Shown one piece after another: positions 1 through 64,000 of a stretch of 64,000 nt of DNA. The stretch lies in NCBI RefSeq assembly GCF_022869805.1, contig NZ_CP094974.1, forward strand, positions 372,001 through 436,000. The letters are read 5' to 3'. The notes below the pieces were generated by a model that saw only the letters and a list, made by a program, of their open reading frames with translations, was not told the origin of the DNA and ran no database searches. Source of the stretch: Halosolutus halophilus (GTDB lineage Archaea > Halobacteriota > Halobacteria > Halobacteriales > Natrialbaceae). How positions within the stretch are numbered: position 1 is the first letter of the stretch; each line of letters begins with the position of its first letter. The position numbers and the translations under genes are program-made.

Positions 1-483
1 GTCGGGCTTTGCTTCGGTCTCGGATTCGGCTCCGTCTTCCGTTCCGGTCCCGTCGTCGGCCTCGGTTCCGTCCGCCACTTCGGACCCGTCCTCGGCCGCC
101 TCGGGCTTGCCGTCGTCGACCTCCATCGCCTCGTAGGCCCGGTACCGGCGGTAGGCGAACACGGACAGGGTGGTGGCACCAGCGAGCAGGGCGAGACTGC
201 GGGTCGTCCGGCCCTCGAAGAACAGGAAGAGGAGGCCGAGCGACGCGGCCAGGATCGCCGCGTTGAGGACGAGCACCAGACTCCAGAAGTGCTCGAGGAG
301 TTCTCCCGGAACGTCCGTCTCGGCGGTCGAGACGTCGGGGATCGACACCGACGTCGACTCGGCGGTCGATTCCCCGCGCTCCCGCGAGACGTCGGGGATC
401 GTCAACGAGTCGCTGTCCGGATCCCTGAACTCCTCTTCCGGATCGTACTCCTCCGGTTCGTGCTCGGTCCGATCGAACAGCAC
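1..483 (-). CDS. Haloarchaeal membrane protein, DUF7322-like (C-terminus cut by window edge)
   Basis: The reading frame is open on the minus strand from a GTG at 483 to the window edge with no stop, so at least 161 residues are present and the C-terminus is missing. The N-terminus is acidic (FDRTEHEPEEYDPEEEF), followed by a linker in which SIPDVS-like segments recur. Residues about 70-115 form two hydrophobic helices separated by a short basic loop (EGRTTRS). An acidic tail rich in E, D, G and T follows. The organisation resembles the haloarchaeal DUF7322 family, of unknown function; that name is from memory. It probably sits in the cytoplasmic membrane with acidic cytoplasmic ends. The start is the only in-frame candidate near the acidic N-terminus. 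The gene follows the small gene at 563-751 on the same strand after 79 nt and may be co-transcribed with it. Confidence 0.6.
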   Translation of the reverse strand, partial: MLFDRTEHEPEEYDPEEEFRDPDSDSLTIPDVSRERGESTAESTSVSIPDVSTAETDVPGELLEHFWSLVLVLNAAILAASLGLLFLFFEGRTTRSLALLAGATTLSVFAYRRYRAYEAMEVDDGKPEAAEDGSEVADGTEADDGTGTEDGAESETEAKPD

Positions 484-562
484 ACCTATCCGGACGAGAA
501 GCGGCCGCAAAAGGGTTCGCGTTCGGGTCGGCCTGTGCCTGCGTCTCGGACCTCGGGAGCGC

Positions 563-751
563 TCAGGCGAGATCGTCGAGTGCGAGCGTCTGGGACGTCT
601 CTACCCAGGCAAGTGGGTTCTCGGCGTCGTAGAAGACGATGCCGTCTTCCGTCTCGTAGGATTCGATCGTCGCGGTCTCGTCGAGATCGCTACGCGGTTC
701 GCTACTGTCCGTCGTCTCGTCGTCGTTCACACGGGTGGACACTTCGATCAC
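563..751 (-). CDS. Small conserved haloarchaeal protein (DUF7331-like)
   Basis: A 62-residue acidic protein beginning with GTG at 751. The core contains YETEDGIVFYDAENPLAWVE, a pattern I recall from a family of very small haloarchaeal proteins of unknown function (DUF7331). There is no membrane segment, cysteine cluster or enzymatic motif. On the minus strand a TATA-like stretch (cttaac) lies at about 762-768, so the transcript would begin at or just before the GTG and be leaderless. The gene is divergent from polB, separated by about 137 nt. Function is unknown. Confidence 0.65.
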   Translation of the reverse strand: MIEVSTRVNDDETTDSSEPRSDLDETATIESYETEDGIVFYDAENPLAWVETSQTLALDDLA

Positions 752-857
752 CTGACTGTATGTTAAGTGTTACCACATTATATGTCTTGTTGCCCCCACA
801 AAATCACGTTGTAGTTGGCGGTCAGTGGCCGGCGATGCCCGGATCGGAGTACTGGGG

Positions 858-865
858 TTTTTATT
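858..865 (+). promoter_or_regulatory. TATA box of polB
   Basis: The T/A stretch tttttatt is centred about 27 nt upstream of the ATG at 889, in otherwise GC-rich DNA. This is the archaeal TATA-to-start spacing, so the transcript is probably leaderless. It also argues for the ATG at 889 over the longer frame that is open from 289. Confidence 0.6.
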
Positions 866-888
866 CGCCGACTTCGAACCTCGGGACC

Positions 889-3618
889 ATGACTGAGGCG
901 GGCCAGGCCGGACTCGCGGAGTTTGCTGAGGCGTCCGACGACCGGCCGGACGAAGAGGCAGTTGCCGTCGCCGGCAACGGCGGCACCGATGCCGCGGACG
1001 TAATCGACGTGCTCGAAGAGACCCTTCCGGAAGCGGACGGCGACGTCGAACTCGCCGTCATGCAGGTCGATTACACCGTCGCCGGCTACGGGGACGAGGA
1101 GCGACCGATCATGCACGTGTTCGGGCGAACGCCCGACGGCGAACTCGAACACGTCCAGGTCGTCGGCTTCCGGCCGTACTTCTACGCGCCGACGGGCACG
1201 CTCGATCGGCCTCCGGAGGAGGAGTACGATCGACTCACCGGCAGCCGCGACGTCGACAGGAACGGCGACCCCTACGAGAGCATCCGTGGCGAGAAACTGA
1301 CCAAGATCTTCGGCCAGACGCCGCGCGACGTCGGGCAGGTGCGCGACGAGTTCGAGCACTACGAGGCGGACATCCTCTTCCCGAACCGGTTCCTGATCGA
1401 CAAGGACGTCCGCAGCGGCATCCGCGTTCCGGAACGCCGCGCCGAGGATGACTCCCTCGTCGTCCCCCACGGGGAGGTCGAGGCCATCGACGTCCACGCC
1501 GAGCCGCGCGTCTGTACGTTCGACATCGAGGTCGACGATCGATCGGGGTTCCCGGAGGACGGCGAGGAACCGATCGTCTGTCTCACCAGCCACGACTCGT
1601 ACCGCGACGAGTACGTCATGTGGCTCTACGAGGCCCCGATCGGCGACGGTCCGATCCCGACCGAGATCGCGGACTACGAGCCGATCGAGGGATCGCTCGA
1701 CCACGAGGTCCGGGCGTTCGACGAGGAGGAGGCGATGCTCGACGCCTTCATCGAGTACATCGACGACGAGACCGATCCGGACGTCCTCACCGGCTGGAAC
1801 TTCGAGGATTTCGACGCACCGTACCTCCTCGATCGGCTGGAGGAACTCCAGGGCCCCCACGAGTACGATCTCTCGATCGATCGCCTCTCCCGCGTCGACG
1901 AGGTCTGGCGGAGCAACTGGGGCGGCCCGGACATCAAGGGACGGGTCGTCTTCGACCTCCTGTATGGCTACCAGCGGATGGTCTTCTCCGAACTGGATTC
2001 CTACCGGCTGGATGCCGTCGGCGAGGCGGAACTGGGCGTGGGGAAAGAGCGGTACACCGGCGACATCGGCGACCTCTGGGAGGACGATCCCACGCAACTG
2101 CTCGCGTACAACCTGCGGGACGTCGAAATCTGCGTCGAACTCGATCGCCAGCAGGAGATCATCCCGTTCTGGGACGAGGTGCGCTCCTTCGTGGGGTGCA
2201 AACTCGAGGACGCGCCGACGCCGGGCGACGCGGTCGACATGTACGTCCTCCACGAGGCACACGGCCGGTTCGCCCTCCCTTCGAAGGGCCAGCAGGAGGC
2301 CGGCGAGGAGTACGAGGGCGGCGCGGTGTTCGAGCCGATCACGGGCGTCAAGGAGAACGTCACGGTACTCGACCTGAAGTCGCTGTATCCCATGTGCATG
2401 ACGACGGTCAACGCCTCGCCCGAGACGAAAGTCGATCCCGACGAGTACGACGGTGAGACCTACATCGCACCCACCGAACCCGAGCCGATCCACTTCCGCA
2501 AGGAACCCGACGGTGTGATGCGCGAGATGATCACGGAACTGCTCGCCGAACGCGAGGAGAAGAAGGACCTGCGAAACGAGTACGAGCCCGGGACCCCCGA
2601 GTACGAGCAGTACGATCGCCAGCAAGGGGCGGTGAAGGTCATCATGAATTCGTTGTACGGAGTATCGGGATGGGAACAATTCCGATTATATGACAAAGAA
2701 GCTGCATCTGCAATCACCGCTACTGGGCGCGAGGTGATCGAATTTACGGAGACTGCCGCAAACGAACTCGACTATCAGGTAGCGTATGGTGACACCGACT
2801 CGGTCATGCTCGAACTCGGCCCCGAGGTCTCGAAAGAGGAGGCACTCGAGCAATCGTTCGAGATCGAGGAGTACCTCAACGATCGCTACGACGACTTCGC
2901 CCGCGAGGACCTGAACGCCGAAGAACACCGCTTCCAGATCGAGTTCGAGAAACTCTACCGGCGATTCTTCCAGGCGGGCACGAAGAAACGCTACGCCGGC
3001 CACATCATCTGGAAGGAAGGGAAAGACGTCGACGACGTCGATATCACCGGTTTCGAGTACAAACGCTCGGACATCGCGCCGATCACGAAGGAGGTCCAGC
3101 ACCAGGTCATCGAGATGATCGTCAAGGAGGGCGACATCGAGGGGGCGAAGGAGTACGTCAACGGGGTTATCGAAGACGTTCTCGCGGGCGAGGTCTCCCT
3201 CGAGGAGATCGGGATCCCCGGCGGCATCGGCAAGCGACTGGACAACTACGACACCGACACGGCCCAGGTCCGGGGCGCGAAGTACGCGAACCTGTTGCTC
3301 GGGACGAACTTCCAGCGCGGGAGCAAACCCAAGCGGCTCTACCTCGATCGGGTCGACCCCTCGTTCTTCCGGCGGATGGAAGCCGAAGAAGGGTTCGATC
3401 CCCAGCACGATCCCCTCTACGGCGCGTTCAAACGAAATCCCGACGTTATCTGCTTCGAGTACGACGACCAGGTCCCCGAGGAATTCGAGGTCGACTACGA
3501 CAAGATGCTCGAGAAGACCCTGAAGGGACCGATCGAGCGTATCCTCGAGGCGCTGGACGTCTCGTGGGAGGAAGTCAAGAGTGGCCAGGAGCAAACCGGT
3601 CTAGATAGTTTCATGTAA
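889..3618 (+). CDS. polB: DNA polymerase family B (replicative PolB)
   Basis: A 909-residue family-B DNA polymerase with 3'-5' proofreading exonuclease. Exo motif I is FDIE at residues 211-214, Exo II is the NFEDFD segment and Exo III is YNLRDVE. Polymerase motif A is DLKSLYP (from residue 495), motif B is KVIMNSLYG (583-591) and motif C is YGDTDS (633-638), so all catalytic aspartates are present. It is longer than thermococcal PolB (about 775 residues), partly through an acidic N-terminal extension. No intein is present. The DNA for residues 587-634, exactly between motif B and motif C, uses many A/T-ending and rare codons (TTA, CGA, TTG, GTA, GCA) and is 48% G+C, against about 67% just upstream. 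The frame is open from 289, but the TATA box and normal family start favour ATG 889. It acts at the replication fork. Confidence 0.97.
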   Translation: MTEAGQAGLAEFAEASDDRPDEEAVAVAGNGGTDAADVIDVLEETLPEADGDVELAVMQVDYTVAGYGDEERPIMHVFGRTPDGELEHVQVVGFRPYFYAPTGTLDRPPEEEYDRLTGSRDVDRNGDPYESIRGEKLTKIFGQTPRDVGQVRDEFEHYEADILFPNRFLIDKDVRSGIRVPERRAEDDSLVVPHGEVEAIDVHAEPRVCTFDIEVDDRSGFPEDGEEPIVCLTSHDSYRDEYVMWLYEAPIGDGPIPTEIADYEPIEGSLDHEVRAFDEEEAMLDAFIEYIDDETDPDVLTGWNFEDFDAPYLLDRLEELQGPHEYDLSIDRLSRVDEVWRSNWGGPDIKGRVVFDLLYGYQRMVFSELDSYRLDAVGEAELGVGKERYTGDIGDLWEDDPTQLLAYNLRDVEICVELDRQQEIIPFWDEVRSFVGCKLEDAPTPGDAVDMYVLHEAHGRFALPSKGQQEAGEEYEGGAVFEPITGVKENVTVLDLKSLYPMCMTTVNASPETKVDPDEYDGETYIAPTEPEPIHFRKEPDGVMREMITELLAEREEKKDLRNEYEPGTPEYEQYDRQQGAVKVIMNSLYGVSGWEQFRLYDKEAASAITATGREVIEFTETAANELDYQVAYGDTDSVMLELGPEVSKEEALEQSFEIEEYLNDRYDDFAREDLNAEEHRFQIEFEKLYRRFFQAGTKKRYAGHIIWKEGKDVDDVDITGFEYKRSDIAPITKEVQHQVIEMIVKEGDIEGAKEYVNGVIEDVLAGEVSLEEIGIPGGIGKRLDNYDTDTAQVRGAKYANLLLGTNFQRGSKPKRLYLDRVDPSFFRRMEAEEGFDPQHDPLYGAFKRNPDVICFEYDDQVPEEFEVDYDKMLEKTLKGPIERILEALDVSWEEVKSGQEQTGLDSFM

Positions 3619-3850
3619 CGGTCCGGCCCGATTCTCTCGAGATGCACGTTCACAGCTTAATACGGGTAAATTACACCATCCGTATATCCTAACGTACCGT
3701 ACGTGCGTTCCGATTCACCGTACAATATCCTCGGCCCTGTTCAACGTCGATTTATGATTCGGAAAATTATTTTATCATTGCAAAACCGTATCCAATTGGA
3801 TACGAAACCGTTATCAGTCATACGACCCACCGTTCAGACGACAGAGTACT
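3619..3850. promoter_or_regulatory. AT-rich intergenic region: suf operon promoter
   Basis: A 232-nt gap between polB and sufC, clearly more AT-rich than the flanking genes. A TATA-like element (ttattttat, 3767-3775) lies about 25 nt before the centre of a perfect 18-bp palindrome. No gene is seen here; the short plus-strand frame in this stretch lacks coding character. Confidence 0.6.
3787..3804. promoter_or_regulatory. 18-bp perfect palindrome, candidate suf operator
   Basis: CGTATCCAATTGGATACG is fully self-complementary over 18 bp. Its centre lies about 25 nt downstream of the TATA-like element at 3767-3775, so it would overlap the transcription start of sufCBD. It sits 46 nt upstream of the sufC ATG. 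That position suits a repressor blocking initiation. The regulator is unknown; a metal- or redox-responsive protein such as the DtxR homologue at 9492 is a guess. Confidence 0.5.
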
Positions 3851-4762
3851 ATGGCACGTCTCGAACTAACCAACCTGCACGCGGAAGTAGCGGAGGGCGG
3901 CGAGAAGATTCTCGACGGAGTCGATCTCGAGGTCGAGTCCGGCGAGATCCACGCCCTGATGGGACCGAACGGGTCGGGGAAGTCGACGACCGCGAAGGTC
4001 ATCGCCGGCCACCCGGCCTACGAGGTCACCGAGGGTGAAGTCCTGATTCACATCGAGGAAGACGAGTTCGGCGACGATATCGAGATCGACGAGGACCAGC
4101 GCACCTGGGACCTGCTCGACCTCGAACCCAACGAGCGCGCGGCACTCGGCGTCTTCCTCGGCTTCCAGTACCCCGCCGAGATCGAGGGCGTCACGATGAC
4201 CAACTTCCTCCGGACGGCGCTCAACGCCAAGATCGAGGAGCGCGAAGAACTCTTCGAGGACGAGGAGGAAGACGAAGCGGCGGAGGAAGACGAAGCAGGC
4301 TTCGAGACCTCGCCGATGGAAGGCCCCGCGGACGAGGGCGAGATCGGCGTCGCCGAGTTCCAAGGAATCCTCCAGGAGAAGATGGAGCAACTGGACATGG
4401 ACGAGAAGTTCGCCCAGCGATACCTCAACGCCGGCTTCTCCGGCGGCGAGAAGAAGCAGAACGAAGTGCTGCAGGCGGCCATCCTCGAACCTTCGATCGC
4501 CGTTCTCGACGAGATCGACTCCGGGCTCGACATCGATCGGCTGCAGGACGTCTCGAACGGCATCAACGCGCTGCGCGACGAGCAGGGCACGGGGATCCTC
4601 CAGATCACCCACTATCAGCGCATTCTCGATTACGTCGAACCCGATCACGTCCACGTGATGCTCGACGGAAAGATCGCGAAGAGCGGCGGTCCCGAACTCG
4701 CCGAGGCGCTCGAAGACGAGGGGTACGACTGGGTCCGCGAAGAGGCCTACGGCACCGCGTAA
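3851..4762 (+). CDS. sufC: Fe-S cluster assembly ATPase SufC
   Basis: A 303-residue ABC-type ATPase that drives the SufBCD scaffold complex in cytoplasmic iron-sulfur cluster assembly. Walker A is GPNGSGKST at residues 38-46, the signature [10 protein letters not shown] starts near 196, Walker B is [11 protein letters not shown] with D220/E221, and the switch histidine lies in QITHYQRIL. Bacterial SufC is about 250 residues; the extra length is a very acidic insertion at about 125-165, typical of halophilic homologues. It heads sufC-sufB-sufD, with sufB starting 61 nt downstream. The ATG at 3851 begins the normal family N-terminus ([10 protein letters not shown]). Confidence 0.96.
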
Positions 4763-4823
4763 CCGAATACGGCTAGAACAACGGTAATAACCCTACAGCC
4801 GTAACCATATACACAATCAAATT

Positions 4824-6254
4824 ATGAGTTCCGAACAAGACCACCTCAAAGACACCGACACCGAAGCGCGGTTCGAGTTCAAGAAAGAACAGAACGCCGC
4901 GGTGAAATCCGACAAGGGCCTGACCGAGGAGATCATCCGCATGATCTCCGAGGACAAGGACGAGCCCGACTGGATGCTCGAGCGCCGCCTGCGCGCGCTC
5001 CAGCAGTACCAGAACATGCCGATGCCCTCGGGCTGGCCCGGCATGCCCGATCTCTCCGGGCTGGACGTAGAAGAAATCGTCCCGTACATCCGTCCCGACG
5101 TCGACAAGCGCGAAGGCGTCGACGACTGGACGGAACTGCCCGACGAGATCAAAGACACCTTCGACAAACTCGGCATTCCGGAGGCGGAGAAGAACGCCCT
5201 CTCCGGCGTCGGTGCCCAGTACGAGTCGGAGGTCGTCTACCAGAACATGCAAGAGCAGTGGGAGGAGAAGGGTGTCATCTTCATGAACATGGACCGCGCG
5301 GTCCAGGAGCACCCCGAACTCGTCAAAGAGCACTTCATGACGACCTGCGTGCCGCCGAGCGACAACAAGTTCGCGGCGCTGCACGGGGCCGTCTGGTCCG
5401 GCGGGTCGTTCGTCTACGTCCCCGAGGGCGTCACCGTCGAGATGCCCGTCCAGGCCTACTTCCGGATGAACTCCGAGGGGATGGGCCAGTTCGAGCACAC
5501 GCTGATCATCGCCGAGGAGGGGTCGGAAGTCCACTACATCGAGGGCTGTTCCGCGCCCAAGTACGGCACCCACAACCTCCACTCCGGCGGCGTCGAGGTC
5601 TTCGTGGGCGAAGACGCTCACGTCCAGTACTCCACGGTCCAGAACTGGTCGAAGAACACCTACAACCTCAACACCAAGCGCGCCATCGTCGAGGAAAACG
5701 GTACGATGGAGTGGGTCTCCGGCAGCATGGGCTCGAAAGCGACCATGCTCTACCCGTGCTCGATCCTCAAGGGTCGCGGCGCGACCGACACCCACATCAC
5801 GATCGCCTTCGCGGGCGAGGGTCAGGACATCGACACCGGTGCGAAGGTGTACCACAACGCGCCGAACACGAGTTCGACCATCGAGTCCAAGTCGATCTCC
5901 AAGGACGGCGGCCGCACTAACTACCGCGGCCTCGTCCACATCGCCGACGGTGCCGAGAACTCGAGCACTGCGGTCGAGTGCGACGCGCTGATGTTCGACA
6001 ACGAGTCCACGTCGGACACCATGCCGTACATGGAGATCGAGGAGTCGAAGGTCGACGTCGCCCACGAGGCGACCGTCGGCAAGATCGGCGACGAGGACAT
6101 CTTCTACCTCCAGTCGCGCGGACTGGACGACGACGACGCCAAGAAGATGATCGTCGCCGGCTTCATCGAGCCGATCACGGAGGAACTGCCGATCGAGTAC
6201 GCGGTCGAACTCAACCGCCTCATCGAACTCGAGATGGAAGGTAGCCTCGGATAA
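4824..6254 (+). CDS. sufB: Fe-S cluster assembly scaffold SufB
   Basis: A 476-residue SufB, the scaffold on which Fe-S clusters are built with SufC and SufD. The N-terminal helical region carries the SufB hallmarks DEPDWMLERRLRAL and PEAEKNALSGVGAQYESE. The C-terminal two thirds form the beta-helix core with YIEGCSAP, SRGLDDDDAKKMIVAGFIEP and a final helix. The conserved cysteine in EGCSAP is present. It lies 61 nt after sufC, in a short AT-rich gap that could also hold a weak internal promoter. Only 1 nt separates its stop from the sufD start, so the two are translationally linked. Confidence 0.97.
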   Translation: MSSEQDHLKDTDTEARFEFKKEQNAAVKSDKGLTEEIIRMISEDKDEPDWMLERRLRALQQYQNMPMPSGWPGMPDLSGLDVEEIVPYIRPDVDKREGVDDWTELPDEIKDTFDKLGIPEAEKNALSGVGAQYESEVVYQNMQEQWEEKGVIFMNMDRAVQEHPELVKEHFMTTCVPPSDNKFAALHGAVWSGGSFVYVPEGVTVEMPVQAYFRMNSEGMGQFEHTLIIAEEGSEVHYIEGCSAPKYGTHNLHSGGVEVFVGEDAHVQYSTVQNWSKNTYNLNTKRAIVEENGTMEWVSGSMGSKATMLYPCSILKGRGATDTHITIAFAGEGQDIDTGAKVYHNAPNTSSTIESKSISKDGGRTNYRGLVHIADGAENSSTAVECDALMFDNESTSDTMPYMEIEESKVDVAHEATVGKIGDEDIFYLQSRGLDDDDAKKMIVAGFIEPITEELPIEYAVELNRLIELEMEGSLG

Positions 6255-6255
6255 T

Positions 6256-7470
6256 ATGAGCACGCAGGTACACGCCAATCTGACGGAAGAACAGGTCCGC
6301 GAAATCAGCGGGAACCTCGACGAACCCGACTGGCTCCTCGAAATCCGCCTCGAAGCGCTCGAGGCGCTCGAGGATCTGGACATGCCCGACGTCATCCGGA
6401 CGCCGGGTCGCGACTGGACGAACCTCCACGATCTGGACTTCGAGTCGCTCGTCGATCCGCTGAACGCCGCCGAAGACAAGGACCAGTTCGGACCCGAGGA
6501 CGCCGAGGTCCTTCCCTGGAGCGAGGCGGTCCAGGAGCACGAGGCGCTTCTGCAGGAGCAGTTCGGCTCCGTCGTGGACCCCCAGGAGAACTACCTGACG
6601 GCCCTCTCCACCGCGCTGTTTAGCACCGGAACCGTCGTCTACGTCCCCGAAGGCGTCGACGCCGAGGACGTCACCATCCGAACCGAGCAGAACTCCCGAT
6701 CGCTGTTCAACTACACGCTCGTCGTCACCGAGGAGTCGTCCTCGGTCACGATCCTCGAGCGTCAGGCCACGGGCGAGGAAGCCGAGGAGCAGTACTACAG
6801 CGGCATCGTCGAAGTAGCCGCCGGCGAAAACAGCCGCGTCCAGTACGGAAGCCTGCAAAATCTCTCGGAGGACGCCTACAACTTCACCGTCAAGCGCGGT
6901 GAGGCCGACACCTACGCGACGATCGACTGGATCGAGACCAACCTCGGCACCCAACTGACCAAGACCGAAGTGTCGACGACGCTCAGCGGCGACAGCTCCG
7001 AGACGCAGATCGTCGGGGCCTTCTACGGTCACAACGATCAGCACTTCGACCTCGACGCGAAGGTCTGGCATCGTGCGGAGCACACGACGGCGGACCTCGT
7101 CACGCGCGGCGTCACCGACGACGTCGCCCGATCGGTCTACGAGGGCGTCCAGGACGTCGGCCCGGACGCGTGGGACACCAGCTCCTACCAGCGCGAGAAC
7201 ACGCTGATGTTAAGCGACGAGTCCGAGGCCGACGCCTCGCCGAAGCTGATCATCAACAACCACGACACCGAGGCCAGCCACTCGGCGACGGTCGGCCAGA
7301 TCGACCGGGAGGACCTGCTGTACATGACCTCCCGTGGCATCGATCCGCGATCCGCGCGCAACATGCTCGTCGAGGGCTTCTTCGTGCCGGTCCTCGAGGA
7401 GATCGCGGTCGACGAACTGCGCGACGACCTCGAGGACCTGATCCGGACGCGTCTTCGCGAACGGCAGTGA
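6256..7470 (+). CDS. sufD: Fe-S cluster assembly protein SufD
   Basis: A 404-residue SufB/SufD-family protein following sufB after a single nucleotide. It repeats the N-terminal pattern NLDEPDWLLEIRLEALEALE and the C-terminal signature SRGIDPRSARNMLVEGFF, but lacks the SufB-specific cysteine segment, so SufD is the better name. SufD pairs with SufB and SufC and is needed for iron acquisition by the scaffold. The order C-B-D with no SufS or SufE nearby is usual for haloarchaea, so the cysteine desulfurase must be elsewhere. Confidence 0.95.
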   Translation: MSTQVHANLTEEQVREISGNLDEPDWLLEIRLEALEALEDLDMPDVIRTPGRDWTNLHDLDFESLVDPLNAAEDKDQFGPEDAEVLPWSEAVQEHEALLQEQFGSVVDPQENYLTALSTALFSTGTVVYVPEGVDAEDVTIRTEQNSRSLFNYTLVVTEESSSVTILERQATGEEAEEQYYSGIVEVAAGENSRVQYGSLQNLSEDAYNFTVKRGEADTYATIDWIETNLGTQLTKTEVSTTLSGDSSETQIVGAFYGHNDQHFDLDAKVWHRAEHTTADLVTRGVTDDVARSVYEGVQDVGPDAWDTSSYQRENTLMLSDESEADASPKLIINNHDTEASHSATVGQIDREDLLYMTSRGIDPRSARNMLVEGFFVPVLEEIAVDELRDDLEDLIRTRLRERQ

Positions 7471-7678
7471 GGACGGCTCGTGGGATCGTCGATCCCACGG
7501 CGACTTCGCGAACGAGGGTAGCGAGACTCGAGCGAAGCGAGCGTGTCGGGTTCTCGACGACGAGCACCGCCCGCCGTCGTCCCGACCGTATCGATCGCGG
7601 TCCGTTTTCTCCGACGATCGATCGCTGGGGAAATCGTCTGACGTCCTTTTTAGTACGTCAGCAGAGTAGCGAGTGGCG

Positions 7679-8803
7679 ATGCGGTCCCTCTCAGTCAAAC
7701 TGGACGACGACACCTTCGAGGCGCTCGAGATGGAGCGACGGCTGATCGGATTCGACAGCCGTGCCGCGTACGTCCGGTGGATCGTCGACCACCGGGCGTC
7801 GATCGCCGACGAACTCGACGACGGGCCCGACCTGCTCGAGGGCTATCGCGAGCGGATCGCCACGTTAGAGGGGGAACTGGCGGCACTGACCAGTCGGGAG
7901 CGACCGGAACCGGAGGGTGAGCGACCGGACGACCCGGAGCCGACTTCGGGCCGCGTCGACGCGACGGGCAGCGAATCGGCTCTCGCCCGCGACGGCGGCG
8001 TCGGAGCCGACGGCGACGCCAGTGACGGCGCGACGGCCAGTGCCGACGACGATGCCCGATCGGTCCCGAACGAGTCGCGAGCGGACGGCAACGGGTGGAC
8101 GCGAGCGAAGATCGATCCGTCGGTCCAGGTCCGGGGGTCCCCGCGAACGACTGTCTCCCGGGACCGTCCTGCCGAGACGGCGAGCAGTTCGACGGCCGAG
8201 GAGACGGCCGATCAGTCCGGAGCCGTAGATCCCGTGGCGGAGTCGAACACCGATCCCGGTCGCGATCCGGAATCGGGGTCGGATCCGGAACGGGAGTCGG
8301 ACCGGAACCCGGAATCGGAGTCGGCACACCTCTCGCCGGAACGCGTCGTGCGCATCCCGGGCGATCCCGTCTCGAAGGACGCCGACGTCCTCGAGACGGT
8401 CGAGTTCGATCGGCTCGACGAACTCTCGCGGCGTGCGGTCGCGAAGACGCGTTCCCGGCTGGACCGACCGGTCGAGACCGGCCTCGAGTACCGCTCGTCG
8501 ACGACGCTGGTCGACGAGACGATCCGGCCGGGCGAAGACGTGGTCGACCTCGATTCGCTGTCCGTCCCCGGTCGCGACGACGACGTGATCGAGGCTCGCC
8601 GGGAGGTCGCCGGGCGGGCGATCGCGTTCCTCCGGGACGAAGAGCGCGCGCGCAAATCCGACTTCGTCGACGCCCTGTACGCGGCGTCTCCCGCGGGGTA
8701 CGAGACGGCAGACAGCTGGTGGGCCTGTCTGAAGGGGGCCCTCAAACAGGTCGACGCGATCGAGGGCGGCGACGGCAGTCGGGTCTGGCGGTTCACCGGC
8801 TGA
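7679..8803 (+). CDS. Haloarchaeal protein with N-terminal DNA-binding-like domain and C-terminal winged-helix-like domain
   Basis: A 374-residue protein I cannot name. Residues 1-45 (MRSLSVKLDDDTFEALEME, then SRAAYVRWIVDHR) look like a ribbon-helix-helix DNA-binding unit. About 160 acidic, low-complexity residues rich in D, E, S, G and R follow. The C-terminal 150 residues are compact and end with DSWWACLKGALKQVDAIEG then SRVWRF, which looks like a small winged-helix fold. A TATA-like tttttagt at about 7648-7655 lies 25-30 nt upstream, so a leaderless start at ATG 7679 (or GTG 7673) fits. It sits alone between sufD and the ferritin-like gene. A regulatory or chromatin role is an inference. 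Confidence 0.6.
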   Translation: MRSLSVKLDDDTFEALEMERRLIGFDSRAAYVRWIVDHRASIADELDDGPDLLEGYRERIATLEGELAALTSRERPEPEGERPDDPEPTSGRVDATGSESALARDGGVGADGDASDGATASADDDARSVPNESRADGNGWTRAKIDPSVQVRGSPRTTVSRDRPAETASSSTAEETADQSGAVDPVAESNTDPGRDPESGSDPERESDRNPESESAHLSPERVVRIPGDPVSKDADVLETVEFDRLDELSRRAVAKTRSRLDRPVETGLEYRSSTTLVDETIRPGEDVVDLDSLSVPGRDDDVIEARREVAGRAIAFLRDEERARKSDFVDALYAASPAGYETADSWWACLKGALKQVDAIEGGDGSRVWRFTG

Positions 8804-8887
8804 AGCTGTGCTGCCTATCGATCGTCGCCGCGTTCGGATACCGATCGGATGCAGGAAGTTAAGTACCATGCACCCCGAAGGCCACCT

Positions 8888-9382
8888 ATGAGTCTGGGAC
8901 AGCGCGTCTCGAGCGATCACCAGCTCGCCCGACTCCTCCAGATCGGGGTCGTGCTGGAAGAGGTCGTCGAGTCCCGCGCCGCCCACCACCTCGAGTCGCT
9001 GCCCGCCGACGAGCGGGAGGCTGTCGACGAGGAGGTGCGAACGCTGCTCGCCGAGGCTGCCGAGGAATCGGCCGACCATCGCGAGCGGCTGGAGGCGCTG
9101 ATCGACGACCTCGACGCGGAGACGGTCGCCTACGAAGAGATCAACGCACTGGTCGACGCCCAGTACGGACCGCCAGAGGACACGGACGGCGTCCTCTACG
9201 ATCAACTGGCCAACGAGGAGACCGCCTACAAGTTCTACGACGACCTGATCGAAGCGATCGAGGCTTCCGACGCGACGTTCGCGATCGATCGGGATCGAGT
9301 GCTCGAGACGCTCTCGAATATCCGCGAGGAAGAGAAGGAGGGGGTCCAGGACGTGACCGAGGTCATGGAGCACAGAGCATGA
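8888..9382 (+). CDS. Ferritin-like (rubrerythrin-type) four-helix protein
   Basis: A 164-residue, almost entirely helical acidic protein. Carboxylate and histidine positions fit a di-iron four-helix bundle: EEVVESR in helix 1, EESADHRERLE in helix 2, NEETAYKFYDDL in helix 3 and REEEKEGV in helix 4. Likely roles are iron handling or peroxide defence; the exact activity cannot be read from the sequence. The longer frame starting at 8849 is rejected because a TATA-like aagttaagta at 8856-8865 lies about 28 nt before the ATG at 8888. The DtxR-type regulator starts 109 nt downstream on the same strand, which supports a link to iron. Confidence 0.7.
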   Translation: MSLGQRVSSDHQLARLLQIGVVLEEVVESRAAHHLESLPADEREAVDEEVRTLLAEAAEESADHRERLEALIDDLDAETVAYEEINALVDAQYGPPEDTDGVLYDQLANEETAYKFYDDLIEAIEASDATFAIDRDRVLETLSNIREEEKEGVQDVTEVMEHRA

Positions 9383-9491
9383 TCGGGGCGACGACCTGGC
9401 GGACGCCCGCCGTCCACCCGCGTACGCCGCGCCGGATTCCCCGACGAGAATCGACCACAGATACCGGCTTCACGACCGACGGAGGGAGGCA

Positions 9492-9926
9492 ATGAACACT
9501 GCAGACCAGTATCTCAAAGCGATCTATCTCGCCCAGCGCATCGAAGACGGCCCCGCCTCGACCGGCACGCTCGCCGACCTGCTCGAGGTCAGTCCCGCGA
9601 GCGTCAACGAGATGATCGGCAAACTGGAGGGACGCGGCCTCGTCGACCACGAGAAGTACAAGGGTGCCAGCCTGACCGACGAAGGACTCGAACGCGCTCA
9701 CGACGCGCTCCAGACCTACTGTATCATCGAGCGGTTCCTCGCGAACGTTCTCGAGGTCGAGGAGTTCCGGGAGGAAGCTCGCACGCTCGAGAGCGTCATC
9801 GACGACACCGTCGCCGAGCGCCTCGACACCATCATCGATCGCCCCGCGGAGTGTCCCGACTGTTTCGACCCCGAACGGGACTGCTGTGAACGTCTGGAAC
9901 TCGAAGTCGGCGGCTGTGCGAACTGA
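9492..9926 (+). CDS. DtxR/SirR-type metal-dependent transcriptional regulator
   Basis: A 144-residue DtxR-family regulator. Residues 1-60 form the winged helix (DQYLKAIYLAQRI, then TLADLLEVSPASVNEMIGKLEGRGLVDHEKYKG), followed by the helical metal-binding/dimer domain (TDEGLERAHDALQTYCIIERFLANVLEVE). The tail is unusual, with four cysteines in CPDCFDPERDCCERLE plus one in GGCAN, which could bind a metal or Fe-S cluster. There is no SH3-like third domain, as in short archaeal members. A good Shine-Dalgarno-like ggaggg lies just before the ATG, so this gene is probably leadered. Such proteins repress iron uptake or manganese genes; the neighbouring ferritin-like gene and suf operon are plausible targets. 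Confidence 0.85.
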   Translation: MNTADQYLKAIYLAQRIEDGPASTGTLADLLEVSPASVNEMIGKLEGRGLVDHEKYKGASLTDEGLERAHDALQTYCIIERFLANVLEVEEFREEARTLESVIDDTVAERLDTIIDRPAECPDCFDPERDCCERLELEVGGCAN

Positions 9927-9974
9927 ACCGTCGACGAGTTACGTTTTCGACCCGATACCCGCGATCAACCACGA

Positions 9975-11858
9975 TCAGTTCCGCTCCCGTGACGCCGCGG
10001 CCGCCTCGTCACCGAACCTGACGTACCGTCGACCGACGATCGCGGCCCCGACGATCGCGGCCACGACGACTGCGGACAGTTCGATCGGGAGCGACCACGT
10101 CTCGCCCGCCCAGTCGTCCTCGAAGACCGTCGCGTAGTAGGTAGCGATCGCCTCGCCGTGCACGGCGAGCAGCACCTCGCGATTCTCCCGGAGCGAGTTG
10201 TCGTTCCAGTTCGCGCTCCCGACGACGGCAGTCGTCCGGTCGACGACGATCCCCTTGGTGTGGATCTTCTCGAAGGCGTCGGTGTCGTCGACGAGACGGA
10301 CCTCGAAATCGAGGTCGTCCCTGGCGGCGGTTCGCTCGAGGTCGGCGGCCAGCCGGTCGTGTTCGTCCGCGACGTACCACGACGAGTCGAGCAGGAGCCG
10401 GACCGTGACACCGCGGTGAGCGGCCGCGATCGTCGCCTCGAGCAGGGAGACGTCGGGGTCGACGGTGGCCTGCTCGACGAGCAGTTCGTCCTCCGCCGAC
10501 GCGACGAGGGATACGAGGCGCGACTCGGCGTTGTCTGGTGCGAGCAGGAGTTCGGCCGACTCGACCGGGACGGTGGCCCGTTCGTGGCTGGCGTCGAACG
10601 ATCGCCGTGGCGGGGGGTCGTCCGCGACGAACGAGGCGTTCGCGAGGTATGCGGTTCCAGATTCGGTATCCCACCCGCGGAAGTCGGTCCGGAAGACCGA
10701 CGCGAGGTCGGCCGCGAGCGCGGCGTCGGTGAGTCGAACGCCCCAGCCGCGACTCGACGCCCCGCCGACGCCGGCAGGTTTCCAGTTCTCTGACGTCACG
10801 AGTACCGTGTCGTCGGCGACGAGGTACTTCGGGTGGTGATACCGGTACCGCGCTCCCTCGCCACCGATGACGCGAACGTCGACGCCCGCGGCACGCAACG
10901 TCTCGATCCGCGATCGGGTTTCCGACGGCGCACCGCCGACCGGCCCCGACTCGAGGAGGACGGCGACGTCGACGCCGCGAGCTGCCGCGTCCGCGAGTGC
11001 AGCGGTGATCTCGCGATCGGTGAAGGTGTAGCCGGCGAGCAAGATTCGATCGTCGGCGTCGCGAATCGTCTCGCGTGGGACTTCGGGCGCGTCGGGGAGG
11101 ACGAACGCCGTCGCTTCGTCCGGATCGAACGTCGAAACCGGGCGACAGGTCGCGTCACGGGGCCACCACCGTCCCAGTGATTTGCTGTCGCCGTCGGCAG
11201 TCGCGGCGTCGGCCTCGCGGGCCCCGTCCCCGTGTTCGGCCCGGTACCAACGTTCCGCGAGGGGTGCCCGATCGTAGGCTACCTCGTCGATGATTGCCGT
11301 CCCGTTCCGGAGCGTGAGTTTGTCACCGTCGTTCGCGAGTCGGAGCGTCCCGTCGAGTTGGAGAACGGGATCGTCGGTCATCGCGTCGATGGCGGCCGGA
11401 TCGGTACTCACGGCGATCCGGCCGGAGACGGTCTCGTTCGGGAACCGGGCGACCGTGTGGCCGTCGGTGATCGTCCAGTTCGTTAGCCTCGTTCCGGGTG
11501 GCGTCTCGAGGACGAGATACTCGCCGACGTTCCCCCGAGTCGTCGGGTTCGGATAGAGTTCGACGATCCGGGTGTCGGCGTCCGTGGTCGCCGTCGGCTC
11601 CGGGCCGGTTCCGGTCTCTCGCTGGCTCTCGACCGGACAGTCCGCGTCGATCGCCGGCGTCGCGGAGCCGTTCCGATCGGCGGCCGGATCGCTGGGCCGA
11701 GGGGTCGGCGATCGCAGTTCGCCGGTCGCCGTCTTCTGGAATAGCGGTTCGCCTGCGGTCGTCGCCGGTGCGACGACGAGAGGTCCGACGATCGTGACGC
11801 TCGCGACCAGCACGAGCGCGATCGCGAACGCGGTGACTGTCCACCGTCGATCGGCCAT
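9975..11858 (-). CDS. Exported phospholipase D-like protein with lamin-tail domain
   Basis: A 627-residue protein. Residues 8-30 form a hydrophobic signal or anchor, followed by a low-complexity linker. Residues about 96-195 fit a lamin-tail domain (RIVELYPNP, then EYLVLETPPG, then LTNWTITDG). Two phospholipase-D repeats follow: the first HKD motif is H342-x-K344-x4-D349 with SENW after it, the second is H533-x-K535-x4-D540 with GSANWND. Residues about 590-609 are a C-terminal membrane helix before a short basic/acidic tail. Both catalytic motifs are intact, so it is probably a surface-exposed phosphodiesterase or nuclease. It is convergent with dtxR and downstream of the HEAT gene on the same strand, with 72 nt between them. 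Confidence 0.8.
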   Translation of the reverse strand: MADRRWTVTAFAIALVLVASVTIVGPLVVAPATTAGEPLFQKTATGELRSPTPRPSDPAADRNGSATPAIDADCPVESQRETGTGPEPTATTDADTRIVELYPNPTTRGNVGEYLVLETPPGTRLTNWTITDGHTVARFPNETVSGRIAVSTDPAAIDAMTDDPVLQLDGTLRLANDGDKLTLRNGTAIIDEVAYDRAPLAERWYRAEHGDGAREADAATADGDSKSLGRWWPRDATCRPVSTFDPDEATAFVLPDAPEVPRETIRDADDRILLAGYTFTDREITAALADAAARGVDVAVLLESGPVGGAPSETRSRIETLRAAGVDVRVIGGEGARYRYHHPKYLVADDTVLVTSENWKPAGVGGASSRGWGVRLTDAALAADLASVFRTDFRGWDTESGTAYLANASFVADDPPPRRSFDASHERATVPVESAELLLAPDNAESRLVSLVASAEDELLVEQATVDPDVSLLEATIAAAHRGVTVRLLLDSSWYVADEHDRLAADLERTAARDDLDFEVRLVDDTDAFEKIHTKGIVVDRTTAVVGSANWNDNSLRENREVLLAVHGEAIATYYATVFEDDWAGETWSLPIELSAVVVAAIVGAAIVGRRYVRFGDEAAAASRERN

Positions 11859-11930
11859 CGGGGCGTCTGGCTGCCTCTTCGTACTTAAACTGTGAGGAGA
11901 GCCGCGGTCGGAGACCGGCGTCGCGTGGGA

Positions 11931-13280
<1,350 letters not shown>

Positions 13281-13346
13281 CGTTCCACCCCGCGACGGCG
13301 CCGACGCGTGACTGCGTTCATACTCACAGGTCGTGTCAGCACGTTC

Positions 13347-14075
13347 CTAAGCGTTTCCATGCAGGCCCGTCTCGGTCGGCTGTGGTTCGTCTTCGCGCCA
13401 GTAGAACCAGGGACTCAGGGTCATGTACGCGATGCCGAGCATCAGAAGGGCGTACGGGAACGTCCGTCCGGCAAAATTGGGGACGAGGATCGCGAGCGCG
13501 TGGACGACGCCCATGATGGCGGCGTCGCGCGCGAGCAGATCGGGGTACTGGATCCGCGAGACCATCAGGTAACAGAACGCGCCGGTGACCGCGAGGACGA
13601 GCCGGGGGTCCGCCACCCCCGCGAGGATGGCCGCGCCGAGGATCGTCGCCGCGAGCGTCGTCTGGACTCCCTCGGTGTAGCTCCCCGACGTGTCGTAGGC
13701 GGTGTACAGTCCGAGTCGCGCGACGGCCATCGCGACGAACAGCGCGCTGATCGCCGTCACGAGCAGGAGGTCCGGGGTAACAGCCTCAGACTCGAGTCCG
13801 AGCCCGTCGCGGACCACGACGAACGCGAGTACCGCGGGCGCGACGGCGAAGGAGGCGACGTCTGCGAGCGAGTCCAGGTACGGGCCAGCCTCGGTACCGC
13901 CGTAGCGCCGGGCGAGGATCCCGTCCAGTCCGTCGGCGATCGCGGCCAGCAGGATGAGGCGAGCGGCGAGTCGAATGTCGACGAACGCGACGACGACGGC
14001 GACGAACCCGAGCGCGGCGTTCGCGATCGTCACCGCGTCGGCGACGCCCAGGCGGCCGACGAACCGGGGAAGCAT
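13347..14075 (-). CDS. pssA: CDP-alcohol phosphatidyltransferase (PssA-type archaetidylserine synthase)
   Basis: A 242-residue polytopic membrane enzyme of the CDP-alcohol phosphatidyltransferase family. The signature is complete: D48-x2-D51-G-x2-A55-R56-x7-G64-x3-D68-x3-D72. Six or so hydrophobic helices follow. In haloarchaea, proteins with this N-terminus act as archaetidylserine synthase, which feeds lipid modification of archaeosortase (ArtA) substrates; that specificity is from family knowledge, not from a residue I can point to. The ATG at 14075 gives the usual start MLPRFVGRLGVADAVTIANA. It is monocistronic, downstream of an unremarkable 303-nt gap. Confidence 0.85.
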   Translation of the reverse strand: MLPRFVGRLGVADAVTIANAALGFVAVVVAFVDIRLAARLILLAAIADGLDGILARRYGGTEAGPYLDSLADVASFAVAPAVLAFVVVRDGLGLESEAVTPDLLLVTAISALFVAMAVARLGLYTAYDTSGSYTEGVQTTLAATILGAAILAGVADPRLVLAVTGAFCYLMVSRIQYPDLLARDAAIMGVVHALAILVPNFAGRTFPYALLMLGIAYMTLSPWFYWREDEPQPTETGLHGNA

Positions 14076-14378
14076 ACTCGCGGATTCGTCCGGCGGGTAC
14101 CTTACGTGTTTTCGTTCGGATCGCGGATCGGGAGCGGTGTCGATCGTTCCGGAGCGGTCTCGGTGATCTGCCGGGCTGAAATCATCGGTTCAGTATACCG
14201 ACACCACTGGCTGTTCGTTCGATACAAAATCGCACCGAACGACGCGGGGTCCGACGCTCGCGATTCCGAATTCATCCTCGCTTGAGCCGATCATCTTCGG
14301 GGCATTTACACGGCGTCGGACGGCCGATTCGAGAGTCGAACCGGGGCGGTTATATCACGAGTGTCCCAACGCCTAGGT

Positions 14379-14813
14379 ATGAACCGGCGCGTCCTGCTCG
14401 CCGCCCTCGGAACCGGGGCCACCGCTGGGCTGGCGGGCTGTTCGTCCGTTCTCAGCCTCTCCGACGACGAGCCCTGCGGCGGCGACGAGTGCGACATCGG
14501 GATGACACGAAACGAGTTCCTCCCCGAAACCTACGAGACGACGGTCGGCGAGCCGGTCGTCTGGAAGAACACGAGTGGTGCGGTTCACACGATCACGGCC
14601 CTCGAGAACAGCCTCCCCGAGGGTGCCGATTACTTCGCCACCGGCGGCTACGAGGACGAGGAGACGGCGAGAACCGCCTGGGACCACCACGGCGGTCGAT
14701 TGGGGACCCGTGAGACGTTCGAACACACGTTCGACGTCCCGGGGACCTACGAATACATCTGCATCCCACACGTGAGGGCCGGAATGGTCGGCGAAATTAT
14801 CGTTACAGAGTAA
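14379..14813 (+). CDS. Halocyanin/plastocyanin-like blue copper lipoprotein
   Basis: A 144-residue precursor. It opens with twin arginine (MNRRVLLAALG) and a lipobox-like LAGC, so it is probably Tat-exported and lipid-anchored outside the membrane. The cupredoxin domain has all type-1 copper ligands: His in VWKNTSGAVHTI, then Cys, His and Met in YEYICIPHVRAGMVGEI. It is a mobile electron carrier at the membrane surface. A further in-frame GTG exists at 14361, but a TATA-like ttatatca at about 14350-14357 places a leaderless start at ATG 14379. A run of T at 14892-14897 is a plausible terminator. Confidence 0.88.
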   Translation: MNRRVLLAALGTGATAGLAGCSSVLSLSDDEPCGGDECDIGMTRNEFLPETYETTVGEPVVWKNTSGAVHTITALENSLPEGADYFATGGYEDEETARTAWDHHGGRLGTRETFEHTFDVPGTYEYICIPHVRAGMVGEIIVTE

Positions 14814-14859
14814 CTGACTTTGCAGAAAGTATTTATGATAGTGGACGAATCTGTGAACT

Positions 14860-14883
14860 ACCTCGGGTAGGGGTACACGAGGT
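14860..14883 (+). terminator. Hairpin and T-run downstream of the halocyanin gene
   Basis: ACCTCG at 14860-14865 pairs with CGAGGT at 14878-14883 around a 12-nt loop, and a T6 run follows at 14892-14897. This can act as a terminator for the copper-protein gene. The remaining DNA to 15064 holds no gene. Confidence 0.4.
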
Positions 14884-15020
14884 CTGCGGTATTTTTTGGG
14901 CACAGCGATCCAGTCACGACGCTATCGAACGTGATCTATTCCAGCCGCTCGCAGCCTATCTCCCGACTAACAGCTGTCCGCTGCCAATCGCCCGACTGAT
15001 AGCTCTCGGACGCTGAACAC

Positions 15021-15030
15021 GCAAAAAAGC
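15021..15030 (-). terminator. T-rich terminator of the rps15-rps3ae operon
   Basis: gcaaaaaagc on the plus strand reads as a T6 run on the minus strand, about 35 nt after the rps3ae stop. Archaeal transcription commonly ends at such U-tracts. Confidence 0.5.
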
Positions 15031-15064
15031 TCGTCGTACCGCGACACTCGATCGCCAGCGGCGA

Positions 15065-15709
15065 TCAGTCGTCGCCGGCCGCGACGTCTTCCTCGTCGAC
15101 GTCGACCGCGGTCGCCTCCTCTTCGGCGACCTCTTCGGGGTGGGCCTCGAGCGTCGCTTTCTGGACCTCGACGCGACGCAGCGGATAGATCGTCTTGGCC
15201 TCCCCGTAAATGGCCGAGGAGAGTCGGCCCTCGACGACGCTGTCGATGAGTTCTTCGAAGTCGCGTTCGGCGGCGGCGTCTTCGACCATCTCGACCATCT
15301 GTTCGCGGATGGCCTTCTCCTGGCTCGCGTCCGCCTTTTTCGTCGTGAAGGCGACGGGCTGGATCTGGACGCGGTAGTCGTCCGTCGTCAGGACGGTGAC
15401 GTAGGCCTCGATCTTCGAGGCACCGCGACGGACCAGCGACCGCAGGTAGTCGCGGGTCAGGGAGTGTTCCACGAACTCCGTGTAGGCCGAGTCGCTGCCG
15501 ACGTCGGTGATCTTGAAGGTGAGTTTCGTGTTGTTCTCGCTGGCGTTGTTGGTCAGTTCGCCGAGCGTCGTTTCGATGGTTCGGTCGTAGACCTTTTCCG
15601 GTTCGTCAGCGGGGGTTTCGCCGAGCTCCTGCCGGTCGAACTGCTCCGGTGCGAGCACGGTGTACCACCGCTTCTCCTGTTTCGCGCGTGAAACTGATCG
15701 TTCACTCAT
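15065..15709 (-). CDS. rps3ae: 30S ribosomal protein S3Ae (eS1)
   Basis: A 214-residue ribosomal protein of the small subunit, specific to archaea and eukaryotes. It begins MSERSVSRAKQEKRWYTVLA and has the eS1 core (KLTFKITDVGSDSAYTEFVEH, then TRDYLRSLVRRGASKIEAYV) and C-terminal IYPLRRVEVQKATLEAHP with an acidic halophilic tail. The start codon overlaps the pcc1 stop by 4 nt. It is the last gene of the operon rps15-recJ-like-pcc1-rps3ae. Confidence 0.96.
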   Translation of the reverse strand: MSERSVSRAKQEKRWYTVLAPEQFDRQELGETPADEPEKVYDRTIETTLGELTNNASENNTKLTFKITDVGSDSAYTEFVEHSLTRDYLRSLVRRGASKIEAYVTVLTTDDYRVQIQPVAFTTKKADASQEKAIREQMVEMVEDAAAERDFEELIDSVVEGRLSSAIYGEAKTIYPLRRVEVQKATLEAHPEEVAEEEATAVDVDEEDVAAGDD

Positions 15710-15999
15710 TGTTGGGTATCGTCTGGTTCGCTGTCGGACACAGGTCCCGTGTCCGTCGGTTCCGCGTGCTGTCCCACCTGCATCGCGACGTCGAGGTTGA
15801 CGACGTAGTCGTCGACCGTCGAGTGGAGTCCACCGGTCGTGTCGCGATCGATCCGCGTGACGACCGCGCCCGACGTCGTCTCGGTCGGGGCGTCGACCGT
15901 CGTCTCCATCTCGTCGGTGTTGTCCGGCTCGATCGCCCGAGCGATCCGTTCCGGATCGTCGTGTTCGGTCCGGACGATCGCGGTCGCGCGCCGACTCAT
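15706..15999 (-). CDS. pcc1: KEOPS complex subunit Pcc1
   Basis: A 97-residue protein matching the small dimeric Pcc1 subunit of KEOPS, which makes the t6A modification at position 37 of ANN-decoding tRNAs with Kae1, Bud32 and Cgi121. The N-terminal strand TAIVRTEHDDPERIARAIEPDN and central TRIDRDTTGGLHSTVDDYVVNL are typical. Four-nt overlaps with the RecJ-like gene upstream and rps3ae downstream indicate one translationally coupled operon, the usual haloarchaeal arrangement. Confidence 0.9.
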   Translation of the reverse strand: MSRRATAIVRTEHDDPERIARAIEPDNTDEMETTVDAPTETTSGAVVTRIDRDTTGGLHSTVDDYVVNLDVAMQVGQHAEPTDTGPVSDSEPDDTQQ

Positions 16000-17237
16000 T
16001 GGAACGCCCTCACTGTCTCGACGATCGTCGACTCGTCCACCGCAGGGTCGTACCGCAGGTAGCCGCGTCGTCGGACGGCGTCGTACTCGATTTCCCGATC
16101 GGTCTCGGCCGCGAGTTCGCGAGCGACGCCTTCGACGGTCGCGCCGAGGGTATCGTCGCGCGCGGCAAGTGCTGCCTCGCCGTCGGCCTCGTCGGACTGC
16201 GTCTGATTACCCGAGGGACGGTGTCCCTCGCTGACGACGAGGACGACCGGTTCGGGCGACAGATAGCCCGCGACGACGCGAGCGATCGCCTCGACGGGGC
16301 CGTCGTCGACGCTGACGACGAACAGCCCGTCGTACCGGCCGGTCGAGGCGTCCGCGAGCGCGGCGTGAGCCCGGCGGCCGTAGTCGCGCCAGGCTGCGAG
16401 CGCCGCCTCGCCCGCGTCGTGTCCCATCGCGAGCGCCGCGCCGGTCCCGGGTTCGGTCCGCGCCGTCGCCGCGAGCACGTCGGCGTAGCCGCCGATCGTC
16501 GCGAACGGACCCTCCGGAGTCGCGTACGGTCGCAGCGCCTGCTGGACCGTTGCCGCGGCAGTCGTGGTCGCGTCGCCCGCGCCCACGACGTCGAGCGCGA
16601 CTGCCGACCCGATCCTCCGGTGATCGTCCGCGTCGAACGCGCCGGAGACGTCGCCGTCCCCAGGTCCGACGGCCGCGAGCGCGTCTCTGGCCGCGTCCGG
16701 ATCGCCCGACCACGGCGCGCGAACGCGCGTGGAGTGAGCGACCCCGTCGATCGGGTTCTGGGTCGGGACGACGAGTCCGGGGCGTCGCTCGACGCGGCCC
16801 CGATCGCGAGCGGCCTCGAGGAGCCACTCGCTCTCGCCGGCCCCGGGATCGGTCCCGGCGGCCGTGAGTCCGGCGAGCGCGAGGATCGGATCCGGCGTGG
16901 CGCCGAGGTCCCGGACGACCTCGCAGGCGTCGAGCGTCGCGGGCCGGTCCGTCGCCCCGAACTGGGGCCGGTCCGCGTCGGCGGTGCCGACGACGAGCGT
17001 GACGTCGCCGTTCCGATCGGCGTCGGGGCCGCTCGCCGCGGCGCGATCGGTCCGTTCCGCGACGGTCCGGCCGACCGTCACCTGGAACGGCACCTCACGA
17101 TCTGCGAGCGCACCGGCCAGGAGTCCGCTCGCGGCGAGCGCGTCGCCGTCCGCTCGCGTGACGAGTCGGACGAAGGTCGCGCTCTCGAGGGCGACTGAGG
17201 CGGACTCCGGTTCGGCGGTTCGACCGTCGGTGGACAT
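15996..17237 (-). CDS. RecJ-like DHH-superfamily protein with degenerate catalytic motifs
   Basis: A 413-residue protein in the operon position where haloarchaea carry a gene usually annotated recJ. The N-terminus has TRADGDALAASGLLAGALADR, resembling DHH motif I, and the C-terminal half has a DHHA1-like strand pattern (GLFVVSVDDGPVEAIARVVAGYL, then PVVLVVSEGH). I do not find a canonical DHH triplet or the full aspartate set, so nuclease activity is doubtful; a Cdc45/RecJ-like structural role is possible. It starts 7 nt after the rps15 stop and overlaps pcc1 by 4 nt. Confidence 0.7.
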   Translation of the reverse strand: MSTDGRTAEPESASVALESATFVRLVTRADGDALAASGLLAGALADREVPFQVTVGRTVAERTDRAAASGPDADRNGDVTLVVGTADADRPQFGATDRPATLDACEVVRDLGATPDPILALAGLTAAGTDPGAGESEWLLEAARDRGRVERRPGLVVPTQNPIDGVAHSTRVRAPWSGDPDAARDALAAVGPGDGDVSGAFDADDHRRIGSAVALDVVGAGDATTTAAATVQQALRPYATPEGPFATIGGYADVLAATARTEPGTGAALAMGHDAGEAALAAWRDYGRRAHAALADASTGRYDGLFVVSVDDGPVEAIARVVAGYLSPEPVVLVVSEGHRPSGNQTQSDEADGEAALAARDDTLGATVEGVARELAAETDREIEYDAVRRRGYLRYDPAVDESTIVETVRAFQ

Positions 17238-17243
17238 TCCGTG

Positions 17244-17711
17244 TTAGTCCTCGAGGAGTTCCTTCGCCGTCTCGAAGGAGTACGCGAAGTCGGGTTCGAG
17301 TTCGTCGCCGCGGTAGTAGTCGACCAGTCGGCGCACCTTCGACTCGGTGTTCTGCAGTGCGCGCTTGTTCTGGTAGTCCTGCGGGTTGGCCTGGACGTGC
17401 TCGCGCAGGCGCACGGCACGTTCCATCAGACTCCGGAGGTCCTCGGGGATGTCGGCTTTCGCGTCGTTCTCCTCTAAGATCTCGGTGATCTTCTTGCCGG
17501 TCGCCAGTTTGACGTCCGGTACGGGCGTGCCCGTGACGCCTTCGTCACGCAGTTTGATCCCGATCTGGCTGGGATCGTGGCCCTGTGCTGCCAGTTCGAC
17601 GACCCGTTCTTCGATGTCGTCTGGGTCGACGTCGCTCCACTCCGGGGGTTCGTCTGCCGCCGGCTTGTCCGATCCGGACGAGCCACGGCGGCGGGTGTGC
17701 ATTCGTGCCAT
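17244..17711 (-). CDS. rps15: 30S ribosomal protein S15 (uS15)
   Basis: A 155-residue archaeal S15. It starts MARMHTRRRGSSGSDKP, then DEPPEWSDVDPDDIEERVVE and the conserved HDPSQIGIKLRDEGVTGTPV, and ends with the S15 core NKRALQNTESKVRRLVDYYR. The frame is open further upstream to 17882, but the family N-terminus fixes the start at ATG 17711; ATG 17702 is the alternative. It is the first gene of the rps15-recJ-like-pcc1-rps3ae operon. Confidence 0.96.
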   Translation of the reverse strand: MARMHTRRRGSSGSDKPAADEPPEWSDVDPDDIEERVVELAAQGHDPSQIGIKLRDEGVTGTPVPDVKLATGKKITEILEENDAKADIPEDLRSLMERAVRLREHVQANPQDYQNKRALQNTESKVRRLVDYYRGDELEPDFAYSFETAKELLED

Positions 17712-17972
17712 TGGTCGAGGATAGGAATCGCACTGACCGCGTCGCGTACCCTGTCGAACGACACGATTCACCCGTTCGATCGCGTTCCAGCGATCGTCGA
17801 CGATTCGACGACCGCCCGGTTGCGATCGAGGGGCAACGTCTGCTGTTCGGCAGGATCCGGCTCTCGCCGTGCACTTCCGCAATCCCGAGCCGCCAGAAAC
17901 GGCGGCGAGTCAGATTTGCGGCCGTGCGGTTCCCACCGGTGCTATCGCGAGCAGCGACTAAAGCGTTGCGTC

Positions 17973-18022
17973 CCTCCGATGGAGTACGGAGGCCGTCGTC
18001 AGCCCCGCCCTGATGAGCGGGG
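17973..18022. other. Two adjacent GC hairpins in an otherwise empty intergenic region
   Basis: CCTCCG (17973-17978) pairs with CGGAGG (17987-17992) around an 8-nt loop, and CCCCGC (18003-18008) pairs with GCGGGG (18017-18022) around another 8-nt loop. The two stems have the same length and loop size and are 10 nt apart. They lie in the 344-nt gap between the acyl-CoA synthetase stop and the rps15 start, where no gene is seen. A structured RNA, a terminator or the end of a decayed insertion element are all possible. Confidence 0.4.
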
Positions 18023-18055
18023 TGAGGCGTTTCGCTCGCAGGTTCGTACCGGCCG

Positions 18056-19654
18056 TTACTGCTGGCCGACCCGCGTCTCCTCCTCCTGCCAGTACTCCTC
18101 GCGCAGTTCGTACTTCTGGACCTTGCCGGTGGCCGTCTCGGGCAGGTCGTCGACGAAGTCGACGCTCGTCGGTTTCTTGTAGCCCGCCAGCTCTTCGCCG
18201 ACGAAGTCGACGATCTCCTCTTCCGTCGGATCGGCGTTTCCTCTCGGAACGACAAGCGCCTTCGGCGTCTCGCCCCACTGTTCGCTGGGAACGGGGATGA
18301 CGGCGGCCTTCAGGACGTCCGGGTGGTCGTAGAGGACGTCCTCGACCTCGATGCTCGAGATGTTCTCCCCGCCGGAGATGATGATGTCCTTCTTCCGGTC
18401 CTGGATGGCGACCATCCCGTCCTCGTCGATCGTCGCGAGGTCTCCGGTGTGGAAGTAGCCCTCGACGCGGTCGTTGAACGCCTCCTCGGTGATCTCCGGC
18501 TTGTTGAGATACCTGTCCATCACCTGGTTGCCCTGGACGACGATTTCGCCGATCGTCTCCCCGTCGCGCGGGACGTCCTCGCCGTCCTCGTCGACGACCC
18601 GGACGTCGGTACACAGCGTCTCGAAGCCCTGTTTGACCTTGAGGTCGCGGCCCCGTTCGGCCAGCCGGCGCGGCGAGTTGCTCGTCGTGATGATCGGCGC
18701 GGTCTCGGTGAGGCCGTAGATGTGGATGATCCGCCAGCCGAACTCGTCCTCGACGGTCTCGATGGTGGCCGTCGCGGGTGCGCTCCCGGCGGTCGCGATC
18801 CGGACGTCGCGATCGCCTGTGGTCGTGACGTCGTCGTGGTTCTCGTAGTGCGCGATGAGGTTGTTGAGCACCGTCGGTGCACCGCACATGAACGTGACGT
18901 CGTAGTCGCGGACGCGCCGGAAGACGCCTTCGGCGTCGAAGGTGCGCTGACAGACGTGGGTGCCGCCGGTTCCCGTAATGGCGTAGGTGTGCCCCCAGCC
19001 GTTGCAGTGGAACATCGGCAGCGTCCAGAGGTACGTGTCGTCGTCCCGGATCTCCATGTGCTGGTTCAACACCAGCGCGTGCCAGTGTTCGGTGCGGTGG
19101 GACCGGACCACACCCTTCGGATCGCCCGTCGTCCCCGAGGTGTAGTTGATGCTGGCGTCGTCGTCCTCGCTGAGTTCGGGCCGATCGGGTTCTTCGGTCG
19201 GCTGCCCGTCGAGGAACGCCTCGTAGTCGATCCAATCCCCCTCAATCTCGTCGGCCCGATAACCGACGAACGTCTCGGCGGGGATCTCGTCGCGAATCGG
19301 TTCGACCTTCTCGGCGTAGTCGTAGTCCGCGATCAACGTCCCCGCCTCGCAGTCGTTCAGGATGTACTCGTACTCGCCCGTTGCCAGCCGGTAGTTCAGC
19401 GGCACGAACACCGCCCCGAGTTTGTTCGTCGCGTACAGCGTCTCGATGAAGTAGTGCGTGTTCGGCGCAAGCAACGCGACTCGATCGTCCTGGTGGACAC
19501 CGGCCGCTTCGAGCGCGTGCGCCAGCCGGTTGACCCGATCGTTCACCTCTGCGTAGGTATAGTCGGTGCCATCGTGCGCGACGACCCCAGTAACGTCGTC
19601 GTACAGGTCGACTGCCCGATCGAGGAAGTCCGTGGTGAGCATCTCCCGTTTCAT
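18056..19654 (-). CDS. Acyl-CoA synthetase (AMP-forming), medium/long-chain fatty acid type
   Basis: A 532-residue ANL-superfamily ligase that activates a carboxylic acid through an acyl-AMP to its CoA thioester. The nucleotide motif is NYTSGTTGDPKGV, followed by TLPMFHCNGWGHTY, the hinge region YFHTGDLATIDEDGM and the C-terminal catalytic lysine in ETATGKVQKYELRE. The substrate cannot be deduced; the PMFHCNGW pattern is typical of short- to long-chain acyl-CoA ligases. An in-frame start 10 codons upstream (19684) is possible, but ATG 19654 (MKREMLTTDFLDRAVDLY) matches family starts. AT-rich DNA at 19695-19720 holds the likely promoter. Confidence 0.9.
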   Translation of the reverse strand: MKREMLTTDFLDRAVDLYDDVTGVVAHDGTDYTYAEVNDRVNRLAHALEAAGVHQDDRVALLAPNTHYFIETLYATNKLGAVFVPLNYRLATGEYEYILNDCEAGTLIADYDYAEKVEPIRDEIPAETFVGYRADEIEGDWIDYEAFLDGQPTEEPDRPELSEDDDASINYTSGTTGDPKGVVRSHRTEHWHALVLNQHMEIRDDDTYLWTLPMFHCNGWGHTYAITGTGGTHVCQRTFDAEGVFRRVRDYDVTFMCGAPTVLNNLIAHYENHDDVTTTGDRDVRIATAGSAPATATIETVEDEFGWRIIHIYGLTETAPIITTSNSPRRLAERGRDLKVKQGFETLCTDVRVVDEDGEDVPRDGETIGEIVVQGNQVMDRYLNKPEITEEAFNDRVEGYFHTGDLATIDEDGMVAIQDRKKDIIISGGENISSIEVEDVLYDHPDVLKAAVIPVPSEQWGETPKALVVPRGNADPTEEEIVDFVGEELAGYKKPTSVDFVDDLPETATGKVQKYELREEYWQEEETRVGQQ

Positions 19655-20014
19655 ACCCTGATACACATTCCCAGACAACAACAATCTCGGTCTAATTTTT
19701 TACCGTTCATAAAATATGTCTGATAGTTTTGGGTCACGATTCGATCGGCTCGATCCCTCGCTGCTGACTCGAGGCGCAGTCTCGCTTCCGCCCTGGCGCC
19801 GATCGACCCTGGAAGCCGCTCTCGCCGATCGTCGCCGGTGTGAGTCGCCAGGACGAGTTCTCCCACGACGGCCGGTTGCGATCGTTACACGGATTCTCGA
19901 CGACGCACGACGGCGGGATTCTTTCTGTGGTCGCTGCGATCGAGGCGCCGGGCTGGCTCACGTGATCGATTCCCACGACAGTCGTTCCCGCCGCAGTCGC
20001 CGGATATCGAGGGG

Positions 20015-20020
20015 TTTATA
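20015..20020 (+). promoter_or_regulatory. TATA box of tRNA-Ala
   Basis: tttata lies 38 nt before the mature tRNA 5' end, which suits an archaeal promoter with a short 5' leader. Confidence 0.55.
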
Positions 20021-20052
20021 CTCGAGTGTGTGAAAGCAGTGAGTGCGAACGC

Positions 20053-20124
20053 GGGCTCGTAGATCAGAGGTAGATCACTCCCTTGGCATGGGAGAGGCCC
20101 CGGGTTCAAATCCCGGCGAGTCCA
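20053..20124 (+). tRNA. tRNA-Ala (anticodon GGC)
   Basis: A complete 72-nt cloverleaf without encoded CCA. The acceptor arm GGGCTCG pairs with CGAGTCC; its third pair is G:T, the G3:U70 identity element of alanine tRNA. The anticodon stem CTCCC/GGGAG encloses loop TTGGCAT with anticodon GGC. The T arm is CCGGG-TTCAAAT-CCCGG. The discriminator is A. A TTTTT run 4 nt downstream is a likely terminator. The 3' end abuts a tyrosine-recombinase remnant, so it has served as an integration site. Confidence 0.97.
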
Positions 20125-20128
20125 TCGC

Positions 20129-20133
20129 CTTTT
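20129..20133 (+). terminator. T5 terminator of tRNA-Ala
   Basis: A short run of T directly follows the tRNA 3' end, the usual archaeal termination signal. Confidence 0.5.
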
Positions 20134-20238
20134 TGATGTTTCAGCCCTTCCACTTCCCGAATACAGGTGTCTAGAACTGTTCTGAAGACTATCTGTGAGT
20201 CGATGCGTATAGCCGCTCGTTCGTGGGTCATGCTCCTG

Positions 20239-20475
20239 TTATAGATCTTCGATGAAGCCGCGTCGCTGTTCCATCTTCTCATGGTCTGTACGGCGATCGA
20301 GTTCTTCTGAAGGCACGTCACAACGATCGCTGACGATTTTCTCGGGAATGTCCTCGCGGAGCTGGTAGGTGATCGCGCCGCGCCGAATCGTATGCGGTGA
20401 GAGGCTGCTCGGACAGTCGTCGTAGTGTTCCTGTAGGTAGACGTCCGGCAACGTCGTCTCTCGACACCGAACATA
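20239..20475 (-). pseudogene. Remnant of a phage-type tyrosine integrase (C-terminal fragment)
   Basis: The minus-strand frame preserves the catalytic-domain end of a haloarchaeal tyrosine recombinase: CPSSLSPHTIRRGAITYQL (HxIRRG, Arg II region), IPEKIVSDRCDVPSE and EKMEQRRGFIEDL at the end. The frame upstream of about 20475 no longer matches an integrase and runs into the VOC gene, so about 80% of the gene is missing. In intact relatives the end reads LDxHYDxRT; here it reads LDRRTDHEKMEQRR, so about four residues including the nucleophilic tyrosine appear deleted. It is more AT-rich than its surroundings and lies 115 nt from the tRNA 3' end, the classic geometry of an element integrated at a tRNA gene. 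Confidence 0.75.
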
Positions 20476-20521
20476 CGGAAGTGACTCGGTGGGCCTTCGC
20501 TCTACCGATCGGTGACGAATG

Positions 20522-21361
20522 CTACGAGGCCCGAATTCGGATGGGAATCCCGTCCGGATCGGTGATTTCGAGGCCGTCCGGTCGCTCACTGACCGAGACG
20601 CCTGCCTCTTCGAGTCGTCGATGAACCGACGCGACCGTCTCCTCGCTCGAAACGACGAATTCGAACCACGCCAGTCCGCGGCCGCCTGCTGGCCGTGACC
20701 GACCGTTCCACGTGTTCACACCGAGGTGATGATGGTAATCGCCGGCCGCGAGGAACAACGCTGCCTTTCCTTCCGCTTGTACGCGTAACCCCAACGTTTC
20801 GACGTAGAAGGCTCGTGCGGCTTCGAGCGACGTCGCTTCTACGTGGACGTGTCCGATCGTCGTTCCGGGGGGAGCCCGTTCGGTTCCGTCAGACTGCGCC
20901 GCAACGTCGGCGAGATCGATCGGAACGGTCCCTATTTGCACGGTGCCATCGGCTGCACGCGGCCACTCCTCGGCTGGCCGATCGCGGTATATTTCGACGC
21001 CGTTCCCCTCCGGATCGCTGAGATACAACGCTTCACTCACGTGATGATCGGAGGCGCCATCCAGCTCCCAGCGATCCCGGATCCGATCGAGCGCAGCACC
21101 CAACGCAGCGCGTGACGGGACTTCGAACGCGTTGTGAAAGAGTCCTGCTTGGTCTCGGCGGCGGGGAGACGCGTCCTCGATTCGGTCCAGTACGAGTAGT
21201 TCCGTTCCGCCGGTTCCGAGCGATGCTGCCGTGTCGCTTCTGGTCTGGACTGTGAGACCGACGACGTCTCGATAGAAGTCGACCATATCGTCGAGGTCGC
21301 TCACGAGCAGTGCAGTGCGGCCGATCCGCGCGGTGTCCGGGATGAGAGGCGTGCGTGTCAT
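20522..21361 (-). CDS. VOC-family (glyoxalase/extradiol dioxygenase fold) metalloprotein
   Basis: A 279-residue protein made of two vicinal-oxygen-chelate modules. The first starts IGRTALLVSDLDDMVDFYRDVVGL and the second GHVHVEATSLEAARAFYVETLGL. Possible metal ligands are His in GHVHVEA, the His cluster GDYHHHLGVNTW and Glu in GLAWFEFV. It resembles CatE-type catechol-2,3-dioxygenase-like proteins, but VOC substrates cannot be read from sequence. The gene ends just beside the integrase remnant and is otherwise isolated. Confidence 0.8.
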   Translation of the reverse strand: MTRTPLIPDTARIGRTALLVSDLDDMVDFYRDVVGLTVQTRSDTAASLGTGGTELLVLDRIEDASPRRRDQAGLFHNAFEVPSRAALGAALDRIRDRWELDGASDHHVSEALYLSDPEGNGVEIYRDRPAEEWPRAADGTVQIGTVPIDLADVAAQSDGTERAPPGTTIGHVHVEATSLEAARAFYVETLGLRVQAEGKAALFLAAGDYHHHLGVNTWNGRSRPAGGRGLAWFEFVVSSEETVASVHRRLEEAGVSVSERPDGLEITDPDGIPIRIRAS

Positions 21362-21825
21362 GGTCGTCGACGTCCCTCCCGAGCCAGCTGCACGAAATTC
21401 GGCACGGAGAGACGGTAATGCAGGTGGGTCTGTAGTGGTGGGTCGAGGAGTTCGGTTGTGCTTCGATTGTCGATCCGTCCGCTCACACCGAAACGGAGTC
21501 CGTTCATGGTGGATCTGCTAGAGGGTGACGGCCTGCGAGACCAGCACCGAGTCGTCTGTGACGGCCGGTCACACGTTCACATCGGATATTGGAGAGTGAC
21601 CTACGTATATCTTCGCTAACAGTTGTCTGACCAGGTCACACCGGTGTCATCTGTACGGAAACTCGAGTCACCCGACTGAGCCGTACCGGTGCGGTTTTTA
21701 TTGGAAGCCGACTGTCAGCCTGGAGAGCGTGTTTCGGTGGAGTCGCCGTTCTCGACTATCGGCCGGCAGAGCGGGGCGATCGGCAGGTCACGGGATCCGG
21801 TTCGTCCCGTCGGCGCGATGAGAGC
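21362..21825. other. 464-nt stretch without a gene
   Basis: No open frame has haloarchaeal coding character. A plus-strand TATA-like gtttttattg lies at about 21692-21701, but the frame after it is not credible. AT content rises around 21590-21625. It contains the upstream region of the VOC gene. Confidence 0.4.
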
Positions 21826-22833
21826 CTACGATCGATCCGGACGGAACCCCGCGGTCACGACCATCTCACCGATCGACGTCCGGTGTAACACGGCGAATCC
21901 GCCGGCGACGACCAGCAGTCCGACCAGCGTGGGGGTGGTAACGGCCTCGCCGAGCAACAGCCAGCCCACGACGATCGCGACGCCCGGACTCGCGATCGAC
22001 GTGAGGCTGGTTCGGGTCGGCCCGACCTCCGCGAGGAGGACGAGGAGGGCGGCGTAGCCGACGATACCGACGACGACTGCCAGGTAGACGAGAGCCCCGA
22101 TCGAGACCGGCGTCCACTCGATCGTCCCGAGCGACGCGCCGAATCCGGCGCTGACGAGGTGGAGTGTGAGCCCGCCGAACAGCGCACCCCAGCCCGTCAG
22201 CGACGCCACCGACAAGCCGGTCTCGAGACGACTGAGCAGGACGCCGCCGAGACTCGAACTCAGCACCGCACAGAGGACGAACGCGATTCCCACGGTCTCG
22301 CCCGCTAGTATCCCCGTCGGGGACGGGTGGGCGACGACCGTGACGCCGACGAACCCGAGGAGGATGCCGATCGCGTCCGTCGCCGAGAGCCGTTCGTCCG
22401 GGACGAGCAGAGACGCGATCGAGGCGGTCACGACCGGTCCGAGCCCCATCACGACGGCGGCGATCGCCGTCGTGGTATACTGCTGGCCGACGAAGAGAAA
22501 CCCGACGGTTCCGGCGAGGACGAGTTCGCCGAGGACGAAGATCGCGATCACGTCGGAGATCGTCCGCGGGCGCCATCGTCCGGAGACGAACGCGTACGGG
22601 AGCAACACCATCGCGGACGTGTCGAACCGAAGCGCGGCGAGAACTGTGGGGGGAACGGTTTCGGTGCCCACTCGAATCGCGACGTAGCCGGTGCCCATGA
22701 CGAGGACGACGACGACGAACAGGAGGGTCCCGCGGTACCGCGCACCGATCGCACACCCGTCCACGTACAACTGACTCGTCGCGTTCGACAGTCTCGTTGT
22801 AGTCGCAATCTCCGACCGACGTATTCGAATCAT
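21826..22833 (-). CDS. EamA/DMT-superfamily permease
   Basis: A 335-residue membrane protein with about ten transmembrane helices arranged as two EamA repeats. It contains LLFVVVVLVMGTGYVAIRVGT in the first helix, PYAFVSGRWRP, and PDERLSATDAIGILLGFVGVTVVA at the end of the first repeat, with GEAVTTPTLVGLLVVAGGFA mirroring it in the second. Such proteins export amino acids or metabolites; the substrate is unknown. The frame extends to 22920, but ATG 22833 is preferred because a minus-strand TATA-like attata lies at about 22859-22866, giving a leaderless start. It is divergent from the MFS gene. Confidence 0.88.
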   Translation of the reverse strand: MIRIRRSEIATTTRLSNATSQLYVDGCAIGARYRGTLLFVVVVLVMGTGYVAIRVGTETVPPTVLAALRFDTSAMVLLPYAFVSGRWRPRTISDVIAIFVLGELVLAGTVGFLFVGQQYTTTAIAAVVMGLGPVVTASIASLLVPDERLSATDAIGILLGFVGVTVVAHPSPTGILAGETVGIAFVLCAVLSSSLGGVLLSRLETGLSVASLTGWGALFGGLTLHLVSAGFGASLGTIEWTPVSIGALVYLAVVVGIVGYAALLVLLAEVGPTRTSLTSIASPGVAIVVGWLLLGEAVTTPTLVGLLVVAGGFAVLHRTSIGEMVVTAGFRPDRS

Positions 22834-23127
22834 AGTTGTCCAGTGTACCGGGGACACGCTATAATTCGCGCACGAGAGTCGTGACGAGAACTGAGCCGTC
22901 GAGCAGGGCCGGAGCGGCATCTCACCGCTCGAGACGCCTCTCGCGACGTGCGAGGAGGACGTGCGATCGTCGTAGTCTGCGACGCGGACTCGTTCGTCCG
23001 AAGCGGGAGCGCGGACGGTTCTCGAGGGGGTGGCCCCGTTGCAGGCGGTGAGACCCCTCGCCGACGGTGAGACCGCTCTCCGTCGAAGGTATCAGACTCG
23101 ATAAATGACTACACGAGGGGTGGCCGC

Positions 23128-24387
23128 GTGAGTACGACCATGGGTCAGACAATCGAGGCCGCTGTGTCACCCGAACCGACCGACGAACCGACTGCGACCG
23201 TTCCGTGGCGGTCCCGGACGGTACAGATCGTGCTGACGAGTACGGCGCTCGCGCCGCTCGGCGTGCCGCTCATCAGCCCCGCACTGCCGGTGTTCCGCGA
23301 CGTGTTCGGGATCACCGACGCGCAGGCGAGCCTGCTGGTGAGCACCTACTTCCTCGTGGGCATCGTTCTGTCGCCGTTCATCGGCATCCTCGCCGATCGG
23401 ATCGGCCGGAAGCGCGTGCTCGTTGGGGGACTGCTGGCGTTCGGCCTGCTCGGCGGCGCGATGGCGATCGCACCGACGTTCGAGGCCTTGCTCGCGCTCC
23501 GCATCGCACAGGGCACCGCCGCGGCGGCGATCTTCATCACCACCGTCACGATCGTCGGTGACGAGTTCGACGGCGTGCAGCGAAACGCGGTGCTGGGCGC
23601 GAACGTCGCCGTCCTCTCGGCGACTGCCGCCCTGTTTCCCGTGCTCGGCGGGCTACTCGCGGGGATCGCGTGGAACGCGCCGTTTCTCGCGTACCTCGCG
23701 GCGATCCCGATCGCCGTGTTCGCACAGGTCGCGCTCGACGAACCGGACCGCAGCGATAGCGGACACGGGATCGCGTACCTCACCGACGTGGCGCGAACGA
23801 TCGTCACGCCGCCCCTGATGGCGCTGTTCGTCGTCGCGTTCCTCACCGAGTTCTTGCTGTTCGGCGTGATCTTCACCGCGATGCCGTTCGTCCTCGCGAC
23901 GGCGTTCGCGCCGGTCATGATCGGGGTCGTGATTCTGGCGTCGGAAACGGCGTCGATGGTGACGGCCATGTCGAGCGGCCGACTGGCGCGGTCCCTCTCG
24001 AACGAGTGGCTGATCGCGGTCGGCTTCGCCTGCTACGCGATCGGCTTCGCGGGCGCGTGGGCCGCGGTCGACCTGGTCCCGACGATGGGAGCGGTCGTGG
24101 TCGTCGGCGTCGGCGTCGGACTCCTGATGCCGGTCGTCGACGCCGCCGTGAGCGATCGGGTTACCACCGAGTACCTGGCCGGCGCGATGAGCCTCCGGAA
24201 CAGCACCACGTTCCTCGGACGGACTACCGGTCCGGCCGTGTTCGCCGGACTGGCGATCTCCGCCGGGTTCGGGTACGAATCGCTCCTGCTCGCGTCGAGT
24301 ATCGTCGCGATCGCGGCGACCGGCGTTGCCGTGGTCGCAGGACCCGTTCGTCTCGCTCGAGCGACCGCTCACCACGCGTCGACGTGA
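23128..24387 (+). CDS. MFS transporter
   Basis: A 419-residue major facilitator with about 12 membrane helices. The MFS signature between helices 2 and 3 is GILADRIGRKRVLVGG, and helix 4 carries LRIAQGTAAAAIFITTV. It looks like a drug or metabolite/H+ antiporter of the Bcr/EmrB type; the substrate is unknown. The GTG at 23128 follows a TATA-like gataaatg at about 23099-23106 by 26 nt, so a leaderless GTG start is likely; ATG 23140 is an alternative. It is convergent with the ABC permease gene, with a 159-nt gap holding nothing recognisable. Confidence 0.9.
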   Translation: MSTTMGQTIEAAVSPEPTDEPTATVPWRSRTVQIVLTSTALAPLGVPLISPALPVFRDVFGITDAQASLLVSTYFLVGIVLSPFIGILADRIGRKRVLVGGLLAFGLLGGAMAIAPTFEALLALRIAQGTAAAAIFITTVTIVGDEFDGVQRNAVLGANVAVLSATAALFPVLGGLLAGIAWNAPFLAYLAAIPIAVFAQVALDEPDRSDSGHGIAYLTDVARTIVTPPLMALFVVAFLTEFLLFGVIFTAMPFVLATAFAPVMIGVVILASETASMVTAMSSGRLARSLSNEWLIAVGFACYAIGFAGAWAAVDLVPTMGAVVVVGVGVGLLMPVVDAAVSDRVTTEYLAGAMSLRNSTTFLGRTTGPAVFAGLAISAGFGYESLLLASSIVAIAATGVAVVAGPVRLARATAHHAST

Positions 24388-24546
24388 CGATCGGCTGCGG
24401 CAGTCCGTCACGTCCCTGGTGGTTCGATCAGTACCCGGTGGCCACAGTCGTCGACTGCGGCTGGCAGACGCGTTTTCGACACTCAGCCCGGTGGTGTGGT
24501 CGCAGACTCCGGTCTCGTGTACGGGCCAGGGCGGACGAGACGGAGA

Positions 24547-25347
24547 TCACCCCGAGAGATCTCGCCGTTCGAAGTACTCGCTACTGACGACGACGAGGAC
24601 GACGACGGCGACCAGGAGGACGGAGAGATCGGCCCACGAGAGGTCGCCATCGACGAGGATCGCGCCGGGGTCGAAGTACCGCGAGAACGCGACGTCGCCG
24701 AGCCACTCGTAGTCGGTATCGAACGTAAAGGTGTCGAGCAAGAACAGGCCGAAGACCGACCCGGCCCCGGCAGTCTGTGCTCGACGGACGGAATCGAACG
24801 CGACGGACGCCAGCAGGCCGACGCCGGCGCAGGCGAGCAGGTAGGCGATCGAGTACGCGTGGACGGCGAACAGGTCGATCACGTCGATCGACTCGTCGAC
24901 GAATACGATGCCGAGGTAAACCGCGAGGAAGGTGATCGCGTTGACGAGGACGACTCCCGGAACGAGCGACAGGAACTTGCCGACGACGACCCGCGTTCGC
25001 GACACTGGCAACGAGAGCGTCATCTCCACCGTCCCGCGTTCGACTTCGCCGGCGACCGTCGAGGCACCGGCGTACGCGTAGTATATCGCGAGCAACAGCA
25101 CCCACCCGAACTGATAGAGTTGGGAGACGAGGTAGCCCTCGATCGTCGTCAGCGTGGTCACGTTGCCGACGAACGCGCGCGTCGCCTCGGGTGGCAGCGA
25201 CTCGAGGTAGGCGTCGAGATCGACGCCCGTCTCCTGGATCGACGGAAAGAGTCCGACGGTGAGCGCGATCAACGCGATCAGTGCCCCGGCGAGCAACAGC
25301 GAGCCGCGGAGTCTGCGATCGGCCTCGAACGAGGTGATCTCGAACAT
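24547..25347 (-). CDS. ABC-2 type exporter permease
   Basis: A 266-residue six-helix membrane protein of the ABC-2 family. It starts MFEITSFEADRRLRGSLLLAGALIALIALTVGL and has the conserved motif VAGEVERGTVEMTLSLPVSRTRVVVGKFL after helix 2. It should pair with the ABC ATPase at 26777-27733, which lies on the same strand about 1.4 kb away beyond an oppositely oriented gene. The frame is open to 26040 but only the segment from ATG 25347 has coding character; a TATA-like cctataagc lies 40 nt upstream on the minus strand. Confidence 0.85.
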   Translation of the reverse strand: MFEITSFEADRRLRGSLLLAGALIALIALTVGLFPSIQETGVDLDAYLESLPPEATRAFVGNVTTLTTIEGYLVSQLYQFGWVLLLAIYYAYAGASTVAGEVERGTVEMTLSLPVSRTRVVVGKFLSLVPGVVLVNAITFLAVYLGIVFVDESIDVIDLFAVHAYSIAYLLACAGVGLLASVAFDSVRRAQTAGAGSVFGLFLLDTFTFDTDYEWLGDVAFSRYFDPGAILVDGDLSWADLSVLLVAVVVLVVVSSEYFERRDLSG

Positions 25348-25542
25348 TCGCACTGGAGTCGCTGCTCCAGACGCGAGACGGCGGCTTATAGGTGTGGGCG
25401 GTCGGACGGGGCCGGACGAGTGGAGCGGTCGAGACCGTTCGTCGTAACTACCGGTTATTCTGACACCGATCGAGTAATCCGAGCGTTCGGTCGTGGAACG
25501 GGGAGCGTCATTTATCGTGCAATCGCCCATTTCGGAGCGGAC

Positions 25543-26742
25543 ATGACGGGCCAGGAGGCCGGTTCGAGTCGGAGACGACGGCGTCGCACCGTCGCCGCTG
25601 GTGGCCTCCTGCTCGCCGCGATGCTGGTGTTCGGTGGAGTCGGCGCAGCGACTGCGTTTCCCGCCGGCAACGGAGTCGCGCCGCTGCAGGACGACGGTCC
25701 CGGAAGCGACACGAGGGACGAGACACCCGAAAACGAGACGAGAAGCGACGAACCGCCTGCGACAACGAGGGCTGACGGGACCGGCGTTGCCAACGATTCG
25801 TCGCTCCGGAACGAAACCGTGGCAATCTCGGCCGCCGAAGACGACGGAGACGACGTGACCGACGCGCCGCAGGCAAGCCCGTCGACGACGGGACCGCCGG
25901 TGGTGCAACCGGCCGACGAAAACGTCACCGTGGACGTCGCGGAGAACCAGTCCGTTCGGGCGGGCGACGTGGCGTCGATCGAACTCGAGGTGACGAACGA
26001 CGGCGACGAGGAGGTGACCGACGTCGTCGTGACGCTGCAACCGCCGGACCGATCGGTGACTCTCGGACGACTCGCCGCGCCGCAGCAGACTCGGTCGGTC
26101 TACCTCGCGGACATCGGGACTGGCGATACCGAGACCGTCACCGTCGACGTCGGCGCGGCCAGGGTCGAACCGGGGACGTATCCGCTGTTCGTGACCGTCC
26201 AGTACATCGTCGACGACGATGACGATGCGGATGGCGACGATGATGACGATGACGACGATGACGACGAAACCGTCCTGACCGCTGGCCCCACCGCGATCCC
26301 CATCACGGTCACCGAGGCCCGATCGTTCGACGTCACGCCCGTGGACGGGGACGTCCCCGTCGACGGAACCGGCGTCTACGAAGTTCGGGTGACGAACGAC
26401 GGTTCCGGGACGGTGACCGGCGTCGTCGCCACGGTGAACGCCACGCTGCCGCTGACGAGCGAGTCGCCGACGGCGTACGTCGGAACGCTCGAACCCGGTG
26501 ACTCGGAAACGGTTCGGTTCGCTCTCGAGTCGACCTCGGACGCGATCGAGACGACGACCGGCGTCGCGATTGCAATCGCCTACGACGCCGGCACCGGTGA
26601 ACGGACGAGCGCGGATCCGGTTACGACTCCGGTGACGATAGTCGACACCGACGAGACGGCCGACGTCGACTCCGTCGCCCCGTTCGCCGCCGTCGCGATC
26701 GTGTTCGTGCTCGCGGGGATCTGGTGGCTTCGCAGACGGTGA
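25543..26742 (+). CDS. Surface-anchored protein with CARDB/NEW3-like beta domains
   Basis: A 399-residue protein with a basic start (SSRRRRRRTVAAGG) and a hydrophobic signal segment ending about residue 40, then a Ser/Thr/Asp-rich region and two immunoglobulin-like domains (IELEVTNDGDEEVTDVVVTL and YEVRVTNDGSGTVTGVVATV) typical of COG1361 S-layer-like proteins. An Asp-rich loop (about 26211-26268 in DNA) separates the two beta domains. The C-terminus is a single membrane helix (APFAAVAIVFVLAGIWWL) ending in RRR, so it faces outward. It lies between the ABC permease and ATPase genes, on the opposite strand, and may be functionally linked to the exporter. Start ATG 25543 follows a TATA-like attta at about 25509. 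Confidence 0.8.
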   Translation: MTGQEAGSSRRRRRRTVAAGGLLLAAMLVFGGVGAATAFPAGNGVAPLQDDGPGSDTRDETPENETRSDEPPATTRADGTGVANDSSLRNETVAISAAEDDGDDVTDAPQASPSTTGPPVVQPADENVTVDVAENQSVRAGDVASIELEVTNDGDEEVTDVVVTLQPPDRSVTLGRLAAPQQTRSVYLADIGTGDTETVTVDVGAARVEPGTYPLFVTVQYIVDDDDDADGDDDDDDDDDDETVLTAGPTAIPITVTEARSFDVTPVDGDVPVDGTGVYEVRVTNDGSGTVTGVVATVNATLPLTSESPTAYVGTLEPGDSETVRFALESTSDAIETTTGVAIAIAYDAGTGERTSADPVTTPVTIVDTDETADVDSVAPFAAVAIVFVLAGIWWLRRR

Positions 26743-26776
26743 TCGATCCAGGAACCGCTGTGGCTGTGGCGGTCGA

Positions 26777-27733
26777 TCAGGAGTCGGTCTCCGAGCTATC
26801 GGCAGCCGTGCTCTCGTCCTCGTTCTCGGTTTCGTCCTCGTCCGTACCGCCGTAGAAGTGCATGAATACGTCCTCGATCGACGCCTCTCGAACGGCCAGG
26901 TCGAGAACGGTGTACTCGTGCAACCGGTCGATCAGCGCGTCGAACTCCCGCGAGAGAACGAGCTGGTACTCGTCGTCTCGCCGTTCGACGTGACCGGTGC
27001 CCGGGAACTCGAGCGCCGATGCCGGCGGCTCCTCGGCCAGGCGAACGGTGACGACCGTGCCGCCCTCTTCGAGGATGTTTTCGACGGTATCGAGTTCGAT
27101 CAACCGCCCGTTCCTGATGATCCCGACGCGATCGCAGACGCGGCGCACCTCGCTCAGGATGTGCGAGGAGAAGAAACTCGTCTGGCCCGCGTCCCGTCGC
27201 TCCGCGAGCAGGTCGTAGAATTCGTTCTGGACGAGGGGATCGAGTCCCGACGTCGGTTCGTCCATGATCGCCAGGTCGGGGTCGTGCATGAACGCCGCGA
27301 CGATGGCGAGCTTCTGCCGATTCCCGCTCGAGTAGGCCTTCACGTTCCGATCGAGGGGGACGGGAAACCGCTCGAGCAGTTCCGCGCGGCGCGCGTCGCC
27401 GCGGAGTCGCCCGAAGTAGTCGAGCACCGCCGCGCCCGTCACGCGCTCGTAGAACGTGACGTCGCTCGGCAGGTAGCCGAGGTGGCCCTTCGCGTCGCGC
27501 AGTTCGGTTCGGTTCACGACGTCTCGGCCCAGCACGCGGGCCTCGCCGGCGGTGGGTTTCAGCAGGCCGAGCAGGACGCGAATCGCCGTCGACTTGCCCG
27601 CCCCGTTCGGTCCGAGAAAGCCGAATATCTCCCCCCGCTCGACGGCGAACGTGAGGTCCTCTATCCCCCGTACGTCGCCGTAATACTTCGTCAGCCCATC
27701 GATCTCGATCGGGGGCGGACTGGCGCCGGTCAC
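26777..27733 (-). CDS. ABC transporter ATP-binding protein (ABC-2 exporter type)
   Basis: A 318-residue ATPase. Walker A is GPNGAGKST, the Q-loop region is GYLPSDVTFYERVT, the signature YSSGNRQKLAIV is slightly atypical (SSGN instead of LSGGQ), Walker B is LAIMDEPTSGLD and the switch histidine is SSHILSEVRR. The C-terminal extension ends in an acidic tail. The frame extends to 27973, but GTG 27733 is chosen: a minus-strand TATA-like gatataag lies at about 27759-27766, 26-30 nt upstream, and upstream residues have no coding character. The partner permease is the gene at 24547-25347. Confidence 0.88.
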   Translation of the reverse strand: MTGASPPPIEIDGLTKYYGDVRGIEDLTFAVERGEIFGFLGPNGAGKSTAIRVLLGLLKPTAGEARVLGRDVVNRTELRDAKGHLGYLPSDVTFYERVTGAAVLDYFGRLRGDARRAELLERFPVPLDRNVKAYSSGNRQKLAIVAAFMHDPDLAIMDEPTSGLDPLVQNEFYDLLAERRDAGQTSFFSSHILSEVRRVCDRVGIIRNGRLIELDTVENILEEGGTVVTVRLAEEPPASALEFPGTGHVERRDDEYQLVLSREFDALIDRLHEYTVLDLAVREASIEDVFMHFYGGTDEDETENEDESTAADSSETDS

Positions 27734-27858
27734 GTGCTGACCGACGACGGCCCGGACCTTATATCTGCGAGGACGGACCGTCGCGGGGCGCACCGTCGCG
27801 GTCGGGTCGCGCGGTCGCGGTCCGTCTTGTACGCGCACGGGCGGACCGTCGTGATCGG

Positions 27859-27912
27859 ACGGCACGTGTGGGATCGTCGTGCTCGACGGTACGTGTGCGA
27901 TCGTCGTGCAAG
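27859..27912. repeat. Imperfect 27-bp tandem duplication
   Basis: Two adjacent 27-nt copies (27859-27885 and 27886-27912) share the core cacgtgtg/tacgtgtg followed by gatcgtcgtgc. They lie in the 273-nt divergent region between the ABC ATPase and the UspA gene and encode nothing credible. Confidence 0.55.
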
Positions 27913-28006
27913 CTTCCGCTCGGGATCGGCGACCTGCTCGTGGTGTGGATCGGCTGGGTCGTCCGTCTGCCAAGAGTGATGACCGCGTGAGTCGTACGCC
28001 GATACG

Positions 28007-28903
28007 ATGTACGATCGCATCCTGATCCCGGTCGACGGAAGTGACGAGGCCAGGCGGGCGGCGAAACGCGGCCTCGAGTTCGCGCAGGTCTTCGACGCGA
28101 CGGTCGACGTACTACACGTCGTCGCCCGGCGATCACGCCGACTCACGAAAACGGAGGCCGAGGAGGCGCGGTTACGAGAGCGGGGTGAGGAGATTCTCGA
28201 GGAGATCGAAGCGATCGCGTCGGATCTCGGACACCCCGCCACGACGACGGTGACTTCCGGGAAACCCACGGTGCAGATTGCGGAGTTCGCGGCCACCCGG
28301 AACGCGGCGCTGATCGTCGTCGGCAGGCAGGGGAGAACGGGTCTCGGGAAGCGTCTCCTCGGCGGCGTCACGGAAGGACTCCTCAACCGAAGCGACGTCC
28401 CCGTGCTCGTCGTCCCGGCGGGCGACCGCACGACTGCGGGGGAGACCGACTACTCCCGACTGCTCGTTCCGACCGACGGGAGCGAAAACGCTGAGGTCGC
28501 CACCCGCCACGGCGTCACGGTGGCCCGACACTTCGACTCGACCGTCCACGTGCTGAACGTCGTCGATCTCCAGGCCGCAGGCGGCGCATTCGACGTCGGC
28601 GGCCTCGAGAAAGAGTTCGTCGAACGACTCGAGGCGAACGGACAGGACGCCGTCGACGCGGTTGCGGCCGAGATCGACGATACGGCTCCCGATCTGGACG
28701 TGGAAACCGCCGTCGCCCGGACGACGTCGTTCGATGGGGCCGCCGCCGGCATCCGCGAATACGTCGCCGACCACGATATCGATCTCATCGTCATGGGCTC
28801 ACACGGCCGGTCGAATCTCGGTCGGCAACTGCTCGGCAGCGTCACGTCGAACGTCCTCCGGACGGTCGATGTCCCAGTACTGGTCGTCAACCGGCCGTCG
28901 TGA
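28007..28903 (+). CDS. Universal stress protein, two UspA domains
   Basis: A 298-residue protein of two tandem UspA domains. Each domain carries the ATP-binding pattern G-x2-G-x9-G: GRQGRTGLGKRLLGGVTEG in the first and GSHGRSNLGRQLLGSVTSN in the second. It starts MYDRILIPVDGSDEARRAAKRGLE and the second domain restarts at YSRLLVPTDGSENAEVATRHG. Such proteins bind ATP and respond to stress; the specific trigger is unknown. It belongs to a small stress neighbourhood with a dodecin-like gene, DUF2267 and another double-UspA gene. Confidence 0.92.
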   Translation: MYDRILIPVDGSDEARRAAKRGLEFAQVFDATVDVLHVVARRSRRLTKTEAEEARLRERGEEILEEIEAIASDLGHPATTTVTSGKPTVQIAEFAATRNAALIVVGRQGRTGLGKRLLGGVTEGLLNRSDVPVLVVPAGDRTTAGETDYSRLLVPTDGSENAEVATRHGVTVARHFDSTVHVLNVVDLQAAGGAFDVGGLEKEFVERLEANGQDAVDAVAAEIDDTAPDLDVETAVARTTSFDGAAAGIREYVADHDIDLIVMGSHGRSNLGRQLLGSVTSNVLRTVDVPVLVVNRPS

Positions 28904-29093
28904 TACCCGGAGCGAGTACGTCGCGACGTCGCTCTCGTCGGTCACGACGACTCTCGCTATCGAGAGCCGGGTATCGAATCGAGACCGTACGATCGTCCCG
29001 ATCGCGGCGACGATATTGTCGGCCGCAGTCCGGGGGCCGTCGTCGCGGGATCGATACGATCGGTCGAGGCTCGATCGGGAACGCGACGAGCGA

Positions 29094-29297
29094 TCAGTGC
29101 TCGACCGGGAACGCGATCTCGGTCGTCACTTTGTACTGTACGATCTCGTCGTCTTCGACGCTCGCGGTCCACTTTTCGACGTTGATTCCGGAGATGTCGT
29201 CGACCGACTGGCTCGCCTCGCGAAACGCTTCGTGGGCTGCGTCTTCCCAGGACTCTTCTGACGTTCCCATAACGCGGATAACTTTAACTGCGGGCAT
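29094..29297 (-). CDS. Dodecin-family protein lacking the flavin-stacking tryptophan
   Basis: A 67-residue protein with the dodecin fold pattern: strand VKVIRVMGTSEESWEDAAHEAFREAS, then strands NVEKWTASVED and VQYKVTTEIAFPVEH. Dodecins are small dodecameric spheres that store flavin. The conserved tryptophan that stacks on flavin in the Halobacterium and Thermus proteins lies just before the second strand; here that position reads ISGIN, so it is missing. The glutamine that contacts flavin also appears replaced. A different ligand or a CoA-binding role is possible. ATG 29297 is preferred over the longer frame because a minus-strand TATA-like attataag lies about 27 nt upstream. Confidence 0.8.
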   Translation of the reverse strand: MPAVKVIRVMGTSEESWEDAAHEAFREASQSVDDISGINVEKWTASVEDDEIVQYKVTTEIAFPVEH

Positions 29298-29660
29298 GGC
29301 AGTCGTCGTACCACCATCCCTCTTATAATCCTTGTCGACGGCGTTCGTGACGGTCGCTGTAGATGAAAACCGGATAAACGGGACCGACCGGCGATCGGTC
29401 GATCGCGCGTTGATCAACCGCCTGCTGACCGAGAACCTCGTCGCGGAACCGGCGCGTATCGACCGAACACCTCTATAACGGGGAGTACCACGAGTAACGG
29501 GGAGTGGCACGACAAAGTACTGACCGTTCGTCGTGGAGTGTGGCGTTCAGGCTGTTCACGAAGACGTACGCTCGCCTCTCACTAGGGGTAGAGTGACGAC
29601 GGAACCGACCAGACGCCGGTGAGGTTTATGCCGCTGAAGGGTGTGCGATCTCTGAAGCCC
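29298..29660. promoter_or_regulatory. Divergent regulatory region with a 19-bp tandem duplication
   Basis: A 363-nt gap between the dodecin-like gene and the DUF2267 gene. The minus-strand TATA-like box of the dodecin gene is at about 29321-29329. Two imperfect 19-bp copies beginning taacggggagt lie at 29476-29494 and 29495-29513. No gene is seen. Confidence 0.45.
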
Positions 29661-30119
29661 ATGAATTTCGACGAGTTCACCGGCGATGTTCAGCACCGCC
29701 TCGAGCTACCCGGAACGGGCGAAACCGTCCGAGCGATCCGGGCGACGCTCATGACGCTCGGCCAGCGAATTCCGGAGGGAGCGGCCGAGGACCTCGCGGC
29801 CTCGCTTCCGATGGAGATCCGCTGGTACATGACCGGTGCCGTCCACGAGCACGGCCAGCGATTCGACTGGACGGAGTTCGTCTCGCGAGTGAGCGAAATC
29901 GAGGGGGTCGATCCTCCGGAGGCGGCCTACCACGCCCGCGTCATCGTCGATTACGTCCACACGCAGGTCCCGCAGTCAGATTTCCAGCAGCTACGGAACC
30001 AGCTCCCCGAAGACCGGGAGGACGAGAACTGGGGGAAACTGTTCGAAGTGATCGACGCCGGCGGTTGGGGCGACGCCGAGGAGGCGCAGACGGGTGGTGG
30101 CCCGCAACCCGATGGGTGA
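29661..30119 (+). CDS. DUF2267 family protein
   Basis: A 152-residue acidic, helical protein. It begins MNFDEFTGDVQHRLELPGTG and contains ETVRAIRATLMTLGQRIPEGAAEDLAASLPMEIRW, the core signature of DUF2267, then a second half-repeat (EAAYHARVIVDYVHTQVP) and a Gly-rich tail. Function is unknown; such genes often lie near stress proteins, as here between dodecin-like and UspA genes. The frame is open to 29619, but ATG 29661 matches family starts. Confidence 0.85.
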   Translation: MNFDEFTGDVQHRLELPGTGETVRAIRATLMTLGQRIPEGAAEDLAASLPMEIRWYMTGAVHEHGQRFDWTEFVSRVSEIEGVDPPEAAYHARVIVDYVHTQVPQSDFQQLRNQLPEDREDENWGKLFEVIDAGGWGDAEEAQTGGGPQPDG

Positions 30120-30187
30120 GCCTGCGACGGACGAGTGACGGGATCGGTCCCCCCAAACGTAAGCGGGTTCGAATCGAACCCCGTCGC

Positions 30188-31066
30188 ATGGGTATTCGCA
30201 TTCTCGTTCCGACCGACGGGAGCGATTCCGCGACGGCGGCCCTCGAACACGCGCTCGACGTCGCTGCCGATCGAGGAGCGACCGTCCACGTCCTCAACGT
30301 TGCGGACACGAAACAGCCGAGCCTCGCACGACTCGGAACCGACGTCGTCGACGTCCTCGAGCGGGAAGGGGAGGCGATCGTCTCCGACGCCGCCGACCGG
30401 GCCGCGGAACGCGGCGTATCCGTCAGCACCCACGTCGTTCAGGGTGAACCGCGGGAGGCGATCGTCGACTCGATAACGGACAACGAGTTCGACCTGGTCG
30501 TCATGGGTGCCCACGGACGGCGTGGACTGGGGGAATACGTTCTCGGCAGCGTCACGGACTACGTGGTCAACATGACCGACGTCCCGGTACTGACGGTTCG
30601 CGCAGCCGAGGACGCGACGCGACCGTTTCCGTACGACGACGTGCTCGTTCCGACCGACGGGAGCGTCCACGCGAGGGCCGCGGTGGAACTGGGCGCGACG
30701 ATCGCCGCGCGTCACGATGCGACGATCCACCTGCTGTCCGTCGTGGACGAACTCCCGGAACTGCCGGATGCCGAATCGGGCCCGCTCTCCGAGCAGATCA
30801 CGGAGAACCTGCAGGAGGTCCTCGACGAGGACGCGGCGACCGCCAGGCGAGCCGGGGTCGAAAACGTCACGACTGCCATCGCGACCGGCTCGGTGCCGCG
30901 AGAGGTCACGTCCTACGTCGACGCGGAGGGGATCGATCTCGTCGTCATGGGCACGCACGGACGGACCGGCCTCGATCGGCACTTGCTCGGGAGCTTTACT
31001 GAACGAGTGATCCGCACGTCGTCTGTTCCGGTCCTCACGACGAGACGAGCCGACGAGATGGACTGA
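30188..31066 (+). CDS. Universal stress protein, two UspA domains
   Basis: A 292-residue tandem UspA protein similar in design to the one at 28007. It starts MGIRILVPTDGSDSATAALEHALD; the second domain restarts at YDDVLVPTDGSVHARAAVELG. Both ATP-binding motifs are present (GAHGRRGLGEYVLGSVTDY and GTHGRTGLDRHLLGSFTER). The frame extends upstream to 30065 but that part overlaps the DUF2267 stop and lacks coding character. The 68-nt gap to DUF2267 suggests co-transcription. Confidence 0.92.
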   Translation: MGIRILVPTDGSDSATAALEHALDVAADRGATVHVLNVADTKQPSLARLGTDVVDVLEREGEAIVSDAADRAAERGVSVSTHVVQGEPREAIVDSITDNEFDLVVMGAHGRRGLGEYVLGSVTDYVVNMTDVPVLTVRAAEDATRPFPYDDVLVPTDGSVHARAAVELGATIAARHDATIHLLSVVDELPELPDAESGPLSEQITENLQEVLDEDAATARRAGVENVTTAIATGSVPREVTSYVDAEGIDLVVMGTHGRTGLDRHLLGSFTERVIRTSSVPVLTTRRADEMD

Positions 31067-31162
31067 CCGCCCCCGATCGAACCACGACAGCCGCCGCGTC
31101 GGATCCGTTCTCTCGGATAGACTAGGAAAGACACTACTAATTCGATTTAGAAAGACATACCG

Positions 31163-31210
31163 ATGAATTTCCAGCCGGTATTCCTCCGCCCGAGGGTGAC
31201 CGAACCGTGA
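31163..31210 (+). CDS. Possible 15-residue leader peptide coupled to the arylsulfotransferase-like gene
   Basis: ATG at 31163 opens a 15-codon frame (MNFQPVFLRPRVTEP) whose TGA at 31208-31210 overlaps the GTG start at 31207 as GTGA. AT-rich DNA (taattcgattta, about 31138-31149) lies 15-25 nt upstream, so transcription could begin at this ATG. The overlap would couple translation of the two frames. Nothing else shows that it is expressed. Confidence 0.3.
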   Translation: MNFQPVFLRPRVTEP

Positions 31211-32628
31211 CTGACGATTGGCGTCCGATGCTCGAACGCGTCCGATCGGAGCTCTCGCGGAACCGACTCCGGGTCGCGTTCGTCGCCATCCTCCTCGTCT
31301 CGGCTGCCGCGGTCGCAAGCGCGTCCACCAACAACGGCCTCTCGACGGCCTCGGAGGCGGACGTTCCGAACGCACCGCCGACGGAGAACCACACGGTCGT
31401 CACCGAATCGGGACGTGCGGGGACGATCACCGCCTACGATCCCGACGGCGAGGTCATCTACTACAACAACACGCGGACGAAGTACTTCGACGTCGACCCC
31501 GTCGAGGGCGAGCCCTTGACCGTCGAGTACACCGCGACGGATACGATTCACACGGAGGGCCCGACCTGTTCCGAGCCGCCGTGTACGCGGAACGTCATCG
31601 AACGCGCCAACCTCTCGACCGGCGAAATCGAGGTGGTTTACGAACGCTACGATCACAAGGAACTCGCCGCCGAGTGGCACGACGCGGATCGCATCAACGA
31701 AACCCACGTCGTCGTCGCCGACATCATCGCGGACCAGGTGTTCGTCGTGAACACCGAAACGGAGGTCGTCGACTGGCTCTGGGACGCCCAGAGCGACTTC
31801 CCCGTCGAGGAAGGCGGCCCGTATCCCCGCGACTGGGCCCACATCAACGACGTCGAGTACATCGAAGACGGCGAGATGGAGGGGCGGATCATGGTCGACC
31901 TCCGGAACCAGGACCAGGTCGTCTTCCTCGATCAGCGGGAGGGGCTGCTCGAGAACTGGACGCTCGGCAGCGAGAACGACTACGATATCCTGTACGAGCA
32001 ACACAACCCCGATTACATACCGGAGAGCCAGGGTGGCCCGGCCGTCGTCGTCGCCGACTCCGAGAACGGTCGGATTCAGGAGTTCCAGCGCGAGGACGGC
32101 GAGTGGAACCGCACCTGGGTGTGGGAAGACGACCGGATCCAGTGGCCCCGCGACGCCGATCGACTCCCCAACGGGAACACGCTCATCACCGACACCCACG
32201 GCAATCGCGTGATAGAGGTCAACCAGTCCGGCGACATCGTCTGGGAAGTCGGATCGACGCTCCCGTACGAGGCCGAACGCCTCGAAACGGGTGACGAAAG
32301 CGAAGGAGGCCAGAGCGCGGCCGCGCTCGGTCTCGAATCCCGGTCGGAATCGTCCGGCGGAGGCGGCGGCGGTGACGGTGACGGTGGAAGTGCCTTCGAG
32401 TTCAGACCGCTCGATTACCTCGGCGATCACATCGAGTCGATCCTCCCCCACCGGTATTACAACGCCCTCCTCTTCGTGAGTCCGGTCTGGATGGGGCAAT
32501 CCGAGTTCGCCGCGATCGGAATCGCGCTCCTGACGGGGCTAACGTGGGCCGCCCTGGAGGTCAGGTGGCAACTCCGAGACGCCGGGATCAGATTCCGGTT
32601 ACCCGTCTACCGGGAGGAGAGAAAGTGA
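31207..32628 (+). CDS. Arylsulfotransferase (ASST)-like membrane protein
   Basis: A 473-residue protein. A signal/anchor helix (LRVAFVAILLVSAAAVASA) is followed by a beta-propeller-like domain with repeats such as RINETHVVVADIIADQVFVV, HINDVEYIEDGEMEG and RLPNGNTLITDTHGNRVIEV, the pattern of the arylsulfotransferase ASST family. A Gly/Asp linker leads to a C-terminal membrane helix (FAAIGIALLTGLTWAALEV) and basic tail. The large domain should face outward. Family members move sulfate between phenolic donors and acceptors, but whether the catalytic histidine is retained is not clear by eye. It lies just upstream of the sulfatase/glycosyltransferase block. Start is GTG 31207 or ATG 31228. Confidence 0.72.
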   Translation: MTDDWRPMLERVRSELSRNRLRVAFVAILLVSAAAVASASTNNGLSTASEADVPNAPPTENHTVVTESGRAGTITAYDPDGEVIYYNNTRTKYFDVDPVEGEPLTVEYTATDTIHTEGPTCSEPPCTRNVIERANLSTGEIEVVYERYDHKELAAEWHDADRINETHVVVADIIADQVFVVNTETEVVDWLWDAQSDFPVEEGGPYPRDWAHINDVEYIEDGEMEGRIMVDLRNQDQVVFLDQREGLLENWTLGSENDYDILYEQHNPDYIPESQGGPAVVVADSENGRIQEFQREDGEWNRTWVWEDDRIQWPRDADRLPNGNTLITDTHGNRVIEVNQSGDIVWEVGSTLPYEAERLETGDESEGGQSAAALGLESRSESSGGGGGGDGDGGSAFEFRPLDYLGDHIESILPHRYYNALLFVSPVWMGQSEFAAIGIALLTGLTWAALEVRWQLRDAGIRFRLPVYREERK

Positions 32629-32629
32629 C

Positions 32630-33178
32630 TCAGACGACGAGGTAGTCGCCGAACAGGTAGAGGCCCGCGAGAATCGACTGGAAGGACAGCGACCCCGCCG
32701 CGGACAGCACGACGAACGATTGCCCGTCCATCTCCGACAGCCCGGCGGGCACGGTACACAGCCCGCGAACGAACAGCATCGTGTTACTCACGGGGACGGC
32801 GAGGGGACCCCACCGATCGAACCAGCCGTCGAACCGCTCGAGCCGCGACTCGGTGATCGGGAACCAGCGCTTCTGCAAGACGTACTCTCGACCCGCTCGC
32901 CGGACGAGATAGAACAGGACGACCTGCCCGATCGTCGTTCCGACGACGGCGATGGCGACGATCGAGACCGCCTCCGGGACCGACGACCCGATCAGCGCCA
33001 GCGCGGCCGGAACGACGAGTTCGCTGGGCATGAACCGGAGCATCATCGCTCCTTCGAGGATGCAGATCCCGAACAGGACTGCGAACGCGACCTCCGACGT
33101 GAACATCGATTCGAGCCAAGACGGCGTCCCCTCGAGTTGGAGCGGTTCCATCAGTGATTCGTACACGATCCCGGACAT
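32630..33178 (-). CDS. DedA/SNARE-associated (VTT domain) membrane protein
   Basis: A 182-residue polytopic membrane protein. It contains ILEGAMMLRFMPSELVVPAALALIGSS and FVRGLCTVPAGLSEMDGQSFVVLSAAGS, the E-x-x-P and R-x-x-P-A-G patterns of DedA/VTT proteins, which act in lipid scrambling or transport. The frame is open upstream to 33355, but that part encodes only three near-identical repeats (GLGRTRVAD-like) produced by a 30-bp tandem repeat, so the start is placed at ATG 33178. The stop falls 1 nt after the end of the convergent ASST gene. Confidence 0.82.
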   Translation of the reverse strand: MSGIVYESLMEPLQLEGTPSWLESMFTSEVAFAVLFGICILEGAMMLRFMPSELVVPAALALIGSSVPEAVSIVAIAVVGTTIGQVVLFYLVRRAGREYVLQKRWFPITESRLERFDGWFDRWGPLAVPVSNTMLFVRGLCTVPAGLSEMDGQSFVVLSAAGSLSFQSILAGLYLFGDYLVV

Positions 33179-33244
33179 AAGGGTTGCTGGTTCGAAACCG
33201 GTTCCGATCGCGTCGACGATCCGTTCCCGTCGGACGCGGATCTG

Positions 33245-33334
33245 GTCGGCCCGTGTCCGTCCGAGTCCGATGTGGTCGGCGACCCGTGTCCGTCCGAGTT
33301 CGATGTCGGCGACCCGTGTTCGTCCGAGTCCGAT
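33245..33334. repeat. 30-bp minisatellite, three copies
   Basis: Three imperfect 30-nt copies (33245-33274, 33275-33304, 33305-33334) begin gtcggc and share ccgtgtccgtccgagt. They lie in the divergent region between the DedA-like and DUF457 genes and would separate the DedA promoter from its start if that promoter is further upstream. Confidence 0.8.
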
Positions 33335-33404
33335 CACGTCCGTGGCCCGTGCCAATCAGGGCCACCCACAAGCTATGTTACGGTGTCGTCCGAATGAGAG
33401 ATTG

Positions 33405-33857
33405 ATGGAGATCGGCCGAATACTGTTCCTCACGGGCGCGTTCGCCACGCACGCGTTCGTCGGCTACGCGCTAGTCCGCGGATTCACCGAGGCTGATCCG
33501 CGGATCGGGCTCGTCCTCGGACTCGTCCCGGACGTGGACTTCCTCTTTCCCGCGGGGATGGGCTGGCCGTTCGTCCACCGCGGAATCACGCACACGCTCG
33601 TGTTCGCGCTGATTATCGTCGCCGGACTCTACGCGATACGCCGGGATCGATCGGTCGCGCTCGCCGCCGGACTGGCGATCGGCTCGCACCTCGCGATCGA
33701 TACGCTCTCGCCGACGGGGATCGTGTTGCTGTACCCGATCGAGACGACCTGGAGCCCCGGAATCGCGGTACACGGGCCGACCGCGACGGGTCTGCTCTGG
33801 GCGGCGGCGATCGGACTCCTGATCTGGGGGGGCGAGAGTACGTCGCAGGTCCGATAA
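33405..33857 (+). CDS. Membrane-bound metal-dependent hydrolase-like protein (DUF457/YdjM)
   Basis: A 150-residue membrane protein with the YdjM/DUF457 histidine-aspartate pattern: HAFVGYALVRG, LVPDVDFLFPAG, FVHRGITHTLVF and GSHLAIDTLSPTGI. These histidines and aspartates suggest a metal site at the membrane. Function is unknown, though such proteins are often called putative phospholipase-like hydrolases. ATG 33405 (MEIGRILFLTG) is the likely start; the frame further upstream runs through the repeats. A homologue lies next door in convergent orientation. Confidence 0.8.
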   Translation: MEIGRILFLTGAFATHAFVGYALVRGFTEADPRIGLVLGLVPDVDFLFPAGMGWPFVHRGITHTLVFALIIVAGLYAIRRDRSVALAAGLAIGSHLAIDTLSPTGIVLLYPIETTWSPGIAVHGPTATGLLWAAAIGLLIWGGESTSQVR

Positions 33858-33888
33858 CCTCTCCTCGAGGGCGGGCCGTCCCGATCGA

Positions 33889-34407
33889 TCAGCCCGTCGG
33901 GGCGATCCCGGCCAGGTGCGCGATCGTCAGCAGCAGTGAAGCGAGCAACGCACCGGCCCCGACGAGCAAGACGGCGCGATTGATCCGACTGTTCTTCGAT
34001 TTGAACCAGTCGAGCGTGACGTGGGTTCGGGAGAGCGGTTCGAAGGGGCTGATCCCCATCGGCGTCACGACGTCGCCCGCGAGGTGGGCGACGATCCCGC
34101 AGGTTCCCACGACGAATCCGAAGCGGAAGCCGAAACCGGAGCCGACGCCGAAGGCGGGACTCGAGCCGACGAGGAGCGCAGTCCCGCTACCGGCGATCAA
34201 CCCGGTCACGAGGGCGAACCAGACGGTGTGGGTCGGTCCGCGGTGGTCGACCCGCTCGATCGCCTCGTCGACGTCCGGGACGTTTGCCGTGGTGACCGCA
34301 AGGAGCGCTCCCCAGACGGCGAGTGCGAGCGACCACCTGTCGCTCACGAGCGGCACGAAAGGCGCGTAGAGCAGTGCGTTGAATCCGGCGTGGCCTCCTC
34401 GGTACAT
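33889..34407 (-). CDS. Membrane-bound metal-dependent hydrolase-like protein (DUF457/YdjM)
   Basis: A 172-residue relative of the preceding protein in convergent orientation, 31 nt apart. It shows HAGFNALLYAP, NVPDVDEAIERVDHRGPTHTVWF and HLAGDVVTPMGISPFEPL, the same His/Asp layout in a four-helix membrane protein. The pair probably arose by duplication or serves the same pathway. The C-terminal half has the typical segment on substrate-binding loop P-M-G-I-S-P-F. Function is unknown. Confidence 0.8.
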   Translation of the reverse strand: MYRGGHAGFNALLYAPFVPLVSDRWSLALAVWGALLAVTTANVPDVDEAIERVDHRGPTHTVWFALVTGLIAGSGTALLVGSSPAFGVGSGFGFRFGFVVGTCGIVAHLAGDVVTPMGISPFEPLSRTHVTLDWFKSKNSRINRAVLLVGAGALLASLLLTIAHLAGIAPTG

Positions 34408-34477
34408 CGCGATCGGTGGCTGTCTCTCGGGTATCGGACGGCTTAACCGCTCGGATGCGCGTCGTCCCGGCCCGCCG

Positions 34478-35497
34478 TCACTCCAGCGCCCGGACCCCGA
34501 ACGCCGACACCGAGACGCCGCCGATCAGGACCGGCATCCAGTAGATCGCCCCGCGGAAGATGAGGACGGCGGCGGTGATGTCCGACGCCGGGATCCCGGT
34601 CGTCGGCACGAGCAGCGTGACGAACGCGGCCTCGATCCCGCCGAGTCCGCCCGGGAGCGGGGCGGCTCCCGCGAGGTTGGCGAGCGGAATCACGAACAGC
34701 AGGACGTACGGCGGGACGCTGTAGCCGAGGGCGGCGAACGCGAGCATTAGCGCGGCCGTCTGAAAGAGCCACCCACACAGCGACAGCCCGATCACCGCGG
34801 AGAGACGCCACCGGTCCGTCCCCACGCGTTCGATATTCTCGAAGAACCGCCCCATTCGCTCCCTGAGATCCCCCTCGAGCGACCCGGTGTCGAAGCGTTC
34901 GAGACCGAGTCGGCCGATGCGGGGTGCGATGATCGCGGGGAGACGATCGACGATCACGTGTCGGTATCGCCACACGATCACCATGACGAGGATGATGCCG
35001 CCGATCAGCGCGACCGCCGACCCGACGGCCGTCTCGAGGCGCTCGCCCACGGCGGCGGTGGTCGCGTAGTAGCCGACGCCGACGAGGACGAGCGAGATCG
35101 AGGGAACGACGTTGATGACGTCGACGCTCGCGATTCCGACGAGGCCGGTCTCGTAGCGGGCGTCGGAGACCTTCGAGATGAGCAGCGCTGCGATCGGTTC
35201 GCCGCCGGCCTGACCGAAGGGGGTGACGTTGTTGGCGAAGACGGCCCCGGCGTAGACGAAGAAGGACTTGACGATCGGGATATCGACGCTGAGGGTGGCC
35301 AGCACGGTCCGGAGCATGAGACTCCAGGCGGCCAGCCAGCAGACTGCGAGGCCGAACGTCGCGCCGACCAGGGAGAGATCCGCCGTCAACAGCGAGTCGA
35401 CGACGCTTCGCGCGCCGACGGCGAAAAACAGGACGGCGAACACCGCGATCGCCCCGAAGACGCCGATAAAAAACGCGCGCCGGTTTCGCTCGTTCAT
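34478..35497 (-). CDS. Flippase-like / lysylphosphatidylglycerol synthase TM-region protein (UPF0104)
   Basis: A 339-residue membrane protein with about eight helices. It has the UPF0104 hallmarks GAVFANNVTPFGQAGGEPIAALL and NLAGAAPLPGGLGGIEAAF. Members resemble the membrane domain of MprF and are placed next to glycosyltransferases, where they are thought to flip or scaffold glycolipids. Here it is divergent from a sulfatase-like gene and close to two GT4 enzymes, which supports that role by context only. Confidence 0.85.
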   Translation of the reverse strand: MNERNRRAFFIGVFGAIAVFAVLFFAVGARSVVDSLLTADLSLVGATFGLAVCWLAAWSLMLRTVLATLSVDIPIVKSFFVYAGAVFANNVTPFGQAGGEPIAALLISKVSDARYETGLVGIASVDVINVVPSISLVLVGVGYYATTAAVGERLETAVGSAVALIGGIILVMVIVWRYRHVIVDRLPAIIAPRIGRLGLERFDTGSLEGDLRERMGRFFENIERVGTDRWRLSAVIGLSLCGWLFQTAALMLAFAALGYSVPPYVLLFVIPLANLAGAAPLPGGLGGIEAAFVTLLVPTTGIPASDITAAVLIFRGAIYWMPVLIGGVSVSAFGVRALE

Positions 35498-35618
35498 GGG
35501 TCGTATGGATCCTCAGCGAACTTGAAACGTCTGATCGACGCCGACAGCGTACCGGCGAGTACTGCCGTCTTCCGTCTCTTCAATCGTTTTATTGGGATGG
35601 GACGGATTGTCGTCAGTA

Positions 35619-37193
35619 ATGGACAGGACTCGTCCGTCGAACGTGCTCTTCGTCGTTCTGGACACGGTCCGGAAAGACCATCTCGGCCCGTACGGGTACG
35701 AGCGGGAGACGACGCCTACGCTCTCGGACTTCGCGACGGAAGCGACCGTCTTCGAGTCGGCGGTCGCGCCAGCACCGTGGACCCTGCCGGTCCACGCCTC
35801 GCTGTTTACCGGCCGCTATCCGAGTCAACACGGGGCCGACCAGGGGAGTCCATACCTCGAGGACGCGACGACGCTCGCGTCGGTCCTCTCGGCGGTCGGC
35901 TACGACACGGCGTGTTACTCCTCGAACGCCTGGATCACACCCTACACCGGCCTCACCGACGGATTCGACGACCACGACTCGTTCTTCGAGGTCCTCCCTC
36001 GTGACGTCCTCTCGGGTCCGCTGGCCAGCGCGTGGCAGGCCGTCAACGACAACGCGTACCTCCGCGATCTGGCGTCGACGATTGTCCATATCGGGGCCAA
36101 GGCCCACGCCAAACTTGCCAGCGGCGACGGAGCGGACTCGAAGACGCCGTCGGTCATCGATCGAACGAAATCGTTCATCGACGACAGCGAGAGCGAACGG
36201 GGCTGGTTCGCGTTCGTCAACCTGATGGACGCCCACCTGCCCTACTACCCGCCCGAGGAGTACCGCGAGGAGTTCGCTCCCGGCGTCGACCCCGACGACG
36301 TCTGCCAGAACTCCAAGGAGTACAATTCGGGCGCGCGGGACATCGACGACGAGGAGTGGGCGGACATCCGCGGGCTCTACGACGCCGAAATCGCCCACAT
36401 GGACGCCGAACTCGGTCGGCTGTTCGACTGGCTGCGCGAGACCGGCCAGTGGGAGGAGACGACCGTCGTCGTTGCGGCCGACCACGGCGAACTCCACGGC
36501 GAACACGGCCTCTACGGCCACGAGTTTGCCCTCTACGACGAACTCGTCAACGTTCCCCTCGTGGTGAAACACCCCGACCTCGAGGCCGATCGCCGCGACG
36601 ACCTCGTCGAGTTACTGGACTGCTATCACACGCTCCTCGACGTCCTGGACGTCGATCCCGACGCCGTGGCCGAGACGGGCGACGGGGACGCCGTCGCGTA
36701 CGATCCGACGCGATCGCTGCTCTCGAGCGAGTACCGGGCGTTCGACGGGGCGGCGGATCCGGATCCCGGCCAGCGAGCCGTCCGCGAGCGGGACGACGAC
36801 GCCGACTACGCGTTCGTCGAGTACGCCCAGCCGGTCATCGAACTCCACCACCTGGAGGAGAAGGCGAGCGAGGCCGGCATCGAACTGGGCGACGATCACC
36901 GGGCCTACTCGCGACTGCGCGCCGCCCGGAGTACCGACGCGAAGTACGTCCGCGCGGACCGCATTTCCGACGAGGGGTTTCGACTCGACGACGACCCGCG
37001 AGAGGAGACGCCGGTCGACCCGGCCGACGACGAGCGCGTCGCCGCCACGGAGCGGGCGCTCGCCCGGTTCGAGAACGCCGTCGGCGGCGCGTGGGACGTC
37101 CCGACCGAGACGGACGCCGACGAGGCGGACGCCCTGGCCGAGGCCGACGAGGAGACCCGCGATCGGTTGCGCGAACTCGGCTATCTGGAGTGA
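35619..37193 (+). CDS. Sulfatase-fold (alkaline phosphatase superfamily) hydrolase
   Basis: A 524-residue protein of the sulfatase branch. Metal ligands are visible in VVLDTVRKDHLG (D15) and VVVAADHGELHGEHGLYGHEF. The sulfatase nucleophile region C-x-P-x-R reads T55-L-P-V-H-ASLFTG here, so the formylglycine cysteine is replaced by threonine. It is therefore unlikely to be a classic sulfatase; threonine nucleophiles occur in phosphodiesterase members of the superfamily. There is no signal peptide. A TATA-like tttta at about 35587-35592 supports ATG 35619. It probably modifies an envelope glycan or lipid together with its neighbours. Confidence 0.82.
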   Translation: MDRTRPSNVLFVVLDTVRKDHLGPYGYERETTPTLSDFATEATVFESAVAPAPWTLPVHASLFTGRYPSQHGADQGSPYLEDATTLASVLSAVGYDTACYSSNAWITPYTGLTDGFDDHDSFFEVLPRDVLSGPLASAWQAVNDNAYLRDLASTIVHIGAKAHAKLASGDGADSKTPSVIDRTKSFIDDSESERGWFAFVNLMDAHLPYYPPEEYREEFAPGVDPDDVCQNSKEYNSGARDIDDEEWADIRGLYDAEIAHMDAELGRLFDWLRETGQWEETTVVVAADHGELHGEHGLYGHEFALYDELVNVPLVVKHPDLEADRRDDLVELLDCYHTLLDVLDVDPDAVAETGDGDAVAYDPTRSLLSSEYRAFDGAADPDPGQRAVRERDDDADYAFVEYAQPVIELHHLEEKASEAGIELGDDHRAYSRLRAARSTDAKYVRADRISDEGFRLDDDPREETPVDPADDERVAATERALARFENAVGGAWDVPTETDADEADALAEADEETRDRLRELGYLE

Positions 37194-37288
37194 CGACTCT
37201 CCGCGCCCCTCGCGGGCGGAGAACGGCACGTGGCGCAGTTGCTGAACCAATAAGAATACGTAGGTCGACTCGAAAGACAGCCCAACTG

Positions 37289-38146
37289 ATGAAAGACCAG
37301 CACTTCCTTGAGTCGGACTGGGACTATTGTCTGTTGCTGGACGCGTGCCGGTACGACGTGTTCAGCGAGGTTTACGACGACTATCTCGATGGAACGCTGG
37401 AGAAACGCTGGAGTACCGGCTCGTCGACTCCGGAATGGGCTTACCGGACATTTACCGGCGACCACGACATCGCCTACTTCTCGGGGAACCCCTTCATCAA
37501 CGATCTCGGAATTCCGCTGAACGAACTGAAGTGGGGAGCCAGTTGCGAGTACGAGTGGACGGCGTCGAACCACATCAGCGACGTCTTCGACGTGTGGAAG
37601 ACCGGCTGGGACGACGGCCTCGGTACGGTACCGCCGGAGAACCTCGCGGAGGCGTTCCGGGAGAACCAGGAGGTCGTCGACGGGGCCGATCGGACGGTCC
37701 TCCACTACATGCAGCCGCACGCCCCCTATCTCTCCCGGGGGAAAGGCGGAAAACTCGAACAGATCCAGAAGGGGATCCGAAAACAGGAGGAAGCCGCGAA
37801 CGAAGACGGCGACGGCGGGACGCTCTCGTCGCTCGGCGACTCGATCCGGCCCAAGGTCGAGAGCCGGCTCGAGGACAGCGAACTCGCCCAGAAAGCGGGC
37901 CTCTGGCTCGAACTCGACCCGACCGACCTCGTCAAGAACGGAACCAGGGAGGCGGCGCTTGCACTGTACGAGGAGAACCTGCGGATCGCACTCGAGTCCG
38001 TCGCCGACCTGGTCGAGCGACTGGACGGCCGGGTCATCGTGACCGCCGACCACGGTGAAGCCTTCGGCGAGGAGGGCGTCTGGGAGCACCACATCGAGAC
38101 GCACATCCCGCCGCTCATGGAGGTGCCGTGGCTCGAAGTCGAGTAG
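37289..38146 (+). CDS. Sulfatase-like hydrolase, second copy
   Basis: A 285-residue alkaline-phosphatase-superfamily protein, shorter than the one before it. It has the first metal motif LLLDACRYDVF, the middle HYMQPHAPYLS and the last metal motif VIVTADHGEAFGEEGVWEHH. The region after the first motif is truncated relative to full sulfatases, so it may act with, or have a narrower substrate than, the preceding protein. ATG 37289 is the first start in frame with coding character; an AT-rich box (aaccaataagaata) lies 30-45 nt upstream. Confidence 0.78.
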   Translation: MKDQHFLESDWDYCLLLDACRYDVFSEVYDDYLDGTLEKRWSTGSSTPEWAYRTFTGDHDIAYFSGNPFINDLGIPLNELKWGASCEYEWTASNHISDVFDVWKTGWDDGLGTVPPENLAEAFRENQEVVDGADRTVLHYMQPHAPYLSRGKGGKLEQIQKGIRKQEEAANEDGDGGTLSSLGDSIRPKVESRLEDSELAQKAGLWLELDPTDLVKNGTREAALALYEENLRIALESVADLVERLDGRVIVTADHGEAFGEEGVWEHHIETHIPPLMEVPWLEVE

Positions 38147-38225
38147 TTCCCACGAGTTCGACCGCGCGCCGGGCCGGACCGGCGGTCTCGATCGACGGAC
38201 GGAACCAGCTCGGGTGTATTCAGGT

Positions 38226-39209
38226 ATGAAAATCAGCCACTACTTCGAACTCGAGGCCCACGTCACCGGCGGCATCCGGGAATCGGTCAAGAACCAGCGG
38301 AAGATGCTGGATCGGCTGGACCTGCAGTACACGACCGAACCGACCCTCGACGCCGACGTCTTCCACTGTAACCTCATGGGACCTCGATCCGTCTGGTACG
38401 CGAAGCGGGCGCGCTCGCGAGGCATCCCCGTCGTCGCGCACACGCACGTGACCGCGGAGGACTTCGGGGACAGTTTCCGGTTCACGAACGCGCTCGCGAG
38501 GCCCCTGAAACCGTACCTCGAGTGGGCGTACGGACTGGCCGACGCCCTGGTCTGTCCCTCGGAGTACAACCGACGGCTGCTCGAAACGTACACCGACGTG
38601 CCGACGAGCGTCATCTCGAACGGCGTCGACCGCGAGAAACTCGAGGGGTTCGAGTCGCTCGAAGCGGAGTACCGCGACCGGTACGACCTCAGTCCACCCG
38701 TCGTCTTCCTCGTCGGCCACGTCATCAAGCGCAAGGGACTGGAGACGTTCGTCGAACTGGCCCGACGACTGCCGGAACTGGACTTCGCGTGGTTCGGTCC
38801 GCTCGACCGATCGCTGAAAGGGCGAGAAACGCTGTCGTTGATCGACAACGCTCCGGACAACTGTACGTTCACCGGCTACGTCGACGACATCCGCGGTGCG
38901 TACGCGGCGGGCGACATCTTCTGCTTCCCGACCCACGAGGAGAACGAGGGGATCGCGCTGCTGGAGGCGATGACGGCCGGCAAACCGATCCTCGTCCGGG
39001 ACATCGAGACGTTCTCGTGGCTCGAGGACGGCGAAGACTGCCTGAAGGTGTCGGGGTCGGGGGTTGGCGCGTTCGAAGACGCACTGGAGCGACTCAAAGA
39101 TCCCGATCGGCGGCGGCGACTCGGAACGAAGGCGTCGGCCCGGAGTGACGCGTTCTCGCTCTCGGCGGTCGCGGATCGCTACGAAACACTGTACGCGGAG
39201 GTGGCCTGA
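38226..39209 (+). CDS. Glycosyltransferase family 4
   Basis: A 327-residue GT-B fold retaining glycosyltransferase. The N-terminal domain starts MKISHYFELEAHVTGGIRES; the C-terminal nucleotide-sugar domain has VVFLVGHVIKRKGLETFVELA and the E-x7-E motif EENEGIALLEAM followed by TAGKPILV. The stop codon directly abuts the next glycosyltransferase start (tgaatg), so the two are translated as a pair. Donor and acceptor are unknown; an envelope glycolipid is likely from context. Confidence 0.9.
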   Translation: MKISHYFELEAHVTGGIRESVKNQRKMLDRLDLQYTTEPTLDADVFHCNLMGPRSVWYAKRARSRGIPVVAHTHVTAEDFGDSFRFTNALARPLKPYLEWAYGLADALVCPSEYNRRLLETYTDVPTSVISNGVDREKLEGFESLEAEYRDRYDLSPPVVFLVGHVIKRKGLETFVELARRLPELDFAWFGPLDRSLKGRETLSLIDNAPDNCTFTGYVDDIRGAYAAGDIFCFPTHEENEGIALLEAMTAGKPILVRDIETFSWLEDGEDCLKVSGSGVGAFEDALERLKDPDRRRRLGTKASARSDAFSLSAVADRYETLYAEVA

Positions 39210-40304
39210 ATGAAAATCGGATTTTTCACGGACAGTTACTTTCCCGAAATCGACGGCGTAACGTACACGATCGACCTCTGGCGCGAGAAGTTAGAACGAA
39301 ACGGGCACGAGGTGTACGTCGTCTATCCGGACGGCGACTACGAACCGGAGGAGCGAGAGATCCCCGTCAAGTCGCTTCCGAACCCGTTCTACGCCGGATA
39401 CCGGATCCCGCTGTTCAAACGGTCCTCGACGCTCCCCGACCTCGACGTCGTTCACTGCCACGGGCCGGCTCCGGTCGGCATCCTCGGCCGATACTACGCG
39501 TGGAAACACGATCTGCCGGCTATCTATACCCATCACACGCCGCTCGAAGAGTACTTCCACCAGAGCATCAAATCGAAGTCGATCGCAGCGCTCCTCCGGA
39601 AGGCGTACGTGCCCTGGGAGAACTCGTTGCTCCGGAGTTTCGACGTCGTGACCGCCTCGACGACACGAATCAACCGCGACGTCCAGCACGTTCAGCTTCC
39701 GGTCGGCATCGACACGGAGTTCTTCCAGCCGACCGAGACGGACTGGTACTCCGATCCCGAGCGGACGGTGATCGGGTACAGCGGACGGCTCAGCATGGAA
39801 AAAAACGTCAGCGAGATCCTCCGCGTGGCCGCCGAGTTGCCCGACTACGAGTTCGTCATCGTCGGCGAGGGACCGTACCGTGACAGACTCGAACGGGACG
39901 CTCCCGACAACGTGACGATCCGTGAGTTCCTCTCCAGGAGCGCGTTACCGATCTTCTACTCCTCGATCGACGTCTTCGTGACTGCCTCGACCGCGGACAC
40001 CCTGGGTCTCTCGACGCTCGAGGCCAACGCCTGTGGGACCCCCGTCGTGGCCCCCGACGTCCCGCCGTTCGATCGAACGATCGGGCCCGACAACGGCGAC
40101 CGATTCGAGTACGGCGACCTCGAGGCGATGGCCGACAGAATAGAACACTGTCTGGAAACCGAATGGGACACCAGAACGGCCGTCGAACAGTACGCCGTTC
40201 ATCGAACCCTGACGGAACTCGAGCAGATGTATTTCGAGACGTCGCTCTCGAAAGACGAGACGGCGGTCGAAACCGGGAGCCGCTGGCAACCCACCGACGA
40301 TTAG
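39210..40304 (+). CDS. Glycosyltransferase family 4
   Basis: A 364-residue GT-B enzyme starting MKIGFFTDSYFPEIDGVTYTI, the typical N-terminal loop of diacylglycerol- or phosphoinositol-type glycosyltransferases. HTPLEEYFHQ and PVGIDTEFFQP precede the C-terminal domain GYSGRLSMEKNVSEIL, GEGPYRDRLE and the E-x7-E region DTLGLSTLEANACGTPVV. It has no membrane helix but probably binds the membrane surface. It follows the previous glycosyltransferase without a gap, so both likely add successive sugars to one lipid or glycan. Confidence 0.9.
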   Translation: MKIGFFTDSYFPEIDGVTYTIDLWREKLERNGHEVYVVYPDGDYEPEEREIPVKSLPNPFYAGYRIPLFKRSSTLPDLDVVHCHGPAPVGILGRYYAWKHDLPAIYTHHTPLEEYFHQSIKSKSIAALLRKAYVPWENSLLRSFDVVTASTTRINRDVQHVQLPVGIDTEFFQPTETDWYSDPERTVIGYSGRLSMEKNVSEILRVAAELPDYEFVIVGEGPYRDRLERDAPDNVTIREFLSRSALPIFYSSIDVFVTASTADTLGLSTLEANACGTPVVAPDVPPFDRTIGPDNGDRFEYGDLEAMADRIEHCLETEWDTRTAVEQYAVHRTLTELEQMYFETSLSKDETAVETGSRWQPTDD

Positions 40305-40375
40305 CGGATCGACGACCAAGTAGACATCCGTAACGACGGATCGTCGGCGACGCCGACCAGTTCGTCACTTTCGAA

Positions 40376-40906
40376 CTACGTGTCGCGATCTCTCCCCCCG
40401 CCATCGACCGTGTACTCCGGGATCCAGACCGGCATCGATCGATCCTTCGACCACTCGAACAGGTGGCGTTTTTCGTTCGCGTAGTAGTACCTGTAGGCGT
40501 CGACGTAGTCGTCACCCGTCCACGGTCCGGTCAGTTGCGGGGGGCCCTGCCGGCCCTCGATCGGCCACTCGAGGTCGAGAACGATCCGATCGTCCAGGGA
40601 TCGAACGGTCGCCCAGCAGCCGTGGCGATCCGCCGGGTCGTGGTCCCACCGGTAGCGCCACTCCTCGTGGGCCGCCTCGGTGTAGTCGCGCAGGTACTGC
40701 CAGTTGTCAGGGGACCGCGCCGCCCATCGGGTTAGCGGGTTGTCGGGGTGCGTGAAGTACAGCGCGTCGGATTCCGGGTAGCCGTTCAACTGAACCGCGG
40801 TCGTGAGTACCATCGAACACTCGAAGACGCTGCTCGTCACGTGCCGGTCGACGAGCCACGCCGCGGCCTGCTCTACGTCCCGATCGAGCCAGAAGGCGTC
40901 GACCAT
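40376..40906 (-). CDS. Phage-type small protein of uncertain function
   Basis: A 176-residue protein rich in Trp, His and Tyr that lacks a signal or membrane segment. It contains a series of spaced motifs: FWLDRDVEQAAAWLVDRHV at the start, FTHPDNPLTRWAARSPDNWQYL in the middle, EWRYRW and YVDAYRYYYANEKRHLFEW near the end, then PVWIPEY. I recall the same order of motifs in small proteins of tailed phages, sometimes labelled pyrimidine-dimer glycosylase-like. That link is tentative. It is in opposite orientation to both flanking genes. Confidence 0.6.
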   Translation of the reverse strand: MVDAFWLDRDVEQAAAWLVDRHVTSSVFECSMVLTTAVQLNGYPESDALYFTHPDNPLTRWAARSPDNWQYLRDYTEAAHEEWRYRWDHDPADRHGCWATVRSLDDRIVLDLEWPIEGRQGPPQLTGPWTGDDYVDAYRYYYANEKRHLFEWSKDRSMPVWIPEYTVDGGGRDRDT

Positions 40907-41076
40907 TCGATCGGAGGGACGTCGCGCAGGGAGTTAGCCGTCACACCGGTGACGATCGATCGTCCGTCCGTGGTTCAGCGCACGCAGGCCGAACCACTAT
41001 TCCGTCGTCTGCGGAACTGGCGTACGGGTAGTCGGGTTCCAGCAGCGTCGGCCTCGGGACGATACGATCGACACGC

Positions 41077-42354
41077 ATGCAAGAGCTGAACGTCGCACTC
41101 GTTACGATCGGTGGGTTGACGCTGCTGTTGAGTCTGATCGGCGGGTTACTGAAAAACAGGATATACTTCCTCTCGGAGCCGATGGCCGCGGTGATCCTCG
41201 GGATCGTGATCGGTCCCCTGGGGCTCGGTTTGCTCCGTCTCTCCCACTGGGGGGATCCGTTCACGATCACTGAGCAGTTCGCCCGGCTCACTGTCGGACT
41301 CGCCGTCATGGCTGCCGCACTCCGGCTTCCCCGGCGGTACTTCCGGGAGCACGTGCGCTCGATGGCGGTGGTTCTGGTTCCGGGAATGATCACGATGTGG
41401 CTCGTCAGTGGCGCGCTCGTCTACGCGCTGTTGGGCGTCCCCGTCTGGGTCGCGTTGCTCGTCGGAGCGATCGTTACGCCCACGGATCCGGTTCTCGCGG
41501 GAACGATCGTCACGGGCAGCGGCGCAGAGGAGAACATTCCGCGATCGATTCGATCCGTCCTCACCGGTGAATCGGGCGCGAACGACGGGCTGGCGTATCC
41601 GCTCGTCTTCCTGCCGATACTGGTCCTCGAACACTCACCGCAGCGGGCGATCGTCGACTGGGTTCTCGAGTCGCTCCTCTGGGAGGTCGGTGCGGCCGTG
41701 GTGATCGGTGCGGCCGTCGGCGCAGCCGCCGGCTGGATCGAGCGGGAGTCCCACGACCACGCGTTCCTCGAGGAGACCTCGCTGCTCACCGCGACCGTAG
41801 CGTTAACCTTCGCCGTGCTGGGTGGCGTCAAGTTGCTCGGAAGCGACGGCATCCTCGCGGCGTTCGTCGCCGGATTGCTGTTCAACCGATTCGCCGACGC
41901 GGGCGACGAGGCCGACGAACAGAAGGTCCAGGAGGCGGTGCTTCGCCTGTTCACCGTCCCGGTCTTCGTCGTCTTCGGGCTGACGCTACCGGTGGAGCAG
42001 TGGCTCGCGCTTGGCTGGGCCGGGGTCGCGCTCGCGGCCGGCGTGTTGCTCCTCCGGCGCGTTCCGATGATGGTCATGTTCTCCCGCTTCGTCGAACCGA
42101 TCGACGAGAAGCGAGGTGCCCTCTTCGCGGGCTGGTTCGGCCCGATCGGCGTCGCGGCCATCTTTTACGCGATGGTCGCGGATCGGCTAGTCGGGCAGGG
42201 GATCGTCTGGGGGGCGACCAGTCTCGTCATCGCGAGTTCGGTACTGGTTCACGGTATCACGGCGACGCCGTTGACGAAACTGTACGGCCGCACGACCGGG
42301 CGGTCCCGGGAGGAGTCGAAACGGCCGGACGCGGCGTCTTTCTCGGGAGAGTGA
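41077..42354 (+). CDS. Cation/proton antiporter (CPA1 NhaP-type)
   Basis: A 425-residue antiporter with about 12 membrane helices. The conserved ion-binding motif is TPTDPVLAGTIV and the second conserved loop is LTGESGANDGLAYPLVFLP, both diagnostic of CPA1 NhaP exchangers. It probably exports Na+ in exchange for H+, a basic requirement for salt-adapted cells. The C-terminal tail is short and hydrophilic. It is convergent with the helicase-nuclease operon (10-nt gap). Confidence 0.92.
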   Translation: MQELNVALVTIGGLTLLLSLIGGLLKNRIYFLSEPMAAVILGIVIGPLGLGLLRLSHWGDPFTITEQFARLTVGLAVMAAALRLPRRYFREHVRSMAVVLVPGMITMWLVSGALVYALLGVPVWVALLVGAIVTPTDPVLAGTIVTGSGAEENIPRSIRSVLTGESGANDGLAYPLVFLPILVLEHSPQRAIVDWVLESLLWEVGAAVVIGAAVGAAAGWIERESHDHAFLEETSLLTATVALTFAVLGGVKLLGSDGILAAFVAGLLFNRFADAGDEADEQKVQEAVLRLFTVPVFVVFGLTLPVEQWLALGWAGVALAAGVLLLRRVPMMVMFSRFVEPIDEKRGALFAGWFGPIGVAAIFYAMVADRLVGQGIVWGATSLVIASSVLVHGITATPLTKLYGRTTGRSREESKRPDAASFSGE

Positions 42355-42364
42355 GCTACCACCC

Positions 42365-45300
42365 TCACTCGGAGAACGCGTCGTCGGCGCAGCCGAGCGA
42401 CGTGTGCATGCAGTCCCGGCAGTGGGGGCCACACTGGGCAGTTCCGAACTCGCTCTCGTCCGCGGTCCGGAGGTCCGCCGTCAACTGGGATCGCCTGTCC
42501 AGCAACTGGGCGGCGGAAAACAGCTGGACGTCGGGACCGTTCGAACCGACGTAGACGTACCCGGCCGTTCGGATCGGCGTCGAGAACACGTCCCGGGCGG
42601 CGAGGAGGTACAGCAGCAACTGGTAACTCTCCCCCGGTTCCGTACGCTGACTCCCGGTCTTGTAATCGAGGATCACGACGTTCCCGTCGTCGTCCCGCTT
42701 GATCGCGTCGATCGCACCGACGATCGGACCGCTCAGGTCCGGGTCGTAGTCCGCGAGTTCGAACGGGACTTCCGCGCCGAGCGATTCCCAGTCGGCGGCC
42801 CGTGTCTCGAAGTATCGATCGACGCAGGCTTTCGCCCCCGGAACGGCCTCCTCGAGGTCGTGGAGTCGCCCGAGTCGATCGCAGGCCGTCCGCCACTCGT
42901 CGGGATCGGTGTAGTCCCGCCAGAACGCCGCTTCCGCGACGAAGTGGAACAGGTTCCCGATCGCGACGGGTGACGCGCCGGTCGCGTCGGACGAGTCCGG
43001 GAGGCTGTACCCGAGCGGGTCCGCGAACGCGTCGACGACGTGATCGAGTACGTGACGTCGGTCGCACTGCCCGACCGTCTCGACGGCGCTGTGGCTGTGA
43101 CGACGCTCCAGTTCCCGCGCGACGCCACCCGTGAGGTCCGTCCGGAACCCGACGGCCTCGGGATCGACCGACGAGAGCGTCCCCGCGCGGAGTTGCCGGG
43201 CCAGTCCCAGCGCCTCGTCGATCGCGTCGTCGAGGGCGATGGGCGTCTGGAAGTACTGGAGCGACATCGACTCGCGGTCCAGTCCGGCGTCGATCTCCTC
43301 CGTGAGATCGGTTCTGAACCGCTCGTCGAGTCCCTCGTAGCTGTCGGTGATCCGGTCCCAGACGTCCATGTGCGGGCCGGCGACGCTCCACTCGACGTCG
43401 TCGGAGAGGTACTCGTCGAGTTGGCTGGCCGGGACGTCGGGCGCGTCGGGGTCGGTGCCGAAGAGGAACAGCCGTTCTTTCGCGCGGGTCAGCCCGACGT
43501 GGAGCACCCGCCACTCCTCCGGTACTTCCCCCGCCGAGTGGTCGGTCCACAGCGAGGTGGTCCGATCGCCGTCGACGAGATCCACGAGCGCGGCGAACGA
43601 GTGGGTCGACCGGGGATAGGGGTTCGGAACGTCCCCGGGCGGGAGCGGCGGCCAGTTGTCGGCGCTCAGGAACGGGAGCATCACGACGTCGAACTCCAGC
43701 CCCTTGGCCTGGAAGATCGTCATGACGTCGACCTTGTCCCCCGTCCCCTCCGCCGTCTCCAGTTCGCCGCCCGGCTCTCGTCTGGTGACCTCCCCCTGCA
43801 GTTCGAGATACGAGACGAACTCCTCGGTGAGCATCGACTGCGTGACCCGGCCCTCGTCGAACGACTCCATGAGTCGTTCGATCGCGGCGAGTTCCCGCCG
43901 CTCGGAAGCCGTCAGGAACCACTCGAACCGCGTCTCCCGCTTGAGTTCGGCGTAGAGTTCCGAGATCGACAGCCGGTGGCGCTCCGATCGGAGGGTCTCG
44001 ACGTCCGCCCGCGCTCGCTCGATGCGCTCCGGCGCGGCGAACTCGCTCGCCGGCCGATCGGCCATCGCGCGGTACGTGCTCGTCTCGCCGCGGTTGAGCC
44101 GCTCCAGATCGGATTCGGGGACGCGGTAGAACATCGCCAGGACCCGGCTGAGACTGCCGTCGTCGTGTGGATCGACGAGCACCCGGAGGAAGGCGAGCAC
44201 CGTCTCGATCCCCGGAGACGTCCTGGCGCCCATGTCGTGGGCCAGTTCGTAGGGCAGACAGGCCTCGTCGAGCTGGGCGGCGACCAGATTGGCCTGTCGC
44301 TTCGTCCGGACGAGTACGGCGACGTCACCCAGCTCGGGTGCCTCGATCGCGGCGAGTTCACCCTTGACCAGCTTCGAGATGGCCGTGCTGACCTGTGCCG
44401 CCTGCTCGTCCTCGTCGTCCGCCGCGTCGACCGTGACGACGGCGTTCTCGACGTCGTCTTTGAACGCGTCGAGTCCGTGCGTATCGGCCGGCAGGTCGGC
44501 GACCAGATCGAGGATCGCGTCCGGCGATCGGAAGTTCAGGTCCAGCGTGTAGCGTTCGAACCCGTCGAGTTCGCCGGTGATCCGATCCATGTTCTCGGGG
44601 TGGGCACCCCGCCACTCGTAGATCGCCTGGTCCTGATCGCCGATGACGAACAGCTCCGTCTCGGCGCCCAGCGTGGCGATGAGGTCGAGTTGCGCGTCGT
44701 CGGTGTCCTGGAACTCGTCACAGAGGAGCAGATCCCACTGGTCGACGATCCCCGATCGGACGGCGTCGTCCGCCAGTAACGCGGTGGCCTGCCGAATGAG
44801 ATCGTCGTAATCGAGGGCCTGCTGAAACTCGCCGTCACCGGCGAGTTCTCGCTCGTAGGCCCGGTAGCCGGGGAGGAAGTCGTGGGTCTGCTGGAGCATC
44901 TCGACGTAGGCGACGAGCCGTCCGATCGGCGTCTGGTAGGTGTCGGTGAAAAAGGAGGGCACGTTGCCGGCGAAGAGGACCTGCGGGACGAACCGCTCGT
45001 ACCAGCTCGAAGCGCCGTTCAACAGCAGGTCCTCCAGTTCGTCGACGAGGTCGACCATCGAGCCGAGGTAGTCGGCCACCTCGGCCTCGACGGGCGTCCC
45101 GGATTCGAGCCCCCGCTGTTTGTGCTCGAGCACTACCCGGTACTTTCGGAATCGATCGCGAAACGCGAGCGGATCGTCGGTGAGAGTCGGGTTCCGATCC
45201 GTGTCGAACAGCCGCCGGCCGAGGTCGTGCAGTTCCCGGACCAGTTCCGACAGGCGGGCGATCGTGGCGGTCTCGGGTAGCGTTTCGGCGACCTCGTCGG

Positions 45301-45844
45301 GAGTGACGCCCGCCCGTTTGACGTCCTCGATGAAGTCGATGAGGTCTCGCTCGACTCGGTCGGCACCGGTCCGGGCGTCGATCGGTTCGACGAACCGGTA
45401 CTCGAGGTCGTCGACGAGCGACTGGACGATCGCCCGGCGGTCGTCGTCGGTGACGAGGTCGAAATCCGGCGCGAGGTCGAAGTAGTAGGCGTACTCGACG
45501 AGCAACTGCTGACAGAACGCGTGGTAGGTGTACGCGTCGACGTCGTACCCCCGCCCGTCCGCGAGCAGGTCGCCCAGGTCGTCCTGGATGGCGTGGGCGG
45601 CCTCGTTCGCGAACGTCAACACGAGGACGCGCTCCGGCGACGCCCCGCGGTTCTCTATCGCGTCCTCGATCCGCCACGCCATCGTCTGCGTCTTGCCGGT
45701 GCCGGCCCCGGCGCTGACGAGGATCCGCTCGTCCGTCGCGGCGATGACGTCGCGCTGGTTCCCTCGCGGCCGGAGTTGCGCGTCGTCCGTCGCGACGGCA
45801 TCCGGAACTCCGTCGCCCGTGACTGCTGGCCCTCGATCGGTCAT
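42365..45844 (-). CDS. UvrD/Rep-type helicase fused to a PD-(D/E)XK nuclease (AddA-like)
   Basis: A 1159-residue superfamily-1 helicase with a nuclease domain. Walker A is SAGAGTGKTQTM, motif II is DEFQDTDDAQ, motif III is GDQDQAIYEWRG and the helicase C-terminal motifs follow (VMTIFQAKGLEFDVVMLPFL, then LHVGLTRAKERLFLF). The C-terminal nuclease has AIDAIKRDDDGNVVILDYKTGS, an intact D...DxK site. Cysteines C1138, C1142, C1145 and C1152 plus one in CDRRHVLDH may form an Fe-S clamp. The layout resembles AddA of AddAB. The start ATG at 45844 lies inside a 23-bp tandem repeat. It is the last gene of a three-gene operon. Confidence 0.88.
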   Translation of the reverse strand: MTDRGPAVTGDGVPDAVATDDAQLRPRGNQRDVIAATDERILVSAGAGTGKTQTMAWRIEDAIENRGASPERVLVLTFANEAAHAIQDDLGDLLADGRGYDVDAYTYHAFCQQLLVEYAYYFDLAPDFDLVTDDDRRAIVQSLVDDLEYRFVEPIDARTGADRVERDLIDFIEDVKRAGVTPDEVAETLPETATIARLSELVRELHDLGRRLFDTDRNPTLTDDPLAFRDRFRKYRVVLEHKQRGLESGTPVEAEVADYLGSMVDLVDELEDLLLNGASSWYERFVPQVLFAGNVPSFFTDTYQTPIGRLVAYVEMLQQTHDFLPGYRAYERELAGDGEFQQALDYDDLIRQATALLADDAVRSGIVDQWDLLLCDEFQDTDDAQLDLIATLGAETELFVIGDQDQAIYEWRGAHPENMDRITGELDGFERYTLDLNFRSPDAILDLVADLPADTHGLDAFKDDVENAVVTVDAADDEDEQAAQVSTAISKLVKGELAAIEAPELGDVAVLVRTKRQANLVAAQLDEACLPYELAHDMGARTSPGIETVLAFLRVLVDPHDDGSLSRVLAMFYRVPESDLERLNRGETSTYRAMADRPASEFAAPERIERARADVETLRSERHRLSISELYAELKRETRFEWFLTASERRELAAIERLMESFDEGRVTQSMLTEEFVSYLELQGEVTRREPGGELETAEGTGDKVDVMTIFQAKGLEFDVVMLPFLSADNWPPLPPGDVPNPYPRSTHSFAALVDLVDGDRTTSLWTDHSAGEVPEEWRVLHVGLTRAKERLFLFGTDPDAPDVPASQLDEYLSDDVEWSVAGPHMDVWDRITDSYEGLDERFRTDLTEEIDAGLDRESMSLQYFQTPIALDDAIDEALGLARQLRAGTLSSVDPEAVGFRTDLTGGVARELERRHSHSAVETVGQCDRRHVLDHVVDAFADPLGYSLPDSSDATGASPVAIGNLFHFVAEAAFWRDYTDPDEWRTACDRLGRLHDLEEAVPGAKACVDRYFETRAADWESLGAEVPFELADYDPDLSGPIVGAIDAIKRDDDGNVVILDYKTGSQRTEPGESYQLLLYLLAARDVFSTPIRTAGYVYVGSNGPDVQLFSAAQLLDRRSQLTADLRTADESEFGTAQCGPHCRDCMHTSLGCADDAFSE

Positions 45845-45968
45845 GGTCTCGGCCCTCGATCGGTCATGGTCTCGGCCCTCGATCGGTCATGGTCTCGGCC
45901 CTCGATCGGTCATGGTCTCGGCCCTCGATCGGTCATGGTCTCGGCCCTCGATCGGTCATGGTCTCGGC
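45828..45968. repeat. 23-bp tandem repeat carrying the helicase start codon
   Basis: Five full 23-nt copies start at 45841, 45864, 45887, 45910 and 45933, with a partial copy on each side. Every copy contains catggtc, so on the minus strand each offers an ATG followed by the codons for TDRG, and each also carries a GAGG. Because 23 is not a multiple of three, successive ATGs are in different frames; only the promoter-distal one at 45844 opens the helicase frame. The remaining 213-nt gap up to 46057 holds no gene. Confidence 0.9.
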
Positions 45969-46057
45969 TCCGGAGTGTACGCGTGGGACAGCGTCGCTCG
46001 TCGACGCGGTTCGGTCGTGTCGTCCCGATTTCGCGCCGGGACGTGACCCGCCACCCG

Positions 46058-47011
46058 TCAGAATTGCACCTCCTCGTTGATGTAGTCCAGACACATCGAC
46101 TGGTACTTGCAGCGGCGACAGGACCGGGCGACGACGTCGTCCCACCGATCGGCGGCCGGTTCCCAGTCCTCGTCGACGATCCGTCCGGCTGCCTCGGCGA
46201 GGACGTCGTCACACGCTCCGCCGGCGTCCCAGCAGGCGTCCGTCACGTCCCGCCGATCCGCGACCACCTGGGGGCCGGACCGGGGTGCCTGCCCGTCGTC
46301 CTCGTAGTCCGGGTAGGTCTCCTGGGCGATCGCGTAGTAGCGGTAGCGGACGTTGTGGACGTCGATCCCGTGGGCCGCCGCGACGGCGTGGATCGTCGCG
46401 TACGCCCGGAGGACGCTCCCGACCTGCCGGGGATAAAAGCCCTCCCGGTCCCGGTAGTCCGCGACTGGATCGCTGTAGGGGTTCTCCCAGACGATCCCGT
46501 CGAGTGTCGTGACGAACCGTGCGACCTCGTAGGTCCCGCCGTCCGTCAGACAGCAATCGACGGGACAGGCGAACGTGTACCCACCCGCCGAGTAGGCGTA
46601 GGTCCCGTCGATCGCGAGCGCGCCTTCGGCGTGGGCCCGCCCGTACTCGTCGACGTAGTTCGCGACGGCGTTCCGGATACTGGCCTCGTCGTACCGCCGG
46701 TGACGGGCGGTCGCGAGCCGGGAGTCGGCCTCGGTCGACGCGTCCAGCCGCTCCTGCAGGGACTCCATCGCCGTCTCGCGGAGCGTCGCGTCGTCCCCTC
46801 CGTCACACCGCTCGAGCGCCGACGTGACGACGTCCCGGTACAGCCCGGTCCGGCGATCGATCGCGTCCCGGGTCGTCCGCGTGTAAATCGCCTGGCGGTG
46901 TTCGTACTGGTACTGGCGGGGACAGCGGAGGTACGTCTCGATCTCGTCGAGCCCGATCGGGTCGTCCGCGTTCGCGTCCGGGTTCGACGCGGGCTCGCGA
47001 TCACTCGCCAT
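46058..47011 (-). CDS. Fe-S PD-(D/E)XK-type protein, nuclease half of a split AddB
   Basis: A 317-residue protein. Cysteines C30 (in YLRCPRQYQYEH), C298, C301 and C307 (CRRCKYQSMC) form the exact C-x(n)-C-x2-C-x5-C pattern of the iron-sulfur-clamped nuclease family of AddB, Cas4 and Dna2. The expected D...(D/E)xK site reads VDCCLTDGGTYEVARF, so the catalytic lysine seems absent and nuclease activity is uncertain. It overlaps the upstream gene by 11 nt, so it is translationally coupled. The start is ATG 47011; ATG 47038 is an alternative. It probably acts as a subunit of the helicase-nuclease complex. Confidence 0.78.
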   Translation of the reverse strand: MASDREPASNPDANADDPIGLDEIETYLRCPRQYQYEHRQAIYTRTTRDAIDRRTGLYRDVVTSALERCDGGDDATLRETAMESLQERLDASTEADSRLATARHRRYDEASIRNAVANYVDEYGRAHAEGALAIDGTYAYSAGGYTFACPVDCCLTDGGTYEVARFVTTLDGIVWENPYSDPVADYRDREGFYPRQVGSVLRAYATIHAVAAAHGIDVHNVRYRYYAIAQETYPDYEDDGQAPRSGPQVVADRRDVTDACWDAGGACDDVLAEAAGRIVDEDWEPAADRWDDVVARSCRRCKYQSMCLDYINEEVQF

Positions 47012-49196
47012 CGCGTCCCTCCGACCCGTGGTCTCCATCGCGTCCTCCCGTCCCGCAGTCGCCACCGCGTCCCACCTCGCCGAGGGCCCGATCGATCTGT
47101 GCGTACACCGCCTGTTCGAACCGCGGGTCGAGCTCGTCGGACTCGAGCAGCGCACCGATCGCCCCGAACGATCGCTCGGCCCGTCTGAGATCGTACTCGG
47201 AACCCGTACTGGCCGCTCCCTGGATCCGTTCGAGCTGGTCCCACGGCTCCGACAGCACCGCCGTGCTCGCCTCGCCGTGCGTGTAGATGCCACGTTCGGC
47301 GTCCTCGGAACCGATTTCGACGACCGGGACCGCCTCGCGGTCCTCGAGGTCCGTGAGATAGCGCGAGCGGTGCTGTCGTTTGCCGAGCGCCGACTCGTTC
47401 GTCCGCGACGTACAGCAGTAGAGGCGCTGGCCCGCCGCTCGCGCCCCGATCGCCAGCTGACGTCTGGCGAGTTCGGCGTAGTAGGACTCGTAGGGTTCGT
47501 CTATCGTCTCGGGTGCGGTCTCGAACGTGGCCCGCACGTCCGCGGCGGTGGGCGTCGTCACGCCGGGGTAGCCAGGCATCTCCCGCACCCACTGGCGGGG
47601 AAACAGCTGGGTCAGCTGTCTCGATTCGGGATACTGGCCCTCGTGGACGTTCACCAGGAACACCGCCTTCCGCCGGTCGTGTTTGCAGATCCGGACGGCG
47701 TCGACGAGCACGCCGCTCTCCTCGACGTCGACGGCCGTCGAGTAGGTGTCCGAGGCGACGTAGGTGATCGCTCGCTCCAGCATCCGCACGAATCCGTCCC
47801 AGGTGTTCGCCAGGTAGTCGGCCGTCTCGACGAACGCCGCGACGTCGAGCACCCGCTCGACGTGGTGAAATTGTGCGCGCGCCTCGATGGGTTCGCTCTC
47901 CGCGATCCGCCGTTTGAGGTCGGTTTCGAGGATCCAGCGGCCGAGTTTCTCGGGAACGCCGGATTCGTCGGCCACGGCAGCGAGCGCCGCTTCCGGCCAC
48001 CCACCCAGCCGATCGGTGAGGATCCGGCGGGCGCGCTCGCGGCCCTGGCGATCGGACGCGGCGTGATACGCGGCGAGGGCGTGGAGTTCCCGCACCGCCC
48101 GGTCCCCGCTCAGGCCCGTCACCGTCGCGGACGCGGTCGGGATCCCGGCCCGCTGGAGCACCCGGCGGGCCGTTTGAATCGGCCCGGTCGAGTCCTTGAC
48201 GAGGACGGCGACGTCGCCGTAGGTCCAGTCGTACTCGGTCCGGAGGTAGCCGATCTCGTTGGCGATCGTCGCGAGTTGGTCGTAGAGGGTGTCCCCGGTG
48301 ATCGCGTAGATCGGTTCGTCGACCCCTTCGAGGACCGACTCGTCGCCGGTTGCGAGATACCGGGCGACTGCGCCGGGCGCTCCGGCCCGCTCGCGACGCC
48401 GAACTGCCGGTTCGACCGCCAGTTCTCCCCCGAGATCCTCGAGCGAGCCGGGTTCGTTCCAGACTCTCGCGATGCTGGCGTGTGCCTCGCCGAGGCACAC
48501 CAGCTCCGCGTTCTCGCCGAGCGCCGCGAGATACTCGCGTTCGACCGCGCCGAACTCCTCGAATCCGACGGCGACGATCGCCTCGAACTCCCGCTCGATC
48601 GTGGATCGGACCTCGTCGTCGTCGAGCGCCGCGATGGCCCGCGAGAGCACGTCGGGGCGTTCGACCCACCCCTGCGTCGCGAGCCAGTCGTGAAACCCCT
48701 CGCGAACGGCCTGCAATTCGGCGAGTAACTCGCTGTGGGGTCCCCGTTCCGACGCCGAGGGGAGGTCGAAGCCGCCGCCGTAGCTCGCGGCGAGCAACAC
48801 TCGACCGACGTCGCGGCCGAACGACTCGTGGCTCGCCGCGCCGGCGAAGTAGTCGTTCTCCCACGTGTGACCGTCCAGGACCATCGACAGGGTCTCGATC
48901 CGTTCCACGTCCGAGAGAATGCGCGCGTCAGGAGCGCGTTCGGTCACGACGGTCGACGCGTGTCGCGAGACGGTCTTGACGTTCGGCCGCCCGAGGAGAT
49001 CCAGTTCCTCGACGAGGGCTCGTGCGAAGTCCTCGATGCCCGTGGGAAATCGCTTCAGGACCAGAATATCGGTCACGTCGTAGCCGCGATCGGTGCGCAA
49101 CTCGTCGTACACCGCGGCCGCGTGCGCCGCCAGCGTGCCGCCTTCGAACGGCACGACTCGCAGTTCGCCCCGCAGCGGGTCCGACTCAGCTGCCAT
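47001..49196 (-). CDS. UvrD-like helicase-fold protein without Walker A (AddB-like)
   Basis: A 731-residue protein, first gene of the helicase-nuclease operon. It shows C-terminal helicase features (AVFLVNVHEGQYPESR, then ELARRQLAIGARAAGQRLYCCTSRT) and an UvrD-like domain order, but the N-terminal P-loop position reads PFEGGTLAAH with no GKT/GKS, so it should not hydrolyse ATP. This is the design of the structural AddB/RexB subunit, here separated from the Fe-S nuclease domain encoded by the next gene. ATG 49196 is preferred over GTG 49223 because a minus-strand TATA-like atatgta lies at about 49235-49241, allowing a short leader before 49196 but none before 49223. Confidence 0.75.
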   Translation of the reverse strand: MAAESDPLRGELRVVPFEGGTLAAHAAAVYDELRTDRGYDVTDILVLKRFPTGIEDFARALVEELDLLGRPNVKTVSRHASTVVTERAPDARILSDVERIETLSMVLDGHTWENDYFAGAASHESFGRDVGRVLLAASYGGGFDLPSASERGPHSELLAELQAVREGFHDWLATQGWVERPDVLSRAIAALDDDEVRSTIEREFEAIVAVGFEEFGAVEREYLAALGENAELVCLGEAHASIARVWNEPGSLEDLGGELAVEPAVRRRERAGAPGAVARYLATGDESVLEGVDEPIYAITGDTLYDQLATIANEIGYLRTEYDWTYGDVAVLVKDSTGPIQTARRVLQRAGIPTASATVTGLSGDRAVRELHALAAYHAASDRQGRERARRILTDRLGGWPEAALAAVADESGVPEKLGRWILETDLKRRIAESEPIEARAQFHHVERVLDVAAFVETADYLANTWDGFVRMLERAITYVASDTYSTAVDVEESGVLVDAVRICKHDRRKAVFLVNVHEGQYPESRQLTQLFPRQWVREMPGYPGVTTPTAADVRATFETAPETIDEPYESYYAELARRQLAIGARAAGQRLYCCTSRTNESALGKRQHRSRYLTDLEDREAVPVVEIGSEDAERGIYTHGEASTAVLSEPWDQLERIQGAASTGSEYDLRRAERSFGAIGALLESDELDPRFEQAVYAQIDRALGEVGRGGDCGTGGRDGDHGSEGRDGE

Positions 49197-49337
49197 GCGC
49201 CAGCGGCGATCGGCTCGCGTCACTCCGGGGACCGTACATATGACGCAGAAACGGAATGTCTCGATAAATAGTTTGTGGGGCGGTGGCGGCCCGTCCGCTA
49301 CAGTCCAGCCGCCGGTCCGGGGACGGATTCGGGGCCG

Positions 49338-49526
49338 TTAGCCGGTCCGGGGATCGGACTCCGGGTCACCGGAATCGTCGACGACGTCGAACTCCGTCGA
49401 TCCACACGAACAGCCGCCCTGTCCGATGATGCGCGTTTCGCCGTCCGGCCACTGACGCGCAGCGTACACGGACTCACACTCCGTACACGCCGCGAGCACT
49501 CGTCGCACGTCGTCGTTGTGCGCCAT
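49338..49526 (-). CDS. Small zinc-ribbon-like protein
   Basis: A 62-residue protein with two cysteine pairs (ACTECESVY and GGCSCGSTEF) spaced about 20 residues apart, consistent with a single zinc site. The charged tail (DDSGDPESDP) is typical of halophiles. Many haloarchaea have such orphan small zinc proteins; no function is known. It lies upstream of the helicase-nuclease operon on the same strand but 141 nt away and may be independently transcribed. Confidence 0.65.
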   Translation of the reverse strand: MAHNDDVRRVLAACTECESVYAARQWPDGETRIIGQGGCSCGSTEFDVVDDSGDPESDPRTG

Positions 49527-49712
49527 CGCTGCCGGTCGAGTACGCGTACCAGCAGAAAGAACGTTTCCACTTCTGATCTATTGCGGGAGTGTTAAATTCC
49601 CGCGAGGGAACGGCGTCCCACAGGGTACTCGGGCGTTGACGTCGGGGCCGCGTGCCTCGCGGACGTCGTCGGGGTCCGCGGGAGCCACTCCGACCGGTGA
49701 CTCGTCCGCGCC

Positions 49713-49859
49713 TTACAGCAACAGGGAGAGGACGGCGAGCACCAGAAACGCCAGGACGAGCCACTTCCCGATCGCCATGCTGAGTCCGGCGACGCCGCCC
49801 GCGCCGAGCGCTCCTGCAACGATCGCGATCACGAAGAACAGCAGTGCGAGTTCTAACAT
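49713..49859 (-). CDS. DUF1328 (UPF0391) small membrane protein
   Basis: A 48-residue, two-helix membrane protein beginning MLELALLFFVIAIVAGALG, followed by GAGGVAGLSMAIGK and a second hydrophobic stretch ending LLL. The GAGGVAG turn between two helices is the DUF1328/YtjA signature. Function is unknown; bacterial relatives are stress-induced. The gene is easily missed because of its length. An 8-bp inverted repeat (49863-49870 with 49899-49906) lies directly upstream. Confidence 0.85.
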   Translation of the reverse strand: MLELALLFFVIAIVAGALGAGGVAGLSMAIGKWLVLAFLVLAVLSLLL

Positions 49860-49862
49860 ATC

Positions 49863-49906
49863 CGTATTCAGGACGGTTTGTCGGAAGTGGGTTTGGCTTG
49901 AATACG
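49863..49906. promoter_or_regulatory. Inverted repeat upstream of the DUF1328 gene
   Basis: CGTATTCA at 49863-49870 is repeated in inverted form as TGAATACG at 49899-49906, with 28 nt between. The first arm begins 4 nt from the start codon. It may be a regulator site, but no TATA box is clear. The rest of the gap to 50102 has no gene. Confidence 0.35.
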
Positions 49907-50102
49907 CCGCCCGTGCCGCCCCGTAACGGCTCCGCGAGCGGCCGACGCCGCACGACGACCGTCTGACGTGTCGCGTCGGCGATGAACCGCCCGATCACGG
50001 TTAGTGCTGTGACGAAACGAACGAAAGAGCGGAAACGGGACAGACTCGGTCGCTGAACGTCAACGTGCCGATTGGGCGGCATCGAGGAGATCCAGTGGCG
50101 CG

Positions 50103-50501
50103 TTATTCGTTGAGGTGTCCACGATACCCCTTCGGTTCGAATCCACGGCGACAGATCACCCGCTTGCGACCTACGGTGATCGCGCTGATCTGGTCGTCGT
50201 CTTCCATCCGATCGATGACGGTCTCGAGCCGGTCCTCCGTCCAGCCGGTTTCCTCCTGGACCGTCCTCTGGTTGACGCGTCCGCCGCGTTTCACGAGGAG
50301 CCTGAGAACTTTGTCCTCGTCGGGGAGGTCCCGTTCGTCGACGCCGTACTCGATCTGTTCTGCGTAGCTCAACGTTTCGTCGTCCTCCTCGGCGGCCGAT
50401 CCTTCGGGCGCGGTCGCCGTGGACTCGGTCGATTCCCCCTCGTCGGCGGCGCTCGAAGACCAGAGGGACGAGAGTCGAGTTCGAAGTGCACTGAATACCA
50501 T
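50103..50501 (-). CDS. Winged-helix DNA-binding protein
   Basis: A 132-residue protein. An amphipathic N-terminus (MVFSALRTRLSSLWSS) and acidic linker precede a winged-helix domain: DEDKVLRLLVKRGGRVNQRTVQEETGWTEDRLETVIDRMEDDDQISAITVGRKRVICRRG. The recognition helix region (NQRTVQEETGWTEDRLETVIDRM) is clear. The 5' region is informative: a minus-strand TATA box in the AT-rich stretch at 50570-50580 and a strong Shine-Dalgarno ggagggtgatc immediately before the ATG at 50501, so it has a leader of about 45 nt, unlike most genes here. The target is unknown. Confidence 0.8.
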   Translation of the reverse strand: MVFSALRTRLSSLWSSSAADEGESTESTATAPEGSAAEEDDETLSYAEQIEYGVDERDLPDEDKVLRLLVKRGGRVNQRTVQEETGWTEDRLETVIDRMEDDDQISAITVGRKRVICRRGFEPKGYRGHLNE

Positions 50502-50690
50502 GTGTCGATCACCCTCCACTGAGACTATCGCTGCTTGGACGCGCTCCTACCTTGATCTTATGTTTCACCATTTATATATTACCACTCGTAACCGTCCGGG
50601 TATATCTGTTGTGACACTCGCGTCACCGAATAGCCCCGGCCTTGCGACCCGCAAGTCGGTTATTTCCTCACTATTCCGACATCCGAACGG
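50502..50690. promoter_or_regulatory. AT-rich promoter region of the winged-helix gene
   Basis: A minus-strand TATA-like tatatatta-type stretch at 50570-50580 lies about 70 nt upstream of the start, and ggagggtgatc at about 50506-50516 is a near-perfect match to the 16S rRNA 3' end. No gene lies in the gap. Confidence 0.55.
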
Positions 50691-50921
50691 CTAGAGCCGC
50701 TCCCGGACGCTACGGACGATTTCGTCGACGTCGTACTCGTCTTGCTGCTTGTCGAAGACGACGTCCCCGTCCGCCCGGACGATGAAGACGCCCCGATCGC
50801 CCGTCTCGAGCGTGACGGCGTCGAGTTCCTCACCGAACGACGTCAGGAGGGCGTGCTGGACGTCCTCTGCGCGGCTCAGGAAGCCACACGGGACGCAGTA
50901 CTCGATTTCGACGGTCGTCAT
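50691..50921 (-). CDS. Rdx-family (SelW/SelT/SelH-like) thioredoxin-fold protein
   Basis: A 76-residue protein starting MTTVEIEYCVPCGFLSRAEDV with a C-x2-C redox motif (C9, C12) followed by LTSFGEELDAVTLETGDRGVFIV and DGDVVFDKQQD, the Rdx/SelW pattern. It probably reduces thiols or binds a redox partner. The start is ATG 50921; a minus-strand TATA-like ttata at about 50942-50947 gives a leaderless transcript. The frame is open to 51083, but the extra part is not conserved in type. Confidence 0.85.
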   Translation of the reverse strand: MTTVEIEYCVPCGFLSRAEDVQHALLTSFGEELDAVTLETGDRGVFIVRADGDVVFDKQQDEYDVDEIVRSVRERL

Positions 50922-51120
50922 ACCGGAGCGTTCGGTTCCCCGGTATAAACCGTTCCGGGTCGGCGGGGACGATCGGTTCCGGACGCCGGTCGGTCGACGA
51001 TACAGAACGCCGGTTCGCCGTCGATCGATCCGGCCTGCGCCCGGTATCGTAGTCACTGAACGTCGGCGCACACCCGATCGCACGTCGACTGTGCGATCGG
51101 TGAGGACGTGGAAAACGGGA

Positions 51121-51912
51121 TCAGCGGCTACTATAGGTCGCCGCGAGGTCGTCGAGAATTTCGTGGTGGTTCGTCGCGTGCGGGGCCGTCAGCGGCGAGA
51201 CGCTGATGCGGCCCTCGACGACGGCCCGCCGATCGGTTCCCTCGGGATCCGGTAACGACTCGGGGTCCATCGCCTCCCAGACGCGGTCCGTGAGGTGGAC
51301 GGCGTCGCCGTTTCGTTCGGCGTCCATCTCGTAGCGCTTCGAGGGGCGCGTGATCTCGATCGGGGCCGGTTCGCCGTCCGGCAGCGGGACGTTGACGTTG
51401 AGATAGGCGGCGTGGTCGAAGACGCCAGCGTCGAGGGCGTGTTCGGCGAGGAACGTCGTCACGCGCGCCGCTTCGGCGAAGTCCTCGGTCGTGACCTCGA
51501 ACTCGTAGTAGGGGGTCTCGTCGTCGGCGGGGACGTACAGCGAGGTCGCGATGGCAGGGACGTCGAAGAACGCGGCCTCGACGGCCGCGCTGATCGTCCC
51601 CGATCGCCCGAGGACGTACTCGCCGAGGTTCGCACCCTCGTTACAGCCCGCGACGACGAGGTCGGGAAAGGGGCCGAGTTCCGCCAGTCCGGCGACGACG
51701 CAGTCCGCGGGCGTTCCCTCGACGGCGTAGCCCAGGTCGTGCTCCCAGACGTCGACCGCGTGCGAGATCGATCGGCCGCAGGCGCTCTTGTCGCTGGCCG
51801 GGGCGACGACGGTTACGTTGGCGTGCTCGCTCAGGGCGTCGTACAGCGCCCGGATCCCGGTGCTGTCGATCCCGTCGTCGTTCGTCAACAGGATCTCGAG
51901 GTCGTCGCTCAT
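51121..51912 (-). CDS. surE: 5'-nucleotidase SurE
   Basis: A 263-residue SurE, a metal-dependent nucleoside 5'-monophosphate phosphatase. It begins MSDDLEILLTNDDGIDSTGIRAL with the metal-binding DD pair and continues VTVVAPASDKSACGRSISH, LVVAGCNEGANLGEYVLGRSGTISAAVEAAFF and YLNVNVP. The catalytic residues of the family are present. The frame is open far upstream, but ATG 51912 is the family start. It is transcribed alone. Confidence 0.96.
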   Translation of the reverse strand: MSDDLEILLTNDDGIDSTGIRALYDALSEHANVTVVAPASDKSACGRSISHAVDVWEHDLGYAVEGTPADCVVAGLAELGPFPDLVVAGCNEGANLGEYVLGRSGTISAAVEAAFFDVPAIATSLYVPADDETPYYEFEVTTEDFAEAARVTTFLAEHALDAGVFDHAAYLNVNVPLPDGEPAPIEITRPSKRYEMDAERNGDAVHLTDRVWEAMDPESLPDPEGTDRRAVVEGRISVSPLTAPHATNHHEILDDLAATYSSR

Positions 51913-52289
51913 GTTCGTTCGATTTGTCGGGGACGCGAAAAGCCCACCGCTTCCGGACACTGGCGTGTGGCTGCTCGATCGGGTTCCGATACGCTGGCCA
52001 CGAGGAGCGAATTGACGGCGTCGGCGGCAGTCGACCTCGAGCTGCGATGCCGGGCCGGATGCCGACGATCGGTGGTGGTTTCGATCTCGGTGGTGTCGGC
52101 GATCCGGCTGTCCGTCGCGACCCGAATCGGTAGCGGTACTCGAGTCGCGGCGGCACGCGACAGCCACAGGGGAGCGCGATCCCGTCGTGCGATCGACACA
52201 GTGCTGCTGGAAAATCGACGTATGCACTCGCTGCGGGACTGCCCCGCAACGGTCACGAGAGCAGTGCTCACCGATCGACGTCGTCGCGT
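51913..52289. other. 377-nt stretch without a gene
   Basis: The DNA between surE and the Rsm22-like gene shows no frame of haloarchaeal character. It should contain the surE promoter and the end of the methyltransferase-tyrA transcript. I see no repeat or strong hairpin. Confidence 0.4.
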
Positions 52290-53822
52290 CTAGGCGATCC
52301 GATCGACGATCGTCTCCTCGTCGACGACGAGGTTGTACGCCTCCTCGTCGTCGTTCCAGAGGGCGAGGATCTGCTCGAAGGCCAGGACCTCGCCGTAGTC
52401 GGCCTCGAGCAGCGCCCGGTTGAGCGAGGTCTCCCGGGTGAGGACGGCGTAGTGGTCGATCGACTCGCTGCCGTCGCTGATCTTGAACAGGGGGTTGCCG
52501 TCGTCCTCGCTCAGCGAGCGACTGAGTTTCGCCGCCACGAGGTCGATCCGGTTCGTGACGTGGCGGTCCATCTCGGCCATCCGCGCCCACTCGTCGGGAT
52601 CGAGGTCGAGGTCGATCCGCCGTCGACCGTCGAGTCGAAGCAGCGAGTAGGCGAACTGGACGTCGACGTTGACGAACTCGCCGGGTGCGTGTTCGTCGTC
52701 GCCCGCGGGCGCGGCCTCGTCGAGTCGCCGCTGGAACGACGGGACGGCGAGGTCCGGCCGGACGTCGAACGACCAGCCCCGATCGGACGGGGTCTCGCCG
52801 GGCCACAGCCGGACCGGCGGGCCGTAGACGGTGACCACGCCCGGTCGATCATGGTCGTCGCCGTCGCCATTCCCGTCGCCGACCGAGACGTCGATCCGCG
52901 TCCCTTCGAGCGCGCGTTCGACCTCGCGCAACTGGATCGCGGTGTTCCTGTCCGCCGGTGCCATCGCGAGGAGGGTCCCGTCGGGGGCGAGCAGTTCGAG
53001 GGAGCGCTCGGCGACGGCCTCCGGGTCGTCGAGTTCGCTCAGGACGTTACACGCGAGCACGAGGTCGAAGCCGTCGTCGGGCGCGGTCGGATCGAAGCCG
53101 TCGCCGCCGGCTGGGTCCGTACTGCGGCCCACTGCGGCCGGATCGAACGCCTCTACGGTCGTCCGGTGGACCGTCGCGTGGACGTTCCGGCCCGTCTCGG
53201 CGAGCAGGTCCTCGAGGACGTCCGCCGCCGCGCTCGGTTCGATCGCGTGGTAGTCGAGCAGGCCATCGTCTGGGAGGTAGTCACAGAGCCCGAGCGCGGG
53301 GCCGCCGACGCCCGCCCCGACGTCGAGCACGCGCAGGCTACGACCGAGCAGGTCCCGTTCGGCCAGATCGTCCAGCGCGTACTGGACGGCCGCGTAGTAG
53401 GCCGGCAGGTGGTAGATCGCGTACCCCGCCGCGACGTCGTCGTCGTACTCGACCGGCCGCCGCTCGAGGTACCGTTCCTTGAACCGGCGGATCGTCGATC
53501 GGAGCAGGTCGCCCGTCCCGTCCTCGTGCCAGTTGACGCCGTAGCGATCGACCAGCAGGTCCTCGAGTCGGCCCTCGTAGTCGGCGGGAAACCGTTCGAC
53601 GGGTCCGCGACGGGGGGAGACCGGTTCGTCGTCGACCGGGACGAACGTCCCGTCGTCGCGTTCGATCAGCCCGAGATCGGCGGCGTCCTCGCGGAGGTGC
53701 TGGCGGACGACCGCCGGATGCGGGGTCCCCGAGACGTAGTCGCAGATCTCCTCGGGATCGATCGGGCGGACGTTGCGCAGGTACTTCGCGTTCGACCGAA
53801 TGGCCTCCCGCTGGTCGCTCAC
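52290..53822 (-). CDS. Rsm22-like methyltransferase family protein
   Basis: A 510-residue protein of the small-ribosomal-subunit Rsm22 type. The N-terminus has a winged-helix-like segment (IDPEEICDYVSGTPHPAVVRQHL). The SAM-binding core has the glycine motif LRVLDVGAGVGGPALGL, then YHAIEPSAAA and the later LVLACNVLSELDDPEAVAERSLELL, with PDGTLLAMAPADRNTA. The C-terminal 130 residues (FVNVDVQFAYSLLRLDGRR) resemble an OB-like nucleic-acid-binding fold. RNA methylation is inferred from family only. The tyrA stop overlaps its start by 4 nt, so they are co-translated. Confidence 0.8.
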   Translation of the reverse strand: MSDQREAIRSNAKYLRNVRPIDPEEICDYVSGTPHPAVVRQHLREDAADLGLIERDDGTFVPVDDEPVSPRRGPVERFPADYEGRLEDLLVDRYGVNWHEDGTGDLLRSTIRRFKERYLERRPVEYDDDVAAGYAIYHLPAYYAAVQYALDDLAERDLLGRSLRVLDVGAGVGGPALGLCDYLPDDGLLDYHAIEPSAAADVLEDLLAETGRNVHATVHRTTVEAFDPAAVGRSTDPAGGDGFDPTAPDDGFDLVLACNVLSELDDPEAVAERSLELLAPDGTLLAMAPADRNTAIQLREVERALEGTRIDVSVGDGNGDGDDHDRPGVVTVYGPPVRLWPGETPSDRGWSFDVRPDLAVPSFQRRLDEAAPAGDDEHAPGEFVNVDVQFAYSLLRLDGRRRIDLDLDPDEWARMAEMDRHVTNRIDLVAAKLSRSLSEDDGNPLFKISDGSESIDHYAVLTRETSLNRALLEADYGEVLAFEQILALWNDDEEAYNLVVDEETIVDRIA

Positions 53823-54625
53823 GGGTTATCACCTCCAGTTCCGTCGTCGTTCGGGGTCGCCGAATCGGCCTCGTCGGGAGGCCGCGCGTTCGACTGCCAC
53901 CTGGCCGCTGCCTCGCGGTACAGCGTCGCGAGTTCGTCGGCGTCGGCCGCGGCGACGTCGGCGGCGGCCTCGGCGACGGCCTCGGCACCGTCGAACGTCT
54001 CCTGGATGTCGGCGTAGACGCGTGGCGTTCCCGCCGTCATCGTCTCCACGAGGTTCCGTAGCTCCGCGTAGATCGGCGTCTCGAACCCCTCCGGGACCGC
54101 CTCCGCCGCGAGGGCGAAGGAGAGCACGGCGGCGTGGGTCGCCGCCTGCACCGATTCCATCGCCTCGTCGTGTTCGGCCGCCGTCGTCTCGACGAGGTCG
54201 TTCCCCCGCGCCGCGAGCGCGTCGAGCAGCGCGTCGGCGGCCGGTCCGGACTCCTCGCGGACGACCGCGATCGAGCCGGGGGCGCGTTCGGGGGCGAAGA
54301 GCGGGTGTAGACTCACCCGCTCGAGCGAGGGAGCGTGTCGCGCCATCGCCTCGAGTGGGGGTTCCATCACGCCGGAGACGTCGACGAGCGCGCGCTCCGC
54401 CCGATCGGCGTGGGTCGCGATCGCGTCGACGACGTGGGCCATCGGAACCGCGATGCAGACGACGTCGTAGCTGTCGGTCCCCTCGAGTTCGGTAACGTGG
54501 CCGTCGACGGCCTCGGCCGCCGCGCTCGCGGCGACAGGATCGACGTCGGCGAACGTCACGTCGGCGTCGACGGCACCACCGAACCACGTCCCCATCGACC
54601 CCGCGCCGACGATCAGTACCTCCAT
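53819..54625 (-). CDS. tyrA: Prephenate dehydrogenase TyrA
   Basis: A 268-residue prephenate dehydrogenase of tyrosine biosynthesis. The dinucleotide-binding N-terminus is MEVLIVGAGSMGTWFGGAV, followed by YDVVCIAVPMAHVVDAI, VDVSGVMEPPLEAM and the catalytic region RVSLHPLFAPERAPGS with its conserved histidine. The C-terminal helices include the NLVETM segment before an acidic tail. It is shorter than bifunctional forms and has no ACT domain. It overlaps the Rsm22-like gene by 4 nt. Together with aroA at 61989 it points to a complete aromatic pathway in the cell. Confidence 0.92.
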   Translation of the reverse strand: MEVLIVGAGSMGTWFGGAVDADVTFADVDPVAASAAAEAVDGHVTELEGTDSYDVVCIAVPMAHVVDAIATHADRAERALVDVSGVMEPPLEAMARHAPSLERVSLHPLFAPERAPGSIAVVREESGPAADALLDALAARGNDLVETTAAEHDEAMESVQAATHAAVLSFALAAEAVPEGFETPIYAELRNLVETMTAGTPRVYADIQETFDGAEAVAEAAADVAAADADELATLYREAAARWQSNARPPDEADSATPNDDGTGGDNP

Positions 54626-54822
54626 CGGACGCGTCTACCGCCCGGCGTCGCAAAAGCAGTTCGATCGATCGGCTGGCGCGCGTGTGCGATTGCGATGACG
54701 ACCGACCGGGATTGTTGCGCCATCGTCTGGCTGGTGGCAGACCACTACCGGTTCACGTTGGCTGCTGAGAGTTCTATCGACTGCGAAACTCGTTGAGTAC
54801 CGGTCACCGATGTGCGGACGAC

Positions 54823-55122
54823 TCAGCGCATCGAAACGACCGTCAGGAATACGAGTGCGAGGAACTGCAACCCCCGCATGGCGAGCACCGCCAGTTGTGC
54901 CGTACTCGACCCGGAATAGAGCATTCCCATGCTAAAAAAGAACGACAACGCGACGAGGTTCTCGACGAACAGTATCGCGGCGAACGCGAGCAGTCCGAGC
55001 GTGAGTGGCGTTCGAAACTCCCGATAATTTCGTCCCCAGACGCTCCCCAGCACGAGGAGGAGAACGATATTCAACCCGGAAAAGACGCTTGCAGCCGTCA
55101 TCAGTGAGGTCATTTCGGCCAT
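54823..55122 (-). CDS. DUF7521-like membrane protein
   Basis: A 99-residue protein with three hydrophobic helices (FSGLNIVLLLVLGSVW, LGLLAFAAILFVENLVALSFFF and LQFLALVFLTVVSM). Short haloarchaeal membrane proteins of this type (DUF7521) are typically encoded next to an ArsR-like winged-helix gene, as here 39 nt downstream of it on the same strand. The pair probably acts as a membrane sensor plus regulator. The function is unknown. Confidence 0.72.
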   Translation of the reverse strand: MAEMTSLMTAASVFSGLNIVLLLVLGSVWGRNYREFRTPLTLGLLAFAAILFVENLVALSFFFSMGMLYSGSSTAQLAVLAMRGLQFLALVFLTVVSMR

Positions 55123-55161
55123 TGTCGATCTGGTATGTCGGTGTCTGTGTTCGCTGCTCTG

Positions 55162-55473
55162 CTACGATGGTCCGTCGTCGTTCGTGGAGTCATCATCGAT
55201 GCGGTCGGTGATTCGTTCGAACGCGTCGCGATTGTGTTCGAACCGGTCGGTGAGGAAGTACAGTGCTCCGTAGTCTTCGCTACCCGCTTCGACCACGTCG
55301 TGATCGATGAGCATATCCAGATGATGACGAACGGTGTTGTAGTCGAGGTCGAGTTCCTCGGCGAGCTGGTTGGCGTTCTGTGGCCGATCGTCGAGCTGGC
55401 GAATAATGCGCGTCCGGTTCGGCCCGCCGCGCGTTCCCGCCAACAGGTACCACAGCGCCTTCTCCATCGCCAC
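55162..55473 (-). CDS. ArsR-like winged-helix transcriptional regulator
   Basis: A 103-residue regulator. The DNA-binding helices are NRTRIIRQLDDRPQNANQLAEELDLDYNTVRHHLDMLIDHDVVE, followed by the wing GSEDYGALYFLTDRFEHNRD and an acidic end. It has no metal-binding cysteines. A TATA-like gatttac (minus strand, about 55501-55507) and a perfect 14-bp inverted repeat at 55484-55497 lie just upstream, suggesting autoregulation. It forms a two-gene unit with the DUF7521-like gene. Confidence 0.85.
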   Translation of the reverse strand: MAMEKALWYLLAGTRGGPNRTRIIRQLDDRPQNANQLAEELDLDYNTVRHHLDMLIDHDVVEAGSEDYGALYFLTDRFEHNRDAFERITDRIDDDSTNDDGPS

Positions 55474-55483
55474 TCCGGTAGTT

Positions 55484-55497
55484 GTACACTGGTGTAC
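55484..55497. promoter_or_regulatory. Perfect 14-bp inverted repeat, candidate autoregulatory operator
   Basis: GTACACTGGTGTAC has perfect 6-bp arms and a 2-bp centre. It lies between the minus-strand TATA-like box at about 55501-55507 and the regulator start at 55473, so a bound dimer would block the promoter. Confidence 0.5.
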
Positions 55498-55528
55498 CGT
55501 AAATCACCCCTACCGTTGTGGACGGTGA

Positions 55529-57004
55529 TCACGGGGCGATCGTTTTCGAAACCCACCCCGTCGCCCCGCTCGGGAACGCCTCCGAGCGTTCTTCCGGCTG
55601 ACGCTCCCCGGTGCCGTCGATAGCCCGGACGACGACCTCGTGGACTCCCTCCTGCTCGAAGACGTACCGCCACTGTCGCCAGACGTCGTCTCCGGGTAGC
55701 GGCTGCGAGAGTTCGGCATCCGCCCACGTGTCGCCCCCGTCGGTCGACACTTCGACGCGTTCGATTCCACGCGTTCCGGCGTAGGCGTGGCCAGCAACCT
55801 CGAGACGGCCGTCACCGATGCGTGTGTAGTCCCAGAGTTTGGCGACGGTGTTCACGGGTCCGGTCCCGTGCCACCCCCGCTGTTCCCAGTAGCCGTCCAT
55901 CTCCTCGTCGAGCAACTCGATCTCGTCGAGCCACTTGACGTTCGTCTCCCCCCAGTGCCCGGGGACGAGGACGCGCACGGGATGGCCGTGGGACCTCGGG
56001 AGCGGCTGCCCGTTCATCTCCCAGGCGAGGAAGGCGTCCTCGAGCGCGTCGGTCGGGAACTGGACGAAGTAGTCGTCTTCGGCCCGGAGCATCGCACAGC
56101 CACACTCTCCGTTGGGATCGGCCTCCTCCAGGAGCGGCTTGATCGGCGTCCCGGTCCAGACGGCCGTGTCCATCTTCCGGCCGTTGAGCTCCTCGCCGAC
56201 GCACCGCAAGGTCACGTACCGGTGTTCGATCGGCTTGTCGGTCAACTCCTCGAACGTGACCGTCACGTCGTCCTCGACTTGCCCGGTGAGAGTCACCGAC
56301 CAGTCGTCGGCCGGCACTCGGGGGTCGAACTCCGCGATGTCGACGTTGTAGAACTCGTCGATGGAACTGACGAGTCCGGGCAGATTGTCGCCGGCTGTGT
56401 CGAGGGATTGTTCGTCAGCCTGCTGGAGCAACCGTCTGACGGCATCGCTTATCTCCGCGTTTGCGTCGTATTCGGGATCGGGTCCGAACACCATCCGACC
56501 GAAGGCGGCCGACACGCCGACGAACGCGAGCGCACTCGTCGCCGAGACGAGGACTCGCCGCCGGGAGGGATCGTACTCGTCCGCTGTACCCGAACCGATA
56601 CCGATCCCGGAGAACGCGACCACCGGAACGGCCGCCGCGACGGCGAGCAACGGGTCTGTCGTGATCGCTGCGGTTATCCCCCAGGCGAGGACGCCCGCGA
56701 GCCCGACACCGACGACGGGCCGATCCAGCCGTCGTGCGGTCCGGAGTCCGACCAGGGCAGCGCCAGCGAGCAATCCGATCGCGATGGCGAACGAAAGCGC
56801 GATGTGCAAGAGGTGGGCCTCCTCGCCGACGTTCTGGATCATCCAGGCGACGATCGCTCCCGGCGTCGTGCGAACGACGAGCGCGTCGATGGGCGCGACG
56901 ATGAACCGTCTCGTATACCCCGTGACCGCAAACGAGCCGGCCACACCGGTGATTCCGGCCAGGATGGTGAATACTGCGTCGCTGCGGGACGGGTACGTGC
57001 TCAT
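55529..57004 (-). CDS. Membrane-anchored molybdopterin oxidoreductase (sulfite-oxidase family)
   Basis: A 491-residue protein. The N-terminal 150 residues make about four to five membrane helices (VFTILAGITGVAGSFAVTGY and later). The rest is an extracytoplasmic Moco domain of the sulfite oxidase/YedY family: YNVDIAEFDPRVPADDWSVTLTG, the Moco-ligating cysteine in YVTLRCVGEELNGR, GHPVRVLVPGHWGETNVKWLDEIEL and a C-terminal dimerisation-like beta domain (GIERVEVSTDGGDTWADAEL). The substrate is unknown; sulfite and methionine sulfoxide are precedents. ATG 57004 is preferred to 57031 as the usual MSTYPSRSD start. It is divergent from the rhomboid gene. Confidence 0.85.
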   Translation of the reverse strand: MSTYPSRSDAVFTILAGITGVAGSFAVTGYTRRFIVAPIDALVVRTTPGAIVAWMIQNVGEEAHLLHIALSFAIAIGLLAGAALVGLRTARRLDRPVVGVGLAGVLAWGITAAITTDPLLAVAAAVPVVAFSGIGIGSGTADEYDPSRRRVLVSATSALAFVGVSAAFGRMVFGPDPEYDANAEISDAVRRLLQQADEQSLDTAGDNLPGLVSSIDEFYNVDIAEFDPRVPADDWSVTLTGQVEDDVTVTFEELTDKPIEHRYVTLRCVGEELNGRKMDTAVWTGTPIKPLLEEADPNGECGCAMLRAEDDYFVQFPTDALEDAFLAWEMNGQPLPRSHGHPVRVLVPGHWGETNVKWLDEIELLDEEMDGYWEQRGWHGTGPVNTVAKLWDYTRIGDGRLEVAGHAYAGTRGIERVEVSTDGGDTWADAELSQPLPGDDVWRQWRYVFEQEGVHEVVVRAIDGTGERQPEERSEAFPSGATGWVSKTIAP

Positions 57005-57337
57005 AGCATCCAGTTCGGGAGGTGTGTTCAAGGGGGTTTTTCAAAGTCCCACCAAATTCCGTTCGGGTTCGACTCAAATCTCCGCGGAACGGCGGTCTGA
57101 AGCCTACTTCTTTCCGTCGCGATCGCTCGCTGGCGGCATATCTCCCCAGAACCCCCGTCGTCTGCGCCCACTCGTGTGCTCGTAGCCCGTCACAGCCCTT
57201 GAAACAGTTACATACCGCACCGTACGTAGGGTGCGTGCTCGGGTCCGTTCGTGCTCGGGTGGACGCGCTAACTGCCGCCCTCGATCGGGGTCCGATCGAC
57301 CAAATCTTTGTGGGTCAGCCGATCGAACGAGCAACCG
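57005..57337. other. 333-nt divergent intergenic region
   Basis: No gene is seen. A short inverted repeat, GCACC/GGTGC around gtacgtag (about 57211-57228), and two copies of gtgctcggg follow at about 57234 and 57250. The stretch should hold the promoters of the rhomboid and oxidoreductase genes. Confidence 0.35.
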
Positions 57338-59290
57338 ATGCCGATCACACCGACGCAGGCCGCCCTGGTGGTGACGGTGGTCGTCGCACTCGGATTCGTC
57401 TGGTACACGGAGGGGCGGGATCGCTGGCGATCGTTCGTCGCGGACCGGTTCGTCTACGGCGTCCCGTGGGGAACGGTGGCTACCGTCGCGATCGTCGTCG
57501 CGTTCTACGTGCTGGTCCAGAGCAGCGTCCGTCACGTGTCCGATCCGGTTACGCTGCCGTTCGTCACGTGGTCGTACTTCTATCCGACCGGGCTGCTGAC
57601 GGCCGGGATCGCCCACGCCTCGCCCGGACACGTCGCGTCAAATATGGCCGGGACGATCGCGTTCGCGCCGATCGCCGAGTACGCGTGGGGCCACTATCCG
57701 CCCTCGACGCGATCGGGAACTGCGGGAACGGACGGCGATGCGACCGCCGACGGGTGGCTCGCACGCCCGTGGGTTCGCGCCCTCGTCGTGTTTCCGGCTG
57801 CACTCCTCGCGGCGGCGTTCTTGACGGCGGTGTTCGGGCTGGGACCGGGGCTCGGGTTCTCCGGTGCGGTGTTCGCGATCGCGGGGTTCGCCGTCGTGAC
57901 GTATCCGATCCCGACGGTCGTCGCCGTCGTCGCGGCGAGCGCGGTCCAGACGCTGTACCTGGCGCTGAGTCAGCCGATCGTCCGGGAGACGATCGATCGG
58001 GGTGCGCCCGCCCCGCCGGCGTGGGCCGGGATCGGCTTCCAGGCGCACCTGCTCGGCTTCCTGCTGGGCGTCGTGCTCGGTGCCCTCCTGTTGCGCACTC
58101 GAAGGCGGCGACCGGCGGCCGAACGCGTGTTCTTCGCGACGCTGGCGGTCGGACTCGTCCAGTCGCTCTGGCTGCTCGTCTGGTCCAGCGACGACGTCTT
58201 CTACCTGTACCGCGGTGTCGGCGTCGTCCTCGTGTTCGGCCTGACGCTGGTGATCACCGTGGCGATCGCGGGCGGCACCCGTCCGCTGCCGCGGCCCCTC
58301 TCGGTCCTCCCTCGCGCACCGACGCGCCGACGGCTCGCGATCGGCTGGCTCGCCGTCCTCGCGGTCGGGCTGGTGGGGGCTGCCGTCGCGGGCGTCGTTC
58401 TGGACGAGATCCCGCTCGCCCGGACGCTCGGGCCGCTGCTCGTCGTCGCAGTCGTGCTCGCAGTGCCGGCGCTCCTCCCGTTCGTACCCGATCGGGTGTA
58501 CGCGGGTCCGGTGACGCGTCGCGGGGCCGCGATCGCGCTCCTGATCGTTCTGACGGGTCTCGTCGCCCTCCCGAGTATTCCGTTCAACCTGCTCGTCGTC
58601 GGGGGCGACGCCGTGCCCGGATCCGGTGGCGTCGAGGTCGGCGGCTACACCGTGACCTACGAGGAGAACGCGACCGCCGGCCAGACCCCGATCGTCGGCC
58701 CGGACCCCGACGACGTGGACGAGGGGGGCGGAGCCCTCGACGTTCGGCAGAGCGGCCTGATCGTCGTCAGCGACGACCGCGAGATCTGGACCGTCGTGGA
58801 GCGCGAGGCGGTCCTCGCCCACGAGGGCGACGCGACGGTCGAACTCGGCGGAATCGGCTGGCGGGAGTCCGTCGAGGCGACCCGCACCGGCTGGGACGTC
58901 GTCGGGAACGAGAGCGCCTACGCCGTCGATCTCACCGTCGACGGCGAGACGACGCGATCGTTCGCGTCCGCCCCGGTGCGGGCGGGTGCCACGATCGACG
59001 GGCACGCGATCGACGTCGATCCGACCGACGACGCGTTCCTGCTTCGCGTCACGAGCGACGGGGACGCGGTCGGCGACGCCGAGATCCCCGAGGTGAACGA
59101 GACGGCGACGATCGGTCCTGTCGAGTTCTCGACGGAGCGAGCGGCGAACGGCGAAGGCGATGCCGATGGAGGGTCCGGCGATGACGGCGAGGGCGACGAC
59201 GGCGACGCGGACGACGAGCGAGTGCGAGTATTCGCGTCGATCGACGACACCGAAGTCCTGATCGCCGAGCGCGAGACGTACGCCGACTGA
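57338..59290 (+). CDS. Rhomboid-family intramembrane serine protease with large C-terminal extension
   Basis: A 650-residue protein. The rhomboid core has an early HASPGHVASNMAGTIAFAPIAE (H-x3-H-x3-N) segment, the nucleophile motif GLGFSGAVFAIAGF with the catalytic serine, and a later histidine in GFQAHLLGFLLGVVLGALLL. It then has several more membrane helices and a roughly 200-residue extracytoplasmic domain of beta-strand type ending in an acidic region (DADGGSGDDGEG). Typical rhomboids are about 200-300 residues, so the extension is notable. Substrates are unknown. ATG 57338 (MPITPTQAALVV) matches the natural start; a longer frame opens at 57308. Confidence 0.8.
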   Translation: MPITPTQAALVVTVVVALGFVWYTEGRDRWRSFVADRFVYGVPWGTVATVAIVVAFYVLVQSSVRHVSDPVTLPFVTWSYFYPTGLLTAGIAHASPGHVASNMAGTIAFAPIAEYAWGHYPPSTRSGTAGTDGDATADGWLARPWVRALVVFPAALLAAAFLTAVFGLGPGLGFSGAVFAIAGFAVVTYPIPTVVAVVAASAVQTLYLALSQPIVRETIDRGAPAPPAWAGIGFQAHLLGFLLGVVLGALLLRTRRRRPAAERVFFATLAVGLVQSLWLLVWSSDDVFYLYRGVGVVLVFGLTLVITVAIAGGTRPLPRPLSVLPRAPTRRRLAIGWLAVLAVGLVGAAVAGVVLDEIPLARTLGPLLVVAVVLAVPALLPFVPDRVYAGPVTRRGAAIALLIVLTGLVALPSIPFNLLVVGGDAVPGSGGVEVGGYTVTYEENATAGQTPIVGPDPDDVDEGGGALDVRQSGLIVVSDDREIWTVVEREAVLAHEGDATVELGGIGWRESVEATRTGWDVVGNESAYAVDLTVDGETTRSFASAPVRAGATIDGHAIDVDPTDDAFLLRVTSDGDAVGDAEIPEVNETATIGPVEFSTERAANGEGDADGGSGDDGEGDDGDADDERVRVFASIDDTEVLIAERETYAD

Positions 59291-59386
59291 TCGAGACGCC
59301 CGATCGAACCCGCCGTGGCTCCGACGTCGGCAGCAGCCGACGCTGTTCGGACACAGGTTCTTCAGGTCAGGCCCCGAAGGCCGACC

Positions 59387-60442
59387 ATGACACGGATCGG
59401 CATCGTCGGTGCGGGTGCGGCAGCCGCAGCCGCGACGTACGCCCTCGACGAGGCGATCGACGACGCGTCCGTGACGGTCCTCGAGAAGTCCCGCGGCGTC
59501 TGCGGCCGGGCCGCGACGCGGCGGCGCGGCGACGTCGTCTACGACTACGGCGCGAACTACGTCAAATCCGAGGACGATCGGGTGGTCGACCTCCTAACCG
59601 GGACGCTCGACACCGACGGACTGGTCGACGTCGAGGAGCCGATCTGGACGTTCGACCGCGACGGGACGGTCTCGGAGGGACGGGACGCCGACGAGCACAA
59701 GTGGACCTACCGACAGGGGCTCACCCAGATCGCGAAGCGGCTGTTCGCCCGGACGGACGCGACCATCCGGCAAGAGACGCGGATAGATCGGCTGATCCGG
59801 GACGCGAACGCCGGACCTGCCGATCCCCAGTGGCGACTCGAAGACGATGACGGGGAGACGTGGGGACCGTTCGACGTGCTCTGTCTGAACCCGCCGGCTC
59901 CACAGACCGCCGAGTTGCTCCGATCGGCCGCGTGGGACGCAGACGTCCGGACGTCGCTCGTCGACGCGATCGAGGACGTCCCCTACCGGACGGTCTGGAC
60001 GGGCGTCCTCCACTACCCGTTCGAACTCGAGAAGCCCTACTACGCGCTGGTGAACGCGGACAAGGACCACGAGATCGGCTGGGTCGCCCGCGAGGAGTGC
60101 AAACCCGGCCACATCCCCGAGGGCGAGTCGCTGCTGATCGTACAGGCCAACCACGACTGGTCGGTCGCCCACTACGACGACGACCTCGGCGAAAATATCC
60201 GGGCGCTGGCGGCGATGACTGTCGATATCCTCGACGACGATCGGCTCACCGATCCCGACTGGACCGACCACCAGGGCTGGCGGTACGCACAGCCGGAGGC
60301 GGGAGTGCTCGAGGGACCGCTCCGGGCGGCGGAGGACGCGAACCTCTACTGTCTCGGCGACTGGGTCGCCGGCGAGGGACGGATCCACGCCGCGTTACGA
60401 AACGGGCTCGACGTCAGTGAGCGGATCGTACTCTCGCGGTGA
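59387..60442 (+). CDS. FAD-dependent oxidoreductase (renalase/amine-oxidase-like)
   Basis: A 351-residue flavoprotein. The N-terminal dinucleotide fold is MTRIGIVGAGAAAAAATYALDEA, then VLEKSRGVCGRAATRR, a GR motif for FAD binding, and YDYGANYVKSE. The C-terminal FAD contact is LYCLGDWVAGEGRIHAALRNGLDV. It resembles renalase-like NAD(P)/FAD oxidoreductases; the substrate is not known. ATG 59387 is the family start. It lies 96 nt after the rhomboid gene on the same strand. Confidence 0.85.
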   Translation: MTRIGIVGAGAAAAAATYALDEAIDDASVTVLEKSRGVCGRAATRRRGDVVYDYGANYVKSEDDRVVDLLTGTLDTDGLVDVEEPIWTFDRDGTVSEGRDADEHKWTYRQGLTQIAKRLFARTDATIRQETRIDRLIRDANAGPADPQWRLEDDDGETWGPFDVLCLNPPAPQTAELLRSAAWDADVRTSLVDAIEDVPYRTVWTGVLHYPFELEKPYYALVNADKDHEIGWVAREECKPGHIPEGESLLIVQANHDWSVAHYDDDLGENIRALAAMTVDILDDDRLTDPDWTDHQGWRYAQPEAGVLEGPLRAAEDANLYCLGDWVAGEGRIHAALRNGLDVSERIVLSR

Positions 60443-60448
60443 GACCGG

Positions 60449-61633
60449 TCACTCGATCGTCGGCCCGGCCCCGATCGGATAGGCGGTCAGGTTCTCGTAG
60501 CCGTCCTCGGTCACGACGACCAGGTCCTCGATGCGGACGCCCCCGACGGCGGGGTCGTAGATCCCCGGTTCGATCGTGATCACGTGGCCGGGTTCGAGGT
60601 CGCCGCCGGCGGGAGAGACGCTGGGCTGTTCGTGGATGTCCAGGCCGACGCCGTGGCCGGTGCTGTGGATGAAGCCCGTCTCCGTGCCCGGATCGCTGCG
60701 GAGCGTCTCGTACCCCGCGTCCTCGATCACGTCGCAGGCCGCGTCGTGGACGTCGGCTCCGGTCGCGCCGGGTTCGATCGCGTCGAGTGCGACCTCGTAG
60801 GCCTCCTTCGTGACCTCGTACCGCCGACGGGCCTCCTCCCCCGGGTCGCCAACGGCGACCGTCCGGGTCATGTCGGCGAAGTACTTCGATTCTTTGTCAC
60901 GCGGGAAGATGTCGATCACGATCAGTTCGCCTGCCGCGAGCGGGCCGCTGCCCCGATCGTGCGGGTCGGCGGCGTCGGCCCCGCAGGCGACGATCGTGTC
61001 GTCGAGCGCGCAGCCGTGGCGGATCAGGGTGATCTCGATCTCCTCCTTGACGCGCTCGCTCGTCAGCGGCTCGCCCTCGTGGACGAGGACGCCGTCGTCG
61101 ACGTCCGCGGTCGCAATGAGATCCTCCGCGGCCGCCATCGCGGCCTCGTTGGCCCGCTGGGCCGCCCGGATCCGTTCGATCTCCCACTCGGTTTTCGTCG
61201 CGCGAACGTCCTCGACGATCCCCTCGGATTCGACCGTGACCGCGACGCCGCGATCGCGGAGGCCGTCCGCCGTCCCCGTCGGGAAGGTCCGCGGAACGGC
61301 GATCGACTGGATGTCGTGATCGTCGAGGAACGCGGCCACACACCGGACCGTCCCCGCGTACTGGCCGTACTCCGCGACCAGTTCCTGGTAGTCGTAGACC
61401 GATCGGCGCGTGACCGTCTCCGCGTCGGCGTCCGTGCTGGCGCGGCCGTACTCCAGGCCCGAGACCAGCAGATTGACCGCCCCGTCCGCGGTGACGAGCG
61501 TCTGGTAGGCGTCCGGCGCGTCGAAGCCGGAGACGTACCGCTGGTCCGAGTCCGAAGCGTCGTCGTCGATGAGATAGCCGTCCAGCCCCTCGTCGTCCAG
61601 ATACGAGAGAAGCGGCGACAGGTCGGTCTCCAT
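60449..61633 (-). CDS. M24-family aminopeptidase (Xaa-Pro dipeptidase-like)
   Basis: A 394-residue pita-bread metallopeptidase. The metal ligands are clear: Asp in LIVIDIFPRD and Asp in YFADMTRTVAVG, His in STGHGVGLDIHE, Glu in ITIEPGIYD and Glu in VRIEDLVVV. The N-terminal creatinase-like domain is typical of Xaa-Pro peptidases (YLDDEGLDGYLIDDD). It trims proline-containing peptides in the cytoplasm. ATG 61633 follows a minus-strand TATA-like aattatg at about 61657-61664, giving a leaderless start. It is convergent with the FAD gene, with only 6 nt between the stops. Confidence 0.92.
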   Translation of the reverse strand: METDLSPLLSYLDDEGLDGYLIDDDASDSDQRYVSGFDAPDAYQTLVTADGAVNLLVSGLEYGRASTDADAETVTRRSVYDYQELVAEYGQYAGTVRCVAAFLDDHDIQSIAVPRTFPTGTADGLRDRGVAVTVESEGIVEDVRATKTEWEIERIRAAQRANEAAMAAAEDLIATADVDDGVLVHEGEPLTSERVKEEIEITLIRHGCALDDTIVACGADAADPHDRGSGPLAAGELIVIDIFPRDKESKYFADMTRTVAVGDPGEEARRRYEVTKEAYEVALDAIEPGATGADVHDAACDVIEDAGYETLRSDPGTETGFIHSTGHGVGLDIHEQPSVSPAGGDLEPGHVITIEPGIYDPAVGGVRIEDLVVVTEDGYENLTAYPIGAGPTIE

Positions 61634-61988
61634 GTCCGGTGATGTGCGAGCGCTCCACATAATTGCCCGGATTCCGGTCACGGATGCGCCTCGCGCTTCG
61701 GCGGCGCTCTCGACGATCCGAGCGCGCCCGGTTCCGACCGGTGCCGTCGAGGCTGTCCACGCTGGCCGTACCGAACGGACACCCGGAAAGGGCGCTCACG
61801 GCCGCTGGTGTCCCGTGCGCGAGTATTGAGACGACGCCGGGGCGGACGGCATCGGCTCGTCGCTCGAACGGGTCGGAATTACGTTTTGCGGGATCGGAAT
61901 CGTTCGGGAGACCGGAACGGGCCGGACGAACCGTCCGGAATACTACCACCACCGGTATCGTGATAGGGTGGCCGGACGAGGATCCCGT
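61634..61988. other. 355-nt divergent region between the M24 peptidase and aroA
   Basis: No gene is seen. The minus-strand TATA-like box of the peptidase lies at about 61657-61664. The aroA promoter should be near 61950-61965, where tgatag occurs, but no strong TATA box is visible. Confidence 0.4.
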
Positions 61989-63281
61989 ATGGACGTTACC
62001 ATCTCCCCGTCCCGGGTTCGCGGACGGGCCCGCGCGCCCCCGTCGAAGAGCTACACCCACCGGGCGATCCTCGCCTCGGGCTACGCGGACAGCGCGACAG
62101 TGTACGACGCGCTCTGGAGCGCGGATACGCGTGCGACCGCCCGCGCCGTCGAGCTATTCGGCGGTGACGTCACTCGATCGGACGACGGGACGCTCGCGAT
62201 CGAGGGGTTCGACGGCCGCCCGGACGTGCCGGCGGACGTGATCGACTGCGACAACAGCGGGACGACGATCCGACTGGTCACCGCCGCCGCGGCGCTGGCC
62301 GACGGCACGTCGGTCCTCACCGGCGACGACTCCCTCCGATCGCGTCCGCAGGGGCCGCTCCTCGAGGCGATCGAAGACCTCGGCGGCGAGGCCGAAAGCA
62401 CTCGCGGGAACGGCCGGGCACCGCTCGTCGTCACCGGACCCGTAGAGGGCGGCGCGGTTTCGATCCCCGGCGACGTCTCCTCGCAGTACGTCACGGCCCT
62501 GCTGATGGCCGGCGCGGTCACCGACGAGGGGATCGAGATCGACCTCGAGACGGAACTCAAATCGGCACCGTACGTCGACGTCACGCTCGAGGTGCTCGAC
62601 GACTTCGGCGTCGAGGCCGGACACACCGACGCCGGGTTCGCCGTCGCAGGCGACCAGAACTACCGGCCCGAGGGCGGCGAGTACGCCGTCCCCGGCGACT
62701 TCTCCTCTATTTCCTACCTCCTCGCGGCGGGTGCGATCGCCGGCGACGAGACGGTCACGATCGAGGGCGCACAGCCGAGCGCGCAGGGCGATACCGCCAT
62801 CGTCGACGTCGTCGATCGGATGGGTGCCGACGTCGACTGGGATCGCGACGCGGGAACGATCGACGTCACGGCCGCGCCGCTGTCGGGAATCGAGGTCTCC
62901 GTCGCGGACACGCCGGACCTGCTGCCGACGATCGCCACGCTCGGTGCGGTGGCGGACGGCGACACCCGGATCGTGGACGCCGAACACGTCCGCTACAAGG
63001 AGACCGATCGCGTGAGCGCGATGGCCGAAGAACTCGCATCGATGGGCGTCGAGACGACCGAGGAGCACGACTCGCTGACGATCCACGGCGGCGAGTCAAC
63101 GCTCGACGGAGCGACCGTCGACGGGCGGGCCGACCACCGGATCGTCATGGCGCTGGCGCTGGCCGGACTGGTCGCCGAGGGCGAGACGACGATCGAGGGT
63201 GCCGAGCACGTCGACGTCTCCTTCCCCGGGTTTTTCGACGTGCTGTACGACCTGGGCGCGACGCTCGATCGACACGAGTAG
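61989..63281 (+). CDS. aroA: 3-phosphoshikimate 1-carboxyvinyltransferase (EPSP synthase)
   Basis: A 430-residue EPSP synthase, the sixth step of the shikimate pathway. The N-terminal substrate loop is [15 protein letters not shown], then [47 protein letters not shown] and the later [29 protein letters not shown] and [17 protein letters not shown], all diagnostic. The start is ATG 61989 ([17 protein letters not shown]); GTG 61968 is in frame. It acts in the cytoplasm upstream of tyrA. Confidence 0.96.
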
Positions 63282-63288
63282 TCCCTGG

Positions 63289-63320
63289 CACGCATCGACT
63301 CCCGCACGCATCGACTCCCG
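63289..63320. repeat. Perfect 16-bp direct duplication
   Basis: CACGCATCGACTCCCG occurs twice head-to-tail just after aroA. The 351-nt gap to the next gene has no other gene; AT content is high from about 63510 to 63630, where the promoter of the permease gene should lie. Confidence 0.8.
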
Positions 63321-63632
63321 ATCGAACCGCTCCGCTGTTCGAACGCACGAACCCGATCGACGCTCCGTCGGAACGGAGTCAGAGCGTCGATCGATCGCGA
63401 TATCTCGATCGTCACCGGTGACGAGCAACGAGCGGGCGCGATCGGACGTCCAAACGTCTATTTGGCAGTCTTTCGGTCGTTGACGAATTCCGTGACTACC
63501 GTCTTGCACCGATTAGTACACGGAGTTAGTTACTGATGTATCGCTCACGTATTTCAGATTAATTTCACAACGAGTTATTACTGGGAACCGGTCGCGTGAA
63601 GTATTATCCATGTTGCTAGCTAGGTAATACCA

Positions 63633-64000
63633 TGGCGCTCGCAGATGGTCGACGGTACCTCAAGGGGGTGACAATCGAGCAGTGGTTCGGGCTGGTACTT
63701 CTGGCGGGGCTGGGCGCGTTGCTCCTCGATCTCGCGCGTCGAATCGTTCTCGGTGAGCTCCGGTTCGGTACGTTCTCGCTGTTCTTCTGGCGTGGTCTCA
63801 TCGACGGGTTGATCATCGCGCTCGCCGCCGCCGGACTCTCGATGACCTACGCCATCCTCAAGTTCGCAAATTTCTCTCACGGCGATCTCGTCACCACCGG
63901 CGCGTTCACCGGATGGACCGCCGCATACGTCGTGGGGGGAGTCGGAGTCGCCGAGTTCAGGACGAGGATACTTCTGAACGCCGATCGTGGGACCTCCGCC
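63633..64000 (+). CDS. Branched-chain amino acid ABC transporter permease LivH-like (cut by window edge)
   Basis: At least 122 residues of a membrane permease that continues beyond the window. After MALADGRRYLKGVTIEQWFGLVLLAGLGALLLDLARR a hydrophobic helix follows, then the LivH core ALAAAGLSMTYAILKFANFSHGDLVTTGAF, which matches the inner-membrane permease of branched-chain amino acid ABC transporters. The C-terminal part is missing. ATG 63633 follows a TATA-like agtattatcc at about 63601-63610 by 25-30 nt, so a leaderless transcript is likely. The companion permease and ATPases should lie to the right. Confidence 0.85.

Follow-up and report, generated by a model that had tools for sequence, protein, structure and literature searches.

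Three genes follow one another on the minus strand of the window considered here, a 64,000-nt stretch of the Halosolutus halophilus genome (NZ_CP094974.1, 372,001–436,000, forward strand) within which all positions are numbered (Table 1). For gene 1, an in-frame GTG at 49223 is a possible alternative start. An earlier note on this DNA had described the three genes and the overlap between the first two; the 11-nt length of the overlap was reproduced exactly, and it suggests translational coupling. Left out of that note was the spacer that separates genes 2 and 3, along with its 23-bp, sixfold repeat. The corresponding gap is 26 nt long in one of the two nearest relatives and 0 nt in the other; relatives mostly show an overlap or a short gap at this point, in contrast to the 213 nt found in H. 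halophilus. The 23-bp repeat was sought in relatives L031 and L032 and found in neither.

Table 1. Features of the three-gene locus (positions within the 64,000-nt window).
Feature	Position	Strand	Remark
Gene 1, AddB helicase-like part, 731 aa	49196-47001	minus	SF1 fold without Walker A
Gene 2, Fe-S PD-(D/E)XK protein, AddB nuclease part, 317 aa	47011-46058	minus	
Gene 3, AddA-like UvrD helicase and PD-(D/E)XK nuclease, 1159 aa	45844-42365	minus	
Overlap of genes 1 and 2, exactly 11 nt	47011-47001	minus	
Spacer between genes 2 and 3, 213 nt	45845..46057	minus	Holds most of the tandem repeat
23-bp direct repeats, perfect, 6.1 copies	45828..45968		Span the gene 3 start codon
TATTTAT, candidate TATA box of archaeal type	49264..49270	minus	5' of gene 1; putative, from reading the sequence

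All 35 related loci first examined carry the trio in identical gene order, which rules out chance, and the same order is kept in additional loci from other families. In most of the 35 loci neighbouring genes of the trio overlap, by 4–8 nt.

Genes 1 and 2 and their relationship to AddB

The proposal that gene 1 has a helicase fold without Walker A was borne out, as an alignment of 36 homologues shows no such motif in the aligned zone. A profile search against the PDB returned Bacillus subtilis AddB as the top match (3u44_B, E 1.8e-8), and the fold comparison that had been named as a possible refutation places gene 1 with UvrD and AddB, the top Foldseek match of its AF2 model (pLDDT 82.5) being AddB 4ceh_B (E 1.9e-20). 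The fold spans residues 2–768 of AddB (VIA; Z 23, 629 residues aligned). UvrD chains score higher in the same comparison (Z 28.8), though over fewer residues, and this speaks against an AddB-type assignment. So does the incomplete conservation of the AddB latch, an E129–R629 salt bridge (PMC4824097). Where the latch lies in domain 2A, gene 1 has an insertion, and by sequence alignment only, the equivalent of E129 is E in 21 of 36 homologues (A in H. halophilus) and that of R629 is R in 4 of 36, mostly T. The motif LTQLFPxxWL is kept among the homologues.

Gene 2 matches the Pfam family PDDEXK_1 (E 2.5e-5), and the closest structural match of its AF2 model (pLDDT 86.7) is the nuclease domain of AddB, residues 779–1138 (VIA; Z 15.9, 273 residues), with the AdnA nuclease close behind (Z 15.8). 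A search of the PDB sequences with the gene 2 profile gave unrelated weak matches only, so the evidence for the assignment comes from Pfam, fold and hhalign. It is very improbable that gene 2 is instead a Cas4-like protein of a CRISPR or other pathway standing beside helicase-like genes by accident. Cas4 profiles do match it weakly around the first cysteine, and folds of Cas4 and of Argonaute-associated Cas4 are among its structural matches, but CRISPR Cas4 chains reach Z 12.6 or less against the 15.9 of AddB, the Cas4 profile scores 16.1 bits against a curated cut-off of 65, gene 1 is constantly adjacent, and no cas gene was recognised among the neighbours of the H. halophilus trio that were examined.

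The cysteine clamp of gene 2 reads C30...C298-x2-C301-x5-C307. None of 36 homologues lacks C30, C301 or C307, and 35 of them have C298, so that the PD-(D/E)XK protein with a C-x(n)-C-x2-C-x5-C pattern put forward from the sequence is well founded. The loss of the catalytic lysine, also claimed, was confirmed (V167), and the aspartate has gone too (R165). Both residues are lost throughout one clade while the four cysteines are kept; this clade is supported in the AddA tree, and its sister clade retains D..K.

Genes 1 and 2 align to consecutive parts of B. subtilis AddB, i.e. residues 2–768 and 779–1138. Unsplit haloarchaeal AddB is a single protein of 1060–1230 aa encoded beside AddA; its alignment (A4) matches AddB in segments running from the N- to the C-terminus (E 6.6e-22), and its N-terminal part aligns with gene 1 (98%), its C-terminal part with gene 2 (95%). 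Given that haloarchaea also have an unsplit AddB next to AddA, the split is real. Profile, fold coverage and unsplit relatives thus agree with the split AddB of the earlier note and support the view that genes 1 and 2 are one AddB divided over two polypeptides.

Among 391 sampled genomes of Halobacteriales, gene 1 is found in 150, including 94 of the 106 Natrialbaceae (89%), unsplit AddB next to AddA in 85, and one form or the other in 208. Mutual exclusion of the two forms was considered and rejected: both are present in 27 genomes (Fisher p 0.17, and 1.0 outside Natrialbaceae). The split form makes up one group in the AddA tree, in two halves with gene 2 intact or dead, and the unsplit-type operons form a group apart from it. 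Outside the order, the gene 1 profile yielded seven weak matches, all to helicase-nucleases of the UvrD-PD-(D/E)XK type that lack an AddB partner; one of these adjoins NB-ARC and methylase genes. No homologue of gene 1 was found in the phages searched.

The helicase-nuclease encoded by gene 3

Gene 3 had been described as an active-looking helicase-nuclease, and its sequence fits this well: all SF1 motifs are intact, and the putative nuclease residues D1046, D1060, K1062 and Q1075 are invariant in 44/44 trio homologues. It also has a Fe-S-type cysteine quartet (C927/C1142/C1145/C1152), absent from the earlier description and invariant in 44/44 trio AddA. Only two of 18 unsplit-type haloarchaeal AddA share the quartet, and its absence from the other 16 runs against an AddA assignment, as do the sequence scores of gene 3, which are higher for PcrA/UvrD and AdnB than for AddA. 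Gene 3 matches GajB models via the shared UvrD core; Gabija GajB was nevertheless discarded as an identity, its partner genes 1 and 2 matching no GajA model.

We consider it unlikely that gene 3 acts alone, as a UvrD-Cas4-type helicase-nuclease, with genes 1 and 2 as regulatory or decaying remnants of AddB. Its Fe-S-type cysteines do resemble those of solo UvrD-PD-(D/E)XK proteins, proteins of that type are found elsewhere in the phylum (for the class, PMC5704561), and gene 2 of H. halophilus appears catalytically dead. Yet genes 1 and 2 are intact, have many invariant residues and are ordered with gene 3 at every locus examined, and decay would not be expected to spare four cysteines or LTQLFPxxWL.

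Genomic setting and proposed role

The neighbours of the H. halophilus trio are housekeeping genes, and loci of the main clade have common neighbours across genera, e.g. ProRS, NUDIX and CBS genes. The sister-clade trio, with its gene 2 nuclease intact, adjoins Argonaute and PLD genes, and 18 of the 46 Argonaute loci in our sample lie at most 10 kb from gene 1, 14 of these at 2.2–2.5 kb. Other copies are on plasmids, beside type III restriction or Mre11/Rad50-like genes, and gene 1 is carried by 16 haloarchaeal plasmid records. These associations lend some weight to a possible but less likely reading, that the complex of the Halosolutus lineage serves mainly in defence, degrading linear invader DNA and possibly feeding other systems. 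The chromosomal surroundings just described argue against it, as do the presence of gene 1 in 89% of Natrialbaceae and the distance between the Argonaute gene of H. halophilus and the trio. Since the H. halophilus copy lies amid housekeeping genes, it more probably serves chromosomal end processing than defence. The earlier suggestion of end processing or defence is plausible on both counts, the Halosolutus clade being chromosomal and near-universal in its family and the sister clade linked to Argonaute.

A replacement of NurA, which the earlier note had implied, was not supported. H. halophilus encodes a NurA-domain protein, and so do 111 of the 116 Halobacteriales genomes sampled, the H. volcanii control included; a review says that H. 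volcanii lacks NurA (PMC7776575). Such proteins being near-universal in the sample, we rejected the idea that the trio fills the gap of an absent NurA. Their co-occurrence with the trio also counts against the end-processing role that we favour.

Our preferred reading, to which we give a probability of roughly 0.8, is that the trio constitutes an AddAB-type helicase-nuclease for DNA ends, with AddB on two polypeptides, and likely works in chromosomal end processing. The three products would form a complex in which gene 3 (AddA) supplies the ATP-driven 3'-5' motor and the sole active nuclease. The motor-dead SF1 fold of gene 1 would, like bacterial AddB and RecC, receive the unwound 3' strand and could read along it in search of a regulatory sequence. 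Having lost the catalytic D and K while keeping its clamp, the nuclease fold of gene 2 probably guides or holds one strand, like the dead nuclease domain of RecC. The whole machine would then resemble the RecBC core, i.e. one motor, one nuclease and one dead scanner, and its job in the Halosolutus lineage would most likely be at double-strand ends of the host chromosome.

AddAB and RecBCD are regarded as bacterial enzymes. A review of repair in H. volcanii lists Mre11-Rad50 for end resection and leaves AddA unmentioned, and no paper on archaeal AddAB was found in a literature search without most subscription journals. According to one proposal, RecC arose when the scanner nuclease of an AddAB-like ancestor became inactive (PMC1185551), and the split lineage, with living members that have or lack the second nuclease, is a natural parallel to that step. 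A bolder and rather doubtful extension would make the gene 1/gene 2 pair an archaeal RecC-equivalent, arisen independently of RecC through inactivation of an AddB nuclease, with the tasks of recognising a Chi-like sequence and of regulating resection, while the active-nuclease sister unwinds DNA for Argonaute-based defence or provides it. If this were true, sequence-regulated end processing would exist outside bacteria. With its active nuclease and its place beside Argonaute genes, the sister trio is a concrete candidate for the "helicase" near haloarchaeal Argonaute-PLD operons; a split AddB with such a sister version would tie break repair to immunity in archaea, a link that can be tested in laboratory haloarchaea.

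Comparison with known systems

The trio shares with AddAB (B. subtilis AddB 3u44/4ceh; TIGR02773/TIGR02785) a motor-dead SF1 fold, a Fe-S nuclease module and AddA, the order addB then addA (with gene 3 following after the spacer in H. halophilus) and an insertion at the domain 2A latch position. It differs in having two genes for the single AddB polypeptide, in the absence from gene 1 of the Walker A of AddB, in the dead R165/V167 site of the Halosolutus clade where AddB has D..K, and in the cysteine quartet of gene 3, which the AddA nuclease lacks. The unsplit haloarchaeal AddB-AddA operons (A4, A5) come from the same order of archaea and have the same gene order; like genes 1 and 2, their AddB has no Walker A and four nuclease cysteines, but its D..K site is usually intact and their AddA is mostly without the quartet.

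RecBCD has its sole active nuclease in a motor subunit, with RecC as a scanner made of a dead helicase and a dead nuclease (PMC1185551). Genes 1 and 2 jointly match this pair of domains on two polypeptides instead of one, and their dead nuclease, unlike that of RecC, keeps the Fe-S cysteines. Mycobacterial AdnAB is likewise built of SF1 helicase-nucleases, as a heterodimer, and its AdnA nuclease resembles gene 2, but in AdnA the motor-like domain is fused to the nuclease and in the trio the two are separate genes. UvrD-Cas4 fusions combine, as gene 3 does, a UvrD helicase with a Cas4-like Fe-S nuclease; they are reported to stand alone or near restriction and methylase genes, with no AddB-like partner (PMC5704561), whereas the trio has one. 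In the text consulted on APAP, the haloarchaeal Argonaute-PLD system, a helicase gene is noted near some operons and is not identified there as an AddAB-type member (PMC11442185). The APAP gene pair lies directly beside the sister-clade trio, while the H. halophilus copy stands with no ago or PLD gene adjacent.

The trio as a probable AddAB with a divided AddB

Queried as a single sequence, gene 1 of the three-gene trio gave no match in Pfam, NCBIfam or the PDB. The profile of its homologues (A1) had Bacillus subtilis AddB as its top PDB match (E 1.8e-8, residues 50–370), and its AF2 model (pLDDT 82.5) had AddB as best Foldseek match (4ceh_B, E 1.9e-20). In the VIA comparison this model aligned with AddB 2–768 over 629 residues (Z 23), and with UvrD chains at a higher Z of 28.8 but over 513 residues. 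No Walker A motif was found across 36 gene 1 homologues, in keeping with the helicase fold without Walker A described in the earlier note. Gene 1 is the helicase-like part of AddB, although it differs in this respect from B. subtilis AddB, which has its own ATP-binding site (PMC4824097). The gene 2 model (pLDDT 86.7) had AddB 779–1138 as its top match (Z 15.9 over 273 residues), with AdnA level at Z 15.8 and CRISPR Cas4 chains below both (Z 12.6 or less); gene 2 is the nuclease part of AddB. As the two AddB ranges abut, the gene break falls at an AddB domain boundary.

Undivided relatives were also present. In the order, AddB model TIGR02773 gave weak matches, which were long AddB-like genes adjoining AddA-like genes, and an alignment of 17 of these unsplit proteins (A4) matched B. 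subtilis AddB (E 6.6e-22) in segments spanning the N-terminal to the C-terminal region. Gene 1 aligned to the N-terminal part of A4 (31–567, 98%, E 1e-13) and gene 2 to the C-terminal part (713–1032, 95%, E 2.5e-8), as expected of the split AddB proposed earlier; haloarchaea therefore have an unsplit AddAB besides the split form.

Features of the trio in the window
Feature	Position	Strand	Remarks
Gene 1	49196-47001	-	731 aa
Gene 2	47011-46058	-	317 aa; PDDEXK_1 match
Gene 3	45844-42365	-	1159 aa; UvrD-helicase, UvrD_C and PDDEXK_1 matches
11-nt overlap, genes 1/2			from gene coordinates; as claimed in the earlier note
23-bp repeat, 6.1 perfect copies	45828-45968		spans gene 2/gene 3 junction and gene 3 start codon

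Searched with gene 1, 32 of 61 genomes yielded homologues. At all 35 gene 1 loci compared (about 16 kb fetched around each) the trio occurred in identical order, most adjoining genes overlapping by 4 or 8 nt. The A1 profile matched 150 of 391 sampled genomes of the order (94/106 within the family of the window's organism, 56/285 elsewhere) and A4 matched 85; both forms occurred together in 27 genomes and either form in 208. Every upstream copy of the 23-bp repeat contains a mini-ORF of eight codons (MTDRGPRP), the TGA of which overlaps the ATG that follows; the repeat was not found in the nearest relatives, L031 and L032.

Nuclease loss and iron-sulfur-type cysteines

Gene 2 and the unsplit AddB nuclease domains were placed in one joint alignment. 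Both the A4 type of unsplit protein and one of the split clades have the catalytic D..K pair; the other split clade, which includes the window, has R..V or similar residues instead. The suspected loss of the catalytic lysine was thus borne out (V167 in the window), and the aspartate is likewise replaced (R165). The four clamp cysteines ascribed to an Fe-S PD-(D/E)XK protein are kept in both split clades, the single exception being the second cysteine of locus L038.

In a quick IQ-TREE of gene 3/AddA sequences, with long branches and an uncertain root, the split form was one group (support 100) divided into active-gene-2 (100) and dead-gene-2 (99) halves, and the unsplit form was separate (96). 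The simplest reading is one split, after which gene 2 lost its nuclease once, in the half containing the window; this direction is one that we infer, given those branches and that root. Loss rather than gain is supported because the A4-type relatives keep the site intact. A third, small lineage of unsplit AddB with AddA comprises three loci (L134, L136, L137); its AddB proteins carry additional conserved cysteines and lack D..K at the corresponding alignment position, so that the nuclease of AddB may have been lost here independently.

All helicase and nuclease residues examined in gene 3 are kept in 44 of 44 sequences, which agrees with its reading as an active-looking helicase-nuclease. Cysteines C927, C1142, C1145 and C1152 are invariant in the same set; the C-terminal ones are missing in 16 of 18 unsplit-type AddA proteins and present in solo UvrD-PD-(D/E)XK proteins. 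Since the cysteines of genes 2 and 3 are kept, two Fe-S clusters are probably present in the trio, the dead nuclease bearing one of them.

Genomic surroundings

The main dead-nuclease clade has chromosomal neighbours common across genera, at least one of the prolyl-tRNA synthetase, NUDIX-like (identified by inspection only) and CBS genes being found at 20 of 23 loci. Around the window's own trio are genes of the Na+/H+ antiporter, DUF7343, SurE and methyltransferase kinds, a neighbourhood that is not a defence island. NurA-domain (PF09376) genes occurred in 111 of 116 sampled genomes, in the window's own genome and also in the Haloferax volcanii control, the latter at odds with a review that holds this species to be without NurA. 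The trio is therefore additional to the NurA route, and the replacement implied by the earlier note is not supported.

Directly upstream of the trio at several active-clade loci lie genes for a Piwi/Argonaute and a PLD-domain protein, a pair resembling the haloarchaeal Argonaute-PLD system APAP, some operons of which, as its authors observed, have a helicase gene nearby (PMC11442185). Across the 391 genomes, by coordinates copied by hand from the match tables, 18 of 46 Argonaute matches had a split gene 1 within 10 kb (at 2.2–2.5 kb in 14 cases), pairs that share ancestry and are not 18 independent events. Three further matches had an unsplit AddB at a distance of up to 5.4 kb. The window's genome has its own Piwi/Argonaute gene (G000:C1:2112213-2112623), far from the trio. 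A second recurrent context, at L056, L057 and L100, comprises a divergent AAA ATPase (DUF4143) upstream of active-clade trios and a PLD-like gene 1.4 kb downstream. Further copies are plasmid-borne: that of Halobacterium sp. DL1 adjoins type III restriction genes, and in Natrinema zhouii (L150:4263-15387) Mre11-like and Rad50-like genes immediately precede a trio with D..K intact in gene 2. A truncated remnant of gene 1 lies near transposase genes on Halorubrum lacusprofundi pHLAC01 (L152:8977-9912); neither gene 2 nor gene 3 is annotated next to it.

Comparison with AddAB and RecBC

Gene 3 would be the motor and sole nuclease, with genes 1 and 2 acting as the AddB-equivalent scanner and strand guide. 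In bacteria it is the helicase-like part of AddB that scans for Chi, under the control of an ionic latch located in domain 2A (PMC4824097). At the latch position gene 1 carries a long, conserved insertion (LTQLFPxxWLxxMP). Of the latch residues, however, E129 has an E counterpart in only 21 of 36 homologues, the window having A, and R629 has no conserved counterpart; these residues leave regulation through a Chi-like sequence possible but unproven. Because its gene 2 is dead, the enzyme would resemble RecBC: the nuclease domain of RecC is likewise dead and serves as an opening for a single DNA strand, and an AddAB-like intermediate has been proposed in the evolution of RecBCD (PMC1185551).
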